In this document: piece after piece, positions 1 to 64,000 of the stretch
How the letters are laid out: each line of letters begins with the position of its first letter
Numbering within the stretch: the first letter of the stretch is position 1
Source: Hyphococcus sp.
Lineage (GTDB): Bacteria; Pseudomonadota; Alphaproteobacteria; Caulobacterales; Parvularculaceae
Assembly (NCBI GenBank): GCA_021776375.1
Contig: JAJFGA010000051.1
Span: 186,001 to 250,000, forward strand
Direction of reading: 5' to 3'
Length of the DNA stretch: 64,000 bases
Notes under the pieces: model-generated
Told to the model about the DNA's origin: nothing
The model's database searches: none
Seen by the model: the letters and a program-made list of their open reading frames with translations, nothing else
Made by a program: the position numbers and the translations under genes

Positions 1-1100
1 GCGACAACAGAGCCATCGGCGCTGACGCGCTTGCCGTTTGATTCCATATCCGCCTGCTGCAGATAGGCTGGCAGCCGCGCCAGATGCTGGTCATAGGGGA
101 GAATGGCGTGGGCGCTGATGCCGATAAAGTTGCGGTTCCAGACGCCGACCAGCGCCAACATCACCGGCATATTTTGCGCCATTGGCGTGGTTTTGAAATG
201 CTGGTCCATGCGCTGCGCGCCGGCCAGTAATTTTGTAAAATTATCGAACCCGACCTGCAACGCGATGGAAAGACCAATCGCCGACCATAAAGAATAGCGC
301 CCGCCGACCCAGTCCCAGAACTGAAACATATTCTCCCGGTCGATACCGAAAGCAGCGACGGCCTCGGCATTGGTCGACAAAGCGACAAAATGTTTTGCGA
401 TATCGTCTTCACCGCCGCCATTTTCGAAAAACCACGCGCGCGCGCTTTTCGCGTTGGTCATGGTTTCCTGGGTGGTGAACGTTTTCGACGCAATAACGAA
501 CAGCGTGCGCTCGGGATCGACAGCGTCCAGCGCAGCAGCGAGATGTTGGCCGTCAACATTAGAGATAAAGAACGTCCGTCGGCCGTCAATCCAAAATGGC
601 TGCAACGCCGCTGCTGCCATTTGCGGGCCAAGATCCGATCCGCCAATACCGATATTGACGACGGTATCGAGCGCCTTGCCGCTATAGCCTTTGAACGCGC
701 CTTGATGAACGCGGTCGCAAAAGCCCTTCATCTTTTTCAGCTCAGCCTGCACCAACGCCGAGGCATCCTCGCCCGCCGTGCTGTAGGCGTCCGTCGCAGC
801 TGCACGCAGCGCCACATGCAAGACGGCGCGCCCCTCCGTCACATTAATCGCCTCGCCGGCGAACATCGCCGCGCGGCGCTCCTCAACATCCGCCGCTGCT
901 GCGAGCGCCAGCAGGTGATCAACAACCTGATCGGTGAGTTTGTTCTTGGCGTAATCGAGAAACAGCCCCGCCGCCTCGATGGAATACCGCGCGAAGCGAT
1001 CTGGATCGCTATCAAACAAAGCCCGCATCGGAACCTGCGCGAGGCCAGCGGCGTCAGCTTCCAGCGCCTTCCATTGCGGCGTAGAGGAAATTTCGGTCAT
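1..1100 (-). CDS. pgi: Glucose-6-phosphate isomerase, 3' end outside window
   Basis: Glycolysis/gluconeogenesis enzyme interconverting glucose-6-phosphate and fructose-6-phosphate in the cytosol. Only the first 366 codons are here (the family is usually about 540-550 residues); the frame is open to the window edge. The sugar-phosphate-binding motif GIGGSDLG lies near residues 151-158, SKTFTTQET near 205-213, and the isomerase signature WDWVGGRYS near 262-270. The start is the ATG at 1100, giving [10 protein letters not shown]. No upstream gene shares its strand closely, so it probably has its own promoter in 1101-1190. Seen: motifs and an uninterrupted frame. Known: family function. Identity is secure. 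Confidence 0.95.
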
Positions 1101-1190
1101 CGGTGCGCCTTTGCAATTTGTTGGCATTTGATAGAGATTTTAAGCGCCGCCCTCAATGCGTTTTAACGATGAACGTATATTCACTCTATT

Positions 1191-1373
1191 ATGAACTCCA
1201 AAACCCCCTCCATGAAACTCGCCAAACGCATCATCTCAAGTGTTGCCGCGATCGCTGCCGTTTGCGTCATTTTCGGCGCAAAGGCGATGGAGGCGGAACA
1301 CCGGGCGGAAGCGTCAATAATGGTGATGTCGGCTGAGGAAACACCGCCAGCCAGCGCCAGCGAGGCGCGTTAA
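1191..1373 (+). CDS. Possible small exported peptide
   Basis: Sixty-codon frame in the gap between pgi and the dsbD-like gene. From the internal ATG at 1212 it reads MKLAKRIISSVAAIAAVCVI, a typical basic-plus-hydrophobic export signal ending near AKA, followed by a short polar tail rich in Ala, Glu and Ser. It ends 4 nt inside the convergent dsbD-like gene. There is no clear Shine-Dalgarno before either ATG and I recognise no family. The signal-like N-terminus is the only argument for a real product; it could be a chance frame. Confidence 0.35.
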   Translation: MNSKTPSMKLAKRIISSVAAIAAVCVIFGAKAMEAEHRAEASIMVMSAEETPPASASEAR

Positions 1374-3463
1374 TCCGCGCCGTTAAGCGCATCCACCACA
1401 ATTTTGCGGGAGAGGGTCTGGGGCAAAATTTGCGCCCCGCCGCCCGGCGGATAGTAAACATATAGCGGCACGCCGCTGGCCCCGTAACTCTGCAACGCCC
1501 TGGTGATTTCAGGATCGCGCACCGTCCAGTCAGCGACCAGAAACACCGTGCCGGTTTGTTTGAACGCATCGACAACGTCTTTGTTTTTAAACACCGTCAG
1601 TTTGTTGAACTGACAGGTGACGCACCATGCCGCGGTAAAATCGATAAACACAGGCGCGCCGGCGGCGCGATCACTGGCAAGCCCCTCATCGCTATAGGGA
1701 GCGGTTTCAATCGCGCCATAGGCGCCGCTTGCTTGCGTGCTGGTTCCGGAGGCGTTTTCAATCCGGGTGAGCGGCGCAATCGCCAGCACCGCCGCCGCCG
1801 CCGATGCGGCGCGCAAGATGACCGCCCGCCGACCGTCGCCCTTGCTGATTTCAAACAGCCACGCCGCCAGCGCCAGAAGGATGCCGCCAAAGAGCAACAT
1901 CGCCAAGCCGCCATCGTTGGTCTGGCGCGCGAACACCCAGAGGAAATAGGCCGCCGCCGCAAAGACCGGAAATGACAGCGCCTGTTTTAAAACCACCATC
2001 CATTCACCGGGGTGCGGTAGATACCGCCCAAGCGCCGGCGACAAGGATAGCACGAGATAGGGCGCGGCAAGCCCGAGCGCCATCAGGATAAAGATCGCCA
2101 TGCCAACCGCCGGCGGTTGTATAAGCGCGGCTCCCAACGGCGCGCTCAATAGCGGGCCAATGCAGGGCGCAGCGACCACCACGGCAAGCGCACCGGTGAA
2201 AAATGCACCTGCAGCGCCAGGCTTTGTCGCCAGACTTTGGCCCGCCCCGGCGATATTTTCGCCAACTGTAAACAGCCCAGCCAGATTAAGCCCAACCAGA
2301 AAAAGGACGTAGGCGGAAAGCCCGACCACCAGCGGCGACTGGAGATGAAAGCCCCAGCCAAGCTCCTCGCCGCCGGCGCGCAAGGCCAGCAGGAGACCAC
2401 CCATGAAGATGAAGGTTGCGAGCACGCCAGCGGTAAACAGGAGACCATGAGCGCGTACCGTCGCGCGGTCTTCCTTGGCGCTCTGCATTAACGCGGCGGC
2501 CTTGATGAAGATGATCGGGAAGACGCATGGCATGGCGTTCAAAATCAAACCGCCTAAAAACGCCATCACCAGCAACAGGACGACATTAGTGTTGGCGGCG
2601 CGTACAAAAGCGTCCGGCGGCGGCGCTAGCGACCCGGTGATCGCCGCAGCAACTTGATAGCCCGCCCGCCCGCCGTCAGCGCGCTTATAGGCGAGGACCC
2701 CGTCCACCACGTCAGCTTCGCCCGCATCAGTCCAGCCCGGCTCCATCGACACCGTCAAGGCGTCATTCGCCAAGCTTATGGTTTGCGCGGCGGCAGGCGT
2801 AATCAATCCGTCTGGCCTCGGAAAAAAGAATGCATCCGCCGGGGCCGTGCCGTCCCAATTATCGATGGTCAGCAGATAGGCTCCGCCGCGACGCTCAAAA
2901 CGCGCAGGGTTATCCAAAACCTCCGGCAACGCTGCACGAGCGCGGGCGAACAAGAGCGCTGTCTCGCTGCGGATGTCAGCGGTCGCCAGAACCGGCACGG
3001 AAAATTCAAACTGGGTTTCTTCCGGAACGCAAATTTCCTCGCAAGCCTGCCACAAGGCGTCGATAACAATATTAACAACCTCACCCGGCACAGCGTCCTC
3101 AGGTGCAGCCACGCTGATCAGGAAGCCCGGCTGGCCTTCATGGGCAAAACTCGCAAGCGGACCGACGGGGATGAATTGCGGGACCGGATGAAGAATTTCG
3201 CCGACCTCATAACCGGGTGGCAACGTCCAGCCCAGGTCGAGCGGCAGACCGGCGTCGCCTGGATTTTTCCAGAACACATGCCAGCCGTCGATAACTTTTT
3301 GATCAATCGCAAACCAGGTCGCCTCGCCGGGAACGAACCCTTCGCGCTCGGCGACAATCCGGGTTTGCGTATACTCAGTTTCGACGTCGGCGTCGGCCCA
3401 TGCCGGGCCGCCCGCAGCGAGGACGGCGACGACGGTCAAAAGCTGAAAAAGGCGCAACATCAT
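1370..3463 (-). CDS. Protein-disulfide reductase, DsbD/ScsB family
   Basis: Carries electrons from cytosolic thioredoxin across the inner membrane to periplasmic thiol proteins. The 697-residue order is: signal peptide (about 1-23, ending PAWA), periplasmic N-domain (about 25-280) with a Cys pair in CEEICVP, an eight-helix core (about 295-550) with the redox cysteines in NAMPCVFP and AAPCIGP, and a C-terminal thioredoxin domain with WCVTC (Cys 614/617) and a cis-Pro loop SGVPLY. All three redox centres expected of DsbD are visible. The long N-domain with a CxxxC-type pair resembles ScsB-like members rather than classical DsbD; which one is an inference. It is monocistronic as far as the spacing shows. 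Confidence 0.9.
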   Translation of the reverse strand: MMLRLFQLLTVVAVLAAGGPAWADADVETEYTQTRIVAEREGFVPGEATWFAIDQKVIDGWHVFWKNPGDAGLPLDLGWTLPPGYEVGEILHPVPQFIPVGPLASFAHEGQPGFLISVAAPEDAVPGEVVNIVIDALWQACEEICVPEETQFEFSVPVLATADIRSETALLFARARAALPEVLDNPARFERRGGAYLLTIDNWDGTAPADAFFFPRPDGLITPAAAQTISLANDALTVSMEPGWTDAGEADVVDGVLAYKRADGGRAGYQVAAAITGSLAPPPDAFVRAANTNVVLLLVMAFLGGLILNAMPCVFPIIFIKAAALMQSAKEDRATVRAHGLLFTAGVLATFIFMGGLLLALRAGGEELGWGFHLQSPLVVGLSAYVLFLVGLNLAGLFTVGENIAGAGQSLATKPGAAGAFFTGALAVVVAAPCIGPLLSAPLGAALIQPPAVGMAIFILMALGLAAPYLVLSLSPALGRYLPHPGEWMVVLKQALSFPVFAAAAYFLWVFARQTNDGGLAMLLFGGILLALAAWLFEISKGDGRRAVILRAASAAAAVLAIAPLTRIENASGTSTQASGAYGAIETAPYSDEGLASDRAAGAPVFIDFTAAWCVTCQFNKLTVFKNKDVVDAFKQTGTVFLVADWTVRDPEITRALQSYGASGVPLYVYYPPGGGAQILPQTLSRKIVVDALNGAD

Positions 3464-3540
3464 GTCGCCCTAACTAGCGGCGCAATCGTTTCACGCCAAT
3501 GACTATTCGCGCAGACAAGCGCCGGCTCCAGCAATTGTGA

Positions 3541-3582
3541 CCAAAAGAGAGGCCGGACGCGCCCTTATTGGCGGCCGGCCTC
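3541..3582 (-). terminator. Rho-independent terminator after sapC
   Basis: Arms at 3549-3560 and 3571-3582 (gaggccggacgc and gcggccggcctc) pair over 11 of 12 positions around a 10-nt loop. Read leftward they are followed by TCTTTTGG. It lies 31 nt past the sapC stop, in the right orientation to end that transcript. Confidence 0.6.
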
Positions 3583-3612
3583 ACTATCCATGCCTATCCG
3601 GCGCCATCCGGC

Positions 3613-4404
3613 TTAGTTAATGGCGGGGTTTAAAATCTCAGCTTCGCTCATATTATACCGACGCGCCCGGCGCTGCAGAAGATTCCGCCAGTTGCTCATC
3701 GACATCAACATCGCATAAACCAACGGCAACATCCCGGCCTTGCGCAGCTCAAGAAACTGCTCGTCGCTAAGCTCCTGGAGTATCTTTTCATCGACGCCGT
3801 AATATTCGGCAAAGTTCACCGGCTCGGCAGCGCCTTGCGGGGTAAACTGCGCAGACTGAGCCCGGATCAATTCGAACTGCTTAAGGCGCTGGCCAAAGCC
3901 GTCGGTGACGGCGCGGTCCTGTTCGAAGGCTTGGCAAAATTCTATCGCCTGCTGGGTCGATGTGCTCGGCGCGCCATTTTCGAAGAGCGGGAATTGGCCG
4001 CCCTCCTTCAAGCCTTCATAAGCTGTGTCTATGACGATGGCCAAGCGCTCGCCGCCATCTCCCGAAGCGACGCCAAACGGATAGCGGCGCACATAGCCCG
4101 GGATATATGTAGCTGTATCCCAGTTGCCTTCTTCGTCGACGAAAAGGTTAACGTCATCGACCATGCCCACAATTGCGAGCGGCGCCGGATTTTCGAGGTT
4201 ACCAAAAATAATCGGATAATCTTTCATCGCCGGGATTATTTCCGAAACGGTAATCGGAATGGCCCGCGCTTTTGCGCAATAGCCATAATGTTTCTCAGTC
4301 TGATGAAACCCAAGCCCGCTATGGGTTTCCTTGTTCATCAGCTCGGGCTTCTCAAACAGGAACATAGTTCCTGACAACTCCGGCGTATTGACCGTCTCAG
4401 ACAT
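3613..4404 (-). CDS. SapC family protein
   Basis: A 263-residue protein of the SapC family (named after a Campylobacter surface-layer locus protein). Diagnostic features are the early HSGLGF segment, the VSEIIPAMKDYPIIFGN region, the central YIPGYVRRYPF motif, and FEN / GxxPS turns. There is no signal peptide or membrane helix, so it is probably cytosolic. In alphaproteobacteria sapC often sits beside TonB-dependent receptors and 2OG oxygenase-like proteins; here it stands alone, 32 kb from the receptor. Molecular function is unknown. The start has an AAAGG ribosome-binding site 6 nt upstream. Confidence 0.88.
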   Translation of the reverse strand: MSETVNTPELSGTMFLFEKPELMNKETHSGLGFHQTEKHYGYCAKARAIPITVSEIIPAMKDYPIIFGNLENPAPLAIVGMVDDVNLFVDEEGNWDTATYIPGYVRRYPFGVASGDGGERLAIVIDTAYEGLKEGGQFPLFENGAPSTSTQQAIEFCQAFEQDRAVTDGFGQRLKQFELIRAQSAQFTPQGAAEPVNFAEYYGVDEKILQELSDEQFLELRKAGMLPLVYAMLMSMSNWRNLLQRRARRYNMSEAEILNPAIN

Positions 4405-4483
4405 GGTAAACCTTTCTGTCTTTCTACATCGACGGGCCTGTCGTCCCTAACCGACCGTCATGAAATTTAGCGGCACGCTTAGC

Positions 4484-4509
4484 AAAAAGGCTTGCCGGGT
4501 CCAAGCCTT
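4484..4509 (-). terminator. Rho-independent terminator after hydrolase gene
   Basis: Perfect 8-bp stem (AAGGCTTG at 4487-4494 with CAAGCCTT at 4502-4509), 7-nt loop, and a T run when read leftward (stem then TTTGC). It is 32 nt beyond the stop of the alpha/beta hydrolase gene and upstream of sapC. Confidence 0.75.
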
Positions 4510-4541
4510 CAATCGCCAAAGGCCGAAATTTTAGGCCTGTG

Positions 4542-5432
4542 TTACTCGCCTGCGACGAATTGAGCCGCAAAATCAGGCGTTTCCATCGCAATCAGGTGTG
4601 AAACCCCGCCCTGGCGCGCCACCGAAGCACCGATGCGCGTAAACCGGCGCTGAGCGCCTGGCCAAACAGTTGACGATTTATGGTCAGCGGCGAGCACCCG
4701 GAGCGGCGCCGGCGCGGCGCGCACCGCCCCCCAGAAATCATTGTCATGGGCCTGGAACGTCGCCGCCTCCCAGGCCGGCGTGCAAGCGAGACGCACGCCC
4801 CCATCATCATCCGCCAGACCGTCTTCAAGGTAGTCATCCAGCACTCCCGGCGCCCAGTTTCGAAACACTGGTTTTCGCCCGTAGGCGGCCGCTACATCTT
4901 CCCGAGCCGGCCATTGCGACCGCCGCCGGCGCGCCAGACGCGCCAATGAAAAGCGCCGCGCCACGAAGGGCCAAATCGGCGTACGCACGACCAGCCTCAT
5001 CGCCGGCGGCATCGCCACAGGTTCAATCAGCGCAATTGCGGCAACGTCATCGCGGCCGCGCGCCGCCATCGTAACAACGACACCGCCCATAGAATGACCG
5101 GCGAGGGTCCAGTCGCTGCGGGCTTCAAAGTTTAGAAATTCTGCGACATCATCGGCGTAGCTCTTCCACGAGCGCAAACCGTCTGGGTCGGCCGCAAGGC
5201 GGGTCCTGCCGTGACCACGCATATCAAGCGCAAAAATGTCAAACCGACCGTTTAAGTGTTGCAACATTTGTTTGTATACGGAGGCGCAAAACCCGGTCGC
5301 ATGGCAGAATAACAACGGCGGAGCGCCTTCATTCGGCCAACGCCACCCGGCAAGGACGCCGTCAGCACAGGCGGCCTGGAACCGCACGGGCTCAGGAGCG
5401 CCCATGGTCGCGTTCATTATATTTTCGTTCAT
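4542..5432 (-). CDS. Alpha/beta hydrolase
   Basis: Serine hydrolase of the alpha/beta fold, 296 residues. Visible: oxyanion-hole segment CHATGFC (about 43-49), DMRGHGRT, nucleophile elbow GHSMGG with Ser about 114, a cap region rich in Arg (RRFSLARLARRRR, about 160-175), and the late His in GVSHLIAMETP. The substrate cannot be told from sequence. The start is the ATG at 5432; a GTG lies one codon upstream. No signal peptide, so probably cytosolic. It has its own terminator downstream. Confidence 0.85.
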   Translation of the reverse strand: MNENIMNATMGAPEPVRFQAACADGVLAGWRWPNEGAPPLLFCHATGFCASVYKQMLQHLNGRFDIFALDMRGHGRTRLAADPDGLRSWKSYADDVAEFLNFEARSDWTLAGHSMGGVVVTMAARGRDDVAAIALIEPVAMPPAMRLVVRTPIWPFVARRFSLARLARRRRSQWPAREDVAAAYGRKPVFRNWAPGVLDDYLEDGLADDDGGVRLACTPAWEAATFQAHDNDFWGAVRAAPAPLRVLAADHKSSTVWPGAQRRFTRIGASVARQGGVSHLIAMETPDFAAQFVAGE

Positions 5433-5498
5433 CACTGGTTTTTCGCTATCTTTGCGTTGAGCTCAAATGCGCCGCCGCATCAGAAAAATCAATTTTGC

Positions 5499-5990
5499 TC
5501 AGCAGCCAGCGGTCGCTAGGTCAAAGATCTTTTTCATGTGAAGAACATCCTCGCGAGCGCGGTGGCGATGTGGTGATAAAATTTTTGCTTCCGCCACAGC
5601 CGCAGCAACGGCTTGAGGCGGCAGATCGGAAAGTAACTCACCAAAATCGCAAAGTGAAAAGCGCTGGCGGGCGCCCGCAGCTGCAAATAACCGATAGAGC
5701 CAGAAGCCGTCCCAGTCCGGCGCGTCTGAATAAACCGCCGCACCCTCAAGCACCTGATTAAGGCGCTCACAAACCGCGCCAACCGCCAGGCCGGACTCCG
5801 TCAGCGCGTCATGAGCCAGCCCGTGAAGGCTCGCCGCGTGATCATCCCAGGCCTCGCGCGGCCACTCCTCCGCAGGACAGATCAGCATCGTTTCCGGCGC
5901 ATCGCCATCAAAACACCAGCCGACCTCGATTGGCCACGAGGCGGGCCCGAGACCGGAAGCTTCAAGGTCGAGAAAGGCGATTTTTTCCAC
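5499..5990 (-). CDS. DEDDh-type 3'-5' exonuclease-like protein
   Basis: RNase T/DnaQ-fold nuclease, 163 residues, essentially the bare domain. The three exonuclease motifs are present: FLDLEASGLG (Exo I, acidic pair D8/E10), SDAPDWDGFW (Exo II, about 99-108) and HRAREDVLHM (Exo III with the DEDDh histidine, near 142-151). Known family members trim 3' ends of RNA or DNA using two metal ions; which substrate is used here is unknown. The start is a GTG with GGAGA 5 nt upstream. Confidence 0.78.
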   Translation of the reverse strand: MEKIAFLDLEASGLGPASWPIEVGWCFDGDAPETMLICPAEEWPREAWDDHAASLHGLAHDALTESGLAVGAVCERLNQVLEGAAVYSDAPDWDGFWLYRLFAAAGARQRFSLCDFGELLSDLPPQAVAAAVAEAKILSPHRHRAREDVLHMKKIFDLATAGC

Positions 5991-6190
5991 GCGGTCTCCG
6001 AGGCGGCGTCCCCGGCGTCATCGGCGGCAGGGGACGGCCCTGTTAGCACAATTCCAGCCGGGTCGCGCGCAAACTGACAAATCTGCCCGCAAGGCGCTAA
6101 TTTTCTAGAGTCTGGGGGAGGCGTTAAGTTTATTACAGATCACCACGCAGCACATCATGGCTACCATACACGCATAAGGCGTCGCCGGTT

Positions 6191-6391
6191 TTAGGACTTC
6201 GGCTTATAAACACCGCTTGCCGGATCGCGTTCATAGTCGATCACTTTACCGTCCCGCGGACCGCCGGCGCGGGCTTTGGCCTGGTTAAAGATTTCCGTGA
6301 ATTCGCGTCGCTGGCGATTCACAAAACGATATAGCGCGACGCCGCCGGCAGCCGCTGCAATCGTCACCGCCAAAGTGGTTACTGCGCCCAT
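6191..6391 (-). CDS. Small membrane-anchored protein downstream of sppA-like gene
   Basis: Predicted 66-residue protein: one N-terminal membrane helix (about 2-24, MGAVTTLAVTIAAAAGGVAL) followed by a charged cytoplasmic tail with NRQRREFTEIFNQAK and a final YERDPASGVYKP. I chose the ATG at 6391 because GGAGAC precedes it by 6 nt; a TTG 21 nt upstream is also open. It follows the S49 peptidase gene by 52 nt on the same strand, so the two are probably cotranscribed. Similar small proteins are found in alphaproteobacteria but no function is known to me. Confidence 0.6.
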   Translation of the reverse strand: MGAVTTLAVTIAAAAGGVALYRFVNRQRREFTEIFNQAKARAGGPRDGKVIDYERDPASGVYKPKS

Positions 6392-6443
6392 AAATCCGTC
6401 TCCTACCGCCAATCCAAAAGCCGCCGCCTGGCCATTTCCGCAA

Positions 6444-7331
6444 TCAAAGACCGAAGCGCGCCCAAACTGAGCGGCGCTCTACGGCGTCCAAAAGCGCATC
6501 CGCATCGATCAACGACCGGCCGACACTAAACTCGCCCATCGTACTTTGGGCGCCGCCAGACAGGAGCCTTTTCAATAGCCCGCCGCTGTCGGGCGAAATC
6601 CGTTTGATCTTAACATCTTTTCCGTAGCGCGCGCGCAAAAAATCGCCGAGTTGAGCGGTTCCGTCGATGAGCCCCAGCTCTTTGGCCCTGGGCGCGGTCC
6701 AGAACGCCCCAGAAAAGATCTCCTCATCCTCCGCCAGCTTGCCGGTGCGGCGCGATTGCACCAATTCGATAAACTGCGCATGCAGGTCGTTAAGGATGTC
6801 TTTCAGGCGCGCGACGTCTTCCGGGTCCTCAGGCTTGAACGGGTCGAGCGTTGATTTACTTTTCCCGGCTGTGTGCACACGGCGCTCAACGCCCAGTTTT
6901 TCAATGGCGCTCTGAAAGCCGAAACCGCTGGCGATGACCCCGATGGAGCCGACAATCGAGCTTTCATCGGCGTAGATTTCATCACCGGCAATTGACAGAA
7001 TATAACCGCCCGAGGCGCCCACATCTTCAATGAAAGCGAGCACTGGAACGCCCTTTTCCTGCGCCAGCCGGCGGATCATGCTATAGATAAGCCGCGATTG
7101 CACCGGCGAGCCGCCTGGCGAATTGATCGCCAGCGCCACCGCGCTCAGCTTGCCGGGTTTGAACGCCGCCTCAATCGACTTCTCAAGGCGCTGCAGGAAT
7201 AGGCCCTTGCGCCCTGGCCCGGCAGCGCCAATCACACCGCCAAGCTCGATCACAGTTACGAGAGGCCCGCCCTCGCCGGTAAACGGGAGTGCGCGCCACA
7301 GTTTCATCAGGGGGTTTTTATTTTCAGACAT
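6444..7331 (-). CDS. S49 family serine peptidase (SppA/SohB-like)
   Basis: Signal-peptide peptidase-like protease, 295 residues, the short single-domain form. The core has the oxyanion strand INSPGGSP (about 68-75), nucleophile Ser in VGASGGY (about 104-110) and the general-base Lys in TAGKSKSTLDPF (about 155-160). No clear N-terminal membrane helix is visible, unlike E. coli SppA or SohB, so it may be peripheral or cytosolic. Start ATG at 7331, divergent from the polyprenyl synthase gene; both promoters must lie in the 167-bp gap. Confidence 0.88.
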   Translation of the reverse strand: MSENKNPLMKLWRALPFTGEGGPLVTVIELGGVIGAAGPGRKGLFLQRLEKSIEAAFKPGKLSAVALAINSPGGSPVQSRLIYSMIRRLAQEKGVPVLAFIEDVGASGGYILSIAGDEIYADESSIVGSIGVIASGFGFQSAIEKLGVERRVHTAGKSKSTLDPFKPEDPEDVARLKDILNDLHAQFIELVQSRRTGKLAEDEEIFSGAFWTAPRAKELGLIDGTAQLGDFLRARYGKDVKIKRISPDSGGLLKRLLSGGAQSTMGEFSVGRSLIDADALLDAVERRSVWARFGL

Positions 7332-7498
7332 CCGGTGGAGTTAAGCGTCCCAAGCGCCTGCTTCAATCGGAAATTTTCCAATTTAAACAAATTCCAGCGT
7401 TAAAAAGCCGCTGCCCAGTTACCCCTGTCAAGCTTGACCGCCAGACGCCGCGCCCCCAAGCTGCGGGGACGTTGAATTTCAAGCGCGAGGACCGAACC

Positions 7499-8539
7499 TT
7501 GTCTGTCACATTGGCGGCAACTGCAGACCCTAGGACAGTGCTCGACAGCCCCTCAACCTTTAAGGCGGCGGTCGCGTCTTTGCGCGCGCTGCTGACCGAC
7601 GACCTGGAGGCGGTGAACCGGCAAATCCTTGAGCGTATGGATTCGCCCGTTGACCTCATTCCCGACCTTGCCGGGCATCTCATCAATTCAGGCGGCAAGC
7701 GCATCCGCCCAATGCTGACGCTCGCGACCGCTCGATTGTTTAGTTTTGACAGCGATGAACACATCAAACTCGCCGCCGCCGTCGAGCTCATTCACGGCGC
7801 GACGCTGTTGCATGACGACGTTGTTGATGCGTCCTCGCTGCGCCGCGGCGCTGAAACCGCAAACACCATCTGGGGCAACAAGGAAAGCGTGCTGGTTGGC
7901 GACTTTATTTTTTCACGCGCATTTGAGCTGATGGTCGCTGCGAAAAACCTCGGCGTGCTACAGGTTCTATCGCGCGCATCAGGCATCATCGCTGAAGGCG
8001 AAGTCTTGCAGCTGGCAACGCAAAAAAATGTCGGCACGACCTACGAAATGTATCTAGCGGTGGTCGAGGCGAAAACGGCGGCGTTGTTTGCAGGAGCGAC
8101 ACAATCGGGCGCATTGATCGCCGGCGCCGCTCATGACCCGGAAGCGGCGCTCAAAAGCTACGGTCGCAATCTCGGCATCGCCTACCAACTGATTGACGAC
8201 GCGCTTGATTATGCGGGCTTTGAAGCCGACCTCGGCAAGAGCATTGGCGATGATTTCCGCGAAGGCAAAATGACGCTGCCAGTGGTCTATGCAGTGGCGC
8301 GGGCAAAGCCGGAGGAAAAAAGTTTCTGGCGCCGAGTGATCGCCGATGGCCGCCAAGAGACCGGGGATTTCGAGCGGGCCTGCGAATTGATGCTGCGCGA
8401 TGACGCCATCAATGATACCGTCGTCTGCGCTCGGCGCTTTGCCGATCACGCAATGGCCGATCTCCTGAAGGCGCCGGAAAACAAATATTCAGCCGCGCTC
8501 GCCGAATTGGTCATGACATCGGTGTCGCGCGCATCTTGA
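7499..8539 (+). CDS. Polyprenyl diphosphate synthase (octaprenyl/decaprenyl type)
   Basis: Trans-isoprenyl diphosphate synthase that extends FPP with IPP units to make the ubiquinone side chain. Both aspartate-rich motifs are present: LLHDDVVD (about 103-110) and LIDDALDY (about 230), plus GGKRIRPML near 65-73. The frame is open from 7289, but that would overlap the divergent peptidase gene. I chose the TTG at 7499 because GAGG sits 8 nt upstream and it gives 346 residues, the usual length. Chain length is not predictable with confidence; alphaproteobacteria commonly make Q10. Confidence 0.88.
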   Translation: MSVTLAATADPRTVLDSPSTFKAAVASLRALLTDDLEAVNRQILERMDSPVDLIPDLAGHLINSGGKRIRPMLTLATARLFSFDSDEHIKLAAAVELIHGATLLHDDVVDASSLRRGAETANTIWGNKESVLVGDFIFSRAFELMVAAKNLGVLQVLSRASGIIAEGEVLQLATQKNVGTTYEMYLAVVEAKTAALFAGATQSGALIAGAAHDPEAALKSYGRNLGIAYQLIDDALDYAGFEADLGKSIGDDFREGKMTLPVVYAVARAKPEEKSFWRRVIADGRQETGDFERACELMLRDDAINDTVVCARRFADHAMADLLKAPENKYSAALAELVMTSVSRAS

Positions 8540-8544
8540 CCTAA

Positions 8545-9660
8545 TTATTCAGCCGCATGACGCAACCCGCTCGTCTCAGAGGACTGGGCGAGCGCGTGTT
8601 TGCCGCTCGTCAGCAAACCCGCCCTCAGCGCCGATACATGAATGTAAGCGGCGCCGATCAAAAACAGCGCGCACAACAGGGCGACCGCAAGCCACTGCGC
8701 GCCTGGCGACAGCGCCAGCATGAATATAGCAACAGCTGTACTAAACGCCGTCAACGACATGTAGAGAACGGCGATTTTCGCGTGCGAGAAGCCTTGCCGC
8801 AAAAGCAACTGATAGAGATGTTCGCGATGGCCTGTGAAAATATTCTGTCCACGAACGAACCGGTGCATCAACGTCCAGCCAACATCAAAAATAAACGGTA
8901 AAAATATCACTGGCATAAGCATCGCGCTGGCATGCCCGGCGGTTGCATTGGCGGCGTATATGCCGAGCCCGGCGATCAGAAAGCTCAGCATCTGACTGCC
9001 GCTGTCACCCATAAACAAGCGCCCCTTGCCAAGATTCGCCGGCAGAAACGCAAAACAAGCAATCGCCAACAAGATCGCCAGCACAGCGGCGACCGGCGCA
9101 CCGGCCAATAGCGTAATGACGGCAAAAGCGACAAGGCCGGTCAGTGCGCTGCCGGCGGCGATGCCATTGACCCCGTCCATAAAGTTAAACACATTCATGA
9201 AGCCGACGATCCAGATAATGGTCAACCCATCGCCCCAAAGTCCGAGCGAGACCTCACCGACAAAAGGCACAGGCGCGACCTGCAATGGTCCCAACAGCCA
9301 GGCGAAAAGCCCTGCGGCGACAACTTGTCCGGAAAATTTAACCAGTGGCGACAGCGCCCATTTGTCGTCGGCCAATCCGATACAAAAAGCCAACGTAGAA
9401 ATACCCGCCAATTTGATCGCGACAAAAGTCGCCTCGGTCGACCCTGAAAAGGCTGCAAGGATAAAAATACCCGCGAACCAGCCGCCAAAAATACCGATGC
9501 CGCCGGCGCGTGAGGTGACGCGCACATGGCTGGAACGGCCATTCGGGTTGTCGGGTAAAAATTTCGCGTACATTGAAATACGGCTCGCCGCCAGCGTTGT
9601 CAGGTAAACAACCAGCGCTGCAATGCTGATTACCATCGGACTGTCGGTGAAACTGACCAT
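8545..9660 (-). CDS. MraY/WecA-like glycosyl-1-phosphate transferase
   Basis: Integral membrane enzyme (371 residues, about 10-11 helices) that moves a sugar-1-phosphate from a UDP-sugar to undecaprenyl phosphate, starting a surface polysaccharide or O-antigen. Signatures: NGRSSHVRVTSRAGG in the first cytoplasmic loop, LADDKWALSP (catalytic Asp pair), NVFNFMDGVNGIA, and HREHLYQ in the last loop. Lack of MraY-specific motifs and the isolated position favour a WecA/WbpL-type role. It is convergent with the polyprenyl synthase gene, 5 nt apart. AAGGAAAC ribosome-binding site before ATG 9660. Confidence 0.87.
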   Translation of the reverse strand: MVSFTDSPMVISIAALVVYLTTLAASRISMYAKFLPDNPNGRSSHVRVTSRAGGIGIFGGWFAGIFILAAFSGSTEATFVAIKLAGISTLAFCIGLADDKWALSPLVKFSGQVVAAGLFAWLLGPLQVAPVPFVGEVSLGLWGDGLTIIWIVGFMNVFNFMDGVNGIAAGSALTGLVAFAVITLLAGAPVAAVLAILLAIACFAFLPANLGKGRLFMGDSGSQMLSFLIAGLGIYAANATAGHASAMLMPVIFLPFIFDVGWTLMHRFVRGQNIFTGHREHLYQLLLRQGFSHAKIAVLYMSLTAFSTAVAIFMLALSPGAQWLAVALLCALFLIGAAYIHVSALRAGLLTSGKHALAQSSETSGLRHAAE

Positions 9661-9720
9661 CGTTTCCTTCTCGAACCCATGTCATGCGCAACACCCAAGC
9701 CGCTACGCAGGGTAATTACC

Positions 9721-10587
9721 CTAGCGGAGGATCAGTGGCGAGGCCATCGCCCACCACCCCTCATCACGCGCTTCTGACCTGGCGCGCTTTGCATCCTCAG
9801 CGGCGGCAAAAAGCGCAAAACACGTCGCGCCCGAGCCCGACATCCGCGCACCAAGCGCGCCGCGACAATTCTCCAGCCGCTGGATGATGTCGGCAATTTC
9901 ACGCGCATGCACAATCGCCGCTGGCTGCAGGTCGTTGCGCGTTTGGCCCATCAGCCGCGTGAGGGCGTCATAGGACGCCTCCGCCAGCGCCGGCGCGGTG
10001 GGCGCGGCAGGCGTCGGATTTGCCGCATCGAACGCCTGAAACACCGGGCCGGTCGGAATTTCAACCCCGGGATTAGCCAGGCACGCCCACAGCGACGGCA
10101 AGGCCGGGCCCGGCGACAGCTCTTCGCCGGCGCCGGTGACCAATACCGGAGCGCCCGAGAGACACGCCGGAACATCCGCGCCCAGACGAAACGCCAGCTG
10201 CGCCAGCGCGACATCGGAGATTTCAATATTCCAGAGTTTAATGAGCGCGCGCAGCGTCGCCGCGGCGTCCGCCGAACCGCCGCCGATCCCGGCGGCGCTG
10301 GGAAGGTTTTTTTCAAGCCTGATCGCCGCGCCAAAGCTTACGCCACATGTCTCACGCAACAGCTCAGCGGCTTTCCAGACTAAATTTTCCCGGGGCGGTA
10401 GACCGGCAAGCGCGCCAGCGGCAGGGCCAGCAATCGTCAAAGAAATATCGCCTGCCTCATCGACCGTGATAGTGTCGCCATGTTCGGTGAACACAAAAAG
10501 ACTGGCAAGCGCATGACGGCCATCGCGGCGAACCGGGCCGACATGCAGATAGAGATTAAGCTTCGCCGGCGCCGTCTCACGTATCAT
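9721..10587 (-). CDS. ispE: 4-(cytidine 5'-diphospho)-2-C-methyl-D-erythritol kinase
   Basis: GHMP-family kinase of the MEP isoprenoid pathway, using ATP to phosphorylate CDP-methylerythritol at the 2-hydroxyl. Visible: N-terminal PAKLNLYLHV with the substrate Lys, the ATP-binding glycine motif PSAAGIGGGSADAAA (about 96-110) and C-terminal RMSGSGATCFALF. 288 residues is normal length. Its ATG overlaps the stop of the upstream TPR lipoprotein gene by 4 nt (ATGA), so the two are translationally coupled. Confidence 0.95.
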   Translation of the reverse strand: MIRETAPAKLNLYLHVGPVRRDGRHALASLFVFTEHGDTITVDEAGDISLTIAGPAAGALAGLPPRENLVWKAAELLRETCGVSFGAAIRLEKNLPSAAGIGGGSADAAATLRALIKLWNIEISDVALAQLAFRLGADVPACLSGAPVLVTGAGEELSPGPALPSLWACLANPGVEIPTGPVFQAFDAANPTPAAPTAPALAEASYDALTRLMGQTRNDLQPAAIVHAREIADIIQRLENCRGALGARMSGSGATCFALFAAAEDAKRARSEARDEGWWAMASPLILR

Positions 10588-12305
10588 TCGTCGCCGCCAT
10601 CAAGGCCGACTTCAAGCTTTGTCTCGACCGCCGCCCTTAACGCATCATCCGGCTCCAGCTCCAGCACGCGCCGCCACTGATAGCGCGCCTCAATTTGCCG
10701 CCCGAGGCGCCAATAAACATCGCCAAGATGATCGGTAACCGTTGGATCGCCGGGCTCTAATGCGGCCGCATGTTCAAGGTGGCCCACCGCCACCTCATAA
10801 TGACCGCGCTGATAATTGGCCCAGCCGAGACTGTCGATAATGGCCCCAGAATTCGGGTCAAGCACGACAGCTTTTTCAATTAAATCAAAGGCTTCATCAA
10901 GATTCTCGCCGCGCTCAGCCCATGAGTAACCAAGGTAATTGAGAGCGATCGCCTCTTCCGGCGCGAGCTCCGCAGCGCGCTTTAGGTCCGCTTCAGCCCG
11001 CGGCCAATCATTCATTTCCATAAGCGAGACGGCGCGCGAAAGGTATAAACGCCAGGCGTCCGCTTCCGGCTCTGCGGGAAGCTCCGCCAACAGAGCATCA
11101 AGAATTTTGACGGCCTCACGATGATCGCCGCGCGCCGCTTCCAGGCCCGACAAAGCCAGACGCACATCATAAGAATTCTTCTCGCCACGCGCCGCCTTGC
11201 GGAGCATTGCTACAGCCTCATTACCCCGATCCAATGCAGTCAACGCGCCGGCAATTTCAATGCGCGTCTGTTGGTAATAGGATGAAGACGGAGTAATTTG
11301 CGACAACATCGCAATGGCTTTCTCGCTCTCGCCGTAGACATTCAATATCGAGCCGGCAAGGCGGCGGGCGCCGTCAAACGATGGATCGAGATAAAGCGCG
11401 AGTTGGTCAAATACGAGCGGCATGTTATAATTTGCATCACCGACCTTAAAGCCTGCCTCTTGCGCCGCTGCGCGTTGGCTAACGGTCTGCTGAAGGATGC
11501 CGTTGGCCAGTGCATAAAACGCAACCGCGGCCCCCTGCGCTGGCGTCGTTGCAGCTATGGGCGGCGGGGCCGCACCATTATCAAGGCGAGCCAGACCGGC
11601 CCGCGCCGGAATGCGCGCCAGTCCCGGCGTTTCGGCCATTAGCTGATAATATTCACGCGCCGCCTCGAGCTCGCCCGACCGCTCCAGAAAGCCCCCATAA
11701 GCAGCGACCTCAACCGGTCCGCCAAAACTCATCACAGACAGCTGATAGGCAGTTTGGGCCTCACTCACCTGCCCGGCTTTTTCTGAAAGAAACGCCTGTT
11801 GCAGCGGATAAAAGCCCTTAAATTCATCGCCGGCATTTTCTCGCAGCGATGTCAGCGCCGCCTCTGGCCCTCCCGAAGGCTCCACCAACCAGGCGCGAAC
11901 GATATTGGCCGTTGCACTCATATAGGGCGCAACATCCGCATCAAGAAGCACTGCACGGGCTTTGGCGTAGTCACTATATTTGATCGCGTGTGCGGCAAGC
12001 ACCATCGTCGCAAGACCGTCGTCGCCCGCTTCCTCAAGCGCAGCCAACCGCTCCGCCAGAGGTTTGGCGGTCTCGATATTGCCAGACGCCAGTTGGAAAA
12101 AGAACGCATCGCGTAAAACCTGTGGCGCACCCGGCGCCTCTGCTTGCGCGGCCGCAAAGGCCTGCGCCGCTGCGCCGACATCATTGGTCCGCGCCGCCAG
12201 CCTAGCAGAGAGATATTCCCCAACCGTCGATTCCTGGTGTGGGGCGCTGACGCAACCGGCCATTAAAATCGCTCCGGAAAGGGCGAGCAGTTTATGCAAT
12301 TTCAT
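10584..12305 (-). CDS. TPR-repeat lipoprotein
   Basis: A 573-residue tetratricopeptide-repeat protein. Starting at ATG 12305, the N-terminus is a lipoprotein signal with lipobox LMAGC (Cys about 17), so it should be anchored on the periplasmic side. Helical repeats fill the rest; the clearest TPRs are near the C-terminus, with the PEEAIALNYLGYSWAERG, DPNSGAIIDSLGWANYQRG and EPGDPTVTDHLGDVYWRLG pattern. The frame extends upstream to 12422, but that stretch overlaps the ETF-QO gene and has no signal. It lies 17 nt after ETF-QO and overlaps ispE. Probably a scaffold; partner unknown. Confidence 0.88.
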   Translation of the reverse strand: MKLHKLLALSGAILMAGCVSAPHQESTVGEYLSARLAARTNDVGAAAQAFAAAQAEAPGAPQVLRDAFFFQLASGNIETAKPLAERLAALEEAGDDGLATMVLAAHAIKYSDYAKARAVLLDADVAPYMSATANIVRAWLVEPSGGPEAALTSLRENAGDEFKGFYPLQQAFLSEKAGQVSEAQTAYQLSVMSFGGPVEVAAYGGFLERSGELEAAREYYQLMAETPGLARIPARAGLARLDNGAAPPPIAATTPAQGAAVAFYALANGILQQTVSQRAAAQEAGFKVGDANYNMPLVFDQLALYLDPSFDGARRLAGSILNVYGESEKAIAMLSQITPSSSYYQQTRIEIAGALTALDRGNEAVAMLRKAARGEKNSYDVRLALSGLEAARGDHREAVKILDALLAELPAEPEADAWRLYLSRAVSLMEMNDWPRAEADLKRAAELAPEEAIALNYLGYSWAERGENLDEAFDLIEKAVVLDPNSGAIIDSLGWANYQRGHYEVAVGHLEHAAALEPGDPTVTDHLGDVYWRLGRQIEARYQWRRVLELEPDDALRAAVETKLEVGLDGGDE

Positions 12306-12322
12306 ACGCAAACGGATAATCC

Positions 12323-14002
12323 TTACATATTCGGATAGTTGGGGCCGCCGCCACCTTCCGGTGTTGTCCAGACGATATTCTGCGACGGGTCTTTGATGTC
12401 GCAGGTTTTGCAATGGACGCAATTCTGCGCGTTAATCTGAAACTTCGGATCACCGCCGCCATCTTCAAATACCACCTCATATACGCCCGCCGGACAATAA
12501 CGCTGCGCGGGCTCAGCATAGACTGGCAGATTAACGTCGATTGGGATTGACGGATCCTTAAGCGTGAGGTGCACGAGCTGGTCTTCTTCGTGATTTGTCG
12601 CAGAAAACGCCACATTCGTGAGCCGGTCAAAGGTAATCTTGCCGTCGGGCTTTGGATAATCGATCGGCGCGTGCTTTTCCGTCGATTCTGTGGCTTGCGC
12701 ATCGGTTTTGCCGTGACCAAGCGTGCCGAAGATGGAAAATCCGGGAATAATCGTATTCGTCCATAAATCGAAGCCGGAAAAAGTGATGCCGCCCAAAAGG
12801 GTCCCAAATCGCGACCATAGCGGCTTGGCGTTGCGCGCTTTTTTTAGCTCCTCCTTAACTTCTGACGCATCATAGGCGTCGGCATAAACGGTCAGCGCAT
12901 CGCCCTCGCGGCCCTCGCCGACAGCCGCAAAAGCGGCCTCGGCCGCCATCATGCCGGTCAGCATCGCATTATGATTGCCCTTGATGCGCGGCAGATTAAC
13001 AAACCCGGCAGAGCAGCCAATCAGTGCGCCGCCCGGGAAAATCAGTTTTGGAACCGACTGATAGCCGCCCTCGGTTATTGCCCGCGCGCCATAGGCGATT
13101 CGTTTGCCGCCTTCTAGCAACTGGGTGATTTCCGGATGGGTTTTGAATTTTTGAAATTCCCCATACGGATTAAGGTATGGGTTTTTATAATTCAGATGAA
13201 CAACAAATCCGAGCGCGACGGTGTTGTCACTATAGTGGTAACAGAACGAGCCGCCGCCAACATCGTTTTTCAAAGGCCAGCCAAACGTATGCTGGACATG
13301 ACCGGGGCGCGATTTATCCGGCGCAATCTCCCACAGCTCCTTAAGGCCGATGCCAAATTTTTGCGGCTCGCTATCCGCATCAAGATTAAACTTCGCAATC
13401 AGCTGTTTGGCGAGCGATCCGCGCACGCCCTCGCCGATCAGGACATATTTACCGACCAGCTCCATGCCGGGCTCGTAGCTGTCTTTTTCCTTACCGTCCC
13501 TGCCGATCCCCATCTCACCGACAACTACGCCGCGGACCGAACCGTCCTCGCGATAGAGCAGTTGCGAGGCTGCCATGCCGGGATAGATTTCAACCCCCAG
13601 TTCCTCAGCCTGCTCAGCCAACCAGCGGCAGACATTGCCCATTGAGACGATGTAGCAGCCATGATTTTTGACCATGGGCGGCATTGCAAAGACCGGCAAC
13701 GGCAGCGAGCCCGACGGGCCCAGCAGTTTGAAACTTTCAGAAGCGACGGGCGTATCAATCGGCGATCCCATATTGCGCCAGTCGGGCAACAGCCGATCCA
13801 GGCCCGACGGATCGAGCACGGCGCCGGAGAGGATATGGGCGCCAACCTCAGAGCCTTTTTCGACGACGACAACGTTGATATCGCCGCCCTTTTCCGCCGC
13901 CAGCTGTTTCAGGCGGATGGCTGCAGACAGGCCCGCAGGACCCGCACCGACAATGACAATATCGAATTCCATGGCTTCGCGCGTCACAGCTTCTGTATCC
14001 AT
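12323..14002 (-). CDS. Electron transfer flavoprotein-ubiquinone oxidoreductase
   Basis: Passes electrons from fatty-acid and amino-acid dehydrogenases, via ETF, to ubiquinone. 559 residues, the standard length. Visible: FAD dinucleotide-binding motif VIVGAGPAGLSAAI (about 16-29), GCSAGFVN flavin site, and the C-terminal 4Fe-4S cluster with CPAGVYE and CVHCKTC. The last 50 residues are ferredoxin-like. AAGGAAG ribosome-binding site before the ATG at 14002. Peripheral inner-membrane enzyme. The rest of the ETF system (etfAB) is not in this window. Confidence 0.95.
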   Translation of the reverse strand: MDTEAVTREAMEFDIVIVGAGPAGLSAAIRLKQLAAEKGGDINVVVVEKGSEVGAHILSGAVLDPSGLDRLLPDWRNMGSPIDTPVASESFKLLGPSGSLPLPVFAMPPMVKNHGCYIVSMGNVCRWLAEQAEELGVEIYPGMAASQLLYREDGSVRGVVVGEMGIGRDGKEKDSYEPGMELVGKYVLIGEGVRGSLAKQLIAKFNLDADSEPQKFGIGLKELWEIAPDKSRPGHVQHTFGWPLKNDVGGGSFCYHYSDNTVALGFVVHLNYKNPYLNPYGEFQKFKTHPEITQLLEGGKRIAYGARAITEGGYQSVPKLIFPGGALIGCSAGFVNLPRIKGNHNAMLTGMMAAEAAFAAVGEGREGDALTVYADAYDASEVKEELKKARNAKPLWSRFGTLLGGITFSGFDLWTNTIIPGFSIFGTLGHGKTDAQATESTEKHAPIDYPKPDGKITFDRLTNVAFSATNHEEDQLVHLTLKDPSIPIDVNLPVYAEPAQRYCPAGVYEVVFEDGGGDPKFQINAQNCVHCKTCDIKDPSQNIVWTTPEGGGGPNYPNM

Positions 14003-14130
14003 TTGTCGTCGTCTTCCTTTTGGGTCGGATGTTTCGAAGAGCGTTTTGGCAAATAACGTAGAAAAAAGCCATGATAAGCGGCGCCGCCCATAAAAGCGGC
14101 ATTATATGAGGCTTGGGGATTGGTGTTTTT

Positions 14131-14775
14131 ATGGCAAGCAACTTGATCATCGGCTTTGGCGCCGCCTGCGTCGTGGTCTTATTATTTGCCGAATATCGCA
14201 GCGCCGACTGGCTTCGATGGCTCGCCAAGCCTGCCGCCTCGGCGGCTTTTGTGGGCCTTGCACTGGCCTGCGGCGGGCTGGGAAGCGTATATGGTCAGCT
14301 GATTTTGGCCGGCCTCGCTTTTTGCATGCTCGGCGATATCTTGCTGATCGCCAGGGATCGACGACTATTTCTGGCCGGCATGGGCGCCTTCGCCCTTGGC
14401 CATCTCGCCTATGCTTGCGCCTTCGCTGCTATCTGGGCCGGGTTTAGCGGCCTCACGGTCGTCGTAGCCGCCGCTACAGCGCTGGCGATTGGTGTAACTT
14501 TGCGGCAGCTTTGGCCTCACCTCGGGGTGTTTCGCGCACCCGTCGCCGCCTATTGCCTGATTATCGCAGGCATGACGGCGATGAGCTTCGCTACTACCTC
14601 ACCGGGGGGCGGCGCGCCTTACTGGCTGGCGGCTGGCGGCGCCCTCGGGTTTGCCGCTTCCGATATCGCCGTCGCCCGGGACCAGTTCGTCAAGCCGGAA
14701 TTTATAAACCGCCTCTGGGGGCTGCCGCTTTATTACGCCGCACAAATGATGCTGGCGGCTTCTGTTTCCATTTAG
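14131..14775 (+). CDS. YhhN family (lysoplasmalogenase-like) membrane protein
   Basis: Polytopic membrane protein of about 214 residues with some eight helices. Typical YhhN/TMEM86 features: KPAASAAFV after helix 1, the acidic motif GDILLIARD in the third helix, and GHLAYACAF; a further conserved Asp is in ASDIAVARDQF. Family members hydrolyse lysoplasmalogen; whether this bacterial one does so is unproven. I prefer the ATG at 14131; a TTG at 14113 is in frame. It is divergent from ETF-QO and followed 23 nt later by the UDG gene, so probably cotranscribed with it. Confidence 0.82.
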   Translation: MASNLIIGFGAACVVVLLFAEYRSADWLRWLAKPAASAAFVGLALACGGLGSVYGQLILAGLAFCMLGDILLIARDRRLFLAGMGAFALGHLAYACAFAAIWAGFSGLTVVVAAATALAIGVTLRQLWPHLGVFRAPVAAYCLIIAGMTAMSFATTSPGGGAPYWLAAGGALGFAASDIAVARDQFVKPEFINRLWGLPLYYAAQMMLAASVSI

Positions 14776-14798
14776 ATTACTGCTAGACTAGCCAACCA

Positions 14799-15617
14799 AT
14801 GGACAGTTCCGAACAACAATTGGCGGAAGAAGACGCAGCCATCGCCCTGTTGCGCTGGTATGCGGATATGGGCGTTGACGAGGCGGTGGCGGCCGCGCCC
14901 GCCGACCTTCGCTCATGGGGCGCAAAACCGTCGCCCCCGCGCTCGCCGGCCGCCGCGCCGACGAAGGCCTCAACGCCAGTATTCAAACCCTCTGCGGTGG
15001 CGCTTCAGGCTGACGAAGCGGTTGCCGCCGCGCAGAAAATCTCCGCCGGGTGCGATAGTTTTGAAGCGCTCGAGGCGGCGGTCAAAGCATTTGAGGGCTG
15101 CCCTCTAAAAGCTGGCGCGCGCAACACGGTGTTCGCTGACGGCGCGCCGAGCGCAGACCTGTTGGTCATCGGCGAAGCGCCGGGGCGCGATGAGGACCGT
15201 ATCGGTAAGCCATTTGTCGGCCGTGCGGGCCAGCTTCTGGGCCGCATGCTCGCCGCCATCGGCCGCGACCGGGCGCAAAACACGCTGATCTCAAATGTGA
15301 TTTATTGGCGCCCGCCCGGCAACCGCACGCCGAGCCAGACCGAGACCGCAATCTGCCGACCTTTCGTCGACCGGCTCATCGAGCTGACCGCTCCGAAGGC
15401 GGTGTTGCTAGCTGGCGGCGCACCGATGCAGGCGCTTTTGGGCGTGACCGGGATCATGCGCGCACGAGGCGTCTGGCGTGAAATTGAAACCGCCAGCGGC
15501 GCGCGCTATCCGGCTTTGCCGATTTTCCACCCAGCCTTTCTGTTGCGTCAACCAGCGAACAAGCGTCTCGCCTGGGCCGATCTTCTGGCGCTGCAAAAAC
15601 GGTTAATGGAAGATTAA
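14799..15617 (+). CDS. Uracil-DNA glycosylase, family-4-like
   Basis: Removes uracil from DNA as the first step of base-excision repair. 272 residues: a variable, Ala/Pro-rich N-terminal tail (about 1-85), then the glycosylase domain with GEAPGRDEDRIGKPFVGRAG (from 125), YWRPPGNRTP (about 169-178) and the HPAFLLRQP loop near the C-terminus. Only one or two of the usual four cluster cysteines remain: the position before RPPGNR is Trp, and only Cys101 and Cys186 align with expected ligands. It probably does not bind an intact 4Fe-4S cluster; alphaproteobacterial variants of this kind are common in my experience of the family. Confidence 0.88.
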   Translation: MDSSEQQLAEEDAAIALLRWYADMGVDEAVAAAPADLRSWGAKPSPPRSPAAAPTKASTPVFKPSAVALQADEAVAAAQKISAGCDSFEALEAAVKAFEGCPLKAGARNTVFADGAPSADLLVIGEAPGRDEDRIGKPFVGRAGQLLGRMLAAIGRDRAQNTLISNVIYWRPPGNRTPSQTETAICRPFVDRLIELTAPKAVLLAGGAPMQALLGVTGIMRARGVWREIETASGARYPALPIFHPAFLLRQPANKRLAWADLLALQKRLMED

Positions 15618-15757
15618 CCTGAATTAATGCAGCCTTCTTTGTTGGGAATTTATAAAAGCGGGGTCTGCTAAAATACGTTAGAAACAAAGGTCATCTGTTT
15701 GTGACCGGCCATCGCCTTTAAATTACGCCCGCATCAGGGCCCGTACCGGGAATATAT

Positions 15758-17518
15758 ATGTTTCGACTTTGCGCCATAGCGCTGACGGTTTTGTTTTGTT
15801 TGCCGAGTTTGAGTATTGCTGCGACGCCAAAGCCGCTCGCCGCTGACGCTGCACCGCTGAACAGTGAGACAGCGCTTTCGTTGCGGGTTCTCTCAGATAA
15901 AGATGCAGCGCTTTACCGTGAAATTTTCTCCCTGCAGGAACGCGGGCGCTGGGCGGCGGCAGATCAAAAGATCGCCGCGCTCGACGACAAAATCCTCCTC
16001 GGCTATGTGCAGTTTCAGCGCTATATGCACCCCACCGCCTATCGCTCAAAATATAGCGAGTTAAAGCGCTGGATGGCGTTTTATGCAGACCATCCTGAAG
16101 CCAATAAAATTTATCGCCTTGCCCGCAAGCGTCGACCGAAAGGCGCATCCTCGCCCGCACGCCCAATCCCGCGCAAATGGCGCGAGAGCGAAGACCGCGC
16201 GATGGCTCCCGCCCTTGAGGCGGATTACGCCAGCAAAAGCCGCCCACGCCTGCGCCGTATTGAAGGTCGCGTACGTTATTTGTCTAACCACAACCGCGCC
16301 CTACAGGCGCTCAAAGAAATCGACAAGCATCTTGCCCGCCGCATCATCACTGAGCGCCAATATGACCGCATGCGCTCATGGATTGCAGCAAGCCTTTATT
16401 ATCAAGGCTATGTTGGCCGCGCCCGAGAGATCGCCGGCCAATCCGCGCGGCGCAATGGCGACAGCGCTGTGCTGTCTTACTGGATCGCCGGACTGATTGC
16501 CTTCCGTGATGGCGACCTTGAGGCCGCACGAGAATTTTTCACGGCGATGGCGGCTGTTCCGTATCAGGATGATAGTCTTCGCGCCGCGGCGGGCTTCTGG
16601 GCGGCGCGCACGTCTCTCGCGACTGGCGCACTTGGCGATGTGGCGCCAAATCTGACGATTGCGGCTGCCTATCCGTTCACATTTTATGGCCAGCTCTCCC
16701 TCGCACAGCTTGGGCTGAATTATCACTATGAGTGGGACGCACCGGTGGTCACCGCAGACGGTCTTGAAAAACTTCTGGAAGCTGCCCCGCGCGTTAACCG
16801 CGCCATCGCCTTGGCGCAGGCCGGTCGCGACATCGACGCCGATACGGAACTGCGTTGGGCCAATGGCGTCATTCCGCCGGAGCTTGATTATGACCTCCTA
16901 GCAGTCGCCAAGGCGCTGGCGCTTCCCGCCGCGCAAATCGATATCGCGCTTGCTGGCGACGGAAAATATCTGGAAGCCGGGCTGTTCCCGATACCCGACT
17001 ATGCGCCGCAAAGCGGGTTTAAAATCGACCGCGCGCTGCTCTATGCGCTGATGCGTCAGGAATCCAAATTCAAGGTTGAAGCGACAAGCCGGGTCGGCGC
17101 ACGCGGCTTGATGCAATTGATGCCGCGTACAGCGAGTTACGTCGCAAAGGATCGCTCTTTGCGCTACCGCAAGGGCCGCAAACGGCTTTATGACCCCGCT
17201 TTTAATCTCGAGCTAGGTCAGAGCTATGTCGGCTATCTGATCGACGGCGCCGCTGACGGCGATCTCTTCCATCTCGCCGCCGCCTATAATGGCGGGCCGG
17301 GCAACTTGCGCCGCTGGAAGCGCAAGATGCAGATCGAAGACCCATTGCTCTTTATCGAGAGCATACCCAATCGGGAGAGCCGCGACTTCGTCGAAAAAGT
17401 GCTCACCAATGTCTGGGTCTATCGCGCCAGGCTGGGCCAACCGGCGCCATCTCGCGACAAAGTCGCAGGCGGGAGATTACCGCTCTATGAGGCGCTTGAC
17501 CAAATCGCCAGCGAGTAG
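15758..17518 (+). CDS. Soluble lytic murein transglycosylase (Slt70-like)
   Basis: Cleaves the MurNAc-GlcNAc bond of peptidoglycan in the periplasm, forming 1,6-anhydro ends. 586 residues: signal peptide (1-21, ending SIAA), a long alpha-superhelical region (about 30-400) and a C-terminal SLT domain with catalytic Glu435 in MRQESKF, then GARGLMQLMPRTA and AAYNGGPGN. Start ATG at 15758 with GGGAA 6 nt upstream. A 140-bp gap separates it from the UDG gene, so an own promoter is likely. Confidence 0.92.
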   Translation: MFRLCAIALTVLFCLPSLSIAATPKPLAADAAPLNSETALSLRVLSDKDAALYREIFSLQERGRWAAADQKIAALDDKILLGYVQFQRYMHPTAYRSKYSELKRWMAFYADHPEANKIYRLARKRRPKGASSPARPIPRKWRESEDRAMAPALEADYASKSRPRLRRIEGRVRYLSNHNRALQALKEIDKHLARRIITERQYDRMRSWIAASLYYQGYVGRAREIAGQSARRNGDSAVLSYWIAGLIAFRDGDLEAAREFFTAMAAVPYQDDSLRAAAGFWAARTSLATGALGDVAPNLTIAAAYPFTFYGQLSLAQLGLNYHYEWDAPVVTADGLEKLLEAAPRVNRAIALAQAGRDIDADTELRWANGVIPPELDYDLLAVAKALALPAAQIDIALAGDGKYLEAGLFPIPDYAPQSGFKIDRALLYALMRQESKFKVEATSRVGARGLMQLMPRTASYVAKDRSLRYRKGRKRLYDPAFNLELGQSYVGYLIDGAADGDLFHLAAAYNGGPGNLRRWKRKMQIEDPLLFIESIPNRESRDFVEKVLTNVWVYRARLGQPAPSRDKVAGGRLPLYEALDQIASE

Positions 17519-17617
17519 GCGGCGGGCGTTTATCGTCTTTTGAGATTTTCTACCTTGCATAGGAGCCGCCAGGCTCGGCATAAATACGCCTAGAGAAAAC
17601 CCTCAAAGGCTGCGCCA

Positions 17618-18985
17618 ATGCGAAAGAAAACCATTATCGACCTTGAAGCTGAGTTGAGCCTCTTGGCGGATGCCGATGCGCGGGCAGCGAAATACCTTAT
17701 GTCGGTCGATGATCGTCCTGCATTCCCCTCTCCGCAAAGCATCCGTGGATTGGATGTGCTGACTGGCGCCTTGCCGCAGGCGCCCTCCGACCCCGAACAA
17801 ACGCTGGCATTGCTTGATGAATTTGGCGGGCCCGGAACGGTTGCGTCTAACGGGCCCAATTATTTTGGTTTTGTCATTGGCGCATCTCTGCCAGCGGCAG
17901 CAGCAGCAGAACGCCTGGCCGCCGCATGGGACCAGTGTGCGTCTTCTTATGTTAACTCGCCTGCGATGGCCACGATTGAAAAAGCCGCCGGGGCGTGGTT
18001 GCTGGACATCTTGGATTTACCAAAACAATCCGGCGTCGGTTTTGGCACCAGCGCCACCGCCTGCGGGCTGTCATGCCTGGCGATTGCACGCACCGGTCTT
18101 CTCGAAGGGCTGGAGTGGGATCTATCTGCAAAAGGCCTCGCTGGCGCACCAGAAATATGCGTTGTAGTCCCCGCAAGCGTTCACGTCACCGTCAAAAAGA
18201 CGCTTCGCCTCCTGGGCTTTGGCATGGACCGGATTGTCTATGCGCCGGTCGATGAATATGGCCGAGTATTGCCCGATCAATTACCGCCGATGAATGATCA
18301 TACCATATTGTGCCTGCAGGCCGGTGAGGTGAACACAGGAGAATTCGATCCGTTTACAGATATCATTCCCAAGGCCAAGGCGGCGGGCGCCTGGGTGCAT
18401 GTCGATGGCGCCTTCGGTCTGTGGGCGCGCGCATCGCGAAACTATAATCATCTGACCTGCGGCATTGAGCTTGCCGACAGCTGGACCACGGATGGGCATA
18501 AATGGCTCAACACACCCTATGACAGCGCGGTCTCCATTTGTCGCGATAAAACACTGATGGCGAAAACACTAAATGCTGACGCCGTTTACGCCCAAAGCGA
18601 GGAAGATGCGCAAAAAAACCTGACGCTGGAATTTTCACGAAGAGCGCGGGGCTTGGGCTTTTGGGCGGCGCTTCGCTCACTGGGGCGAGACGGCATTGAA
18701 GAGCTTGTTGATCGCTATTGCAGCCTCGCCACACGTCTCGCTGCAGGTTGCGCAGAAATCGGTATCCCCGTGAGTAACAGGGTTGTTCTCAACCAAGTGC
18801 TATGCGCCTTCGACGATGAGGAAAAAACCAAGCGTTTCGTCAGCGCGGTTCAAGCTTCTGGAAAAGTCTGGTTTGGCCCGACGGTTTGGCAAGGCAAAGC
18901 CGCATTCAGGCTAAGCGTCTCATCGTGGAAGACCACCGAGGACCATATCGATAGGCTAATCGAGGAACTCGCCCGGCATTTATAG
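17618..18985 (+). CDS. PLP-dependent group II decarboxylase-like enzyme
   Basis: Fold-type-I PLP enzyme of the aromatic-L-amino-acid/glutamate decarboxylase group, 455 residues. Visible: FGTSATACGLSCL (phosphate-binding Ser/Thr), HVTVKKTLRLLG, HVDGAFGLWA (Asp pairing with the PLP nitrogen) and the Schiff-base Lys295 in DGHKWLNTPYD. The amino-acid substrate cannot be told; the closest described types act on aromatic amino acids. It is convergent with tadC, with only 43 nt between stops. Confidence 0.87.
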   Translation: MRKKTIIDLEAELSLLADADARAAKYLMSVDDRPAFPSPQSIRGLDVLTGALPQAPSDPEQTLALLDEFGGPGTVASNGPNYFGFVIGASLPAAAAAERLAAAWDQCASSYVNSPAMATIEKAAGAWLLDILDLPKQSGVGFGTSATACGLSCLAIARTGLLEGLEWDLSAKGLAGAPEICVVVPASVHVTVKKTLRLLGFGMDRIVYAPVDEYGRVLPDQLPPMNDHTILCLQAGEVNTGEFDPFTDIIPKAKAAGAWVHVDGAFGLWARASRNYNHLTCGIELADSWTTDGHKWLNTPYDSAVSICRDKTLMAKTLNADAVYAQSEEDAQKNLTLEFSRRARGLGFWAALRSLGRDGIEELVDRYCSLATRLAAGCAEIGIPVSNRVVLNQVLCAFDDEEKTKRFVSAVQASGKVWFGPTVWQGKAAFRLSVSSWKTTEDHIDRLIEELARHL

Positions 18986-19028
18986 TCAGTAATTATGGGT
19001 AGCGCGGCGCACTTGCGCTCGGCCTAGC

Positions 19029-20003
19029 CTAATCCAGGCTCATAACTGTCATGATCGCCGGGCCGAGAATAACCGCGAACAAGACCGGCAGGAAAAAACC
19101 AATCATCGGTACAGTAAGCTTCGGCGGCAAGGCAGCGGCCTTTTTCTCCGCTTCTTGCATGCGCATATCACGGCTTTCCGTCGCCATAACGCGCAAAGCC
19201 TGGCCCAGTGGCGTTCCGTATTTCTCCGACTGGATGAGGGCTGTCACCACACCTTTTACGGACTCAAGACCGGTGCGTTCAACAAGATTGACATAAGCCT
19301 GTTTGCGTTCCTGCAGATAGGAGAGTTCCGCCGTCGTCAGGCCAAGCTCTTCGGAAAGCTCCGAACAACTCGCGCCAACTTCTTCTCCGACTTTCTGGAA
19401 CGCAGCTTCAACCGACATACCCGCTTCAATACAAATCAACAACAGATCAAGCGCATCAGGCCAATGCATCTGGATAGTCTTTTGACGTTTGCTGACGGCA
19501 TTTGAAATGTAGATGCTCGGCAGATAAAACCCCATGCCAAACCCGCCCACCGTCACCAGCAGGCGGCCAAAGCTCTCAAGCTCAAACCCGTCCAGCACAT
19601 AGACATAAATACCAACGACCAGCGCCATAACAAACGGCAGACTCAGCCGCGCCGCCATAAAAGTGAAGACCGGCCCCTGACCGCGAAAGCCGGCCATCAT
19701 TAACTTCCTGCGGGCGGCATTCTCGTCAAAAACCTCCAGCAATTTAAGGCTTTCAACAACTTCCTTGATCATGCCTTGCGGCGAGGCGTTGCGCAGTCGT
19801 GGATTATTTTTCTTCGCCAGAGATTCACGCTGGCGCTCGCGCAACATGTCGCGGTGTACGCCGACCGATTTCATCCGCTCACGCAGCTTATCTTTGTAAA
19901 GCAGGGGCTCAAGCACAGTGAAAATCGTCGCGATCGCCGCCAACGACACCAGGAGAGCAATTTGAAAATTGCGGTCAGTTACGGCTTCAACAATAGCGTT
20001 CAT
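19029..20003 (-). CDS. tadC: Tad pilus inner-membrane platform protein TadC
   Basis: GspF-fold protein that, with TadB, forms the inner-membrane platform of the Flp/Tad pilus machine. 324 residues: N-terminal helix (about 15-35), a second membrane region (about 110-165), a cytoplasmic GspF domain (IQMHWPDALDLLLICIEAGM from about 178) and a last helix (PMIGFFLPVLFAVILGPAIM). The MATESRDMRMQEAEKKAAALP stretch is typical of TadC. Last gene of the visible operon, 10 nt after tadB. Confidence 0.92.
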   Translation of the reverse strand: MNAIVEAVTDRNFQIALLVSLAAIATIFTVLEPLLYKDKLRERMKSVGVHRDMLRERQRESLAKKNNPRLRNASPQGMIKEVVESLKLLEVFDENAARRKLMMAGFRGQGPVFTFMAARLSLPFVMALVVGIYVYVLDGFELESFGRLLVTVGGFGMGFYLPSIYISNAVSKRQKTIQMHWPDALDLLLICIEAGMSVEAAFQKVGEEVGASCSELSEELGLTTAELSYLQERKQAYVNLVERTGLESVKGVVTALIQSEKYGTPLGQALRVMATESRDMRMQEAEKKAAALPPKLTVPMIGFFLPVLFAVILGPAIMTVMSLD

Positions 20004-20013
20004 TGGGCGCTCT

Positions 20014-21006
20014 CTAGACCTTAATTGAGATCATTTTTTTCATCACCATGATGCCCGTCAACATCCACATGCCGGCGCCGATCAAAATGAAATTCCCCAT
20101 ACGGGTTGTGAATAGCGGATCGAGATAGTCAGGCGATGCAACTTTAACCGCGCCCATAACCAAGAATGGCAGCGAGCCGATAATGTAGGCGGAAGCTTTC
20201 GCCTCGGCGGACAATGCCTTGATCTTTCCTTCCATCAACTTGCGTGAGCGCAGGACATTAGAAAGGTTGCCGAGCGCCTCAGCGAGGTTGCCGCCGGTCG
20301 TCTGCTGGATCAGAAGGACGATGCCGAAGAAATTAACTTCCTGCACTGGCATACGTTCATACATCCGCGCCAACGCCTGCTCCAACGTCATGCCAATCCG
20401 CAACGCCTCATTGAGCATATGGAATTCATCATTGACCGGGCGCGGCGCTTCGCGGGCGATAATTTTCAAACACTCATTGACCGGCAAACCGGATTTTACA
20501 CCGCGGACGATAACATCGATGGCGCCGGAAAATTCTTTAATAAATTTCTTCTGCCGCCGGGCGCGTAGAAAATTCACCGCCCACCGGGGAAATCCAAGCC
20601 CGCCAATAACGAACAATAGCCCGGTAATCCACAATTGCTGGCCGGAGACAAGACCAACAAATCCAAAGACCAGCGCACATATCGCCGATATCATGTAAAA
20701 ATTCTTTGGCGTCAGATCCAACCCAGCCTGTTCAAGCATCTGACTGAGCGAAACACGTTGTTTCTTTTTCAGGTTTTTTGTTTTGTTATCGAGCGCCGCA
20801 AGCGACTCGGTAAGCTTCCGGCGCCGCTCTTTGTTCTGGGCTTCGGAGTTGCCTTGCGCACCGCTGCGTATTCCGCCCCTGCCGGTATTCAGGGCTGCGA
20901 GACGTTTATTGGATTTGTCCTTTTGCGTCGGCGCCAGGAGCACAAAGGCAAGCGCTGCAAAGCAAACGACGCCGAGACCGACAACGATGAGAATCTGCTG
21001 ATCCAT
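20014..21006 (-). CDS. tadB: Tad pilus inner-membrane platform protein TadB
   Basis: 330-residue GspF-fold partner of TadC. Membrane helices near 5-25, 105-140, 265-285 and 300-325, with a cytosolic domain containing FSGAIDVIVRGVKSGLPV and the TTGGNLAEALGNLSNVLRSR motif that marks TadB. A basic linker (about 60-90) follows the first helix. It starts 5 nt after cpaF with GGAG 8 nt before the ATG, so it is translated from the same transcript. Confidence 0.93.
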   Translation of the reverse strand: MDQQILIVVGLGVVCFAALAFVLLAPTQKDKSNKRLAALNTGRGGIRSGAQGNSEAQNKERRRKLTESLAALDNKTKNLKKKQRVSLSQMLEQAGLDLTPKNFYMISAICALVFGFVGLVSGQQLWITGLLFVIGGLGFPRWAVNFLRARRQKKFIKEFSGAIDVIVRGVKSGLPVNECLKIIAREAPRPVNDEFHMLNEALRIGMTLEQALARMYERMPVQEVNFFGIVLLIQQTTGGNLAEALGNLSNVLRSRKLMEGKIKALSAEAKASAYIIGSLPFLVMGAVKVASPDYLDPLFTTRMGNFILIGAGMWMLTGIMVMKKMISIKV

Positions 21007-21011
21007 CAGCG

Positions 21012-22499
21012 CTACTCCGCAGCCGCATCAAGAGCCGCGGCCAATTCTGCTTCTCTGCCATAATAACGCGCGCGGTCCCAGAACGCCGGGCGAGCAATGC
21101 CGGTTGAGCGATGGCGTCCGAGAATTGCGCCGTTCTCGTCTTCGCCAGCGTCCATATCGTAGACAAATAGATCCTGCGTGATGATCGTATCACCCTCAGT
21201 CCCCAAAACTTCTGTCACATGCGTGATGCGGCGAGAACCATCGCGCAAGCGTGCGGCCTGAATAACGATGTCGATGGAACCAACAATCATTTCGCGAATG
21301 GTTTTTGACGGCAGATTATACCCGCCCATGGTGATCATCGATTCAATGCGCTGCAGGCCCTCGCGCGGGGAGTTGGCGTGAAGCGTGCCCATCGACCCGT
21401 CATGGCCGGTGTTCATCGCCTGCAACAGGTCAAACGCTTCCGGTCCACGAACCTCGCCGACGATAATCCGTTCAGGGCGCATCCGCAGACAGTTCTTAAC
21501 CAAATCGCGCATGGTTACTTCGCCCTGACCTTCAAGGTTGGGCGGGCGTGTTTCAAGACGGACCACATGAGGCTGCTGCAGTTGCAGCTCCGCAGCGTCT
21601 TCCGCAGTGATAATGCGCTCGTCATTTTCGATAAAGCCCGTCATGCAGTTCAAAAGTGTGGTTTTACCAGAGCCCGTACCGCCGGAGATCAGCGTGTTGA
21701 TCCGGCAGGCCCCAATAATTTCCAGAACTTTTGCGCCTTCTGGTGTAATCGATCCAAAACTGATGAGATCGGCCATCCGCAGCTTGTCTTTTTTAAACTT
21801 ACGAATAGTCAGCGCTGCGCCATCGATCGACAATGGCGGCGCGATAACATTGACACGCGACCCGTCGGGCAAACGCGCGTCGCATATCGGGCTGGCTTCA
21901 TCAACACGGCGACCAACCTGGCTAACAATCCGCTGGCAGATATTCATCAACTGTGCATTGTCGCGGAAGCGCACATTAGTCAGTTGAATTTTACCGCCAA
22001 CCTCGATAAAGACGCGGTTTGCGCCATTGACCATGATGTCGGCAATGTCATCCCGCGCCAACAGCGGCTCAAGCGGGCCGTATCCGAGAACATCGTTGCA
22101 AATATCTTGCAGCAGCGATTCCTGCTCGGCGATCGACATCTGGACATTTTTGATCGAGATGATCTCGTTGACGATGTCGCGGATTTCTTCTCCCGCTGTT
22201 TCAGTATCGAGCTGCGAAAGCTGCGACAGGTCAATCGTATCGATCAGCGCATTGAAAATTGTGGTTTTTGTCTGAAAATATTCATCCGACCTACCGCCGA
22301 TCTCAACCGGTTGCGCAGCGGCGGCGCTATCATTGGACGGTTTGACAACACGCGGCGGCGCGGCAGGCGGCGGTGCATTTTTTGGAGCAGGCGCAGCAGA
22401 AACTGACGCTGGCTTTTGCGCCGCGACTGAGCTGCGTTTAGCGGCGGACTTTGCCGGCGCGGCTGGCGCATTAACAGGAGCGTTTCTACGTCCGAACAT
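21012..22499 (-). CDS. cpaF: Tad pilus assembly/retraction ATPase CpaF (TadA)
   Basis: Type II/IV secretion ATPase that powers both extension and retraction of Tad pili. 495 residues: Ala/Pro/Lys-rich disordered N-terminus (about 1-70), N-terminal domain, and the ATPase core with Walker [10 protein letters not shown] (about 273-281), Asp box near [13 protein letters not shown], the Walker B region [17 protein letters not shown], and the His box [18 protein letters not shown]. Nine nt downstream of cpaE. Cytoplasmic, docked on TadB/TadC. Confidence 0.95.
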
Positions 22500-22507
22500 A
22501 CCCTAGA

Positions 22508-24286
22508 TTACCGTTTCTTTTGGAAAAGACCTGACAGGCTGAATTTTGGTTTTGCTATATTCGCTTCACTGCGACCGATTAAATGCGCAGACAGCTCACG
22601 GATGGAACCGGCCGCCTTCGACTTTGGACTCACATCAACAATTGGCGCAGCATTGGTGGTCGCGGCGCCAAAAATCTGAGGTTCCCAATGGAACACAGCG
22701 GCTGGCTTCAGACCGACATGCTCGATAAACTGATCGGGCTGAACTGCCGACATTTTCGGATCAAATTGATTAATCACCAAAGTCGGCGGCGCATCATTGG
22801 GGCGTGCAGCGCTTAAAATATCAACCAGCTGTTTGGTGTTGCGGAAGGAGGCAAGATCCGGCGTCGCGGTGATGACAATTTCATCCGCCGTCGTCAAAAT
22901 CCGCTTCGACCAGCTGCACCACACATGGGGCACATCAACCACTACCGTTGGGGCTGAGCCGCGCACCACATCAAGCACGGTTTCATAGGCCTGATCGTCA
23001 ACATCATACTCCCTGTCGAGAGCGCTCGGCGCCGTGAACAGGCTAAGATGATCGGTATGCTTTTGTAGTAGGCGATCAAGCAAGACATCGTCCAACCGCT
23101 CCGGCGAACTCAGTGCTTCATAAAGACCCGCAGAAGCTTCTTGATCAAAATCGAGGCTCGCAGTGCCGAACGCCAGATCAAGGTCGAGAATGATGGTGTC
23201 GCTCTGATATTCCTCTGCAGAACACCAACCAATATTATGGGCAATTGTCGATGAGCCAACGCCGCCGCGTGCGCCAACAAAAGCCAGCGTGCGCCCAATC
23301 GGCGGTGCGGATGGATCTACATACAGATCGGCGATCGCCTTGATGATCTGAAGGGGTGAGTGCGGTCGGACAATATATTCGCTGATACCCTGTGCAATAA
23401 GCTCACGATAAAGAATAATATCGTTGACCTGACCGATAATGACAACTTTTGTCGATGGGTCACAAACTTCGGCAAGCTCGCCGAGCTGGGCGAAAATTTC
23501 AGCCCCGGATGCAAGCGTTTCCAAAATAACCAAATTCGGCGTCGCTGCAGTCTGGAATTGATCGACCGCTTTGGCCAGCCCGCCCATGTGAATGGTGAGG
23601 TGTGCTTTGGAAAGACGGCGATCAATCGCAGCCTTTTCAAGTAGCGTCGTCATCGCCGGCGTTTCGCAAAATGCATGGATTGAAATTCGCGGCACCGGCC
23701 GGTGATCAACTTCGCTTTCATCAAGCTCAGTCATAGCGCCGCCATAGACGTCAGCCTCAACCATTGCGCCCGCGGCGACAAGCGCGCCTGACGTTTCGGC
23801 AACCGTAGCGTCAGCGTCTTCTTCCGCAGACGTCGGCGTTTCCGCGACAGCCGGTTCCTCGGCTACGTCAGCGGGCTCGGCGACTGCATCGGCGGCATCT
23901 GCCTGCGACGCCGCACTGTCGTCGTCGACGTTTCCTTCAAACTCCTCGCTAACATCAAACGATGCATCAATGTCTTCATCCAGAAAATCTTCGTCGTCAA
24001 AATCCTCATCAGACAGATCAAGATCGGCAAGATCTGCTTCATCGAAATCTTCTTCCCCGAGAGCTGCAAGCTCCTCGTCGGAAAGCTCTTCGTCCAACCA
24101 GCTTTCGTCCGACAACCCCTCCAATCCATCGTCGTAAGGCGCGACGTCTGTGGCTGACGCGTCCGCTGGCGCATCTGCATCACCGCCCGTGCTCGGGCCA
24201 CCGTCAGCACCGAGAGTTGCAGCGCTGTCAGCGACGCCCTGCTCCTCATCCTCATGCTGATAGGCTGTTTCAGCTGCGTTTTTCAT
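22508..24286 (-). CDS. cpaE: Tad pilus localisation protein CpaE (TadZ) with long acidic N-terminus
   Basis: MinD/ParA-like ATPase that positions the Tad machine, usually at a pole. About 592 residues in three parts: a very acidic low-complexity tail (about 1-195, packed with Asp/Glu and short repeats such as LSDEELAAL and LSDEDFDDEDF), a pseudo-receiver domain (about 200-320), and an ATPase domain with the deviant P-loop GARGGVGSST (about 338-347), DLDLAFG and VVDVPHVW. The P-loop lacks the usual second Lys, as in other CpaE. The acidic tail is unlike described CpaE. Start is the ATG at 24286, with GGAG 6 nt upstream; an ATG at 24292 abuts the GGAG. Confidence 0.92.
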   Translation of the reverse strand: MKNAAETAYQHEDEEQGVADSAATLGADGGPSTGGDADAPADASATDVAPYDDGLEGLSDESWLDEELSDEELAALGEEDFDEADLADLDLSDEDFDDEDFLDEDIDASFDVSEEFEGNVDDDSAASQADAADAVAEPADVAEEPAVAETPTSAEEDADATVAETSGALVAAGAMVEADVYGGAMTELDESEVDHRPVPRISIHAFCETPAMTTLLEKAAIDRRLSKAHLTIHMGGLAKAVDQFQTAATPNLVILETLASGAEIFAQLGELAEVCDPSTKVVIIGQVNDIILYRELIAQGISEYIVRPHSPLQIIKAIADLYVDPSAPPIGRTLAFVGARGGVGSSTIAHNIGWCSAEEYQSDTIILDLDLAFGTASLDFDQEASAGLYEALSSPERLDDVLLDRLLQKHTDHLSLFTAPSALDREYDVDDQAYETVLDVVRGSAPTVVVDVPHVWCSWSKRILTTADEIVITATPDLASFRNTKQLVDILSAARPNDAPPTLVINQFDPKMSAVQPDQFIEHVGLKPAAVFHWEPQIFGAATTNAAPIVDVSPKSKAAGSIRELSAHLIGRSEANIAKPKFSLSGLFQKKR

Positions 24287-24324
24287 CGTCATCTCCCTGC
24301 ATATCCCCTTGGGTCATAATTTAA

Positions 24325-25011
24325 TTACTGCCCGCCGGAGACCTCAGTGCTAATTTCAGAGTCGATATCGGAAACTTTAACCTCGCCATCGCGATAGGCC
24401 TCAAAACCTCGCACAGCGACCGCCGCATCACGCGGTGTAACGCCAGTTGGCGCGACCAGATCGTGAGGGTCGGCAACCAGCACCGCAAGATTATTCATTG
24501 ACGAGCAGCCAAAGTTTTTCGACCGTAAATTCCGGTACTTTCTGTCCATTCCGCCCGTCCAGTCGCCGCATTCACTGGGTGTTGCTACATAATGCGTATA
24601 GGAAGCGATGATCTGGTTGCCATTGGCGTCGCCGCCCGTACGGTAGGTCGCGCCGCCAAGCGCAGACCAAGGCACGCCGGCCTCATTCAACGCCTTGCGG
24701 ACGTCGGAAGCCATTTCCTGGCCGTCAAAATCTTGTTCCGTACCCGATGGCGCAGTAATCGTCAGCGCTCCGTGGCCACTGCGCATATACGCATCGGCAA
24801 AAGCACGAAGACGCGCCTTGTCCATGTCTGACAAATCGGTTGTGGTCTCATCGGCGTCAATGGTCAGCGTCACGGTCTGGCTATCCACCGCAATTGGGTG
24901 TTCCTCTGCGACCGTCATCGCATGCTGTTGCCCGTTAAATGCGCTCACGCATGCGCTCGCGGACAGAGCGACCATCGAGAGGAGCGCGTATTTACCTGCT
25001 GAATTCAACAT
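24325..25011 (-). CDS. cpaD: Tad pilus lipoprotein CpaD
   Basis: Outer-membrane-associated lipoprotein thought to help the CpaC secretin assemble. 228 residues; lipoprotein signal with lipobox ASAC (Cys about 21), then an OmpA-like redox-inactive fold with the family's CGDWTGG and FGCSSMNNLAVLVADP motifs, the latter diagnostic for CpaD. GAGAGGA ribosome-binding site 8 nt before the ATG. It sits between cpaC and cpaE, as in Caulobacter. Confidence 0.93.
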   Translation of the reverse strand: MLNSAGKYALLSMVALSASACVSAFNGQQHAMTVAEEHPIAVDSQTVTLTIDADETTTDLSDMDKARLRAFADAYMRSGHGALTITAPSGTEQDFDGQEMASDVRKALNEAGVPWSALGGATYRTGGDANGNQIIASYTHYVATPSECGDWTGGMDRKYRNLRSKNFGCSSMNNLAVLVADPHDLVAPTGVTPRDAAVAVRGFEAYRDGEVKVSDIDSEISTEVSGGQ

Positions 25012-25024
25012 CGTCGTATTCCTC

Positions 25025-26500
25025 TCAGTCCAAAATAAAGCCCATCGGCCCTTGCAGCGAAGCTTCCTTCACGCCTGCGCCGGCCAGTCCGTATGTCGAC
25101 AGCAATTTCCCCATCAAGAATGTCTCTGCGTCCGAAGCAACAACCAGGCCTTCCGCAGGATCGCGCAGATTAGACTCATGGGTCGCTTCGACGAGATATG
25201 GCGTGACGATGATTACAAGTTCGGTTTCATTGTTCTGGTAATCACGGCTGCGGAAAAGCTGCCCCAGAACCGGCACGTCTTTCATGCCTGGAACACCATC
25301 AATGGTTGAACGCATATCTTCTTGAAGAAGGCCCGCCATGACCAGGCTGCCGCCGCTCGGCAACTCTACAGTTGTGTTCGCACGGCGCACCGTAAGCCCT
25401 GGTATCGACAGGCCGGCCGTGGTGACAAGGTTGCCACTATTATCGACCGTCGTCACGCCAGGAACAAAGAACGAGTTTTCAGTCGTAACTTCGCTGACCT
25501 CGGTTGAAATATTGAGATTGATCCGGCCTTTGCTCAGAACGAGCGGCGTAAAGCCGAGGCCGACACCAAACTCCTTAAATTCGATCGATATCACGCCGTC
25601 ATCTTGACCTACAGGCACCGGGAACTCGCCGCCAGCAAGGAACTTCGCTGACTCGCCGGAAATCGATGTCAGGGTTGGCTCCGCCAGAATGCGAACCAGG
25701 CCTGTGGATTCAAATGCCTGCAATGAAGCGTCAATCCGCTGAAGATCGCCAACATTGGTATTGGTGCTGTTAAGTCCCAATCCACCGGTCGCGCCAACTG
25801 TATTTACATTGGAAAATGCGAGCGCTGCATCGGAAAGAACAACTGATCCGTTTGTTGATACGCCAAGCTGCTTGAGCACCTGTCGCTGCATCTCAACAAT
25901 TCGCACTTTAAGCATGACCTGTTCTGGGTCGCGAATTTTTAACAGATTGACAACTTTTTCGGGATCATCGACAAACCGGCCGGCGAGCGAATGGGCATTT
26001 GCGGCCTCTGCCGCCGTTTGCACCGTGCCGCGCAAAATGACATTGTCATTGAGCGCATCAACTTCAATGCGGCTATTGGGCATAACTCGGCGCATCACAT
26101 CGGCAAGCGCGTCCATGTCCCGCTCAACGCGGATTTCCAGATTAAGAATCTGCCTCCCGCGAGAATCAAAAAAGAATGCATTTGTCTGCCCCGTCGTAAG
26201 CCCCAACAGGTAAACCCGGCGCGGCGAACGAACAACCGCATCAACCACGCTTGGCTGCGACACCAATACATCAACGGCCGGTTGTGGTAACTCGACAATC
26301 GCCGCTTTGTTCAGCGGCAGAATGATACTTTGGGAAACATTGCTGGCGCCGCCGGTATCAATGCGCACACTCTGCGTACCGCGCTGCGCAGCAGCCGGCG
26401 ACATCGCTGCTGAAACTGCAAACACGCCGGCCAGGGCCGCAACGATTGTGCGCCCGGTATTTGCATGAACTGCCTTGAAGGCGTTGGTTACGAATATCAT
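25025..26500 (-). CDS. cpaC: Tad pilus outer-membrane secretin CpaC (RcpA)
   Basis: Forms the outer-membrane pore through which the Flp pilus passes. About 491 residues from the ATG at 26500: signal peptide (to about residue 38, ending PAAAQ), the N-terminal pilus domain (about 45-125, LPLNKAAIVELPQPAVDVLV), a BON-like segment (LNDNVILRGTVQTAAEA) and the secretin barrel with VPVGQDDGVISIEFKEFGVG and the closing PVLGQLFRS and ELVIIVTPYLV motifs. I prefer this start because GAGG lies 6 nt upstream; the longer frame from 26539 would overlap cpaB by 14 nt. Confidence 0.94.
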   Translation of the reverse strand: MIFVTNAFKAVHANTGRTIVAALAGVFAVSAAMSPAAAQRGTQSVRIDTGGASNVSQSIILPLNKAAIVELPQPAVDVLVSQPSVVDAVVRSPRRVYLLGLTTGQTNAFFFDSRGRQILNLEIRVERDMDALADVMRRVMPNSRIEVDALNDNVILRGTVQTAAEAANAHSLAGRFVDDPEKVVNLLKIRDPEQVMLKVRIVEMQRQVLKQLGVSTNGSVVLSDAALAFSNVNTVGATGGLGLNSTNTNVGDLQRIDASLQAFESTGLVRILAEPTLTSISGESAKFLAGGEFPVPVGQDDGVISIEFKEFGVGLGFTPLVLSKGRINLNISTEVSEVTTENSFFVPGVTTVDNSGNLVTTAGLSIPGLTVRRANTTVELPSGGSLVMAGLLQEDMRSTIDGVPGMKDVPVLGQLFRSRDYQNNETELVIIVTPYLVEATHESNLRDPAEGLVVASDAETFLMGKLLSTYGLAGAGVKEASLQGPMGFILD

Positions 26501-26525
26501 CTCAAACCTCAGTTCGCCAATCATC

Positions 26526-27257
26526 TTAAGAACGGCCATAACGAATTACATTTACGTTCGATGAGCGCTTATTATGCACAACCGCATCACCTTCAGGCTT
26601 GAAGATGCTGCGTAACACGATGCTCATGGAGCCAATGGACCGCGCCGAAGTAAATTCTTGCGCATCACGCGGGGACAATTCCAGCGTCACATTCGTGCCG
26701 TCGATATATGGTGTTTCAGTATTCTCAGAGTAAATCGTATTGACAGCCAGCACCCGGACTTCTTCAAACAGAACTTGCGTTCTTTCGTCGGCAGTATTGA
26801 AAATATCGACACGATCACCCGGCAAAATAAACCCGCCCGACGCTGTTTCCGGAGAGACCCGCATCGTCACCGCCCGCTGGCCCGGCGCAATGATCGCCGC
26901 CATCAAACCGGAGTTGCCTGCTTTGACTACTTTTGCGTTGACCAACGGCTCGCCAACAACGATCAATGATCGCGCAACCGCCTCGGCCAACCCTTCGCGC
27001 TGTTCAGCATTGGCGTCCGTGATGAAACTCGGCTGGATAGCTTTCTTTGGCCACGCCACCCAGTTGGTGTCTTCCAGAGACAGCCTTTCGCCGCGTTGAA
27101 CATCGCGGGTCGCTACCAATACGCGAACAGTTTCTTCTTTAGTGCGCTCAACGATTTGAACTGTCGGAGTTTCGGAAGAATTTCCCATCATTAAAAAAAA
27201 TGCGGCCGCGCCTGCTACGAGCGCTATGCCGAGAATTGCTATACGACTTACATTCAT
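26526..27257 (-). CDS. cpaB: Tad pilus assembly protein CpaB (RcpC)
   Basis: Periplasmic protein that stabilises or gates the secretin channel. 243 residues: N-terminal membrane anchor (about 5-25), a SAF domain with RVLVATRDVQRGERLSLED (about 45-63), and a conserved C-terminal region with SPETASGGFILPGDRVDI (near 135-152). It begins 93 nt after the cpaA stop, the largest gap in the operon, where a second promoter could lie. Confidence 0.93.
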   Translation of the reverse strand: MNVSRIAILGIALVAGAAAFFLMMGNSSETPTVQIVERTKEETVRVLVATRDVQRGERLSLEDTNWVAWPKKAIQPSFITDANAEQREGLAEAVARSLIVVGEPLVNAKVVKAGNSGLMAAIIAPGQRAVTMRVSPETASGGFILPGDRVDIFNTADERTQVLFEEVRVLAVNTIYSENTETPYIDGTNVTLELSPRDAQEFTSARSIGSMSIVLRSIFKPEGDAVVHNKRSSNVNVIRYGRS

Positions 27258-27350
27258 CTCGAACCAACCTGATTTGTTACACTACTGAGAAGCAGAAATA
27301 GGCAGTCTCATGGTGTGCGAAACTCCTCAATACTACGTTAACTGACTTTA

Positions 27351-27857
27351 TTAACCGCCGAATATCAATTGAAAGAACGCTGTTTGTGAAAAACTAAGAA
27401 ATCCACCCGCAGCGATCGCAACTGCATAGGGTAAATCTTTCTTGCGTTCATGGAGTTCGATTAACCATGGCGCATGAGCGTAAACCGGTAAAATTGGAAG
27501 CTTACGAAAAAGCGTCATGACGATCGCCAGAGCCAACCCCGCCAACGCAGTATTGAAAAGAAAAACATCAAGCGCATTGGCGCCAATCCATGGCGCAACC
27601 GCCGCAAAAAGTTTTGCATCGCCGCCTCCGATAATTTTGCCGGCGAACAAAGCAAAACCAAGCGCTAGCGCGCCAGCACCGATCAGGAAGCCTTCAGCAA
27701 TGACGCGCGGCGAGGCGCCAACGGCAATGCCTGCGACTGGAAAGGCGCATATGAGTATAATTGAAACCCAGTTCGGGATTTTAAATTCGTAAATATCGTT
27801 CGCAGCCGCGACTAAAAGCGCTGCAGGAAATACTGCTAGTACAAGATAGGCTATCAC
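27351..27857 (-). CDS. cpaA: Flp prepilin peptidase CpaA (TadV)
   Basis: Aspartic protease of the inner membrane (A24) that cleaves the leader of the Flp pilin. 168 residues with about six helices. The two catalytic aspartates are the one in ANDIYEFKIPNW (about 21) and the one in the GGGD motif of GKIIGGGDAKLF (about 76). It lacks the methyltransferase half of PilD, as TadV/CpaA proteins do. It lies downstream of the pilin gene after a strong hairpin, so its expression probably depends on read-through. Confidence 0.92.
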   Translation of the reverse strand: MIAYLVLAVFPAALLVAAANDIYEFKIPNWVSIILICAFPVAGIAVGASPRVIAEGFLIGAGALALGFALFAGKIIGGGDAKLFAAVAPWIGANALDVFLFNTALAGLALAIVMTLFRKLPILPVYAHAPWLIELHERKKDLPYAVAIAAGGFLSFSQTAFFQLIFGG

Positions 27858-27920
27858 CGGCAGTCTCCACGTTTTGCCATCGGGGAAACTAAGCGCGTCT
27901 TCTTAATGTTCCGTTAGACA

Positions 27921-27956
27921 TAAAAGAAAAAAGGAGGCCATCGGGCCCCCTTTTTT
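27921..27956 (-). terminator. Rho-independent terminator after flp
   Basis: Stem AAAAAAGGaGGCC (27927-27939) against GGGCCcCCTTTTTT (27943-27956) with a very short loop; reading leftward the stem is followed by T-rich sequence (TTTTTTCTTTT). It lies 49 nt after the pilin stop and before cpaA. A partial terminator here would give much more pilin mRNA than machinery mRNA. It could act in both directions. Confidence 0.75.
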
Positions 27957-28004
27957 GAACATTTATGGTTGCGCGACGAAGCCGCGCAATCAATACAACG
28001 ACGA

Positions 28005-28166
28005 CTAGATTGCGGCGTCGATGCTGTTAAAGGTCGTGCTCAATGACGTGCCAACAGCACGAACCGCTGCGATAATAGCAACAGCAATAAGCGCAGCAAT
28101 CAAACCATACTCGATTGCAGTAGCGCCGTCTTCATCGGCCTTAAAACGTGTAATTAGATCTTTCAT
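28005..28166 (-). CDS. Flp family type IVb pilin
   Basis: Major subunit of the Tad pilus. Only 53 codons. Sequence features: basic leader MKDLITRFKADEDG, the cleavage site G14/A15, and the mature N-terminus ATAIEYGLIAALIAVAII with Glu at +5 and Tyr at +6, the Flp signature. The hydrophobic helix runs to about residue 38, followed by a short polar end. AGGAG 8 nt before the ATG. It heads the cpa operon and has an AT-rich upstream region. CpaA should process it. Confidence 0.95.
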   Translation of the reverse strand: MKDLITRFKADEDGATAIEYGLIAALIAVAIIAAVRAVGTSLSTTFNSIDAAI

Positions 28167-28281
28167 CTGTCAACTCCTGCTCACTCTACACTTGCACCGC
28201 TGAAAGAGTTTTCTTCCAGACAGTTGCATTTTATATACGACATATAAATGAAGGATTAATTTTAAAAATAAATTTGTTCTG

Positions 28282-28311
28282 TATACTAATTGTATAGTAA
28301 ACGAGCATTAA
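28282..28311 (-). promoter_or_regulatory. Upstream regulatory region of flp (possible CtrA-like site)
   Basis: On the minus strand a TTAA-N7-TTAC element (28311-28297) differs by one base from the CtrA box TTAA-N7-TTAA. Next to it, TATAC-taatt-GTATA (28282-28296) is a short inverted repeat. In Caulobacter the pilin gene is CtrA-activated; here that is only an inference from a near match in AT-rich DNA, which could arise by chance. Confidence 0.3.
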
Positions 28312-28313
28312 CC

Positions 28314-29069
28314 CTAGTTAGCAAGCTCATTCAAGCGGCTTATGTCGTCAATAATCAGCCCAGGATAGTCCCGCCGCGCAACACCTTCCTGGATCAGCAT
28401 AGCGACCGCCGCCGCTGACGCCGCCTCTTCCACGCCCGCCTCCTCTGCCAATGCGCGATGTTTTGGCATATGCACAACGCGCCATTGTCCCGTTACAGCA
28501 TCACGGTTGACGTGCTTAAGGAGGATGCTGAATACACGCTGCTCCGGCGCCGCCTCTGCCGCCATGTTGCGAAAACGGCGCGCCGCTAATTCTCCGGCAA
28601 AGTGCGCTGCAATGTTGCGCATTAAAGAAGGGCGCTGGCCCGCAAGCAGAAAAAATGACTCTGCTTCAATTGCAACAACCACTAGGTCCGTATCAGCCGT
28701 TACAGACACCTGTTGGAAGGCGTCACTGGCTGTGCTCCCGAAAGCAAGCTCCATGGCGAAAATAGCGCCCTCGCCAATTTCTTCAATCAACATCGCGCCA
28801 GTTTCAGGCTCAATGATCGACACCTTCATACGGCCGGAAATAACGGCAAAAAACTCGCTGCCGTCAAACTGGCCCATCGAGTACACGGTCTGACCAGCGT
28901 CATAGAGACGAATATCAACATTCTCGCGAATGGCGCCAAGTATTTTTCCGGACAAACCCTGAAACAAGGAGAGCGATGCGAGCGACTCCAAGGGATCGTC
29001 ACTCGGTGCAGACAAGCTGATCGCCGTTGCTGACATCATTGCTACTGAACTCTCCAACGCAGTATTCAT
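28314..29069 (-). CDS. Crp/Fnr-fold regulator with altered recognition helix
   Basis: 251 residues: cyclic-nucleotide-binding-like beta-roll (about 30-150), dimerisation helix (about 150-185) and a C-terminal winged-helix region (about 190-251). The beta-roll has LFQGLSG, GQTVYSMGQ, and GEGAIFAMELAFG in place of the usual GExxGE. In the HTH, where Crp proteins have a Arg-Glu-Thr-x-Ser-Arg recognition motif, this protein has EEAASAAAVAML, with no Arg. Ligand and target are unknown. Start choice is uncertain: ATG at 29069 lacks a Shine-Dalgarno, while an ATG at 29039 follows GGAGAG. It lies upstream of flp on the same strand. Confidence 0.82.
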   Translation of the reverse strand: MNTALESSVAMMSATAISLSAPSDDPLESLASLSLFQGLSGKILGAIRENVDIRLYDAGQTVYSMGQFDGSEFFAVISGRMKVSIIEPETGAMLIEEIGEGAIFAMELAFGSTASDAFQQVSVTADTDLVVVAIEAESFFLLAGQRPSLMRNIAAHFAGELAARRFRNMAAEAAPEQRVFSILLKHVNRDAVTGQWRVVHMPKHRALAEEAGVEEAASAAAVAMLIQEGVARRDYPGLIIDDISRLNELAN

Positions 29070-29203
29070 AACAAACGCAGTTTAAGGCGGAGTAAACCGA
29101 GAATGTTAAATATCCGCCGAAGCGCTTAATCTGTGCAGCTTTTTTAATTAATCATTGACAGATCGAACCTAACCTCCAGGTAGAAAATTACGAGGACAGG
29201 CTC

Positions 29204-29650
29204 ATGCGCGCATTTTTTCCCACACTAGCGATGCTCTTTGTACTGACATCAGGAGCTGAGGCTGGGCAAGTGTGGCTGACCATGGATCAGGTGCGCCCTT
29301 ATAAGCTTGAATCGCCCGCCCTGAATATTGCCGTTGGCAACCCTGCAATCGCCGATGTGACTGTACAAGACAGCCAGAACATACTGTTGTTCGGAAAATC
29401 ACCCGGACTGACAAATATCTATGTTTTCGACGAAGCTGGCGAAGTGGTTGAGAATTTAGTCATTCGTGTGCGATCTCAAAATTCAGATATGCTGACATTA
29501 CACCGAGGCGCATCACGCATAACATATAATTGCACCTCAAATTGTGAGCCTGCGATCACTGTTGGCGACGCCCCTCAAGTGTTCGACGACATTTCCGCAC
29601 AAGCAAAAAAGAAGGCGCTTCAGGCCAAAACCGCTACGGACGAAAATTAA
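29204..29650 (+). CDS. Stand-alone pilus/secretin N-terminal domain protein
   Basis: 148-residue exported protein: signal peptide (1-20, ending EAG), then one domain (about 22-110) that matches the N-terminal pilus domain of CpaC (KLESPALNIAVGNPAIADVTVQD, then NILLFGKSPGLTNIYVFDE). It lacks the secretin barrel. Two Cys in NCTSNCEP (about 107-112) could form a disulfide. Divergent from the Crp-like gene, 134 nt apart. It probably interacts with the Tad secretin or pilus base; this is inference from homology and position. Confidence 0.82.
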   Translation: MRAFFPTLAMLFVLTSGAEAGQVWLTMDQVRPYKLESPALNIAVGNPAIADVTVQDSQNILLFGKSPGLTNIYVFDEAGEVVENLVIRVRSQNSDMLTLHRGASRITYNCTSNCEPAITVGDAPQVFDDISAQAKKKALQAKTATDEN

Positions 29651-29685
29651 TTTCAGTATTATTTAGCGGATTGCCGTTATCCGTA

Positions 29686-30849
29686 TCAGCACTCAATCTC
29701 TGATTCAAAATGGAATATGCGCGGACGCTCTTGCTGACGCAACTCCGTCCGGCACCAGACATCGATTTCACGCGCGGTTCGCTCATCCGGTTTAACGCCA
29801 TTTTCAAGCACAATATGGGCGATCAGACGATCAACACCGTCGCCGCGCCGCCCGACGCTGATGGCGCAATCAGCGATGTGGCCGTGACCGCGTAACCGGG
29901 CGGCGACATCATCCGGTATGACATTAACCGCACCGATCTGAACCGCGCCGTCGCGCCTTCCGGCAAGCTCAAATGATCGCTCGCTTTTCCATTCCAGAAA
30001 ATCCGGCGCCTCAACTTCGCGCTCCTCGCCCTCAGGCGTGATGCGCATCAGTCGCTCCTTATCGCAACGCCAGTGATCGAACAGAACAAATGGCTCGCCC
30101 GGCGCATCGCGCCACGCGATCAGTCCGGTTTCAGTAGAGCCAAATAATTCTCTCAGAACCCCAAAACCGGCTTTGCGCATTTCTGCGGCCAACTCCTGGG
30201 TCATCGGCTCACCAAATGACACCGCCATCGTGTTGTCAGGCGCAGCAAGCTTCTCGCGCATCATGTACCGCCATAAGGTTGGCGTCGCGACAAGGACATC
30301 GCCATAAGCCATGGTCTGCGTCAGCTCCTCCGGCGTCTTGCCGCGAGCGTCGAGGGTTTCGATGTGCTGTAGGTTAGGGGTTAAAATCGTCAGCTCAAAT
30401 CCAAGCAAACTATGTGGCGCGACAAACGACAATAGCCGCCGGCGGCCATAAAGAATATTAGCCGCCGCAGCCGCATCTTGAAAGACTTCATCCGCCCGAT
30501 GCATACGCGCCGCACTTAATTCATCGCGTGCTGCAGATTTGAAGGTAAACCGGTCCAGCTTTTGGTTTATCGCATCGGAAATCACTGTCGCCCAATCCGC
30601 AACGGTTGTCGCCGGCTGGCTTTCAAGGAAGCTTGGCTCCAACCCAAAAAATTCCGCTGCGCGCCAACCACAGGCTTTAATCTCCTCGGCCGAAAGCATG
30701 ATGCCGCCTTCGCCAAACGGCGTCTCGGCGGTCCAGGAGGCTATGGTTAGAAAATCGAAATGACGATTGAAGCGGCGCGAGACTTCGTCGGCCGCCGCGC
30801 CGCCGATAACACGTGCAATTTGTTCTTCGGATATAAGAAATGATTTCAC
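29686..30849 (-). CDS. ANL-superfamily (acyl-CoA synthetase-like) protein with degenerate motifs
   Basis: 387 residues. Similar in layout to the short AMP-ligase-like proteins of aryl-polyene and fatty-acid clusters. The FGSTETGLIAWR motif (A5) and an AGRRDG hinge region are present. The phosphate-binding A3 loop, normally S/T-S-G-T/S-T-G-x-P-K, is replaced by FKSAARDELSAA, and the chain ends at about the point where the catalytic A10 Lys would follow. It may therefore not adenylate. The start is the GTG at 30849, overlapping the pabC stop by 4 nt; a longer ORF from 30900 runs into pabC. The role is unknown. Confidence 0.75.
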   Translation of the reverse strand: MKSFLISEEQIARVIGGAAADEVSRRFNRHFDFLTIASWTAETPFGEGGIMLSAEEIKACGWRAAEFFGLEPSFLESQPATTVADWATVISDAINQKLDRFTFKSAARDELSAARMHRADEVFQDAAAAANILYGRRRLLSFVAPHSLLGFELTILTPNLQHIETLDARGKTPEELTQTMAYGDVLVATPTLWRYMMREKLAAPDNTMAVSFGEPMTQELAAEMRKAGFGVLRELFGSTETGLIAWRDAPGEPFVLFDHWRCDKERLMRITPEGEEREVEAPDFLEWKSERSFELAGRRDGAVQIGAVNVIPDDVAARLRGHGHIADCAISVGRRGDGVDRLIAHIVLENGVKPDERTAREIDVWCRTELRQQERPRIFHFESEIEC

Positions 30850-31718
30850 AGGCAGGGCGCGCTCTCTGTTAGGCTGCGATCCAGGCGACCTTGATACCAT
30901 GCCTCTAGCTGATTGAAAATTTCCACCTGCAGCGCCGCCGGCGCACGGCCTCCGCTTTTCAGTCGCGCCCGGCGAAGGCCGATCAGGCTATTGGTTAAAA
31001 ACGGCTCTCCCTGCTGCAAAAGCTCCAACCCAAGCGGCGCCTCAGATAGGTTGACGCCGGTTTCCACGGCGCAGTCCAGCAACAAACGGCGGACAATCCC
31101 GTTCAGCGCACCCTCATCACAAGGCGGGGTCACGACATCGCCGCCCTCTTTGATGACGAAAATATTAGCGCTCGACGCGCAAGCGACACGGCCGCGGCTG
31201 TTCACCATGACAGCCTCCTCAGCGCCCATCGTTTTGGCTTCATTGCGGGCGAGAATATTATCGAGGTAATTGGTCGTTTTGTGCCGCGATGTAACGCTCT
31301 TCTCACAACGAACATACTGGCTCATCACGAGGCTGAGCGGTTCTTCGGTAGTTTTCGCTGGTGCACGAGCGAGCGTAATTAGCCGCGTTGACGCCCCGTC
31401 ATGCGAACCCGGAAACAACACCCCCCGATCGGACGGTCCCCGCGTGAAGGTAATGCGGGCGGCCGCTTTTTCACCGCCGAGGCCATTTTTCTCAGCAAGC
31501 CCGGCGATGATGTTGCTGATATTGTCGGGGATCGCCGCGTCGATCGACAGCGCGGCAAGGCCATATTGCAACCGGTCGAGATGTTCTCCCAAGAATGTTG
31601 GAACGCCGGCTTCAACCAATAGCGTTTCAAAAACCCCATCGCCGAGCAGAAAGCCACGGTCTGCGATATCAATCGTCATACGATCTGTTTGATAATCGCC
31701 ATTAAGCCAAAAAGTCAT
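30846..31718 (-). CDS. pabC: Aminodeoxychorismate lyase-like class IV aminotransferase
   Basis: PLP enzyme of fold-type IV, 290 residues. With PabA/PabB it would release pyruvate from 4-amino-4-deoxychorismate to give p-aminobenzoate for folate. Visible: DRGFLLGDGVFETLLV near 20-35, the PLP Lys in SRHKTTNYLDN (about 145), and NSRGRVACASSANIFV. Sequence alone does not exclude a D-amino-acid or branched-chain aminotransferase, but position directly after pabB and pabA strongly favours PabC. 13 nt after pabA. Confidence 0.85.
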   Translation of the reverse strand: MTFWLNGDYQTDRMTIDIADRGFLLGDGVFETLLVEAGVPTFLGEHLDRLQYGLAALSIDAAIPDNISNIIAGLAEKNGLGGEKAAARITFTRGPSDRGVLFPGSHDGASTRLITLARAPAKTTEEPLSLVMSQYVRCEKSVTSRHKTTNYLDNILARNEAKTMGAEEAVMVNSRGRVACASSANIFVIKEGGDVVTPPCDEGALNGIVRRLLLDCAVETGVNLSEAPLGLELLQQGEPFLTNSLIGLRRARLKSGGRAPAALQVEIFNQLEAWYQGRLDRSLTESAPCL

Positions 31719-31731
31719 TGCTGGTCTCGCT

Positions 31732-32295
31732 TTAACAATAGCGTATAAAATTATTGATCATGACGCGCCCCTGCAGCGACAACAATGATTCGGGATGGAA
31801 TTGTAAACCAAACCAAGGGCGTTCGTTGTGGGCGACGGCCATAATCTCATCCTCTTCACTCCATGCGGTTTCCACCAGCGCTGCACCGACCGGCAATAGT
31901 GACGTAAGGGAATGATATCGTCCTACCGGCGTTGGCGAGGCGATCCCGTTAAAAATACCGGTCCCGACATGGCGTATCATGCTGGCCGCGCCATGCAACG
32001 GATGCTTTGCGCGTACGGTCCTCCCGCCAAAGGCCTCAACCAGACATTGATGACCGAGGCAAACACCCAAAAACGGCATATCTGGCGGCATCGCCTTGAT
32101 CAGCTCTAGCGACACTCCCGCCTCGCCTGGCGCCCTCGGCCCAGGCGAGATCACAATCGCACGCGGCGCCAGCGCCAGACATTGGGCAACCGAGACTTCA
32201 TCATTGCGGATGATTTCGGTTTGCACACCACATTCACGGAAATACCGCGCCAGGTTATACACAAAGGAGTCGTAATTATCGATGATCAAAATCAT
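31732..32295 (-). CDS. pabA: Aminodeoxychorismate/anthranilate synthase glutamine amidotransferase
   Basis: Class I glutaminase that feeds ammonia to PabB. 187 residues, triad visible: Cys in FLGVCLGHQCL (about 79), His and Glu in LQFHPESLL (about 168-170). ISPGPRAPGEAG forms the oxyanion strand. Overlaps pabB by 4 nt (ATGA), so translation is coupled. It could also serve anthranilate synthase (TrpG), as some bacteria share one subunit; no trp genes are nearby. Confidence 0.93.
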   Translation of the reverse strand: MILIIDNYDSFVYNLARYFRECGVQTEIIRNDEVSVAQCLALAPRAIVISPGPRAPGEAGVSLELIKAMPPDMPFLGVCLGHQCLVEAFGGRTVRAKHPLHGAASMIRHVGTGIFNGIASPTPVGRYHSLTSLLPVGAALVETAWSEEDEIMAVAHNERPWFGLQFHPESLLSLQGRVMINNFIRYC

Positions 32296-33632
32296 TGCAG
32301 CGCTCGTGGCGACAACACGTCCAAGGCGCTTTTTGCTTTAATCAGAGTTTCTTCATATTCCGCCTGCGGATTGGATCGCAAGGTTACGCCGCCACCGACA
32401 GGCGCGAAGACTGAGGTTGCAGAATCGTTTGTTATCAGAGTACGAATTGCAACGGAAAAATCAGCACCTCCAGCGTCATCAAAAAACCCAATTGCGCCGC
32501 AATAAGGCCCCCGCCCGACACGTTCAACCCTCGCAATCGCGTCCATCGCTGCGATCTTTGGCGCTCCGGTGATCGAGCCGGACGGAAAAACTGCACGGAA
32601 GACATCGCTCATCGAGACACCCTCGCGCAACTCGCCGCTTATGCGCGAGACCAGATGGCGCACTTTTGTCAGCGTCATCAATGCGCAAATTTCCTCTTCA
32701 TCAATTGAGCCGTCGGTGCAAATTTTGGATAGATCGTTGCGCATCAAATCGGCAATCATAATATTCTCAGCGCGATCTTTTGGGTCGCTCACCAAGGCTT
32801 TCGCGAGCGCCGCATCTTCGGCCCTGTCGGCAGACCGGCCCCGTGTCCCCTTAATCGGCTCAACAATGATGCGTCGCCCGCTACTGCACGGCTGGATCTG
32901 AAAAAAACGTTCCGGCGAATTCGACAGCACCGCGCCGTTCGGATATTGCAAAATCGCACCAAATACAGAATCGCTCTCGCACGCAATTGCCCGATAGAGA
33001 TCAAATGATGAAAATCCTTTATCGCCTATCGCATGCAGGGTTTGAGCGATATTTGCCTGATAAAAATCACCACATTTTATTTTTTCAATGACCGAAGAAA
33101 CCGCCTCTTCATATTCCTGCCGTGAAAAATTCGACGATGGCGCCGAAAATTCCGGCAGCGCCGGCGGCGCGATAGGATCCGCACCAAGTGCATTTGCCAA
33201 TTGATCGCATGCCGCCTTATCGCATCCGACCACATAAGCGCGCTGCTCTTCACGCGAGAAAACTGCCACCGCATCATAGACGCCAAAGACAGCGTCAGGG
33301 AGGCCGTAGGGGCTGACGGGTAAATCAAGGCTTGGCTCAATGCTCTTCAGCGCCTCATAGCCGACAAAGCCAACGAGGCCGCTATGAAACGGCGCCTGGG
33401 TTGGCGCCGCATGCGCATCCGTCGCGCGCGCATCAATGACCTCTTGCACCGCGGCGAGCCAGGCGGCGCCGTCATTTGGCTCAGCCGTTATTATTTGCGT
33501 CGGAAAGGCAACCAGCACCGACCAGCCGCCGCGCGCATGGTCGCCGGCACTGAGAAGATGCGCATGCGCCTCGCCCGCTAGCGGCGCAAATGCAACATAA
33601 GGGCATCGCCAATCGATTTCCGAGCAGATCAT
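32292..33632 (-). CDS. pabB: Aminodeoxychorismate synthase component I
   Basis: Chorismate-using enzyme, 446 residues. C-terminal chorismate-binding domain shows IKCGDFYQANIAQT, PIKGTRGRSADRAED, NIMIADLMRNDLSKIC, PSGSITGAPKIAAMDAI and GPYCGAIGFFDD. First gene of the leftward pabB-pabA-pabC-ANL operon. The N-terminal part is shorter and more variable, as in PabB rather than TrpE. The ATG at 33632 has a poor ribosome-binding site. Upstream is a GAAAAGTG inverted repeat. Confidence 0.92.
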   Translation of the reverse strand: MICSEIDWRCPYVAFAPLAGEAHAHLLSAGDHARGGWSVLVAFPTQIITAEPNDGAAWLAAVQEVIDARATDAHAAPTQAPFHSGLVGFVGYEALKSIEPSLDLPVSPYGLPDAVFGVYDAVAVFSREEQRAYVVGCDKAACDQLANALGADPIAPPALPEFSAPSSNFSRQEYEEAVSSVIEKIKCGDFYQANIAQTLHAIGDKGFSSFDLYRAIACESDSVFGAILQYPNGAVLSNSPERFFQIQPCSSGRRIIVEPIKGTRGRSADRAEDAALAKALVSDPKDRAENIMIADLMRNDLSKICTDGSIDEEEICALMTLTKVRHLVSRISGELREGVSMSDVFRAVFPSGSITGAPKIAAMDAIARVERVGRGPYCGAIGFFDDAGGADFSVAIRTLITNDSATSVFAPVGGGVTLRSNPQAEYEETLIKAKSALDVLSPRALQ

Positions 33633-33664
33633 GTGGCTAGTACGTAATGCCTGCGTCAGGTGTT

Positions 33665-33689
33665 GAAAAGTGGTTTCACGTCACTTTTC
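33665..33689. repeat. Inverted repeat in pabB / AI-2E-family intergenic region
   Basis: GAAAAGTG (33665-33672) and CACTTTTC (33682-33689) form a perfect 8-bp inverted repeat around 9 nt. It lies in the 118-bp divergent gap, 33 nt upstream of the pabB start and 62 nt before the transporter gene. It resembles the short AAAAGTG palindromes often scattered in alphaproteobacterial genomes, but could be an operator. Confidence 0.4.
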
Positions 33690-33750
33690 CAGGCTGGCGG
33701 CGGCGCACGAACCGCCCTAACGAAGACCCCAAAGCGACTGGGAGACAAAA

Positions 33751-34860
33751 ATGGCCGACACTGTTGAAAATGCCAGCATGGCGCGTACATTTTACGGCCT
33801 CGCCATCGCCGTTCTGATCAGTTTTGTCGCTTATATCGGGCGCGGCATTTTAATCCCCCTAGTGGTCGCCGGTTTCTTATGTTTCCTGATTTATACGCTT
33901 AAGGAAAATGTCCGCCGCACGCCCTTCATTGGAAAATACATTCCCAATTGGTGCGGGTTTCTCATCGCCTTCATTCTCATCGGAGCGGGCACGATGTTGT
34001 TTGTTGAAATCATCAAATCCAACGTCGAAACATTACTAACGGAGTGGCAACATTACGAAGTGCGGTTGAGTGCGATTTTTAACAATGCACTCGCTTATGT
34101 CCGCTCTACTGATTTTCTTCCGCGCGAGATAATTGGCGGCGTCGAACAACTGCAACAATCCGCAGTTAGTCTTATTCGTCCGCTACTGGCGCAGGTCGCC
34201 GGTAGCCTCACCGGTCTGACTTCAAATTTTCTAACCTTCATTACGATTTTTCTCTACCTTGTCTTTATGCTGATCGAGCGCGGGCGTATCTTCAAAAAAA
34301 TCAACCTTCTCGGCGCCGACGACCGCCAACGCCGCGTCATCAATGAAACCCTCGCCGATATCGCCGCCATGGTCAGGCAATATATTACCGTTAAAACCAT
34401 GAGCAATTTAATCACCGCCGGCCTTAGCTATGTCATCATGCTGGTTATCGGCATTCAGTTTGCCGGATTTTGGGCGCTGTTGATTTTTGTGTTGAATTAT
34501 ATCCCGATATTCGGCGCAGCCTCGGCAATGACCTTGCCGGTGATGCTGGCGCTGGTGCAACCTGATAGCGGCGGCCTGCGCCTGGCGGTAATAACGTTGG
34601 TCAGTCTCCTTAGCATTGATCAGCTAATGAGCAACGCGATTGAACCTCGCCTTGTCGGCCGGACTTTAAATTTAAGCCCCCTTGTAATTTTATTTTCCTT
34701 AAGCGTATGGGGAACGCTTTGGGGTTTTGCCGGCCTACTCCTCAGTGTACCGATTACGGTCACCGTAATGATTGTTTTAACGCAATTTCAATCGACACGG
34801 CCAATTGCGATCATGCTGTCCGATGATGGCAAGATATCCGACATCAAACATCCCGTTTAG
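33751..34860 (+). CDS. AI-2E family transporter
   Basis: 369-residue membrane protein with about seven to eight helices and the family's characteristic layout: two N-terminal helices (about 12-45 and 65-90), a long soluble stretch (about 90-165), then the conserved core with NYIPIFGAASAMTLPVM and PRLVGRTLNLSPLVI. The name comes from TqsA/YdgG; many family members export other solutes or ions, so the substrate is unknown. GGGAGA ribosome-binding site 6 nt before the ATG at 33751. Its stop overlaps the oxyR stop by 4 nt. Confidence 0.86.
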   Translation: MADTVENASMARTFYGLAIAVLISFVAYIGRGILIPLVVAGFLCFLIYTLKENVRRTPFIGKYIPNWCGFLIAFILIGAGTMLFVEIIKSNVETLLTEWQHYEVRLSAIFNNALAYVRSTDFLPREIIGGVEQLQQSAVSLIRPLLAQVAGSLTGLTSNFLTFITIFLYLVFMLIERGRIFKKINLLGADDRQRRVINETLADIAAMVRQYITVKTMSNLITAGLSYVIMLVIGIQFAGFWALLIFVLNYIPIFGAASAMTLPVMLALVQPDSGGLRLAVITLVSLLSIDQLMSNAIEPRLVGRTLNLSPLVILFSLSVWGTLWGFAGLLLSVPITVTVMIVLTQFQSTRPIAIMLSDDGKISDIKHPV

Positions 34861-35780
34861 CGACCCGGTCGAGCGCTTGTCGCAGGGCTAAATATTTCTT
34901 TGATGATTTCGACAATCGCGCACGCCTCGTCTCCGCGTCCTGAGCCTTTGCGCCAGGCGAGGCCGATTTTTCGCGACGGCGCCGGTTCGGCGAACGGGAT
35001 TGCAACGAGCCCCGCCGCCTCGGCAAGCCCCTCCTTGACCGCCATATCCGGCAATAAGGTTACGCCTAGGCCTGAGCGGGTCATCTGCGCCAGGGTGAAC
35101 AGGCTGGTGCCGTCAAAGCTCGCATTGCCCCCACGCTCGGTAAGACCGCACGCATCAAGCGCATGCTCTCGCAGACAATGCCCGTCCTCTAACAACAACA
35201 GCTCGCACTCTTTGAGGTCTTCCTTGTCAATCTTGCGACGCTTTGCAAAGCGATGCTCCGCATTGCACGCAAACCAGAACGGATCATCACCAATTTCGAT
35301 AGTCTCCGTGCCCGGCAAATCATAAGGCAGCGCAAGAAGGGCCGCATCAATCAGCCCCGCCGCCAGCCTTTCTGCAAGCGCCGCCGTCAGGTCTTCGCGC
35401 AAAAACAACTGCAGCTTGGGATAGGCTTCGTGAAGGCGCGTGGCGACGCGCGGCAGTACAAACGGCGCCACCGTCGGAATAACGCCGAGATGAAACACCC
35501 CCTCAAGCGGGCGGCGCGCACTGGCCGCACGCGCCAGGTCTTCCGTACCCGCAAGGATCCCCGGCGCCCGCGCAGCGACCTCCTCGCCCGCTGGCGTCAA
35601 AGCAAAGGAGCGCGTAGACCGGTCCACTAACTGCTGATCCAGTAACGCCTCCATTTCCTTGATCGCCGACGACAAGGTCGACTGGGAAACCAGGCATTCC
35701 TCCGCCGCCTTGGAAAACGACTGACGGCGAACCAGCGCCATAAAAAATTGTAATTGCCTCAAAGTCGGCAGGGGGGTCAT
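34857..35780 (-). CDS. oxyR: Peroxide-sensing LysR regulator OxyR
   Basis: LysR-family activator of peroxide defence. 307 residues: N-terminal winged HTH (about 5-65, FSKAAEECLVSQSTLSSAIKE) and an effector domain. The redox pair is clear: Cys202 in LLLEDGHCLREHA and Cys211 in LDACGLT, nine residues apart as in E. coli OxyR (199/208). Threonine and His residues around the peroxide pocket (IPTVAPFVLP) are also kept. No catalase or ahp gene flanks it here; the upstream 390 bp has no supported gene. Confidence 0.92.
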   Translation of the reverse strand: MTPLPTLRQLQFFMALVRRQSFSKAAEECLVSQSTLSSAIKEMEALLDQQLVDRSTRSFALTPAGEEVAARAPGILAGTEDLARAASARRPLEGVFHLGVIPTVAPFVLPRVATRLHEAYPKLQLFLREDLTAALAERLAAGLIDAALLALPYDLPGTETIEIGDDPFWFACNAEHRFAKRRKIDKEDLKECELLLLEDGHCLREHALDACGLTERGGNASFDGTSLFTLAQMTRSGLGVTLLPDMAVKEGLAEAAGLVAIPFAEPAPSRKIGLAWRKGSGRGDEACAIVEIIKEIFSPATSARPGR

Positions 35781-36171
35781 AGAGGGGCCTCATGGCGATC
35801 AACACAAATCGGACTAGCCGATACTAATACATAATACAATCTGTTCTATGAATTTTCAAAACCCTATGCACGCTTTGCAGCATATCCAACGCGCAACACT
35901 GTCGTGCGCCAGAGCATCGAGATTGATGAAAAGAAAACGCGAGTCCAGCGGCCCACGCCAAACTCACTGGTTATGGTCGCCGGCGTCACGCCCGGAGCCT
36001 AGTTCTCCGCCAAGAAATACCGGATGCCCCTCAGCACAAATGATGGGGCCATCCACAAAGCCGAGCACAGCGCGGCCCTATCCAAGCTGGCCCTTTGCAT
36101 CACATCGATCGTAAGGTCGTTGTTGCGATCATTCGCGCAAGATCGGCGATGGCAGAGTTTAAACTGCGTCG
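35781..36171. other. Gene-poor region upstream of oxyR
   Basis: 391 bp without a supported gene. An 88-codon frame on the plus strand (35848-36114) has no ribosome-binding site or recognisable domain. On the minus strand a stretch reading roughly VLGFVDGPIICAEGHPV (about 36055-35990) is flanked by stop codons and could be a decayed fragment. The short repeat ATCGG-actag-CCGAT (about 35806-35820) lies just upstream of oxyR. Confidence 0.5.
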
Positions 36172-36765
36172 TTATTTAACGCGTCGGACCAGAATTGAGA
36201 TCCGCGCGTTTGTCAATCGAAGGGCGTAGGCGCCCATAGCGCGCCTCTTGATGATAACGTCCAGACCTGACTCAGCCCCGCGGCGGACACGCAATTTATT
36301 TGTATCACCCTGAAGCTGCCGCCAGACTTGTCCGTTTTCCAAGACGACAATGAATTTGCCGCTTTTAGTTGTGGTTATTGACGCTGCAATCCCTCGTAAT
36401 TCTTTTTTCCGCTCGCGACCGTCTTTTTTGACAAGATTTTCAGCGCCAAAGCTCGCATCCGGGTCAACTTCTTCTGCATCATAAGGGGCTGGGGGGGGCG
36501 TTACAGCAGGCAAGGCGGCGACAGATGTTGTATTTTTTCCGCCCTGGCTTTCCGTCTGTTGTGCTTGAGCAGACCGCTCCAGCACCTCATCCAAAAACTT
36601 GGTCGCGCGATCAAAACAACGAAGGCGCGCCTTTGATTTGGAAATCCCTCGGCACGAGGCGATATCATGCATGGCGTCAGATTCGGATGGCTCGGCGGCC
36701 ATAGACGGCGGCACAAAACTGAGGCCCATCAAGAAAATGAGCGCTTTAAGGGTATGCTTCATCAT
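36172..36765 (-). CDS. Exported protein of unknown function
   Basis: 197 residues with a signal peptide (1-24, ending SMAA). A short N-terminal segment, CRGISKSKARLRCFDR (about 38-53), has two Cys that could pair; this type of segment is found in several secreted or type VI-associated proteins. The middle (about 60-110) is Pro/Ala-rich and probably flexible. The C-terminal part (about 120-197) reads GKFIVVLENGQVWRQLQGD and then many Arg/Lys, suggesting a small beta domain. I do not recognise a function. It has no operon partner. Confidence 0.75.
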   Translation of the reverse strand: MMKHTLKALIFLMGLSFVPPSMAAEPSESDAMHDIASCRGISKSKARLRCFDRATKFLDEVLERSAQAQQTESQGGKNTTSVAALPAVTPPPAPYDAEEVDPDASFGAENLVKKDGRERKKELRGIAASITTTKSGKFIVVLENGQVWRQLQGDTNKLRVRRGAESGLDVIIKRRAMGAYALRLTNARISILVRRVK

Positions 36766-36885
36766 TGTTGTCCGTGATTTGCCTCAAGGAAGGCGGCGAG
36801 TCTACACCATGAAGCAACGATGCGGGAGAGCCCAAAGAGTGTATTGCAGAAATTATCGCCCCCAATTCTTACTTCAGCCCAAACG

Positions 36886-36916
36886 AAAAACGCCTGGCCA
36901 ATTCAATGGCCAGGCG
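36886..36916 (-). terminator. Rho-independent terminator after TonB-dependent receptor gene
   Basis: Perfect 10-bp stem CGCCTGGCCA (36891-36900) and TGGCCAGGCG (36907-36916), 6-nt loop; read leftward it is followed by TTTTTCG. It lies 55 nt past the receptor stop codon. Confidence 0.85.
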
Positions 36917-36970
36917 TAGATTTTGGTTCGAACAGGGTCGCGGGTAAGCGGCCCTAGATCGAGGTTCGCA

Positions 36971-39900
36971 TTAGAAGCGGAGGTTCGCCCCAACAAAGAT
37001 GAACCGACCGATTACGTCATAGTTGCCCGGATAGGTGTTACCGGAGCTGTTACCCGTTGGGCCTACCGTAGCGAAGCCAGGGACAAGCGGCGGATCTCTA
37101 TCCAGAAGGTTGTTCACCCCTGCCCGCAACCGTACGTTTTCAGCAACATCCCAGAATGCAGCAACGTCAAAGTAGCTGAAAGAAGGAATCTCAGCCGCAA
37201 ACGAAGCTGTGTCGAGCGTAATCGCACCCGTCGCAGCATCAATTGAGTTGATACGGTCAACACCTGAGATATACCGCCAGACCGCGCTCAACTGAACATT
37301 GTAGTTGGTCTGATAGGTTGTGGTGAAGCTGTGGACATACTCAGGCGTCGGGTTGCCGCAAGCGGCGTTATAGAAGCCCGCACAGTCGAATTCGCCCTGA
37401 CCTGGAACTGGCAACGTCGTGACCGCAAGATAGTAAGTTGCGTTGTAGTCCCAAGAGAACGAACCCCATTCGTCAAAGTCGTAGCTGTAGGTGATGCGCG
37501 CATCAACACCACGCGTATCAGCTGACGCAATGTTCACCGACGTCGCTGCGATATTATTGGCCGTCCGCGGAAGCTGCGTAAGTGACCCGTCAGTACCACG
37601 ACTGATCAAACTACAGAATTGCGGATCACCCGTCTGCAAGCAGCTGTCAAGTGTGAAAGACGGTGGAATAGCCGAGATAACTTCCTTCAACGCGATGTTG
37701 AAGTAATCGACTGAAACCGTCAGACCCTCGACTTGATGCGGTGTAACGATGGCGCCAACCGTCCAGGTATTGGCAACTTCCGGCGTAAGATCCGTGTTGC
37801 CGCCAATAAGGATGTTCAGCTGACCTGAATCCGGCGGAACGAGGCCGAACAGGGTTGTCGGAAGGCCCGTATTCGCACACTGAGCTGCCGTCGCCGTCGG
37901 CACCTGGCCTGGAGGCGGCGTGCCAGCAATACCGGCGCACGGATCGTTCAATGTCGTCAGGTTGCCGTTTTGCGGCAGGAAGAGTTCGCCGACATTTGGC
38001 GCACGGATCGCACGCGCGTACTGACCGCGAATGCGGACATCATCGGTCGGCGTCCAGGAAAGGCCGGCCGCGAATGTGCTCGAGGTGAAATCACCACCTG
38101 TAACACCGTTACGAATATCGCGAGACCCATAATTGGAATAACGATATGCGCCGGTGATGCTGAGATCTTCGACATACTCCATGCCTTCGACAAGCGGAAT
38201 GGACGTCTCCATGAAGAGTTCCCAGACTTCCGTCTTGCCGTTGGTCGGCAGAACCGCGCCGCCGGCCCCAATCAACAGGCCGCCTGCGTTTGTTCCATCG
38301 CCCTGTGTACTGAGCTGGTCACGGCGATACTCAACACCGAACAGGATGTTTGCACCATTTTCCGCAAACGGGCTCACCATGCCATAACGCTCCAGATTGT
38401 TCTGGATCGTGCCGCTAAAGACAGTCTGTTGCAGATTGCCATTCGTCAGCGACGGCGTATCAAGATATTGCTGCAACGCAGGATCGAAGGTCGCGTTTGG
38501 ATCGAATGCCGTCACGAACGGAATACAATTCGTGTCCGTGCCGTCGAGGAAAGAACGACAGACCGGATTACCCGCACCATCATCAACGATATCAAGTGCG
38601 CGCGCGACATTTGTCGACGTGACCTGATTGAACTGGAGACGTTGCAGGCTGGTTGAAGCAAACTGACCAGAAACATCCCATTCCCAATCGTCGAATGTTG
38701 TGCCGGTGAAGCCGCCAACAACGCGGAAGTTGGTGAGCGTGCGATCATCCGTCCGCGGCCCGCCTTCGACGAAGCGACGGCGGATTTCAGCCGGCGCAAA
38801 ACCGTCAGTGGTGCCGTCAGCGATATCACGTGAGAAGACGCCGCCGCCTGTGTCGGTGCCGCAAATCCTGGCAAGTAACTCAGCAGAAAGAAGCGGGTTG
38901 TCACAGTTTACGCTGTTGATTGACGAACCGAAGGCCGCACTCGGCGCAATTTGTTGCGGCGAATTCGACTGGGTGAAGCCGAAGCTCATATATGCATTAA
39001 TATTATCATTAATGTCATAGTTACCGCTGAAACCAGCGTTAAACCGCTCCACTGCACGGCGCAGCGGGTTGAGCGGGTTGAAGTTGAATGGGTTGTTGAA
39101 GCCCGACGTAAAGCCACTGCCATCCGCATTCAGCGAAAACGCCCCGCTGACGAGCGGGTTGCCAGACGAGTTGAGGATCGTGTTCCCTGAAGCATCCACT
39201 AGCGGGATCGGGTTGTTCGAACCGTCGAGGATGGCGCTAACGTTAAACGTCGTCGGGAAGGGGCCCTGGTTGGAACCGAAGCCAACAACATCCTGGTTGG
39301 TCGGACCAAACTCGAACAGCGCAACCTGCGAGAAGTCGCGATTGCCCATCAAGGTGCCATTAGAATGCAAATAACGGAAATACGCTGTTACGTTCCCGCG
39401 ACCGCCATCAATGTTCGCACCCATTATGCCGCTGATGTCATAGGTTTCATTGTCCGTGACCGAACCGGTGACCGGGTCAAAGCCCGCTCCGCTGATCAAG
39501 GATTGCGCCAACTCACTGCCGTTGCCGGACTGGGCGAAACCAAACAAGCCGTCAATTTCAAAGCCTTCAAAGTCCTTGCGCATGATGAAGTTCGCAACGC
39601 CGGCGATAGCGTCAGAACCATAGACAGCAGAACCGCCGCCCGTTGTGATTTCAACACGCTCTACGAGCTGAGCTGGGACAAGGTTGATGTCTGACGCAAA
39701 GCCGCCCTGGGTCGGTGAACCATAAGGCAAACGCTTGCCGTCAACCAGAACCAGGGTCCGAGTGGCGCCCAGGCCGCGAAGGTTAACTGTCGCGGTGCCG
39801 TTTGCACCGTTCGCAAAGCCGGTGTTTTGGGACGTGCCGGTTGTAATGATTTGCGGCAATGTGTTGAGCAAATCGACGACGTCCGTGGTGCCGCGAATGT

Positions 39901-40102
39901 CAAACGCCTCGGAACCAATCGTCGTTACCGGGCTCGTCGCTACGATATTAGCATCTTTCAGTCGCGAACCCGTGACGACGATGACATCGTCGCTGGCGGC
40001 ATCGTCGGCGCCTTGGGCAAACGCTGGCGCAGCGGTCAGCAGCATTGCGCCCGAAAGCACGGTGCTGCCGAGCAAACGCCCAGCAAAAGTTGAGTTTCTC
40101 AT
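36971..40102 (-). CDS. TonB-dependent outer-membrane receptor
   Basis: 1043-residue ligand-gated porin. Signal peptide (1-29, ending AFAQ), TonB-box-like segment VIVVTGSR (about 40-47), plug domain with VNLRGLGATRTLVLVDGKRLP (first 20: VNLRGLGATRTLVLVDGKRL) and GSAVYGSDAIAGVANFIM (to about 175), then a 22-strand barrel ending in the terminal aromatic GANLRF. The long, Asn/Gly-rich loops and the DNIN/NDNIN style are those of receptors common in Caulobacterales and Sphingomonads. The ligand (siderophore, glycan, peptide) is unknown. AGGAGGG ribosome-binding site 8 nt before the ATG. Upstream are two palindromes (40223-40259). Confidence 0.93.
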   Translation of the reverse strand: MRNSTFAGRLLGSTVLSGAMLLTAAPAFAQGADDAASDDVIVVTGSRLKDANIVATSPVTTIGSEAFDIRGTTDVVDLLNTLPQIITTGTSQNTGFANGANGTATVNLRGLGATRTLVLVDGKRLPYGSPTQGGFASDINLVPAQLVERVEITTGGGSAVYGSDAIAGVANFIMRKDFEGFEIDGLFGFAQSGNGSELAQSLISGAGFDPVTGSVTDNETYDISGIMGANIDGGRGNVTAYFRYLHSNGTLMGNRDFSQVALFEFGPTNQDVVGFGSNQGPFPTTFNVSAILDGSNNPIPLVDASGNTILNSSGNPLVSGAFSLNADGSGFTSGFNNPFNFNPLNPLRRAVERFNAGFSGNYDINDNINAYMSFGFTQSNSPQQIAPSAAFGSSINSVNCDNPLLSAELLARICGTDTGGGVFSRDIADGTTDGFAPAEIRRRFVEGGPRTDDRTLTNFRVVGGFTGTTFDDWEWDVSGQFASTSLQRLQFNQVTSTNVARALDIVDDGAGNPVCRSFLDGTDTNCIPFVTAFDPNATFDPALQQYLDTPSLTNGNLQQTVFSGTIQNNLERYGMVSPFAENGANILFGVEYRRDQLSTQGDGTNAGGLLIGAGGAVLPTNGKTEVWELFMETSIPLVEGMEYVEDLSITGAYRYSNYGSRDIRNGVTGGDFTSSTFAAGLSWTPTDDVRIRGQYARAIRAPNVGELFLPQNGNLTTLNDPCAGIAGTPPPGQVPTATAAQCANTGLPTTLFGLVPPDSGQLNILIGGNTDLTPEVANTWTVGAIVTPHQVEGLTVSVDYFNIALKEVISAIPPSFTLDSCLQTGDPQFCSLISRGTDGSLTQLPRTANNIAATSVNIASADTRGVDARITYSYDFDEWGSFSWDYNATYYLAVTTLPVPGQGEFDCAGFYNAACGNPTPEYVHSFTTTYQTNYNVQLSAVWRYISGVDRINSIDAATGAITLDTASFAAEIPSFSYFDVAAFWDVAENVRLRAGVNNLLDRDPPLVPGFATVGPTGNSSGNTYPGNYDVIGRFIFVGANLRF

Positions 40103-40526
40103 TAATTATCCCTCCTGGTTGTAGACACAACAGTTCAGCGATACTCGTCTGACGAATAAAGCTGCTCTGCAACTTAGCTCCTTTTTGGCTCCCTGACTTA
40201 CCGCCACATGCATGCATGCCAAAGATCGCGTTACGATCTGCACAAATATCGCATTTGTGAGATTGCGGCTGAAGTTATTGTTAAGTTAAACCAACCGTCA
40301 ACATCTAAATCCTTGCGCTTGACGCCCAAATCTCAACCGTACCCTTTTGGCAACAGTTACGCCCACGCTTGTTAAAGCGCGCGCAAGATTGGTTAACGAA
40401 ACCCTAAGTTGTGCGTAGCTTCGCCCTTGCTTGTCGTACAGCATCTTGCTGCATTGCAGCATTTTTGCTCAACCTTAGCTGAAACACCCCATTACGCAGA
40501 TGCCAAGCATGGCGTTGCATGGGTAT
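40103..40526. other. Long 5' region of the TonB-dependent receptor gene
   Basis: 424 bp without a gene. It holds the receptor ribosome-binding site, two palindromes at 40223-40239 and 40241-40259, a CATGCATGCATG run at about 40208-40218, and AT-rich stretches near 40260-40330 that could contain the promoter. No small frame with a ribosome-binding site is apparent. Confidence 0.6.
40223..40259. promoter_or_regulatory. Tandem palindromes upstream of the receptor gene
   Basis: Two perfect inverted repeats side by side: AGATCG-cgtta-CGATCT (40223-40239) and CACAAAT-atcgc-ATTTGTG (40241-40259). They lie 120-157 bp upstream of the receptor ATG. Both have 5-nt spacers and are separated by one nucleotide, which suggests protein-binding sites. 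No regulator gene flanks the locus. Confidence 0.45.
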
Positions 40527-41936
40527 TCATGGACGCGCACTATCCGCCCCGACATCGATTGCGACTGTCAATCGCGCAGTGCCCTTATGAAAAGGCATGG
40601 TCCCATGCCACATGTATGATGGGAATACGGCCATCCGCCCCGCTGCGGGTTTGACAAAGAACTCCGGCTCCAATGCTGGGTCCGTCGCGCAGCCCGGCTC
40701 GCCGAATTTCAACCAACCCGCCTTGGGTTCGTCGGCGTCTTCGACCGGGGGCCTGATATGACAAGCCGACGACAACCACCCGTCTGGATGCACATGATTG
40801 ACGTGAAACCCATTCGGCGGCAACAGCACAGACCAGGCGGACAACAGTTTGTATCCGCCCTGATTGCGGATGCGCAAAACATCATCTCCCTTTTGCAGGC
40901 GATCAACATAGGCTTGCAAAGGCCCGCGCACGGCCTCGGCATACGCCTTAAAAGCGGGAATGTTGGATTCAGTGATTGAGGGTATTTGGCTGCCGTGGCG
41001 AACCGAAAGGAAGAAAGGGTGCGCTTGGAATTTATGGGCGTCATCAAGCCCCGCCTCCAGCTCATCGAGATAAGCTTGAAGACTTGACCACCCTCGCGGC
41101 GTATCGAGCGTCGCCGAAAAAACCAGCGCGTCATAGTCGAAAAGCGCTTTATAACGGTCATCGCCTAACAACCGCCAAGCTGTCGCCAGAAGGGCGATAT
41201 AGTATTGGTTGGTGGGATGACGCGCGCGAAGGCCATTGATCGCTGTTTCGGCGGCCTTAGCCTCTCCGTTCGCCAACAGGGCGGTTACATAAACGGCTAC
41301 GACCTCGTCTTGATCGGGCGCTGCAGCTACCGCCCGGGAGCCAAGCTCAAGCGCTGCTGAGAAATCTTTACTCGCAAGCGCCGCCCGGCAGGCAAAATAA
41401 GCAATCTGCGGGTCTTCGCCAGTTTTGGCCAACAAATCCTTGAGCAAAGAAAACTGCCCGTCGGCGTCGCCCATTTGCCCTGTGATCTCCGCCCGCATCA
41501 CTTGCAAGCCAATGGCGTCAGGGCGTCTTTTTATGGTGTCGTCAATCCATTCCCGTGCTTTTTTAGAGTCTCCTGTCCGCATCCAGATAAGTTGCGCCAG
41601 TTCACGATGGGCCACCGCATCATCAGCGCTCCCCGAAAGCAACGTGCGGTAGGTGTCTTCAGCTTGATCAAAATCTTCAGCGCCCGCCAAAGCCCGGGCA
41701 TATACGAGAAGCGTCTCCGGCCGCCCCAGACCTTTGGAGATGGCGGACGATATAATATCGCGCGCCTCCCGAAACTTGCCGACATCGCCAAGCGCGGCGG
41801 CAAGATTATGCTGATAAATAAGATTGTCGGGATCGCGCGCCGTAAGGGTCTGGAGAATGTTAATCGCCTCGCCATGGCGCCCCTCGGCGCGCAACGCGTT
41901 CGCTTTACTTGCGAGACCCTCAACCGTTTCCGTCAT
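40527..41936 (-). CDS. TPR protein fused to 2-oxoglutarate/Fe(II) oxygenase domain
   Basis: 469 residues: N-terminal tetratricopeptide repeats (about 1-250, starting ANALRAEGRHGEAINILQ) and a C-terminal Fe(II)/2OG oxygenase domain (about 280-469). The iron-binding facial triad is visible as HVHPDGWLSS (His and Asp) and the distal His in PSYMWHGTMPF, with the 2OG-binding Arg in ARLTVAIDV. Such proteins hydroxylate protein or small-molecule substrates; TPRs suggest a protein partner. It is upstream of the TonB receptor on the same strand, 424 bp away. Confidence 0.87.
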   Translation of the reverse strand: MTETVEGLASKANALRAEGRHGEAINILQTLTARDPDNLIYQHNLAAALGDVGKFREARDIISSAISKGLGRPETLLVYARALAGAEDFDQAEDTYRTLLSGSADDAVAHRELAQLIWMRTGDSKKAREWIDDTIKRRPDAIGLQVMRAEITGQMGDADGQFSLLKDLLAKTGEDPQIAYFACRAALASKDFSAALELGSRAVAAAPDQDEVVAVYVTALLANGEAKAAETAINGLRARHPTNQYYIALLATAWRLLGDDRYKALFDYDALVFSATLDTPRGWSSLQAYLDELEAGLDDAHKFQAHPFFLSVRHGSQIPSITESNIPAFKAYAEAVRGPLQAYVDRLQKGDDVLRIRNQGGYKLLSAWSVLLPPNGFHVNHVHPDGWLSSACHIRPPVEDADEPKAGWLKFGEPGCATDPALEPEFFVKPAAGRMAVFPSYMWHGTMPFHKGTARLTVAIDVGADSARP

Positions 41937-42230
41937 AATACAGCTTGTCAGATAAATTCCTGTTCGCCTTGGCGTCTTACGCCGAATGCTGCTGACGCAG
42001 CAAGTTATTACGCCATAGCTCGGTTCAGAACGCTATTTAGTCGCGATCAACGAGCGACCACCGCACTATGGTAACGATCGATAAATCAGAAAGCGCCAGC
42101 CAGGCGACAAACTTAGAGCCTGTTGCTCGACGTTGATCCCTTTGGAGGGGCGGCCTATTTGCATAGCTCAATGCGGCGCTAAGCCGGTCCTAAAGTTCAG
42201 GTGTCAACTTTTTAGACAAAGACAAACAGC
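41937..42230. other. Divergent intergenic region
   Basis: 294 bp between the TPR/oxygenase gene and the alpha/beta hydrolase gene. It must contain both promoters. A small hairpin (CCCT-TTGG-AGGG, about 42139-42150) is present. I see no gene, tRNA or clear operator. Confidence 0.5.
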
Positions 42231-43070
42231 ATGCAAGAATTCAACATTGCCGATAATATTGTGATGCGCGCCAAAGTTTACACTGGCGGCGCGAAAACGC
42301 CCGTCCTGTGCATTCCCGGCCTGACCCGCAACGCCAGTGATTTTGATGACCTTGCACCCAGAATTGCCGCCACTGGCCGCGACGTTGTTGCCATCAGTTT
42401 GCGTGGACGGGGGCAATCTGATCGTGACCCGAACTATCTCAACTACCATCCGGAAACCTATCGTGATGATGTTCTGTCTGTCCTCGACGCGATCGGGATC
42501 GAGACGGCGATTTTTGTCGGCACCTCGCTTGGCGGGATTGTGACGATGGCGGTGCATGGCTCTGCGCCGGAACGCGTTAAGGCCGCTGTGCTCAACGATA
42601 TCGGTCCGGAATTGGCGCCGGAGGGGATCGCCCGGATCGCCGGTTATGTCGGTGCTGGCGCCGGTCCGGCCGCATCGCTTGAAGAGGCCGCGGCGCGTAT
42701 CCGGGCGATCAATGCGGTTGCTTTCCCGGATGCGAGTGACGCCGAATGGCTGGTGTTCGCCCGGCGCACCTTCCGCCAGACCGCCGCCGGCGAGTGGGAG
42801 CTGGATTACGACCCCAATATCGCGCGCGCGCTCATGGAGCTCGGCCCGGAGCCGGATCTGTGGCCGGCGTTTGAAGGCCTTAATTCGACCCCGACCCTGG
42901 TCCTTCGCGGCGCCTTAAGCGATTTGCTGTCATCGGAGATCATCAAAAAGATGCGTGCGGTCTATCCGGGGTTCGATTATGCGGAAGTACCGCGCATTGG
43001 CCATGCGCCAATGATGACCGAACCGGTCGCATGGGCAGCGCTTGAGGCTTTCCTTATGGACATAGACTGA
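42231..43070 (+). CDS. Alpha/beta hydrolase
   Basis: 279-residue esterase/epoxide-hydrolase-like enzyme. Visible: CIPGLTRNASDFDDL (oxyanion His-Gly region), SLRGRGQSDRDPN, the nucleophile elbow GTSLGGIV (Ser about 97), and late His in RIGHAPMMTEP (about 258). The acid is probably Asp in GALSDLLSSE (about 230). The GRGxSD and NYHPETYRDDV features match the haloalkane dehalogenase-like/epoxide hydrolase branch, but the substrate is not predictable. Cytosolic, no signal. Confidence 0.85.
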   Translation: MQEFNIADNIVMRAKVYTGGAKTPVLCIPGLTRNASDFDDLAPRIAATGRDVVAISLRGRGQSDRDPNYLNYHPETYRDDVLSVLDAIGIETAIFVGTSLGGIVTMAVHGSAPERVKAAVLNDIGPELAPEGIARIAGYVGAGAGPAASLEEAAARIRAINAVAFPDASDAEWLVFARRTFRQTAAGEWELDYDPNIARALMELGPEPDLWPAFEGLNSTPTLVLRGALSDLLSSEIIKKMRAVYPGFDYAEVPRIGHAPMMTEPVAWAALEAFLMDID

Positions 43071-43084
43071 CGCAAGACCGCAGC

Positions 43085-43825
43085 TCAGCTGGCCTCGCCG
43101 TGGATCCCGCATTCAGTTTTCGCCGACCCGCGCCAGCGCCCGGCGCGCACATCCTCGCCAGCGGCAACCGGATGAGTGCATGGCCAACAGCCGATCGACG
43201 GATAACCTTGCGCGACCAGCGGATGCGCCGGCAACGCGTTTGCCTCCACATAATCGCCAACCGCTTCACCCGACCAGCGGATCAGCGGATTGACTTTGAT
43301 ATGCGCGCCGCCGGCCTCAAAAGCTGGCAGGTTGATGCGGCCCGCGCCATGAAACTGTTTGCGCCCCGTTATCCAGGCGTCAAAACCTTCAAGAGCGGCG
43401 GCCAGCGGCTCAACCTTGCGTAGCGTGCAACAGGCGTCTGCGTCCCGCTTCCACAACCCGCCATCGCCATCCTGTGTCTCGACATCTTCTGCCATCGGAC
43501 GAATATCACGAACGTCAGTAAGGCCAAGCTGGTTGGCGAGCTTGCGCCGATAGCTGAGGGTTTGCGCAAAATGTTTGCCGGTCTCAAGAAAGATCACCGG
43601 AACCGACTTGTCGATTTGCGAAACAAGACGCAATAGCGCCGCCGATTCTGCGCCAAAGGACGAAACCAGCGCGATGCGGCCGGGAAATTCTGTCTCAATC
43701 GCGTGACGCAATATCTCCTGCGCGTCTGAACAAGAATATTGCATGGCCAGCCGGCGCGCCCGCAAGTCAAGTTCAGTTTCCGGACGCGTCTCGGCCGGCG
43801 CTATTGTTGCTAAGTTAATCGTCAT
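43085..43825 (-). CDS. cysH: Assimilatory adenylyl-sulfate (APS) reductase
   Basis: Reduces activated sulfate to sulfite. 246 residues with SSFGAESAALL (substrate-binding loop, about 55-66) and TGRKQFHGAGR. The catalytic Cys239 lies in ECGIHGE at the C-terminus, and the extra Cys132, Cys133, Cys213 and Cys216 (CC plus CxxC) are the 4Fe-4S ligands that mark the APS type rather than the PAPS type of E. coli. Last gene of the cys operon, 14 nt after the DUF934 gene. Confidence 0.94.
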   Translation of the reverse strand: MTINLATIAPAETRPETELDLRARRLAMQYSCSDAQEILRHAIETEFPGRIALVSSFGAESAALLRLVSQIDKSVPVIFLETGKHFAQTLSYRRKLANQLGLTDVRDIRPMAEDVETQDGDGGLWKRDADACCTLRKVEPLAAALEGFDAWITGRKQFHGAGRINLPAFEAGGAHIKVNPLIRWSGEAVGDYVEANALPAHPLVAQGYPSIGCWPCTHPVAAGEDVRAGRWRGSAKTECGIHGEAS

Positions 43826-43839
43826 CTGAAAAAAATCCG

Positions 43840-44304
43840 TTATGCTGCAGCGGGGCGGTCAAGCCGGCGACGCCAAACCGGTTCTGCACGGTCAGAGGCG
43901 GGCTGATAGGCGAACGAGAGCTCCGCCAAGGCCGTGCTTGCGGCAAAGGCATCATCGCCGGCAAATTCAAACGCATCAAAACCGCAGCGCACCATGAACA
44001 AAGCCTGATCGCGCAACACATCTCCGCGCGCTCTAATCTCGCCAGTATAGCCAAACCGCTCGCGCAACAGCCGCGCCTGCGAATAGGCGCGCCCATCTTT
44101 AAAGGTCGGAAACATTAAAATAATAATCCCGAAGCTGGAGAGATCTTCGGCAATGTGCTCAACACCGATATCATTTTCGATGACCAGCGCCGTCGCGTCT
44201 GCATGCGCTTGTGGGTTATCGCACCAGTCTTCGAGGCTGACTTCCTGCAACGGCTCTTCCAACGCAGGGACGAGATCGGATCCGAATAATTTAAGCAGCG
44301 GCAT
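43840..44304 (-). CDS. DUF934 protein of the sulfur-assimilation operon
   Basis: 154 residues. Members of this family are encoded between cysI and cysH in many alphaproteobacteria, as here. Visible landmarks: FPTFKDGRAYSQARLLRERF (about 85-104), GEIRARGDVLRDQ and CGFDAFEF. No cofactor site is recognisable. Probable partner or assembly factor for sulfite or APS reductase, by context. AAGGAGG 7 nt before its ATG; overlaps the cysI end by 14 nt. Confidence 0.88.
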   Translation of the reverse strand: MPLLKLFGSDLVPALEEPLQEVSLEDWCDNPQAHADATALVIENDIGVEHIAEDLSSFGIIILMFPTFKDGRAYSQARLLRERFGYTGEIRARGDVLRDQALFMVRCGFDAFEFAGDDAFAASTALAELSFAYQPASDRAEPVWRRRLDRPAAA

Positions 44305-45946
44305 AAAGCGCCTCCTTGAAGGGGTCTGCGCCGAGGCGCCGGTAAGTATCTATAAATCGTTCATTATCCTGACGATTATTACGGTAGTAATGGACCAGCT
44401 TTTCAACCGCGCCCACCGCATCGCCGGAGGAAAGCCCGCGACCGACAATCTCGCCGAGCGAGGCGTCTTCCGCACCTGATCCGCCAAGCGTGATCTGGTA
44501 GAATTCCTCGCCCTTTTTATCGACGCCAAGAATGCCGATATGACCGACATGGTGATGGCCGCAGGCGTTGATGCAGCCGGAAATTTTTATTTTTAACTCG
44601 CCAATATCTTCCTGCTGCTCAAGGTCTGAGAACCGCTCTGAAATGCGTTGCGCAATGGGGATCGAGCGGGTGTTAGCGAGCGTGCAATAGTCAAGGCCAG
44701 GACAGGCGATAATGTCGCTGACGAGGCGAATATTCGGGGTCGCCAGATCTTGCACCGTAAGCGCTTGCCACACCACATAGAGGTCGTCTTTTTTGACGTG
44801 CGGCAGGACCAGATTTTGCTCATGTGTGGCGCGGATTTCGTCTTGCGAATATTGCGCCGCCAAGTCCGCGACCGCCTCCATCTGAACGTCGGATATATCG
44901 CCGGGAATGCCGCCGACCGGTTTCAGCGAGATGTTGACGATAGCGTAACCGGGCGTTTTATGCGCGACCGTATTGACCCGAAGCCAGCGTGCAAATGCCG
45001 CCTCGCCTTTACGCTTTTGCTCCAGCACCGCGCTCTCGGCCGGCAGGTCTTCAAAATCCGGGGGTGTAAAATAAGCGCGAATACGCTCAATTTCTTCCGT
45101 CGGGAGATCAATTTCCGACTTACGGATCGCCGTCCATTCTGCCTCCACTAGATCGGTGAACTTTTCCACGCCGCCGGCGTTCACCAGAATTTTAATGCGT
45201 GCCTTATAGAGATTGTCGCGACGGCCTTCGAGATTATAGACGCGCAGCACCGCTTCCAGGTAAGACAGCAAATGTTTCTTGGGTAAAAACTCGCGGATGG
45301 TGTGGCCGATATAGGGCGTGCGTCCGAGCCCGCCGCCGACAATCACTTCAAACCCGGTTTCGCCGGCGTCATTTTTATGAATGCGCAGGCCAATGTCATG
45401 CAGCCGAATTGCGGCGCGGTCATTTTGCGACGCCGTGACTGCGATTTTGAACTTCCGCGGCAAGTATGTGAATTCAGGGTGAAATGTTGACCACTGGCGA
45501 ATAACCTCGCACCAAATGCGCGGATCCTCGACCTCATCGGCGGCAGCGCCGGCATATTGATCCGACGTCACATTACGAATGCAATTGCCCGAGGTCTGAA
45601 TGGCGTGCATTTCCACTTCAGCGAGGTCGTCGAGAATATCCGGCACATCGACCAGCGCCGGCCAGTTATATTGAATGTTCTGGCGCGTGGTAAAATGACC
45701 GTAGCCTTTGTCATATTTACGCGCGACATAAGCCAGTTTACGCATCTGACGCGACGATAACGTGCCATAAGGAACGGCGACGCGCAGCATATAGGCATGA
45801 AGCTGGAGGTAGAGCCCATTCATGAGCCGCAAAGGCTTGAACTGCTCTTCGCTCAACGCGCCCGACAGCCGGCGCTCTACTTGTCCACGAAATTGCGCAA
45901 CCCGCTCGCCAACAAGCGTCGCGTCAAACTCATCATAGCGATACAT
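44291..45946 (-). CDS. cysI: Sulfite (nitrite/sulfite) reductase hemoprotein
   Basis: Siroheme- and 4Fe-4S-containing enzyme that reduces sulfite to sulfide, 551 residues. The cluster/siroheme ligands are the CPGLDYC and CINAC motifs (C-x5-C and C-x3-C, about 425-470); TRQNIQYNW and GGGLGRTPYIG are the usual siroheme contacts. Sequence alone cannot exclude assimilatory nitrite reductase, but cysG and cysH in the same operon point to sulfite. Its ATG overlaps the GST stop (TGATG). Confidence 0.92.
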   Translation of the reverse strand: MYRYDEFDATLVGERVAQFRGQVERRLSGALSEEQFKPLRLMNGLYLQLHAYMLRVAVPYGTLSSRQMRKLAYVARKYDKGYGHFTTRQNIQYNWPALVDVPDILDDLAEVEMHAIQTSGNCIRNVTSDQYAGAAADEVEDPRIWCEVIRQWSTFHPEFTYLPRKFKIAVTASQNDRAAIRLHDIGLRIHKNDAGETGFEVIVGGGLGRTPYIGHTIREFLPKKHLLSYLEAVLRVYNLEGRRDNLYKARIKILVNAGGVEKFTDLVEAEWTAIRKSEIDLPTEEIERIRAYFTPPDFEDLPAESAVLEQKRKGEAAFARWLRVNTVAHKTPGYAIVNISLKPVGGIPGDISDVQMEAVADLAAQYSQDEIRATHEQNLVLPHVKKDDLYVVWQALTVQDLATPNIRLVSDIIACPGLDYCTLANTRSIPIAQRISERFSDLEQQEDIGELKIKISGCINACGHHHVGHIGILGVDKKGEEFYQITLGGSGAEDASLGEIVGRGLSSGDAVGAVEKLVHYYRNNRQDNERFIDTYRRLGADPFKEALYAAA

Positions 45947-46563
45947 CAGGCGGACTCCGTCAAAGGGTTAATCGACAGGTCTGTTTCAACCCGCGCGATC
46001 CAGGCGCGTACCGAAGGAAAGCCGGAAAGGTCGAACCCGCCTTCATGGGCGACGCGCGTATAGGCAACGAGCGCGATATCGGCGAGGGTCAGGCGGTCGC
46101 CCGCGAGGTAGTCTGTGTCCTGAAGAGCGCGCTCCATTAGCCCCAGCGCCGCTTCGCCACGCGGCAGCCATTCAGCATCGATCTTTTCATCCTCATGGCC
46201 GAGATAGGCTTTGCGGAAACGCCGTCCGGCAATATAGGGCTCGTGTGAATTTTGCTCCCAGAACAACCATTTGAAGACAAGCGCGCGATCATAGGGGTCG
46301 CGCGGCAGCAAATCGCCGTCATGGGCCTCGACCAGATAGACCATGATCGCATTAGACTGCGTCAGGGTGCGCCCATCGGCGAGCACCGCCGTCGGAACCT
46401 GCCCGAACGGGTTGATCGCCAGAAACGCATCGGTGCGGGTCTCGCCTTTTAAAATATCAAGCGCGATCCAGTCATAATCGAGCCCAAGATAGTCGGCTGT
46501 CCATTTTGTCTTCAGACAATTGCCGCTGATCGGGTCGCCATAGAGTTTAAGCTTGTTGCTCAT
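45946..46563 (-). CDS. Glutathione S-transferase family protein
   Basis: 205 residues: thioredoxin-like N-domain (about 1-78, LYGDPISGNCLKTKW, with the conserved NPFGQVPT and SNAIMVYL) and all-alpha C-domain (about 85-200, ending LADIALVAYT). The catalytic Ser/Cys position is at SGN/C near residue 13. GSTs are unusual in a cys operon. The start is the ATG at 46563, overlapping the DUF2849 stop (ATGA); the frame is open two more codons upstream. Coupled to DUF2849 and cysI. Substrate unknown. Confidence 0.87.
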   Translation of the reverse strand: MSNKLKLYGDPISGNCLKTKWTADYLGLDYDWIALDILKGETRTDAFLAINPFGQVPTAVLADGRTLTQSNAIMVYLVEAHDGDLLPRDPYDRALVFKWLFWEQNSHEPYIAGRRFRKAYLGHEDEKIDAEWLPRGEAALGLMERALQDTDYLAGDRLTLADIALVAYTRVAHEGGFDLSGFPSVRAWIARVETDLSINPLTESA

Positions 46564-46847
46564 GCGCAGCACTCCGCTTGAAGACCAAGGTCGCCGCGCA
46601 CGGTCGGGCCGGCGCCGCGAATGGTTTCGCGGATGATGGCGCGACCGGACGGCGCGCCGTCTGCGGTGATATCGATGATGTAGGCGTCGGTAATTTCCCG
46701 AACCCGCAACTGCGCGGCGCGAAGTACTGGAGCGACATCGTCATCATCAAACCGCGCCGCCTCGCCCCGTTGCGTCGCCCACTGATCATCGTCGCGGAGA
46801 TAAACCACCGCGCCGTCGCTGAGACGGTTTCCTGTAATCGCTTTCAT
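46560..46847 (-). CDS. DUF2849 protein of the sulfur-assimilation operon
   Basis: 95-residue small protein, a regular member of alphaproteobacterial cys operons between cysG and cysI. The family pattern is ITGNRLSDGAVVYL (N-terminus), FDDDDVAPVLRAA in the middle and REITDAYIIDI near the end. Function unknown; cotranscription suggests a role with CysI. AAAGGAGG ribosome-binding site; overlaps the cysG stop by 4 nt. Confidence 0.88.
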   Translation of the reverse strand: MKAITGNRLSDGAVVYLRDDDQWATQRGEAARFDDDDVAPVLRAAQLRVREITDAYIIDITADGAPSGRAIIRETIRGAGPTVRGDLGLQAECCA

Positions 46848-48244
46848 GCAACCCTCCTTTGCTCTGCAGCCAGCCCCAACAATGTTTCGCCATCGGCGAG
46901 CGCTGCAACCTCGCCGATAACAAACAGCGCCGGGCCCTGAATTCCGCCCGCCTCGATCAGCGCGCTGATATCGGCCAGCACGCCTTTTACAATTTTCTGA
47001 TTAGCGCGGGCGCCATTTTCGATGATCGCGACCGGGGTCAAGGGGACGCGCCCATGGGCGATCAGCTCACTTGAAATTTTCTCCGCGGTCGTAACGCCCA
47101 TATAGACAACCAGCGTATTTTTAAGTGCGGCAAGCGCCGCCCAATCGAGATCAGGCTCGGTATCGCCTTTAGCGTGGCCGGTGACGAAGGTAACGGCCTG
47201 GGCGTGATCGCGATGAGTGAGCGCCATGCCGGCGGCGGCAGCGCAGCCAGTTGCCGCAGTGATCCCCGGCGTTACAAATACCGCAATTCCGGCGGCGCGC
47301 ATTGCCTCTAGCTCTTCTCCACCACGGCCGAAGACGAACGGATCGCCACCCTTGAGACGGACAACGTTTTTGCCTTCGCGGGCCAGCGCGATCATGGTTT
47401 TTTCAATGTCTGCCTGCGCCACGGCATGGGCGGCTTTCGCCTTGCCCACATAAAGCCGGTCCGCATCGCGCCGCGCCAATGCTAAAACCTCATCGCTGAC
47501 TAGGCGGTCGTATAAGATGACGTCGGCATTTTGTAATAACCGCAACGCCTTGATGGTCAGAAGGTCCGGATCACCGGGGCCTGCGCCGACAATATGGACA
47601 ACGCCATCTTGTTCAGCTTGCGTACGGTTAATGATTTCAAGCATAGCCTCATGCGCGGCGCGTTCTTCGCCCTTAAGCACCAACGTTGCAATCGGGCCGT
47701 TGAAAAACGCCTCCCAGAATCCGCGCCGGCGAGTTTCGTCCAATTTTGCCTTGATGGCGCTGCGGTAACGGCCGGCAAATTCTGCCAGCGCGCCGACTTT
47801 TGTCGGCAAAAGCGCCTCAATATCAGCGCGCAATCTTTTGACCAGCACCGGCGCCGCGCCATCTGAAGAGACCGCAACAGTGAGCCGGCCACGATCAATG
47901 ATTGACGGCGTCGTAAAATCGCAAAGCTCAGGGCGGTCAACGACATTGACCAGCGCGCCGGCGGCGCGGGCAAGACCTGCCCATTGCTCGGCGTCAGCCG
48001 CACCATCGACAGCGACAAAGACCAACGCCGCGCTGGCCAGATCTGCGCGAACCGGCGTCGCCTCAATCAGCCGCGCGCTATCGGTTAGTTCGCTGCGGGT
48101 CGCGGCCTCAATCTCAGGCCAGATCAGCAAAGGTTCGGCTCCGGCGGCGATAACCAGTCGCGCCTTAGCCAACGCTGCCGCACCGCCGCCAATGATGATG
48201 GTTTTGCGGGTTTTAAGGTCGATGAAGGTCGGAAATCTAATCAT
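46844..48244 (-). CDS. cysG: Siroheme synthase (trifunctional CysG)
   Basis: Makes siroheme for the sulfite reductase. 466 residues: N-terminal precorrin-2 dehydrogenase/ferrochelatase (about 1-200, Rossmann GGGAAALAKARLV, ATPVRADLAS) and C-terminal uroporphyrinogen-III methyltransferase (about 215-466, VGAGPGDPDLLTIKALRLL, KGGDPFVFGRGGEELEA, and GGITAATGCAAAAG). Start ATG at 48244 begins MIRFPTFIDL, the usual CysG N-terminus; the frame stays open upstream to 48469, a region I regard as leader. Confidence 0.93.
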   Translation of the reverse strand: MIRFPTFIDLKTRKTIIIGGGAAALAKARLVIAAGAEPLLIWPEIEAATRSELTDSARLIEATPVRADLASAALVFVAVDGAADAEQWAGLARAAGALVNVVDRPELCDFTTPSIIDRGRLTVAVSSDGAAPVLVKRLRADIEALLPTKVGALAEFAGRYRSAIKAKLDETRRRGFWEAFFNGPIATLVLKGEERAAHEAMLEIINRTQAEQDGVVHIVGAGPGDPDLLTIKALRLLQNADVILYDRLVSDEVLALARRDADRLYVGKAKAAHAVAQADIEKTMIALAREGKNVVRLKGGDPFVFGRGGEELEAMRAAGIAVFVTPGITAATGCAAAAGMALTHRDHAQAVTFVTGHAKGDTEPDLDWAALAALKNTLVVYMGVTTAEKISSELIAHGRVPLTPVAIIENGARANQKIVKGVLADISALIEAGGIQGPALFVIGEVAALADGETLLGLAAEQRRVA

Positions 48245-48342
48245 GATAGTTTTTCTAAAGAGGTTATTATCTGGACGGTGGTAGCAGGAGGCATAATCAA
48301 AGCTAGTTTTGCAAAAGCGCAGCCTCAACCGATTATTATTTA

Positions 48343-48400
48343 GGCTTTTGATAGGTTTCCTGAAGCGCCCTATTAAAGCCTCGATTTTCTGGGGCTTTAG
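48343..48400 (-). promoter_or_regulatory. Structured leader of the cysG operon
   Basis: On the cysG mRNA strand, GGCTTTAATAGG (48380-48369) pairs with CCTATCAAAAGCC (48355-48343) with one small bulge, giving a 12-bp stem around a 13-nt loop. A second copy, CTAAAGCC (48400-48393), can pair with GGCTTTA at 48380-48374 instead, so two mutually exclusive stems exist. This is the layout of an attenuator. It lies 99-156 nt upstream of the cysG ATG. No riboswitch class is recognised. Confidence 0.4.
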
Positions 48401-48410
48401 AATTTCTGAT

Positions 48411-48420
48411 GTGAATTCAC
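48411..48420. promoter_or_regulatory. Palindrome between cysG and LysR gene
   Basis: GTGAATTCAC is a perfect 10-bp palindrome, 167 nt upstream of cysG and 84 nt before the LysR gene. A LysR-type operator (T-N11-A) could lie here, but the match is too short to decide. Confidence 0.25.
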
Positions 48421-48504
48421 TTCTTTGTGATTGCGATATATTTTTATTGCTATTAGGGTAGCTATTCAAAATATCCCGGCTTGAAAATCGGAAATGAGGC
48501 TGAA

Positions 48505-49440
48505 ATGAAGAAAATACCTCCCCTTAACGCACTGCGCGTCTTCGAAGCGGCTGCGCGCCATTTAAGCTTTACTAAGGCAGCGGAGGAGCTACATGTGACC
48601 CCCGGCGCGGTCAGCCAGCAGATAAAGGCGCTTGAAGATTTTCTGCAAACACCAGTGTTTCGCCGCGAAAAGCGCTCGCTGCTCTTAACTGACGAGGCCC
48701 AGGCGAGCCTGCCGGTATTGCGCGAAGGCTTCGACAAGCTCGCGGAGGCCGGAAAAATTCTCGCGGCCAAATCTGACACTGGCCGACTGACTGTGTCGGT
48801 GGCGCCGTCCTTTGCCTCCAAATGGCTGGTTCCGCGGCTCGACCGGTTTCAGAGCGATCATCCGGAAATTGACGTCTGGGTGTCGGCGGACATGGATGTG
48901 GTCGATTTCGCGGTCCACGATGTCGATGTCGCCATCCGCTATGGCAGCGGACACTATCCCGGGCTGATCGTCGATCACCTGATGGCCGAAAAAATTGTCC
49001 CGGTTTGCAGCCCGCATCTGCTGACTGGCGACAATCCGCTGAAGGCGCCGGAAGGCCTGACCCATCACACGCTGCTGCATGATTCCAGCACCGATAAGGA
49101 TGAGAGTTGCCCAACCTGGCCGATGTGGTTGAAGGCCGCCGGAGTGTGCCACAAGCAAGGCGACCGCGGTCTGAAATTCAACCAGTCAAGCCTGGTGATT
49201 GAGGCGGCGGTGGCGGGTAAGGGCGTGGCGCTGGCTAAAGCGGCGCTGGCGCTGGCCGACCTTGAAGCCGGGCGGCTGGTCATTCCGTTCGACATGACGA
49301 CGCCAACGGAGTTTGCCTATTACATCGTCCACCCGCCGTCCAAAACGTCTTCGTCGATGGTCAAAGCGTTTGCCGCATGGCTTAAAAATGAAGCCGCGAC
49401 CAGCCTTGATGCATCGGACTTGCGCGAAGCTGCCGCCTGA
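48505..49440 (+). CDS. LysR-family regulator, GcvA-like
   Basis: 311 residues: N-terminal winged HTH (MKKIPPLNALRVFEAAARH, FTKAAEELHVTPGAVSQQIK; about 1-60) and an effector domain (about 95-300) with PSFASKWLVPRL, typical of the GcvA branch. Start ATG at 48505 with GAGG 5 nt upstream; a TTG at 48481 is also open. Divergent from the cysG operon, so it may control sulfur genes, although GcvA-type proteins usually regulate glycine or beta-lactamase genes. The effector is unknown. Confidence 0.88.
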   Translation: MKKIPPLNALRVFEAAARHLSFTKAAEELHVTPGAVSQQIKALEDFLQTPVFRREKRSLLLTDEAQASLPVLREGFDKLAEAGKILAAKSDTGRLTVSVAPSFASKWLVPRLDRFQSDHPEIDVWVSADMDVVDFAVHDVDVAIRYGSGHYPGLIVDHLMAEKIVPVCSPHLLTGDNPLKAPEGLTHHTLLHDSSTDKDESCPTWPMWLKAAGVCHKQGDRGLKFNQSSLVIEAAVAGKGVALAKAALALADLEAGRLVIPFDMTTPTEFAYYIVHPPSKTSSSMVKAFAAWLKNEAATSLDASDLREAAA

Positions 49441-49452
49441 GACGTGACCAAG

Positions 49453-49503
49453 CCTAGACCACGTTCACAATTTATAGGATCGGAGAACGTGGCCTAGGTT
49501 CTT
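49453..49503 (+). terminator. Terminator after the LysR gene
   Basis: CCTAGACCACGTTC (49453-49466) and GAACGTGGCCTAGG (49485-49498) pair with 13 of 14 positions (one A-C mismatch in the DNA sense) around 18 nt, followed by TTCTTT. It lies 12 nt past the LysR stop. It also separates that transcript from the opposing small RNA. Confidence 0.6.
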
Positions 49504-49556
49504 TAGTCGTCGCGCATGCGAACCCAAAAACCGCGTACACTTTTTATGAATGCACT

Positions 49557-49680
49557 CAAAAAAATGCGCCCACGCTTGATTGGGGGGAAGCCAAGCGCGG
49601 GCGCCGATAAGCGGTTTGGGGGGGAGGAGAAAACAACCGCTTTCATATTTGCAAATGGCGTCTGACGCGCGGTTTTCAAG
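49557..49680 (-). ncRNA. Small RNA with two C-rich loops (GsrN/cuckoo-like)
   Basis: About 124 nt between a NifU/IscU-like gene and the LysR gene. Read on the minus strand: a 5' part with GCGUC-A-GACGC; hairpin 1, AAGCGGUU (49642-49635) with AACCGCUU (49616-49609), 8 bp, 18-nt loop containing UCUCCUCCCCCCC; hairpin 2, GCGCCCGCGCUUG (49604-49592) with CAAGCGUGGGCGC (49578-49566), 13 bp with one G-U pair, 13-nt loop with CUUCCCCCC; then A and seven U (49564-49558). Hairpin 2 is a textbook Rho-independent terminator. The CUCCUCC loop is complementary to ribosome-binding sites (GGAGGAG). This matches known alphaproteobacterial C-loop sRNAs. Not confirmed by homology. Confidence 0.72.
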
Positions 49681-49686
49681 CGTAGA

Positions 49687-49713
49687 AACTTTACCGTTTT
49701 GTCAGGCGGTTCC
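49687..49713 (-). promoter_or_regulatory. Candidate promoter of the small RNA
   Basis: On the minus strand GGAAC (49713-49709), 18 nt, then AGTT (49690-49687). This resembles the general-stress EcfG promoter (GGAAC, 16-17 nt, CGTT) with one base and one spacer difference. The same stretch can be read as sigma-70: TTGGAA, 16 nt, TAAAGT. Start would be near 49680. The stress reading is a hypothesis only. Confidence 0.4.
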
Positions 49714-49752
49714 AAAATACGATCAAGAAACCGTGATCCGTCTTTATACAGG

Positions 49753-50202
49753 CTATGTTGTCGCAACCGCTTTTTTATTGCCCAACTGATCGAGACAATC
49801 GCAAATCGCTTCAAACACCAGCATGGTCGAGGTATGGCGCTGCGGATAGTCGCGGATGGTCTCTAACAGAGCGAGATCGCGCCAGCGCACGCCCGTTGGC
49901 GGTGGTCCGCCGTCTTTCAACATCGCAAGCATTTGATCGCGCAATCGGTAAAGCTCATCGACGGATGCGCCAGCAATATTGCGTGCAACAATCGAGGCGG
50001 CGGCCTGCCCGAGGGCGCAGGCGCGCGCCGTCATGCCGAATTCTGCAACCACGCCATCCTTAAGCGTCAAATCGACCTCAATTTCTGAACCACACACACG
50101 GCTTATTTTTTTCGCCGTGGCATCCGGCTCCGCCAGCCGGCGCGCCGCCGGGATCGTCGCCGCCGCATCCAATATGCCGCCGGAATAAAGATCGCTAATC
50201 AT
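49753..50202 (-). CDS. Iron-sulfur cluster assembly scaffold (IscU/NifU-N-like)
   Basis: 149 residues of the IscU/NifU N-terminal fold. The three cluster-ligand Cys are visible: VCGSEIEV (Cys about 37), ACALGQAAASIV (about 62) and EAICDCLD (about 135). It is shorter and more divergent than housekeeping IscU, like the alphaproteobacterial stand-alone proteins often found near hisI. It follows the pirin gene by 21 nt. The small RNA begins 40 nt past its stop. Confidence 0.83.
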   Translation of the reverse strand: MISDLYSGGILDAAATIPAARRLAEPDATAKKISRVCGSEIEVDLTLKDGVVAEFGMTARACALGQAAASIVARNIAGASVDELYRLRDQMLAMLKDGGPPPTGVRWRDLALLETIRDYPQRHTSTMLVFEAICDCLDQLGNKKAVATT

Positions 50203-50223
50203 GGCGCCTATTTGGCGATTTTC

Positions 50224-50922
50224 TCACGCCAAATCAAACAACAGGATTTCGCTGTCAGCGAGGGCTTTGAACGAGACCGCCTCTTGGCCTTCAATTTTGG
50301 CGCCGTCGCCAGCCTGCATGATCGAGCCTTCCGGCAGCTCGACACCACCTTTAGCCACTTGCAGCCAGCCATAGCGTCCGGGTGCAAATTTATGCGACAG
50401 CGTCTCACCTTGCTTGATCACCGATGCGTAAAGGTCTGCAGCCTGGTGGATTTTTATCGAGCCCTCACGGCCATCGCCCGAGGCGACCAGCGCAAGCCCG
50501 CCGTCGCGGGCGGACCCAATGCGTCGCTCTTCGTAATGCGGCGTGTGACCGGCCGCATCCGGCAGCAGCCAGATCTGATAGAGGTGCAGCATGTTCTCGT
50601 CAGAAGCGTTGAATTCACTGTGAGTGACGCCCGTCCCGGCACTCATATATTGCACCATGCCGGGAGTAATGGTCCCGCCGCCGCCGGTGGAATCCTTATG
50701 CGCAAGCTCGCCCTCCAGCACATAGGTGATGATTTCCATATCCTGGTGTGAATGCGGCGGGAAGCCCGCGCCCGGATTGATGCGGTCTTCATTCATCACT
50801 CGCAACGCACGGAAATTCATATGTTCCGGGTGGTGATAATTGGCGAAGGAAAATGTGTGGCGCGCATCGAGCCAGCCATGATTGGCCTGGCCCCTGTCAA
50901 CCCCCTTGCGGATCGTGATCAC
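50224..50922 (-). CDS. Pirin family protein (YhhW-like)
   Basis: 232-residue bicupin protein. The metal-binding N-terminal cupin shows PPHSHQDMEIITYVLEGEL (first His pair and later Glu), then MQYMSAGTGVTHSEFN (His). Family members such as YhhW cleave quercetin; others act as nuclear or redox cofactors, so the real role is uncertain. Start is GTG at 50922, with AAGGAGG 6 nt upstream. Same strand as the NifU-like gene. Confidence 0.88.
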   Translation of the reverse strand: MITIRKGVDRGQANHGWLDARHTFSFANYHHPEHMNFRALRVMNEDRINPGAGFPPHSHQDMEIITYVLEGELAHKDSTGGGGTITPGMVQYMSAGTGVTHSEFNASDENMLHLYQIWLLPDAAGHTPHYEERRIGSARDGGLALVASGDGREGSIKIHQAADLYASVIKQGETLSHKFAPGRYGWLQVAKGGVELPEGSIMQAGDGAKIEGQEAVSFKALADSEILLFDLA

Positions 50923-51043
50923 GATTAGCCTCCTTGCTAAAATTTTTCGAAGAGTTCGAAGACTATATGGGGCTTGTTATCAGGGCTTAAAGAGACGCCA
51001 ATCCACGGCTGGGGTCACATCTGCGCGATTAAGGGAGCTGCAA

Positions 51044-51931
51044 TCAAAAGCCTCGAAACGGGAAATCCGCCGGGCGTTGCAGCCAGTTTTGCGCCGGCCA
51101 CTGAGCGGCGCCATCGACAATATGCAGCGTATAGGCGTGACGCGATCGCGAGGAACGGTTTTGCGCGCTCATATGCGGCGCGCGGCCATGGAAGACGACA
51201 AGATCGCCGCGTTCGGCAGGAGCCGGCGCCGCCAGATGGTCGTCGAGTGGCGCATCGTCAATCACATCAGTAACCAGCGCGCCCTCCGCCGTTCTATAAT
51301 TCAATCGCTGCAAGGGGGCTTTGTGACCGCCGGGCACAAACTGCATGCAGCCATTGTCCTCATCAGCATCGTCGATCGCGAACCAAAGGCCGATGCAGGT
51401 TTCCGGTTCAGTATAAAGATAGGTGGAATCCTGATGGCAGACCACCTCACCGCCGATCCGCGGCGGCTTGAAAATATACATCGACTGCACCAGCAAAGGA
51501 TCTGCAAAGCCCAACGACGCAACAACAGCCGTCAGTTCCGCTGTTCGCGAAAATTCGTCAAACAACGGATCAATATCATGCATGGCGTGACCCATCTTGT
51601 TGATGGAATGACGCTTGTCCTGTTTTAAGTCGCCCGCCGCATCAAACGCATCCTCTTCAAAAAAGAACCCGATATCGGCGCCTGATCGGATAAAATAGTC
51701 ATCGCCCAATTGCACATTCGACTTGCTAGAAAAGAAACTGCGCACAGATTGAGGATCGAATGCATCGACAAGTTCGCTGGTGCGCGTTTGCAGCGCTTTG
51801 CAAGCATGCCGCCCCGCAAAGCCGCGCAGGATAATCACGCCCGCCTCATCAAAGGCGGTGCGCATCTCCGCACTCAACCGCCCGCCTTTGGGGGCAGGGA
51901 ACTCGGGCAGGCTGGTTTTTGCGTTCGCCAA
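51044..51931 (-). CDS. Phytanoyl-CoA dioxygenase (PhyH) family protein
   Basis: 295-residue Fe(II)/2-oxoglutarate oxygenase. The iron triad is in CHQDSTYLY (His, Asp; about 155-162) and the distal His in FHGRAPHMSAQN (about 250); the 2OG Arg is probably in SRSRHAYTLHI. The substrate is unknown; eukaryotic PhyH hydroxylates phytanoyl-CoA. Start is a TTG at 51931 with AGGAG 7 nt upstream, only 3 nt after cysS, so cotranscribed with it. Confidence 0.85.
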   Translation of the reverse strand: MANAKTSLPEFPAPKGGRLSAEMRTAFDEAGVIILRGFAGRHACKALQTRTSELVDAFDPQSVRSFFSSKSNVQLGDDYFIRSGADIGFFFEEDAFDAAGDLKQDKRHSINKMGHAMHDIDPLFDEFSRTAELTAVVASLGFADPLLVQSMYIFKPPRIGGEVVCHQDSTYLYTEPETCIGLWFAIDDADEDNGCMQFVPGGHKAPLQRLNYRTAEGALVTDVIDDAPLDDHLAAPAPAERGDLVVFHGRAPHMSAQNRSSRSRHAYTLHIVDGAAQWPAQNWLQRPADFPFRGF

Positions 51932-51934
51932 TCA

Positions 51935-53308
<1,374 letters not shown>

Positions 53309-53418
53309 GGGTCGGCCTCCTAACAGTCCCGGATTAGCTAACGCCGCTACGCAGTTGAGGCAATAAACTTGACGCAACAAATCCCATCGCCGGGCTGGGA
53401 TCGCACGAGCGTGATGCT

Positions 53419-53841
53419 ATGCTGGCGATTATGGCAGATAAGCAGAAGTTTCCCGGTCGCGAGACTGTTGCCGGCCCGATTGAGGAAACGCAAACCTTCG
53501 CCCCGAAGTTCGGTCCCGACGGACTGATCCCTGCCGCCGTCACCGATGCCCAGAGCGGCCAACTGTTGATGCTCGCTTATATGAACGCCGACGCGCTCAC
53601 CCTGACCATTGCCCGCGGCGAGGCCTGGTACTGGTCGCGCTCGCGTGGCGCCTTGTGGCGAAAAGGCGCGATATCGGGGAACGTCCAGCGGGTCGTCGAA
53701 ATCCGCACCGATTGCGATCAGGACGCCATCGAACTCGTCGTGGAGCAACAAGGCCCGGCCTGTCACACCGACCGGCGGTCATGCTTTTACCGCATAATCA
53801 CCAAGGGCGACGGCGCGCCGAGCCTTACTTTCAAAGATTAG
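53419..53841 (+). CDS. hisI: Phosphoribosyl-AMP cyclohydrolase
   Basis: Third step of histidine biosynthesis, opening the adenine ring of PR-AMP. 140 residues; catalytic/metal motifs [18 protein letters not shown] (Asp/Cys) and [11 protein letters not shown] near the C-terminus are all present. The start could be 53419 or the ATG at 53431 (MADKQKFPG). Divergent from cysS by about 110 bp. The separate phosphoribosyl-ATP pyrophosphatase (hisE) is not fused. Confidence 0.94.
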
Positions 53842-53873
53842 GCTGCGCACAAAAACATTTTCTCAACTACGTG

Positions 53874-53903
53874 AAAAGACCGGCCCTTCAGGGCCGGTCT
53901 TTT
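53874..53903. terminator. Bidirectional terminator between hisI and SulP gene
   Basis: AAAAGACCGGCCC (53874-53886), loop TTCA, GGGCCGGTCTTTT (53891-53903). A perfect 13-bp stem with a 4-nt loop; A/T runs on both sides make it usable from both converging genes. Confidence 0.9.
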
Positions 53904-53921
53904 TATAGCCAGTTCCGGTTC

Positions 53922-55577
53922 TTATACAGCAGGCTGAATCAAACCATCGGAAACCATTTTATTTTCTTCCTCGCGCCTGATTGCAGCAACTGCTTCATTC
54001 AGTGCTTCAAGGCGCGTGTCATAGCTTGTATCAGTCGGCAGGCAATGGTCTGCGCCAAGGCCAGCCAAAACTTCGCTTACTTTGGCGCTCATGCCGGTGA
54101 TGTACACTACCTTGCCAGCCTGGCGTGCATCGCAGGCGATCGTCTCCACCGCCATTGCGGCTGACACGTCTATGAACGGCACCCTCGAAAAGTCGAGAAT
54201 GATCGCCGACGCCTTATCTTTGACCCGCTCACGCACATGATGGCCGAGATCGGCGGCGGCGCCGAAGCTCAATGGACCGCCAAAATCGAATAAGGTCACG
54301 CGCCCTTTGGCTTCATCCAGGAGCTTGCGCTCTTCCGGAGTGGTAACGCGCGGCGCCGGGGCGCCGAAAGAAGCGAGCTGATCGTCGGCCATCTCCTTTA
54401 CAAAAGCGAGGGAGGCCAGAACAACGCCCACCGCCACCGCCGTGATCAGATCGACAAAGACCGTCAGACCAAGGACTAGACCCATCAGCACCAGATCCCA
54501 ACGCGGACCTTTATGGGCGCGTTTAAGGTAAGAGACATCGATGATGTCGTAACCGACCTTGACCAGAATGCCCGCGAGCACAGCATGCGGAATTTGCGAG
54601 GCGATCGGCGCAAGACTGATCACGATGGCGAGCAGCACGAACGAATGCAGCATGCCCGATATCTTTGTCTCGCCGCCGGTGCGGATGTTGACGACGGTGC
54701 GCATGGTCGCGCCCGCGCCGGGGATCGCGCCGAAGAGGCCCGCCACCGTGTTACCGATGCCCTGACCGATAAGCTCGCGATCAGAATTGTGCCGCGTGCG
54801 GGTCATATTGTCGGCGACCAATGAAGTCAGAAGGCTGTCAATGGCGCCGAGAACCGCCAGAATAACCGCCGCTTCCAGGACAATCACGAAAGTGTCCTGC
54901 GTGAAGGCCGGCACGACGAAAGACGGCAGGCCGGTGGGAATATCGCCGAGCACCGGCGCACCTTTCAGAACCAGGCTGAGGAGCGTGCCGATGACCAGCG
55001 CCGCAAGCGCGCCGGGCACAAATTTGCCCCAGTTTTTCGGCCAGGTGAAAATGACGACGAGCGTCACAAGGCCGATAGAGAGCGCCGCAAAATTCGGGTC
55101 CATTACGGCCGCCGGAACCGCCGTGAGCGCCGGAATGGTCCCGCCGCCTTCCGGCTCATGGCCGAAGAGCCGCGCAAACTGCAGCGCGATGATAATGCAG
55201 CCAATACCGCTCATAAAACCGGAAATCACCGGATAGGGCACGAGCCTGATATACTGCCCGAGCTTGAAGACGCCGAACAGTACCTGCAACAGACCTGCAA
55301 GCACGACTGCGGCAAAGACAAGCGCGGGGTCGCCAGACAACGAGGCGAACACGCCGGCAAAGACAACGACCATCGGACCGGTTGGACCGGAGACCTGCGC
55401 CCCCGTGCCGCCAAACAGCGACGCAAAGAAGCCGACGAAAATCGCGCCCCACAGACCCGCAATCGGGCCGGCGCCGGACGCCTCGCCAAACGCAAGCGCC
55501 AGCGGCAGCGCGACGATGCCGGCGGTCAGTCCGCCATAAATGTCGCCGCGCATATTGGATGTATCAATAAACTTCAT
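53922..55577 (-). CDS. SulP/SLC26 family anion transporter
   Basis: 551-residue inner-membrane transporter, probably for bicarbonate or sulfate. 12-14 helices (about 10-405) including GAIPGAGATMRTVVNIRTGG typical of SulP, and a C-terminal STAS domain (about 440-545) with FDFGGPLSFGAAADL and AIILDFSRVPFIDVSAAM. Start ATG 55577 (MKFIDTSNMRG) with GGAG 8 nt upstream. It is 26 nt after carbonic anhydrase, so bicarbonate import coupled to CA is plausible (as in BicA-like systems). Confidence 0.9.
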   Translation of the reverse strand: MKFIDTSNMRGDIYGGLTAGIVALPLALAFGEASGAGPIAGLWGAIFVGFFASLFGGTGAQVSGPTGPMVVVFAGVFASLSGDPALVFAAVVLAGLLQVLFGVFKLGQYIRLVPYPVISGFMSGIGCIIIALQFARLFGHEPEGGGTIPALTAVPAAVMDPNFAALSIGLVTLVVIFTWPKNWGKFVPGALAALVIGTLLSLVLKGAPVLGDIPTGLPSFVVPAFTQDTFVIVLEAAVILAVLGAIDSLLTSLVADNMTRTRHNSDRELIGQGIGNTVAGLFGAIPGAGATMRTVVNIRTGGETKISGMLHSFVLLAIVISLAPIASQIPHAVLAGILVKVGYDIIDVSYLKRAHKGPRWDLVLMGLVLGLTVFVDLITAVAVGVVLASLAFVKEMADDQLASFGAPAPRVTTPEERKLLDEAKGRVTLFDFGGPLSFGAAADLGHHVRERVKDKASAIILDFSRVPFIDVSAAMAVETIACDARQAGKVVYITGMSAKVSEVLAGLGADHCLPTDTSYDTRLEALNEAVAAIRREEENKMVSDGLIQPAV

Positions 55578-55603
55578 CTTAAACTCTCCAAACAAGCGGC
55601 GCC

Positions 55604-56272
55604 TTAGGCAGCACAATCATGATCCGACAAATGGCGAGCGACTTCCGCCGCGTACCGATCATTGACGGGCACAAACTTGCTTTGTGTCTCGTCATACGCG
55701 TTCACACCGCCAGTCTTAATGTCGTACACCCAGCCATGGAGAGTGAGATCGCCCTTGGCGATACGCGCCGCTACGGTCGGGTGCGTTTTAAGGTGCTGGA
55801 GCTGCAAAATGACATTCTGCTCAAGCAGCATATCCATGCGCTCGCTCTCGGGCTTACCCGAGCCAAGTTCATTGACGACATCAACCGCCGCTTTAGAAAA
55901 ACTCAACCATTCCTTGACATGCGGCAGCCCATCAAGGCCCTCTGGGTTCATGGCGCCTTTCATCGCCCCGCACTCCGTATGGCCGCAAACAACGATATGG
56001 GGCACTTGCAGGGCGGCGACAGCGAATTCTATAGAAGCGGTCATGCCGCCAGTATGATTAGTATGTGGGGGAACGATATTGCCAGCGTTACGACAAATGA
56101 ACAGCTCACCGGGGGCGGTCTGAGTAATCATCGCCGTTTCAATTCGCGAATCCGAACACGTGATAAACAACGCTTCCGGCGACTGACCGAGACTCAATTT
56201 TTCGAAAAGTTCTTTCTTCTGCGGGTACACGTCGTTTTGAAAACGAACAACTCCGGCGGCAAAACGCGGCAT
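55604..56272 (-). CDS. Beta-class carbonic anhydrase
   Basis: Interconverts CO2 and bicarbonate, 222 residues. Zinc ligands Cys39 (TCSDSRIE), His98 and Cys101 (GHTECGAM) with the Asp41/Arg43 dyad are complete. RNAGNIVPPH is the second conserved motif. Probably cytosolic. Between arsR-like (29 nt upstream) and SulP, all leftward. Confidence 0.95.
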   Translation of the reverse strand: MPRFAAGVVRFQNDVYPQKKELFEKLSLGQSPEALFITCSDSRIETAMITQTAPGELFICRNAGNIVPPHTNHTGGMTASIEFAVAALQVPHIVVCGHTECGAMKGAMNPEGLDGLPHVKEWLSFSKAAVDVVNELGSGKPESERMDMLLEQNVILQLQHLKTHPTVAARIAKGDLTLHGWVYDIKTGGVNAYDETQSKFVPVNDRYAAEVARHLSDHDCAA

Positions 56273-56300
56273 TCTGGTCTCCTGTTATGAAATTTTACTG

Positions 56301-56654
56301 TTATGAGGTGGACGCAGACCAAAGCCGGCGAGCGGCCTTGATGCTGGATTTGGGTACGCCTGACATTCGGCCCTCTATGAAGTCGAGGCCGTCGACGATC
56401 CAGGCGGCGATTTCTGGTTGAATGAGGTGGTAATAATGATGACGGCCGTCGCGGCGTTCTTCGACGAGGCGGTGCGCGCGCATCAGACTTAAATGTTGCG
56501 AAACACGCGGACTCGGCAGGTCGAGTATTTGAGCGAGCGTGTTGACGTCTTTCTCGCCGGCTCGCAGCTCTTCAATCAGCCTGATGCGGTCGGGATTCGC
56601 CACAATTTTGAATATTTCGGCGAGCTCCTTAGCCACCACTTGTCGACTTGGCAT
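56301..56654 (-). CDS. ArsR-family winged-helix regulator
   Basis: 117 residues: classical winged HTH with VANPDRIRLIEELRAGEKDV, NTLAQILDLPSPRVSQHLSLMRAHRLV (first 20: NTLAQILDLPSPRVSQHLSL) and EERRDGRHHYYHL. The usual metal motif ELCVCDL in helix 3 is replaced by DVNTLAQIL, so it is not a classic arsenic or zinc sensor; metal, redox or another ligand are possible. First gene of the operon with carbonic anhydrase and SulP. A palindromic operator lies about 100 nt upstream. Confidence 0.9.
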   Translation of the reverse strand: MPSRQVVAKELAEIFKIVANPDRIRLIEELRAGEKDVNTLAQILDLPSPRVSQHLSLMRAHRLVEERRDGRHHYYHLIQPEIAAWIVDGLDFIEGRMSGVPKSSIKAARRLWSASTS

Positions 56655-56694
56655 AGTTCCTCGCTTTCATCTTTCTCAAACCGGACGCCAGTTT

Positions 56695-56718
56695 CGGCCG
56701 CAGCCATAGCTGCGGCCG
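56695..56718 (-). other. Hairpin in the arsR-like leader
   Basis: CGGCCGCAGC (56695-56704) and GCTGCGGCCG (56709-56718) form a perfect 10-bp stem with loop CATA. It lies 41 nt upstream of the arsR ATG, inside the predicted transcript. No U tract follows, so it is not a clear terminator; it may affect translation or stability. Confidence 0.5.
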
Positions 56719-56750
56719 CGAATAAAGCGCCAAATCTTTAATTTAATACC

Positions 56751-56810
56751 TGCGAAAACATGCAGATTTGCATTTTCGCAAACATATAGACGTGAATTTT
56801 TGATTGTCAA
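56751..56810 (-). promoter_or_regulatory. Promoter and operator of arsR-carbonic anhydrase-SulP
   Basis: Minus strand: -35 TTGACA (56810-56805), 16-nt spacer, -10 TATATG (56788-56783). Immediately downstream a 30-bp inverted repeat (56751-56780): TGCGAAAA ... TTTTCGCA outer arms, with inner TGCA/TGCA and a 2-nt bulge. The start point would fall inside the palindrome, the expected place for repression by the ArsR-like protein itself. This is inference from position and symmetry. Confidence 0.6.
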
Positions 56811-56882
56811 TGACCGTCGCGCGGACTTTGAAAGCATTTTCGTCAGGCAGTTTTCCGCGCCCGCACGCACTATGCGAGAGGC

Positions 56883-57473
56883 TTACTTGCGGTATTTGTC
56901 GTTAAGGCCCTTGCCGGCTTTTATCATCGGCAGGATTATTTCAAGCCGCCGTTCTTTGGTGTCGGCGCGCTTGGCCTCCGCGATATACTCCGCATATTCG
57001 CGTTTTTGACCTTGCGTCAGTTGCTTGAACGCCGCGCCGGCTGCTTTATCTTCCCGCAGCGCCTTGCTTAGTTCAGCGGGCACGGTGAGCGGTTTGTTTC
57101 GGTCCGGCGCAATCTCGCGGCCTTCCTTCGCAAGGCTAATCGCTTCTTTCAAATAGCGGTTGATCTTTTTCTCATCGATGTCGTCCATCGAAGTCATACG
57201 CCATTGGCGAAGCGCTTTTGTTTTTCCTTCCTGCGCATTCGTCAGAACTTTGTCTTTGTCGGCAAGCAGCGCGCCTTGATGAAACCATAAGCCAAAATAT
57301 GATTTGAAGGCGCCGAGGCCAACGACATTCTTGCCGGCAATCGTATAGCAGGGCCCGCCCCATTTGACGCATTCTTCTAATTCGGTTGATTGGAGAATGG
57401 TCTGCAAGCGCTCGAGTTCATCGCGGCGCGGGCTTTCGGCGATGTAATCATCAACAGTTTTTGCGCGCTTCAC
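56883..57473 (-). CDS. YdeI/OmpD-associated family protein
   Basis: 196 residues. N-terminal DUF1801-like part (VDDYIAESPRRDELERLQ, then CVKWGGPCYTI, about 1-100) and a C-terminal YdeI tail with IAPDRNKPLTVPAELSKAL and a basic EYAEYIAEAKRADTKERRL region. Function is unknown; E. coli YdeI is linked to polymyxin resistance. No signal peptide. Stand-alone gene. Confidence 0.87.
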   Translation of the reverse strand: MKRAKTVDDYIAESPRRDELERLQTILQSTELEECVKWGGPCYTIAGKNVVGLGAFKSYFGLWFHQGALLADKDKVLTNAQEGKTKALRQWRMTSMDDIDEKKINRYLKEAISLAKEGREIAPDRNKPLTVPAELSKALREDKAAGAAFKQLTQGQKREYAEYIAEAKRADTKERRLEIILPMIKAGKGLNDKYRK

Positions 57474-57504
57474 AGATAGCGGCTCCCAACTTTCAAACGA
57501 CGCC

Positions 57505-58203
57505 TCACCCCATCCCGGCGACGCCTTCGCGGTTGGCGTGTTTTTTCTTATCTAGCGCGCGTGTAAACAAGGCAAGGCCGATCCATGAGGCATGAAACGC
57601 AACACCCGCAAGAAACATCCCCACGCCCGAAATTGGCCCGACCGCCATGCGCGCAAAAAACTGTTCAAGCCCTTCCACCGGCATCGGATGGATAATGATC
57701 TTTCCGTAATAAGAGACCGCCTGGAAACTCAAGATCCACATATAATTGCGCCGAATGCGCCGCCCCATCGCCCGCCAGAAGCCGATATGATATTCCGGCG
57801 TCAAATAGTCATTAGCCAGAACATGTTGCCATTCGTCATGGTCCGGTTGGCGCGAATGCAACAGCAAAGGCGCATAGAATTTGGTCTCGATCCAGCGAGC
57901 TCTGGCGCGCCAGACATTGAAAAACCGGTAGCGGCGGGATTCTAAAATCAGGAACATCACGATCAGGATGCTGACCAGCAACAAAGGCAGGGGCGATGCA
58001 TTCGGGTCGGCATAGCTGATCGAGAGCGCAATGCCGAGCGTGACTACCGCCCAGTTGGTAGTCGTATCGAGCCGGGTGCGCCAAACCGTCGAGCGGTAGA
58101 CCTCGCCGCGATAAAGATGCGCCAGCGCGCCAACCGCAGCGCTGTCGAATTCCCGCTCTGCCTTCTGAGGCGAGCTTTGCAAGTCTTTCCGGTCTTCAGC
58201 CAT
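57505..58203 (-). CDS. DUF2270 membrane protein
   Basis: 232 residues with about four helices (TTNWAVVTLGIALSISYA, PLPLLLVSILIVMFLILESR, then two near the C-terminus). The family pattern is LAHLYRGEVYRSTVWRTRLD, RYRFFNVWRARARWIE and FYAPLL. Function unknown. The start is the ATG at 58203; the frame is open upstream but overlaps the MATE promoter region. Divergent from the MATE gene. Confidence 0.83.
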   Translation of the reverse strand: MAEDRKDLQSSPQKAEREFDSAAVGALAHLYRGEVYRSTVWRTRLDTTTNWAVVTLGIALSISYADPNASPLPLLLVSILIVMFLILESRRYRFFNVWRARARWIETKFYAPLLLHSRQPDHDEWQHVLANDYLTPEYHIGFWRAMGRRIRRNYMWILSFQAVSYYGKIIIHPMPVEGLEQFFARMAVGPISGVGMFLAGVAFHASWIGLALFTRALDKKKHANREGVAGMG

Positions 58204-58296
58204 TTCCAACCCAGTGTCGCCGCGTTTGCCGCAACCATGCAAGCCGCCGGTAAAGAATAGCTGGCGCATGCGCACAGCCGAGCCTAAAGAGCGGCG

Positions 58297-59667
58297 ATGA
58301 CCGCAGCACAATCGCAACCGCTTGAAATCCCCTATCAGCGGATTTTCGCCCTCGCCTGGCCGGCCTCGGTCGCCGCATCGGTGACGCCGCTCTTAGGCGC
58401 CGTCGACGTCTGGGCGCTCGCCCGTTCTGACCGCCCGCTCGATATCGCCGCCATCGGACTCGCCTCGGTAATTTTCTCACTCGCCTATTGGAGTTTTGGA
58501 TTTATTCGCATGAGCGTTGCGGGTCTGACCGCGCAAGCTGCTGGCGCTGAAGATGAGAGCGAGGCCCGCGCAGCGCTGATCCGAGGCGCGGTTATTGGCG
58601 GTGGCGTAGGGCTTGTTTTAGTGGTGCTACAACTTCCCCTCGGCCTGCTCTCATTCAAAGCCCTCGCTATCGGCGCCGATATCAGCACAGCAACATTCGA
58701 TGCTGCGCGCGAGTACTATAATATTCGCATCTGGGGCGCGCCGTTCGCGCTCGCCTCTTACGCTGCCTTTGGCTGGCTGACCGCGCGCGAACGCACTGAT
58801 TATCTTATGATCATAAGCGTTTTCATCACCGGGCTGAACATTGTTCTCGATTATTGGTTTGTCCTTGGTCTTGGCTGGGGCGCTGCCGGTGTTGCCGCAG
58901 GAACGTTGATTGCCGAGATCGCCGGTTTCTTCGCCTGCCTGGTGTTTGTCGCCATGGTGCTCATCCGCAATGGCGGGCTAGGCGCGCATTGGAAGCATAA
59001 AGAGTTTTTCGCACTGAAAAGACTCCGCCGCACCCTCTCAATCAATTTTGATATTTTTATCAGAACGGTACTGCTGGCATTTTCTTTCGCCTGGTTCATC
59101 CAGCGCAGCGGCGCCTTTGGCGATGTCGTCCTCGCGGCCAATCAAGTGCTGTTGCAACTCTTCCTTTTTACCGGCCTCGCCCTCGACGGCACGGCTATTG
59201 CCGCTGAAACGCTGGTCGGCCAAGCTATGGGCGCGCGGGACCCGGCGCGAGGGTTGGCTCGATTTTCTTCCGCGGTCCGGCGCACATTTGTCATGGCGGT
59301 GCTGGCCGCATTTGCCTTTGTTGCGTTCTACTGGCTCGCGGGCGACGCACTGATTACGCTGTTAACACCGCAAGGCGCTATCCGCGAGGCGACGCGGACC
59401 TATATGCCTTGGGTCATTATCAGCCCTTTGATTGTTGTTGTAGGCTTTCAACTCGACGGTATTTTTATCGGCGCGACCAAGGCGCGTGAAATGCGCAATT
59501 CTATGATCGTCACGGCGCCTATCTTTCTCATCGCCTCGTTGTGGCTCGCACCAGCCTTTGACAATCACGGACTTTGGGCGGCGTTCTCAATTTATTTTCT
59601 CTTACGCGCGGCCACGCTCGGGGTTTATTTGCCGCGCATTAAAGCCACATTTACAAATCAGGCATGA
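58297..59667 (+). CDS. MATE family efflux transporter
   Basis: 456-residue, 12-helix antiporter of the DinF branch. Two symmetric halves: RIFALAWPASVAASVTPLLGAVD (first 20: RIFALAWPASVAASVTPLLG) near the N-terminus, VLGLGWGAAGVAAGTLIAE in the middle, and DGTAIAAETLVGQAMGARDP in the second half. Usually exports cationic compounds using Na+ or H+; substrate unknown. AGAGCGG before the ATG. Its end overlaps the pyrD end by 10 nt on the opposite strand. Confidence 0.88.
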   Translation: MTAAQSQPLEIPYQRIFALAWPASVAASVTPLLGAVDVWALARSDRPLDIAAIGLASVIFSLAYWSFGFIRMSVAGLTAQAAGAEDESEARAALIRGAVIGGGVGLVLVVLQLPLGLLSFKALAIGADISTATFDAAREYYNIRIWGAPFALASYAAFGWLTARERTDYLMIISVFITGLNIVLDYWFVLGLGWGAAGVAAGTLIAEIAGFFACLVFVAMVLIRNGGLGAHWKHKEFFALKRLRRTLSINFDIFIRTVLLAFSFAWFIQRSGAFGDVVLAANQVLLQLFLFTGLALDGTAIAAETLVGQAMGARDPARGLARFSSAVRRTFVMAVLAAFAFVAFYWLAGDALITLLTPQGAIREATRTYMPWVIISPLIVVVGFQLDGIFIGATKAREMRNSMIVTAPIFLIASLWLAPAFDNHGLWAAFSIYFLLRAATLGVYLPRIKATFTNQA

Positions 59668-60704
59668 CCGGCGCCAACGGCATCGGCGATAGTTTGAAAT
59701 CCATCGGCTTTCAAAAAGCCTGGCAGGTCTTTGAGGATGCGCGCCGGCAGGCCGGGGCCTTCATAAACCATCGCGGTATAAAGCTGCACCAGCGACGCAC
59801 CGGCGAGGATTTTCTCATAGGCGTCGCGTGCGCACGACACCCCGCCAACGCCGATCAACGCTGTGCGCCCGCCAAGCGTTGCATAAAACTCCCGCAATAG
59901 AGTAGTCGATGGCGCAAAAAGCGGCTTGCCGGAAAGCCCTCCCGCCTCGCCAGCATGGTGGCTGCGCAACGCGGCGCCGCGCGCGATGGTGGTATTGGAG
60001 ATAATCAACCCATCGAGACGGTGCTCGCTCACAACATCGGCGATGTCGGTTTTGTCCTCATCGGTAAGGTCCGGCGCGATCTTTAAAAACACCGGCGTTG
60101 CCGACGCTGCGCGGTCGCGCTCTGCGATGACGCGGGTCATAAGGTCTTTGAGCGCAGTCTTGTCCTGCAATGCGCGCAATCCTGGCGTGTTTGGTGAGGA
60201 AATATTGACCGTATAGAAGTCAACCAAGCTGGCGAGCGCTGCAATGCCTTTGACGTAATCTCCAGCCCGATCGGCGCTGTCTTTGTTGGCGCCAAGATTG
60301 GCGCCGACAAGCCCGCGGTTTTTTCGCCGAGCCAGCCGCATCGCGATCTTCTCCAACCCATCATTGTTAAAGCCATATCGATTGATCACCGCCGCATCAT
60401 CGCGCAGACGAAAAATCCTTGGGCGCGGATTGCCAGGTTGCGGGCGCGGCGTCACCGCGCCGACCTCGACAAACCCGAAGCCGAGATCGAGCATTGCGTC
60501 TGCGGCTTCTGCGTTCTTGTCAAAACCGGCGGCAAGGCCAAGCGGGTTTGGAAAATCAATGCCAGCAACACGGATGGCGAGTTGCTGTGAACGCACACGC
60601 GCCTTCGGCCCCTTGCCTGATTTCAGTATACGGATTGTCAACCGATGTGCAGCTTCCGGATCAAGCGCCGTCATCGCTTTGGCGCCAAAATCTGCCAGAA
60701 ACAT
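59658..60704 (-). CDS. pyrD: Dihydroorotate dehydrogenase (quinone), class 2
   Basis: Pyrimidine-synthesis enzyme oxidising dihydroorotate with ubiquinone. 348 residues: amphipathic N-terminal membrane-docking helix (about 1-30), then FMN barrel with NPLGLAAGFDKNAEA, YVKGIAALASLVDFYTVNIS (about 150-170), NISSPNTPGLR, and FLKIAPDLTDEDK. The catalytic Ser is in SSPNTPGLR. I prefer ATG 60704 with GAGGG 8 nt upstream over a TTG at 60716. It lies 8 nt after the DUF952 gene. Confidence 0.93.
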   Translation of the reverse strand: MFLADFGAKAMTALDPEAAHRLTIRILKSGKGPKARVRSQQLAIRVAGIDFPNPLGLAAGFDKNAEAADAMLDLGFGFVEVGAVTPRPQPGNPRPRIFRLRDDAAVINRYGFNNDGLEKIAMRLARRKNRGLVGANLGANKDSADRAGDYVKGIAALASLVDFYTVNISSPNTPGLRALQDKTALKDLMTRVIAERDRAASATPVFLKIAPDLTDEDKTDIADVVSEHRLDGLIISNTTIARGAALRSHHAGEAGGLSGKPLFAPSTTLLREFYATLGGRTALIGVGGVSCARDAYEKILAGASLVQLYTAMVYEGPGLPARILKDLPGFLKADGFQTIADAVGAGHA

Positions 60705-60712
60705 GGGCGCCC

Positions 60713-61075
60713 TCAAAGCACGTCCCCGAAGGCGAACCCATCCGCCGTGCGGTCCAGCCGGATCGCGCGCAATACTTGGGTGGCGGCGAGCGCCCCATAA
60801 AGATGCGGGAAAGCCTCGCCGCGCTTTGGCGCCAGCTCGAATTTCGTGGCGGCGGCAATTTCACTAAGCGGGATTTCCAGCGCCAGCAAATCCTCCGCAT
60901 CGGCAAAATAAAGCCGCGCCGTTTCCAACGCCTGCGCGCGCGTTGACAGATGAAAATAACCGTCGCGCTCATCGATATCACGGGTCGGCACAGCGCCGGA
61001 TTTGACGGCGGCACCCCACTCTTCCCGCGTTGCGAGGCGATAGACGAATTCAGGATGAGCTTGTTCAGAGGCCAT
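60713..61075 (-). CDS. DUF952 family protein
   Basis: 120 residues. Family landmarks: VYRLATREEWGAA, DGYFHLSTRAQALETA (about 45-60), LLALEIPLSEI and FPHLYGALAATQVL. Small enzyme-like fold of unknown activity; the domain is related to GSTs/ADP-ribose-binding-like folds only by structure predictions I cannot check. Operon with pyrD (8-nt gap), a common arrangement in alphaproteobacteria. Confidence 0.9.
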   Translation of the reverse strand: MASEQAHPEFVYRLATREEWGAAVKSGAVPTRDIDERDGYFHLSTRAQALETARLYFADAEDLLALEIPLSEIAAATKFELAPKRGEAFPHLYGALAATQVLRAIRLDRTADGFAFGDVL

Positions 61076-61126
61076 TGTGTTCGCCTAGCGCGCGGAGAGC
61101 GCGAGGTCCAGCCATGGGCGCGCTTT

Positions 61127-61903
61127 TCAGGGCTGAGCCTTAATATAAGCGCGCTCTGCCTCCTGGCCCTCATCGACGGCTTGTTGAAAAACTATCGCAC
61201 GCTCCTGAACACGGCGCTCAAAGGCGTCTTGCGGCGCCAATGTGACCGCATCGCGCAATGCCGCCAGGCCATTCTCGCGCGCCGCCGGCTCGTCATAGGC
61301 AAGCAACCGCAACGCCGCTTCATAAGCAATCAGAAGGTTTTCCGGTTGCGCCGCACGGGCGGCGGCGAACTGTTCAAACCCCACCGCCGGGTCCGATCCG
61401 TAACTGCCGCTGCCAGCGCGGCGTGCAACCTCCAGATGCCAGGCGCCGGAACTTGAAAGCGCCCACGCATTTTCAGGATCGAGCATCAACGCATGGTCGA
61501 GCAGCTTGCGCGCCTTACCGGCCGTCCCCGACAAAAACGCACGCACCGGCGACATCCGCGCGCCGCGCAGCGCATAGCTGATCGCGGCCTGCAAATGCCC
61601 TTCGACCAGCACCGGGCTGTCCTCAATCGCCTGCTCGGCATATTTCAGGGCGCGCTTGGCGGTGCGGCGCGCAGTCTTATTGTTGGTCTCGAGATAGGCT
61701 TTGGCGTTGGTCGCCCGTGCGGCCAGCGCCAGGTTTTCGGCGCCCGCTGCAAGCGCCGCCGCTTCCGCCGCTTCTTCAAAGGCGCCGGAGACGAATAGCT
61801 TGTGGGCCGCCCCATTCGGCGCCGCGTAAGTTATTGAACCTGCAAACAACACTGCAAACACGGCGGCAATCATGACGGCCGGAGCGGCCAGCAGATTTTT
61901 CAT
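61127..61903 (-). CDS. Exported TPR-like protein
   Basis: 258 residues from ATG 61903: signal peptide (to about 28, ending TYAA), then TPR-like helical repeats (FVSGAFEEAAEAAALAAGAE, ALKYAEQAIEDSPVLVEGHL, LLDHALMLDPENAWALSSSG). Periplasmic. Function unknown; TPRs suggest a protein-binding role. A GTG at 61921 is also in frame. Divergent from the DASS transporter gene. Confidence 0.8.
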   Translation of the reverse strand: MKNLLAAPAVMIAAVFAVLFAGSITYAAPNGAAHKLFVSGAFEEAAEAAALAAGAENLALAARATNAKAYLETNNKTARRTAKRALKYAEQAIEDSPVLVEGHLQAAISYALRGARMSPVRAFLSGTAGKARKLLDHALMLDPENAWALSSSGAWHLEVARRAGSGSYGSDPAVGFEQFAAARAAQPENLLIAYEAALRLLAYDEPAARENGLAALRDAVTLAPQDAFERRVQERAIVFQQAVDEGQEAERAYIKAQP

Positions 61904-62025
61904 CTGGATTTCCCGTTTCACGCCCCCACCCGTTTTACACTCCGCTGACGCAGTATAGCCGCTAAAGGCGGGATTTGGCGAACCGAACCATCACAATCTG
62001 GACAGCGCACGCCAACTCCCGGCAA

Positions 62026-63411
62026 ATGGCGCACATGAAACCATTGCGCATATTCCTCGGGCTAATCGCCTCCGCCGCCGCCGGGTCAGTTTCGCATTAT
62101 TACGGCCTTGATCAGGCAATCGTCTGGACCATCGCCATTACCACCCTAACCGCGGTCTGGTGGGTGACCGAGGCTTTACCGATCCCGGCGACGTCGCTGG
62201 TCCCGTTTGCGTTGTTCCCGCTCGCCGGCGTTCTCGACCAGCGTCAGGCCGCAGCCGCGCTTGGCTCTTATGTGATCGTTTTGTTGATGGCCTCATTCAT
62301 GCTGTCAAAGGCGCTGGAAAAATCCGGCGCCCATGAGCGGCTCGCGCTTTACATGATCAACCTGGTCGGCGCATCGGGGCGCAGGCTGGTGCTCGGCTTT
62401 ATGCTGGCGGCGGCGGTCCTGTCGATGTGGATATCCAACACCGCGACGACGTTGATGCTGGCGACGATGGCGCTGGCGATCCTTTCGCGCTCCGACAAGA
62501 CACATGACGGGGCCAAGCTCGCCGTGCCGCTGCTTCTCGGCATCGCCTATGCGGCCTCGCTCGGCGGAACGGCAACACTGATCGGCACACCGCCCAATCT
62601 CATTTTTGCAGAAAACTATCTGCTCGCGACGGGTGAGGAATTTTCCTTCGTGCGCTGGATGTCGATCGGTCTTCCGATTGTCGCGCTTGGCGTTCCGGTG
62701 ATCTGGGTCTGGCTGACACGAAACCTCGGCGGAATCACAGCGCCGACGCTCGCCGACCCCGGCCCCTGGCGCAAGGCTGAAATTCGCACCCTGATGGTTT
62801 TTGCTTTCGCCATCTTCCTTTGGGTGACGCGCGTTGAACCGTTCGGCGGCTGGTCGGGCGCCCTCAGCATGAGTGAAGCGGGCGATTCCACTGTCGCTGT
62901 CCTTGCCGTCGTCATCATGTTTCTCGTGCCTGACGGCAGAGGCGGCGCCATTCTGGACTGGAAGTCAGCCAGCAATATCCCCTGGGGGATGCTTCTCCTC
63001 TTTGCCGGCGGGATATGCATCGCCGCCGCCTTCCGCCAGAGCGGGCTCGACCTCTTGATCGGCGATAGTCTCGCCAGCCTCGCCAACATGCCGGTTTTCT
63101 TCATGATCCTTGGCTTGTGCCTGTCGGTAACATTCCTCACCGAAATGACTTCAAACACCGCCACCGCTAACCTGTTGATGCCGCTTCTGGCGGCGGTTGC
63201 CGCCGGCACCGGCATCGCGCCGGAACTGTTAATGATCCCGGCGGTCATCTCCGCTTCCTGCGCCTTCATGCTGCCGGTCGCCACCGCACCTAACGCGATC
63301 ATCTACGGAACCGGCCGGGTCTCTATCGCCAAAATGGCGCGGGAAGGCTTTATACTGAATATTATGCTGGCGTTTATCATCGCGAGCGTGTGCTGGGTGT
63401 TGTTGCAATGA
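62026..63411 (+). CDS. DASS/SLC13 family anion transporter
   Basis: 461 residues, about 11-13 helices, sodium-coupled di- or tricarboxylate (or sulfate) transporter. Diagnostic motifs: WWVTEALPIPATSLVPF, SNTATTLMLATMALAI and, in the second half, TEMTSNTATANLLMPLLAAV (the SNT signatures), then the C-terminal PVATAPNAIIYGTGRVSI. Start ATG at 62026 (or 62035); the frame opens at a TTG at 61975. Substrate probably a C4-dicarboxylate, not certain. Confidence 0.9.
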   Translation: MAHMKPLRIFLGLIASAAAGSVSHYYGLDQAIVWTIAITTLTAVWWVTEALPIPATSLVPFALFPLAGVLDQRQAAAALGSYVIVLLMASFMLSKALEKSGAHERLALYMINLVGASGRRLVLGFMLAAAVLSMWISNTATTLMLATMALAILSRSDKTHDGAKLAVPLLLGIAYAASLGGTATLIGTPPNLIFAENYLLATGEEFSFVRWMSIGLPIVALGVPVIWVWLTRNLGGITAPTLADPGPWRKAEIRTLMVFAFAIFLWVTRVEPFGGWSGALSMSEAGDSTVAVLAVVIMFLVPDGRGGAILDWKSASNIPWGMLLLFAGGICIAAAFRQSGLDLLIGDSLASLANMPVFFMILGLCLSVTFLTEMTSNTATANLLMPLLAAVAAGTGIAPELLMIPAVISASCAFMLPVATAPNAIIYGTGRVSIAKMAREGFILNIMLAFIIASVCWVLLQ

Positions 63412-63417
63412 TGGCTA

Positions 63418-63726
63418 CTAGCTACTCCGAATATCACACCAATATTCTTCTGCGGCATCTTCGTCTATTTCAACCGGTTTTGAACTCTCTGGATAAAGAC
63501 GATCGCAGCCATCTTTTCGAGGCCCGGATATCCAGAACTCTTCGCCCGTCTCCAAATCGAAATAATTCGCTTTGAAACCTGATCCTTTTAACTTGCCGAA
63601 AGTTCGGCCAGCATAGCTAAGAGACTTACCTGACTTGGAAAGACTGACACGGCCGATCCGCGCGGCGCCGTTCAGTCCATCCGCTTTGCTCTCGATATAC
63701 ATGATGCGGGTTTTGTGTACGGACAT
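63418..63726 (-). CDS. Conserved hypothetical protein
   Basis: 102 residues of a small widespread family whose core reads RIGRVSLSKSGKSLSYAGR, KGSGFKANYFDLETGEEFW, and ISGPRKDGCDRLYP. All-beta look, no signal or membrane helix. Function unknown. The ATG at 63726 may be an over-extension; an ATG at 63702 (MYIESKADG) matches the usual start of homologues. Convergent with the transporter gene, 6 nt away. Confidence 0.8.
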   Translation of the reverse strand: MSVHKTRIMYIESKADGLNGAARIGRVSLSKSGKSLSYAGRTFGKLKGSGFKANYFDLETGEEFWISGPRKDGCDRLYPESSKPVEIDEDAAEEYWCDIRSS

Positions 63727-63747
63727 AATTAGGTTTCGCGGCGCGTC

Positions 63748-64000
63748 CTACGCCACTCCGTCAATGGTCATGTGTCTCGCCCGCGCGGCGTGTTCGATGG
63801 CCTGGGCGCCGTCATCGGGGATGTTGAGCACGTTGCGAATGAGTTCCAAGACGCGAATTTCAGTCATGTCGAGGCTTTCGTCCGCGGTGACGACATCGAC
63901 GACCGCCGCATATGCCGTCTCGCCAAGATGAGCAGGGAGTGCAGCGGCGGCGGCCTCGAGCACTTTGTGGAGCCCGCCATCGGATGACATCAGTGCGCCG
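63748..64000 (-). CDS. TerB-like (tellurite-resistance) family protein, 5' end outside window
   Basis: The C-terminal half of a TerB/DjlA-type alpha-helical metal-binding domain. Visible: HLGETAYAAVVDVVTADESLDMTEIRVLELI (first 20: HLGETAYAAVVDVVTADESL), the second acidic repeat of the family. The frame continues to the window edge with GAL before MSSDGGL, so the true start is to the right of 64000. Known relatives are about 140-150 residues; here about 84 codons are seen. Role unclear. Confidence 0.7.
   Translation of the reverse strand, partial: GALMSSDGGLHKVLEAAAAALPAHLGETAYAAVVDVVTADESLDMTEIRVLELIRNVLNIPDDGAQAIEHAARARHMTIDGVA

Follow-up and report, generated by a model that had tools for sequence, protein, structure and literature searches.

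Between a gene for a NifU-like iron-sulfur scaffold protein and a convergent gene for a LysR-type regulator, the minus strand of the window (the whole 64,000-nucleotide stretch of DNA analysed here, from a metagenome-assembled genome of 3.1 Mb, 84% complete, of the Marinicaulis-type Parvularculaceae) very likely carries a real and conserved small RNA gene. With a probability of about three in four, we read it as a stand-alone gene of the Parvularculaceae for a trans-acting sRNA, which would be driven by the heat-shock sigma factor RpoH and would silence mRNAs via C-rich loops. This reading rests on how the gene is built, on its conservation and covariation and on the promoter pattern, the action in trans being deduced from anatomy and precedent. 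RNAs of this kind, with stems that are unrelated, appear again and again in distant bacteria, either through shared ancestry or through repeated reinvention; to this question the present element adds a well-anchored case, a single locus whose neighbours are fixed, whose stems covary and whose promoter pattern would tie the sRNA to the heat-shock sigma factor. To our knowledge no sRNAs have been described in the Parvularculaceae; the element is carried by a named isolate, Marinicaulis flavus SY-3-19 (71.6 bits), which makes its expression and targets accessible.

Read directly from the sequence, the minus strand at 49557-49680 contains two consecutive hairpins followed by U7 (Table 1). The stem of hairpin 1 (AAGCGGTT/AACCGCTT, 8 bp, 49642-49635 paired with 49616-49609) closes the 18-nt loop GTTTTCTCCTCCCCCCCA, also written GUUUUCUCCUCCCCCCCA, which holds CUCCUCC and seven C. 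The four-nucleotide linker ATCG leads to hairpin 2, whose stem (GCGCCCGCGCTTGG/TCAAGCGTGGGCGC) comprises 14 pairs including G-U (49604-49591 with 49579-49566) and whose 11-nt loop holds C6, a single A standing between this stem and T7. Energy minimisation folds the sequence into just these hairpins (-37.6 kcal/mol, z = -3.4), and equal stability was reached in 1 of 200 dinucleotide shuffles. Sequence and fold thus bear out the first-pass annotation, which had described an 8-bp hairpin with an 18-nt loop, a 13-bp hairpin whose loop has six C, and seven U on this strand, and its statement that no protein is encoded here holds as well: Pfam gives no match for the 103-aa ORF that overlaps the element, and no reading frame is maintained across the five closest species, in which the length of loop 1 ranges from 18 to 20 nt. 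The start of the sRNA is placed some 7 nt past the -10 and its end at the last U. A simple terminator scan, which admits loops of at most 8 nt, did not pick up the terminator of hairpin 2, and a similarity search in plasmids gave no match.

Table 1. Features of the element and its neighbours, in window coordinates
Feature	Position	Strand	Basis
GcvA-like LysR regulator gene; downstream neighbour, convergent, synteny anchor	48481..49440	+	Pfam HTH_1 + LysR_substrate
U7 tract, completing the intrinsic terminator	49558..49564	-	sequence
Predicted sRNA, ~89 nt	49558..49646	-	inferred from sequence, fold and promoter pattern
Hairpin 2; terminator stem of 13-14 bp, loop CTTCCCCCCAA at 49580-49590	49566..49604	-	sequence + fold
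Hairpin 1; 8-bp stem, 18-nt loop at 49617-49634 containing CTCCTCCCCCCC	49609..49642	-	sequence + fold
Putative -10 CCATTT, 15 nt past CTTGAAA	49653..49658	-	alignment of relatives
Putative -35 CTTGAAA, RpoH (sigma-32)-type	49674..49680	-	alignment of relatives, hsp20 geometry, RpoH1 consensus
NifU-like iron-sulfur scaffold protein gene; upstream neighbour, synteny anchor	49753..50202	-	Pfam NifU_N

The orthologous intergenic regions were recruited by means of the NifU-like protein, and hence independently of the RNA; its gene was found in 59 of the 60 relatives searched, and the relatives fetched in this way are Marinicaulis and other Parvularculaceae. Both hairpins, with C-runs in both loops, lie between the nifU-like gene and lysR in 26 of 30 syntenic loci, lysR being convergent in all 30. 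One further locus (L029) retains the terminator hairpin only, and the element is absent from the syntenic intergenic region in three (L028, L047 and L050). A run of C4-C8 occupies both loops in 26/26 loci while the stems vary freely, a statistic that is partly circular because the hairpin finder, which left the stems unconstrained, demanded C4 in the loops, so that the independent anchor for these loci is synteny. Loop 1 reads CUCCUCCCCCCC in the clade of the window or else CUCUCCCCC, and loop 2 is a plain C-run. In a MAFFT alignment of the 26 loci, changes on both sides of the pair were found in 15 of the 19 consensus pairs (8 of 9 in the helix of hairpin 1, over 26 species; 7 of 10 modelled pairs in hairpin 2), with 78 compensatory cells against 27.6 in shuffles; the sequence of the stems therefore changes, yet their pairing is kept. 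Likewise, 91.9% of the cells are paired, compared with 79.1% when shuffled and at most 44% with the partners slid. Conservation with compensatory change is the decisive test against chance, and it was on the conservation of stems and loops that the first-pass annotation had staked its reading beforehand; both persist, with such changes, in the 26 loci.

The covariance search in related genomes that had also been proposed there indicates a single-copy gene. In the genome of the window itself the covariance model (R1) has one match, at C47:235554-235645, corresponding to window positions 49554-49645, with 81.4 bits. Of 28 genomes from the genus, 24 gave one strong match each, and further matches came from other genera of the Parvularculaceae, in one of which (G029) the match likewise occupies the syntenic position. 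At E <= 0.001 the model finds a match in 45 of the 299 genomes searched from the order, and outside the family the matches are weak (34-46 bits). These outside matches may be analogues rather than homologues, because the only one inspected (L076 in genome G049, of another family of the order; 1501-1590, 46 bits) also has two C-loop hairpins in another context, adjoining a TonB-receptor-like reading frame and away from the nifU-like and lysR genes. As a separate observation, at least three genomes of the genus (L244 in G021, L245 in G019 and L248 in G006, at about 1501-1630 of each locus) have a second and different element with two C-loop hairpins, which follows immediately on the stop codon of a gene with a DM13 domain (PF10517); it is ar14-like, with up to 45.5 bits, and is possibly a 3'-UTR-derived C-loop sRNA.

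Upstream of hairpin 1 the window has the pattern CTTGAAA-N15-CCATTT, the -10 of which ends 10 nt ahead of the hairpin, and a TTG is found 36-43 nt ahead of hairpin 1 in 25 of the 26 homologous loci. The published RpoH1 consensus is CTTGAA-N15-16-CCTATAT (PMC4843759). An RpoH-pattern score, which was devised after inspection of the sRNA loci, reaches at least 9 in 15 of 26 of them, compared with 1 among 2000 length-matched background windows. The same score reaches this value in 19 of 30 hsp20 upstream regions from the genus and the order, compared with 4 of 400 background windows, and since it was written on the sRNA loci and then picks out hsp20 regions, this result constitutes independent support. 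An hsp20 example reads CTTGAAC-N15-CTATCT, the shared geometry being CTTGA..-N15-C[CT]AT.T, and the groESL promoters have CTTGACg-N15-CCTAAAT together with CIRCE. In the hsp20 gene of the window genome itself (L210) the pattern was not seen (score 7), and a minority of the sRNA loci (L033-L036 and L045) have a different -35/-10, GTTG...CATAT, along with a different conserved upstream word. A generic sigma-70 scan found no promoter, and the RpoH pattern emerged only from the aligned relatives. Heat-shock control of the sRNA is thus likely as far as the sequence goes, the conserved RpoH-type promoter, first recognised in this analysis, predicting a heat-shock-driven RNA of about 89 nt. The upstream words ahead of the -35 were recorded separately: TAACG..TTTGTCAT occurs in eight loci (L027, L030, L040, L042, L044, L046, L048 and L049) and ATGACA.AAATATAAC in the minority group; the two are approximately reverse complements of one another, and the conserved word is possibly an activator site.

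As regards the downstream neighbour, the conserved start of lysR is probably the ATG at 48505, and in a solved-structure search the best relative of its product is a glycine-cleavage-system activator. LsrB/VtlR was considered as the regulator of the element and set aside, the adjacent LysR protein being GcvA-like in that search; by eye, no published VtlR box (GCAT-N3-TG-N3-T) is evident upstream. Right past the lysR stop, at 49440-49515, stands an imperfect palindrome (CCTAGACCACGTTC...GAACGTGGCCTAGG) with three more copies in the genome at 85-86% identity, which we read as a REP-like or small mobile element.

Two other accounts would make the element a part of the nifU-like transcription unit. 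Situated past the end of the nifU-like gene in the same orientation, and closing with a good terminator (hairpin 2 and U7, of which the hairpin stands alone in L029), the element could be a mere terminator or 3' UTR structure, hairpin 1 being accessory and the C-loops incidental. This would leave unexplained the C-runs in both loops of 26 species, the covariation of hairpin 1 and the promoter pattern at a fixed distance from it, as well as the three syntenic loci that have no element, and we hold it to be very improbable. A somewhat better, still unlikely, account retains the same C-loop action for an sRNA cut by RNase E from the nifU-like mRNA: strand and close downstream position agree with it, and the CcsR RNAs do mature from a longer (ccaF1) transcript (PMC10253847, PMC8307010). 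However, the RpoH-type promoter sits between the nifU-like gene and hairpin 1, and the distance from gene to RNA is very variable, exceeding 600 nt in L026 for example.

The neighbour on the other side suggests a local function, in which loop 1, through CUCUCUCC, would pair with the ribosome-binding site of lysR, which reads GGAGAGAG in many relatives. Complementarity is present in several relatives, with lysR ranking 1/90 in G016, 15/89 in G004 and 18/89 in G022, and the synteny with lysR is retained. In the window's own genome, however, lysR ranks 25/55, and the average over genomes is not significant, so that lysR was rejected as the primary specific target; GGAGA-type ribosome-binding sites are, moreover, general in the genus, as in groES. 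We hold this account, too, to be very improbable.

For the preferred reading, that of a stand-alone trans-acting sRNA, the following course of events can be proposed. RpoH would initiate transcription just ahead of hairpin 1 and hairpin 2 with U7 would terminate it, giving an RNA of about 89 nt that comprises little beyond the two hairpins, each of which would expose an unpaired, C-rich loop resembling an anti-Shine-Dalgarno sequence. On heat or protein-damaging stress the sRNA would accumulate, and either loop could pair with G-rich ribosome-binding sites (GGGAGA or GGAGG types) in a group of mRNAs. This would keep ribosomes from binding and would probably make the mRNAs decay faster; transcription, dependence on RpoH, redundant use of the loops, silencing and an involvement of Hfq are the steps that we infer. 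There are experimental precedents: NfeR1 (ar14) silences ntrB through anti-SD loops (PMC10746234), B11 of mycobacteria can use either of its two C-loops to repress a target that carries a G6 tract (PMC10470900), and the CcsR RNAs are dependent on RpoHI/RpoHII (PMC10253847, PMC8307010). By analogy, an action by masking of ribosome-binding sites is plausible. The duplex energies of loop 1 favour sequences before start codons over gene bodies in 5/5 genomes, an effect mostly of base composition; among 60 shuffled loops, 3 did as well in the own genome and 5-17 in four relatives, so that any fit of the loop to ribosome-binding sites over and above base composition is weak. A pilot comparative ranking of 39 window genes gave no significant target. 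Its leader, a gene for a CpaE/BcsQ-like ATPase at 22511-24292 on the minus strand with the ribosome-binding site CAGGGAGAUGACGAUG, has the top mean rank over four genomes, where about 0.2 such would be expected by chance after correction, and is a candidate in the sense of a lead only. At its widest the reading would make of the element a Parvularculaceae-specific heat-shock family, independent of ar14, CcsR and 6C, and a broad translational brake masking many G-rich ribosome-binding sites in the RpoH response, an extension that we offer tentatively and regard as somewhat doubtful.

It remains to relate the element to known C-loop RNAs. RNAs whose hairpins stand in series, with anti-SD loops that stay constant on hypervariable stems, have been described with two, three and four hairpins (PMC3927594), and two hairpins, variable covarying stems and C4 or longer in both loops are what the 26 loci display. 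At curated thresholds the Rfam scan, likewise proposed in the first-pass annotation, gave no match in the whole window and none in 20 related loci, the nearest models (6C, ar14 and CcsR1) all remaining below threshold. That annotation had regarded a C-loop in a terminator hairpin as unusual, which finds no support: such a loop is normal in this class, CcsR1, ar14 and 6C each carrying a C-rich motif in every serial hairpin loop. Its view of an sRNA akin to the cuckoo and alpha-r RNAs stands in so far as there is a gene, with promoter, covarying stems and terminator, and with anti-SD-like loops; its analogy with GsrN is loose, because GsrN uses the general-stress sigma factor and usually lies near phyR/ecfG, and the element has an RpoH-type promoter. 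The host of GsrN, Caulobacter, we take to belong to the same order by the taxonomy used here. GsrN resembles the element in its six-C loop, which in GsrN pairs with mRNA rich in G, but it has one 5' C-loop instead of two, and the element is flanked by the nifU-like gene and lysR in all syntenic loci, away from phyR/nepR/ecfG. The sigma-EcfG consensus is GGAAC-N16-17-CGTT; by eye, none was seen in the promoter region of the window or in the upstream sequences of relatives, and the RpoH-type pattern takes the promoter position. GsrN has a sigma-EcfG promoter, activates katG and is usually encoded near phyR/ecfG, to which gsrN of C. crescentus is itself an exception (PMC5869019).

The CcsR1-4 RNAs of Rhodobacter sphaeroides (RF02791) share with the element a series of hairpins that have C-rich anti-SD loops and of which the final one is the terminator, and RpoH-type control, which here is a pattern only. 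They differ in forming a tandem array, against one strong copy per genome, in a promoter that precedes ccaF1 instead of standing directly before the sRNA, and in the loop (CCUCCUCCC, here CUCUCCCCC or CUCCUCCCCC); CcsR1 scores 18.5 bits in the window and 35.3 in the best relative, against a gathering score of 65.3, and DUF1127 (CcaF1, the co-transcribed partner gene of CcsR) was not found in G000 or the other genus genomes searched. With ar14/NfeR1 (RF02344, cuckoo-type, Rhizobiales), for which silencing by ribosome-binding-site pairing has been demonstrated in the case of NfeR1, it has in common hypervariable stems, a constant anti-SD loop and a promoter of its own. In contrast, ar14 occurs in several copies, has three hairpins with CCUCCUCCC in the loops and is controlled by LsrB/NtrC, whereas the element is single, has two hairpins with other loops and an RpoH-type promoter; the ar14 model gives 24.5 bits in the window and at most 29.8 in syntenic relatives (gathering score 58.8), and no match above cut-off over 40 genomes. 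The closest architecture is that of 6C (RF01066, Actinobacteria), with two stem-loops each bearing a run of about six C, and M. abscessus B11 is a functional C-loop parallel. However, 6C belongs to a distant phylum and stays below its curated score in all sequences tested (30.1 bits in the window and 44.5 in the relative L065, against a gathering score of 47), and the resemblance is more likely due to convergence than to common descent. Since all these Rfam scores are sub-threshold and the two-hairpin, C-loop anatomy matches the class, we assign the element to a new family of its own among the C-loop ("cuckoo"-type, anti-SD) sRNAs, a class already known; undescribed, single-copy and family-restricted, it stands outside ar14, CcsR, 6C and GsrN.
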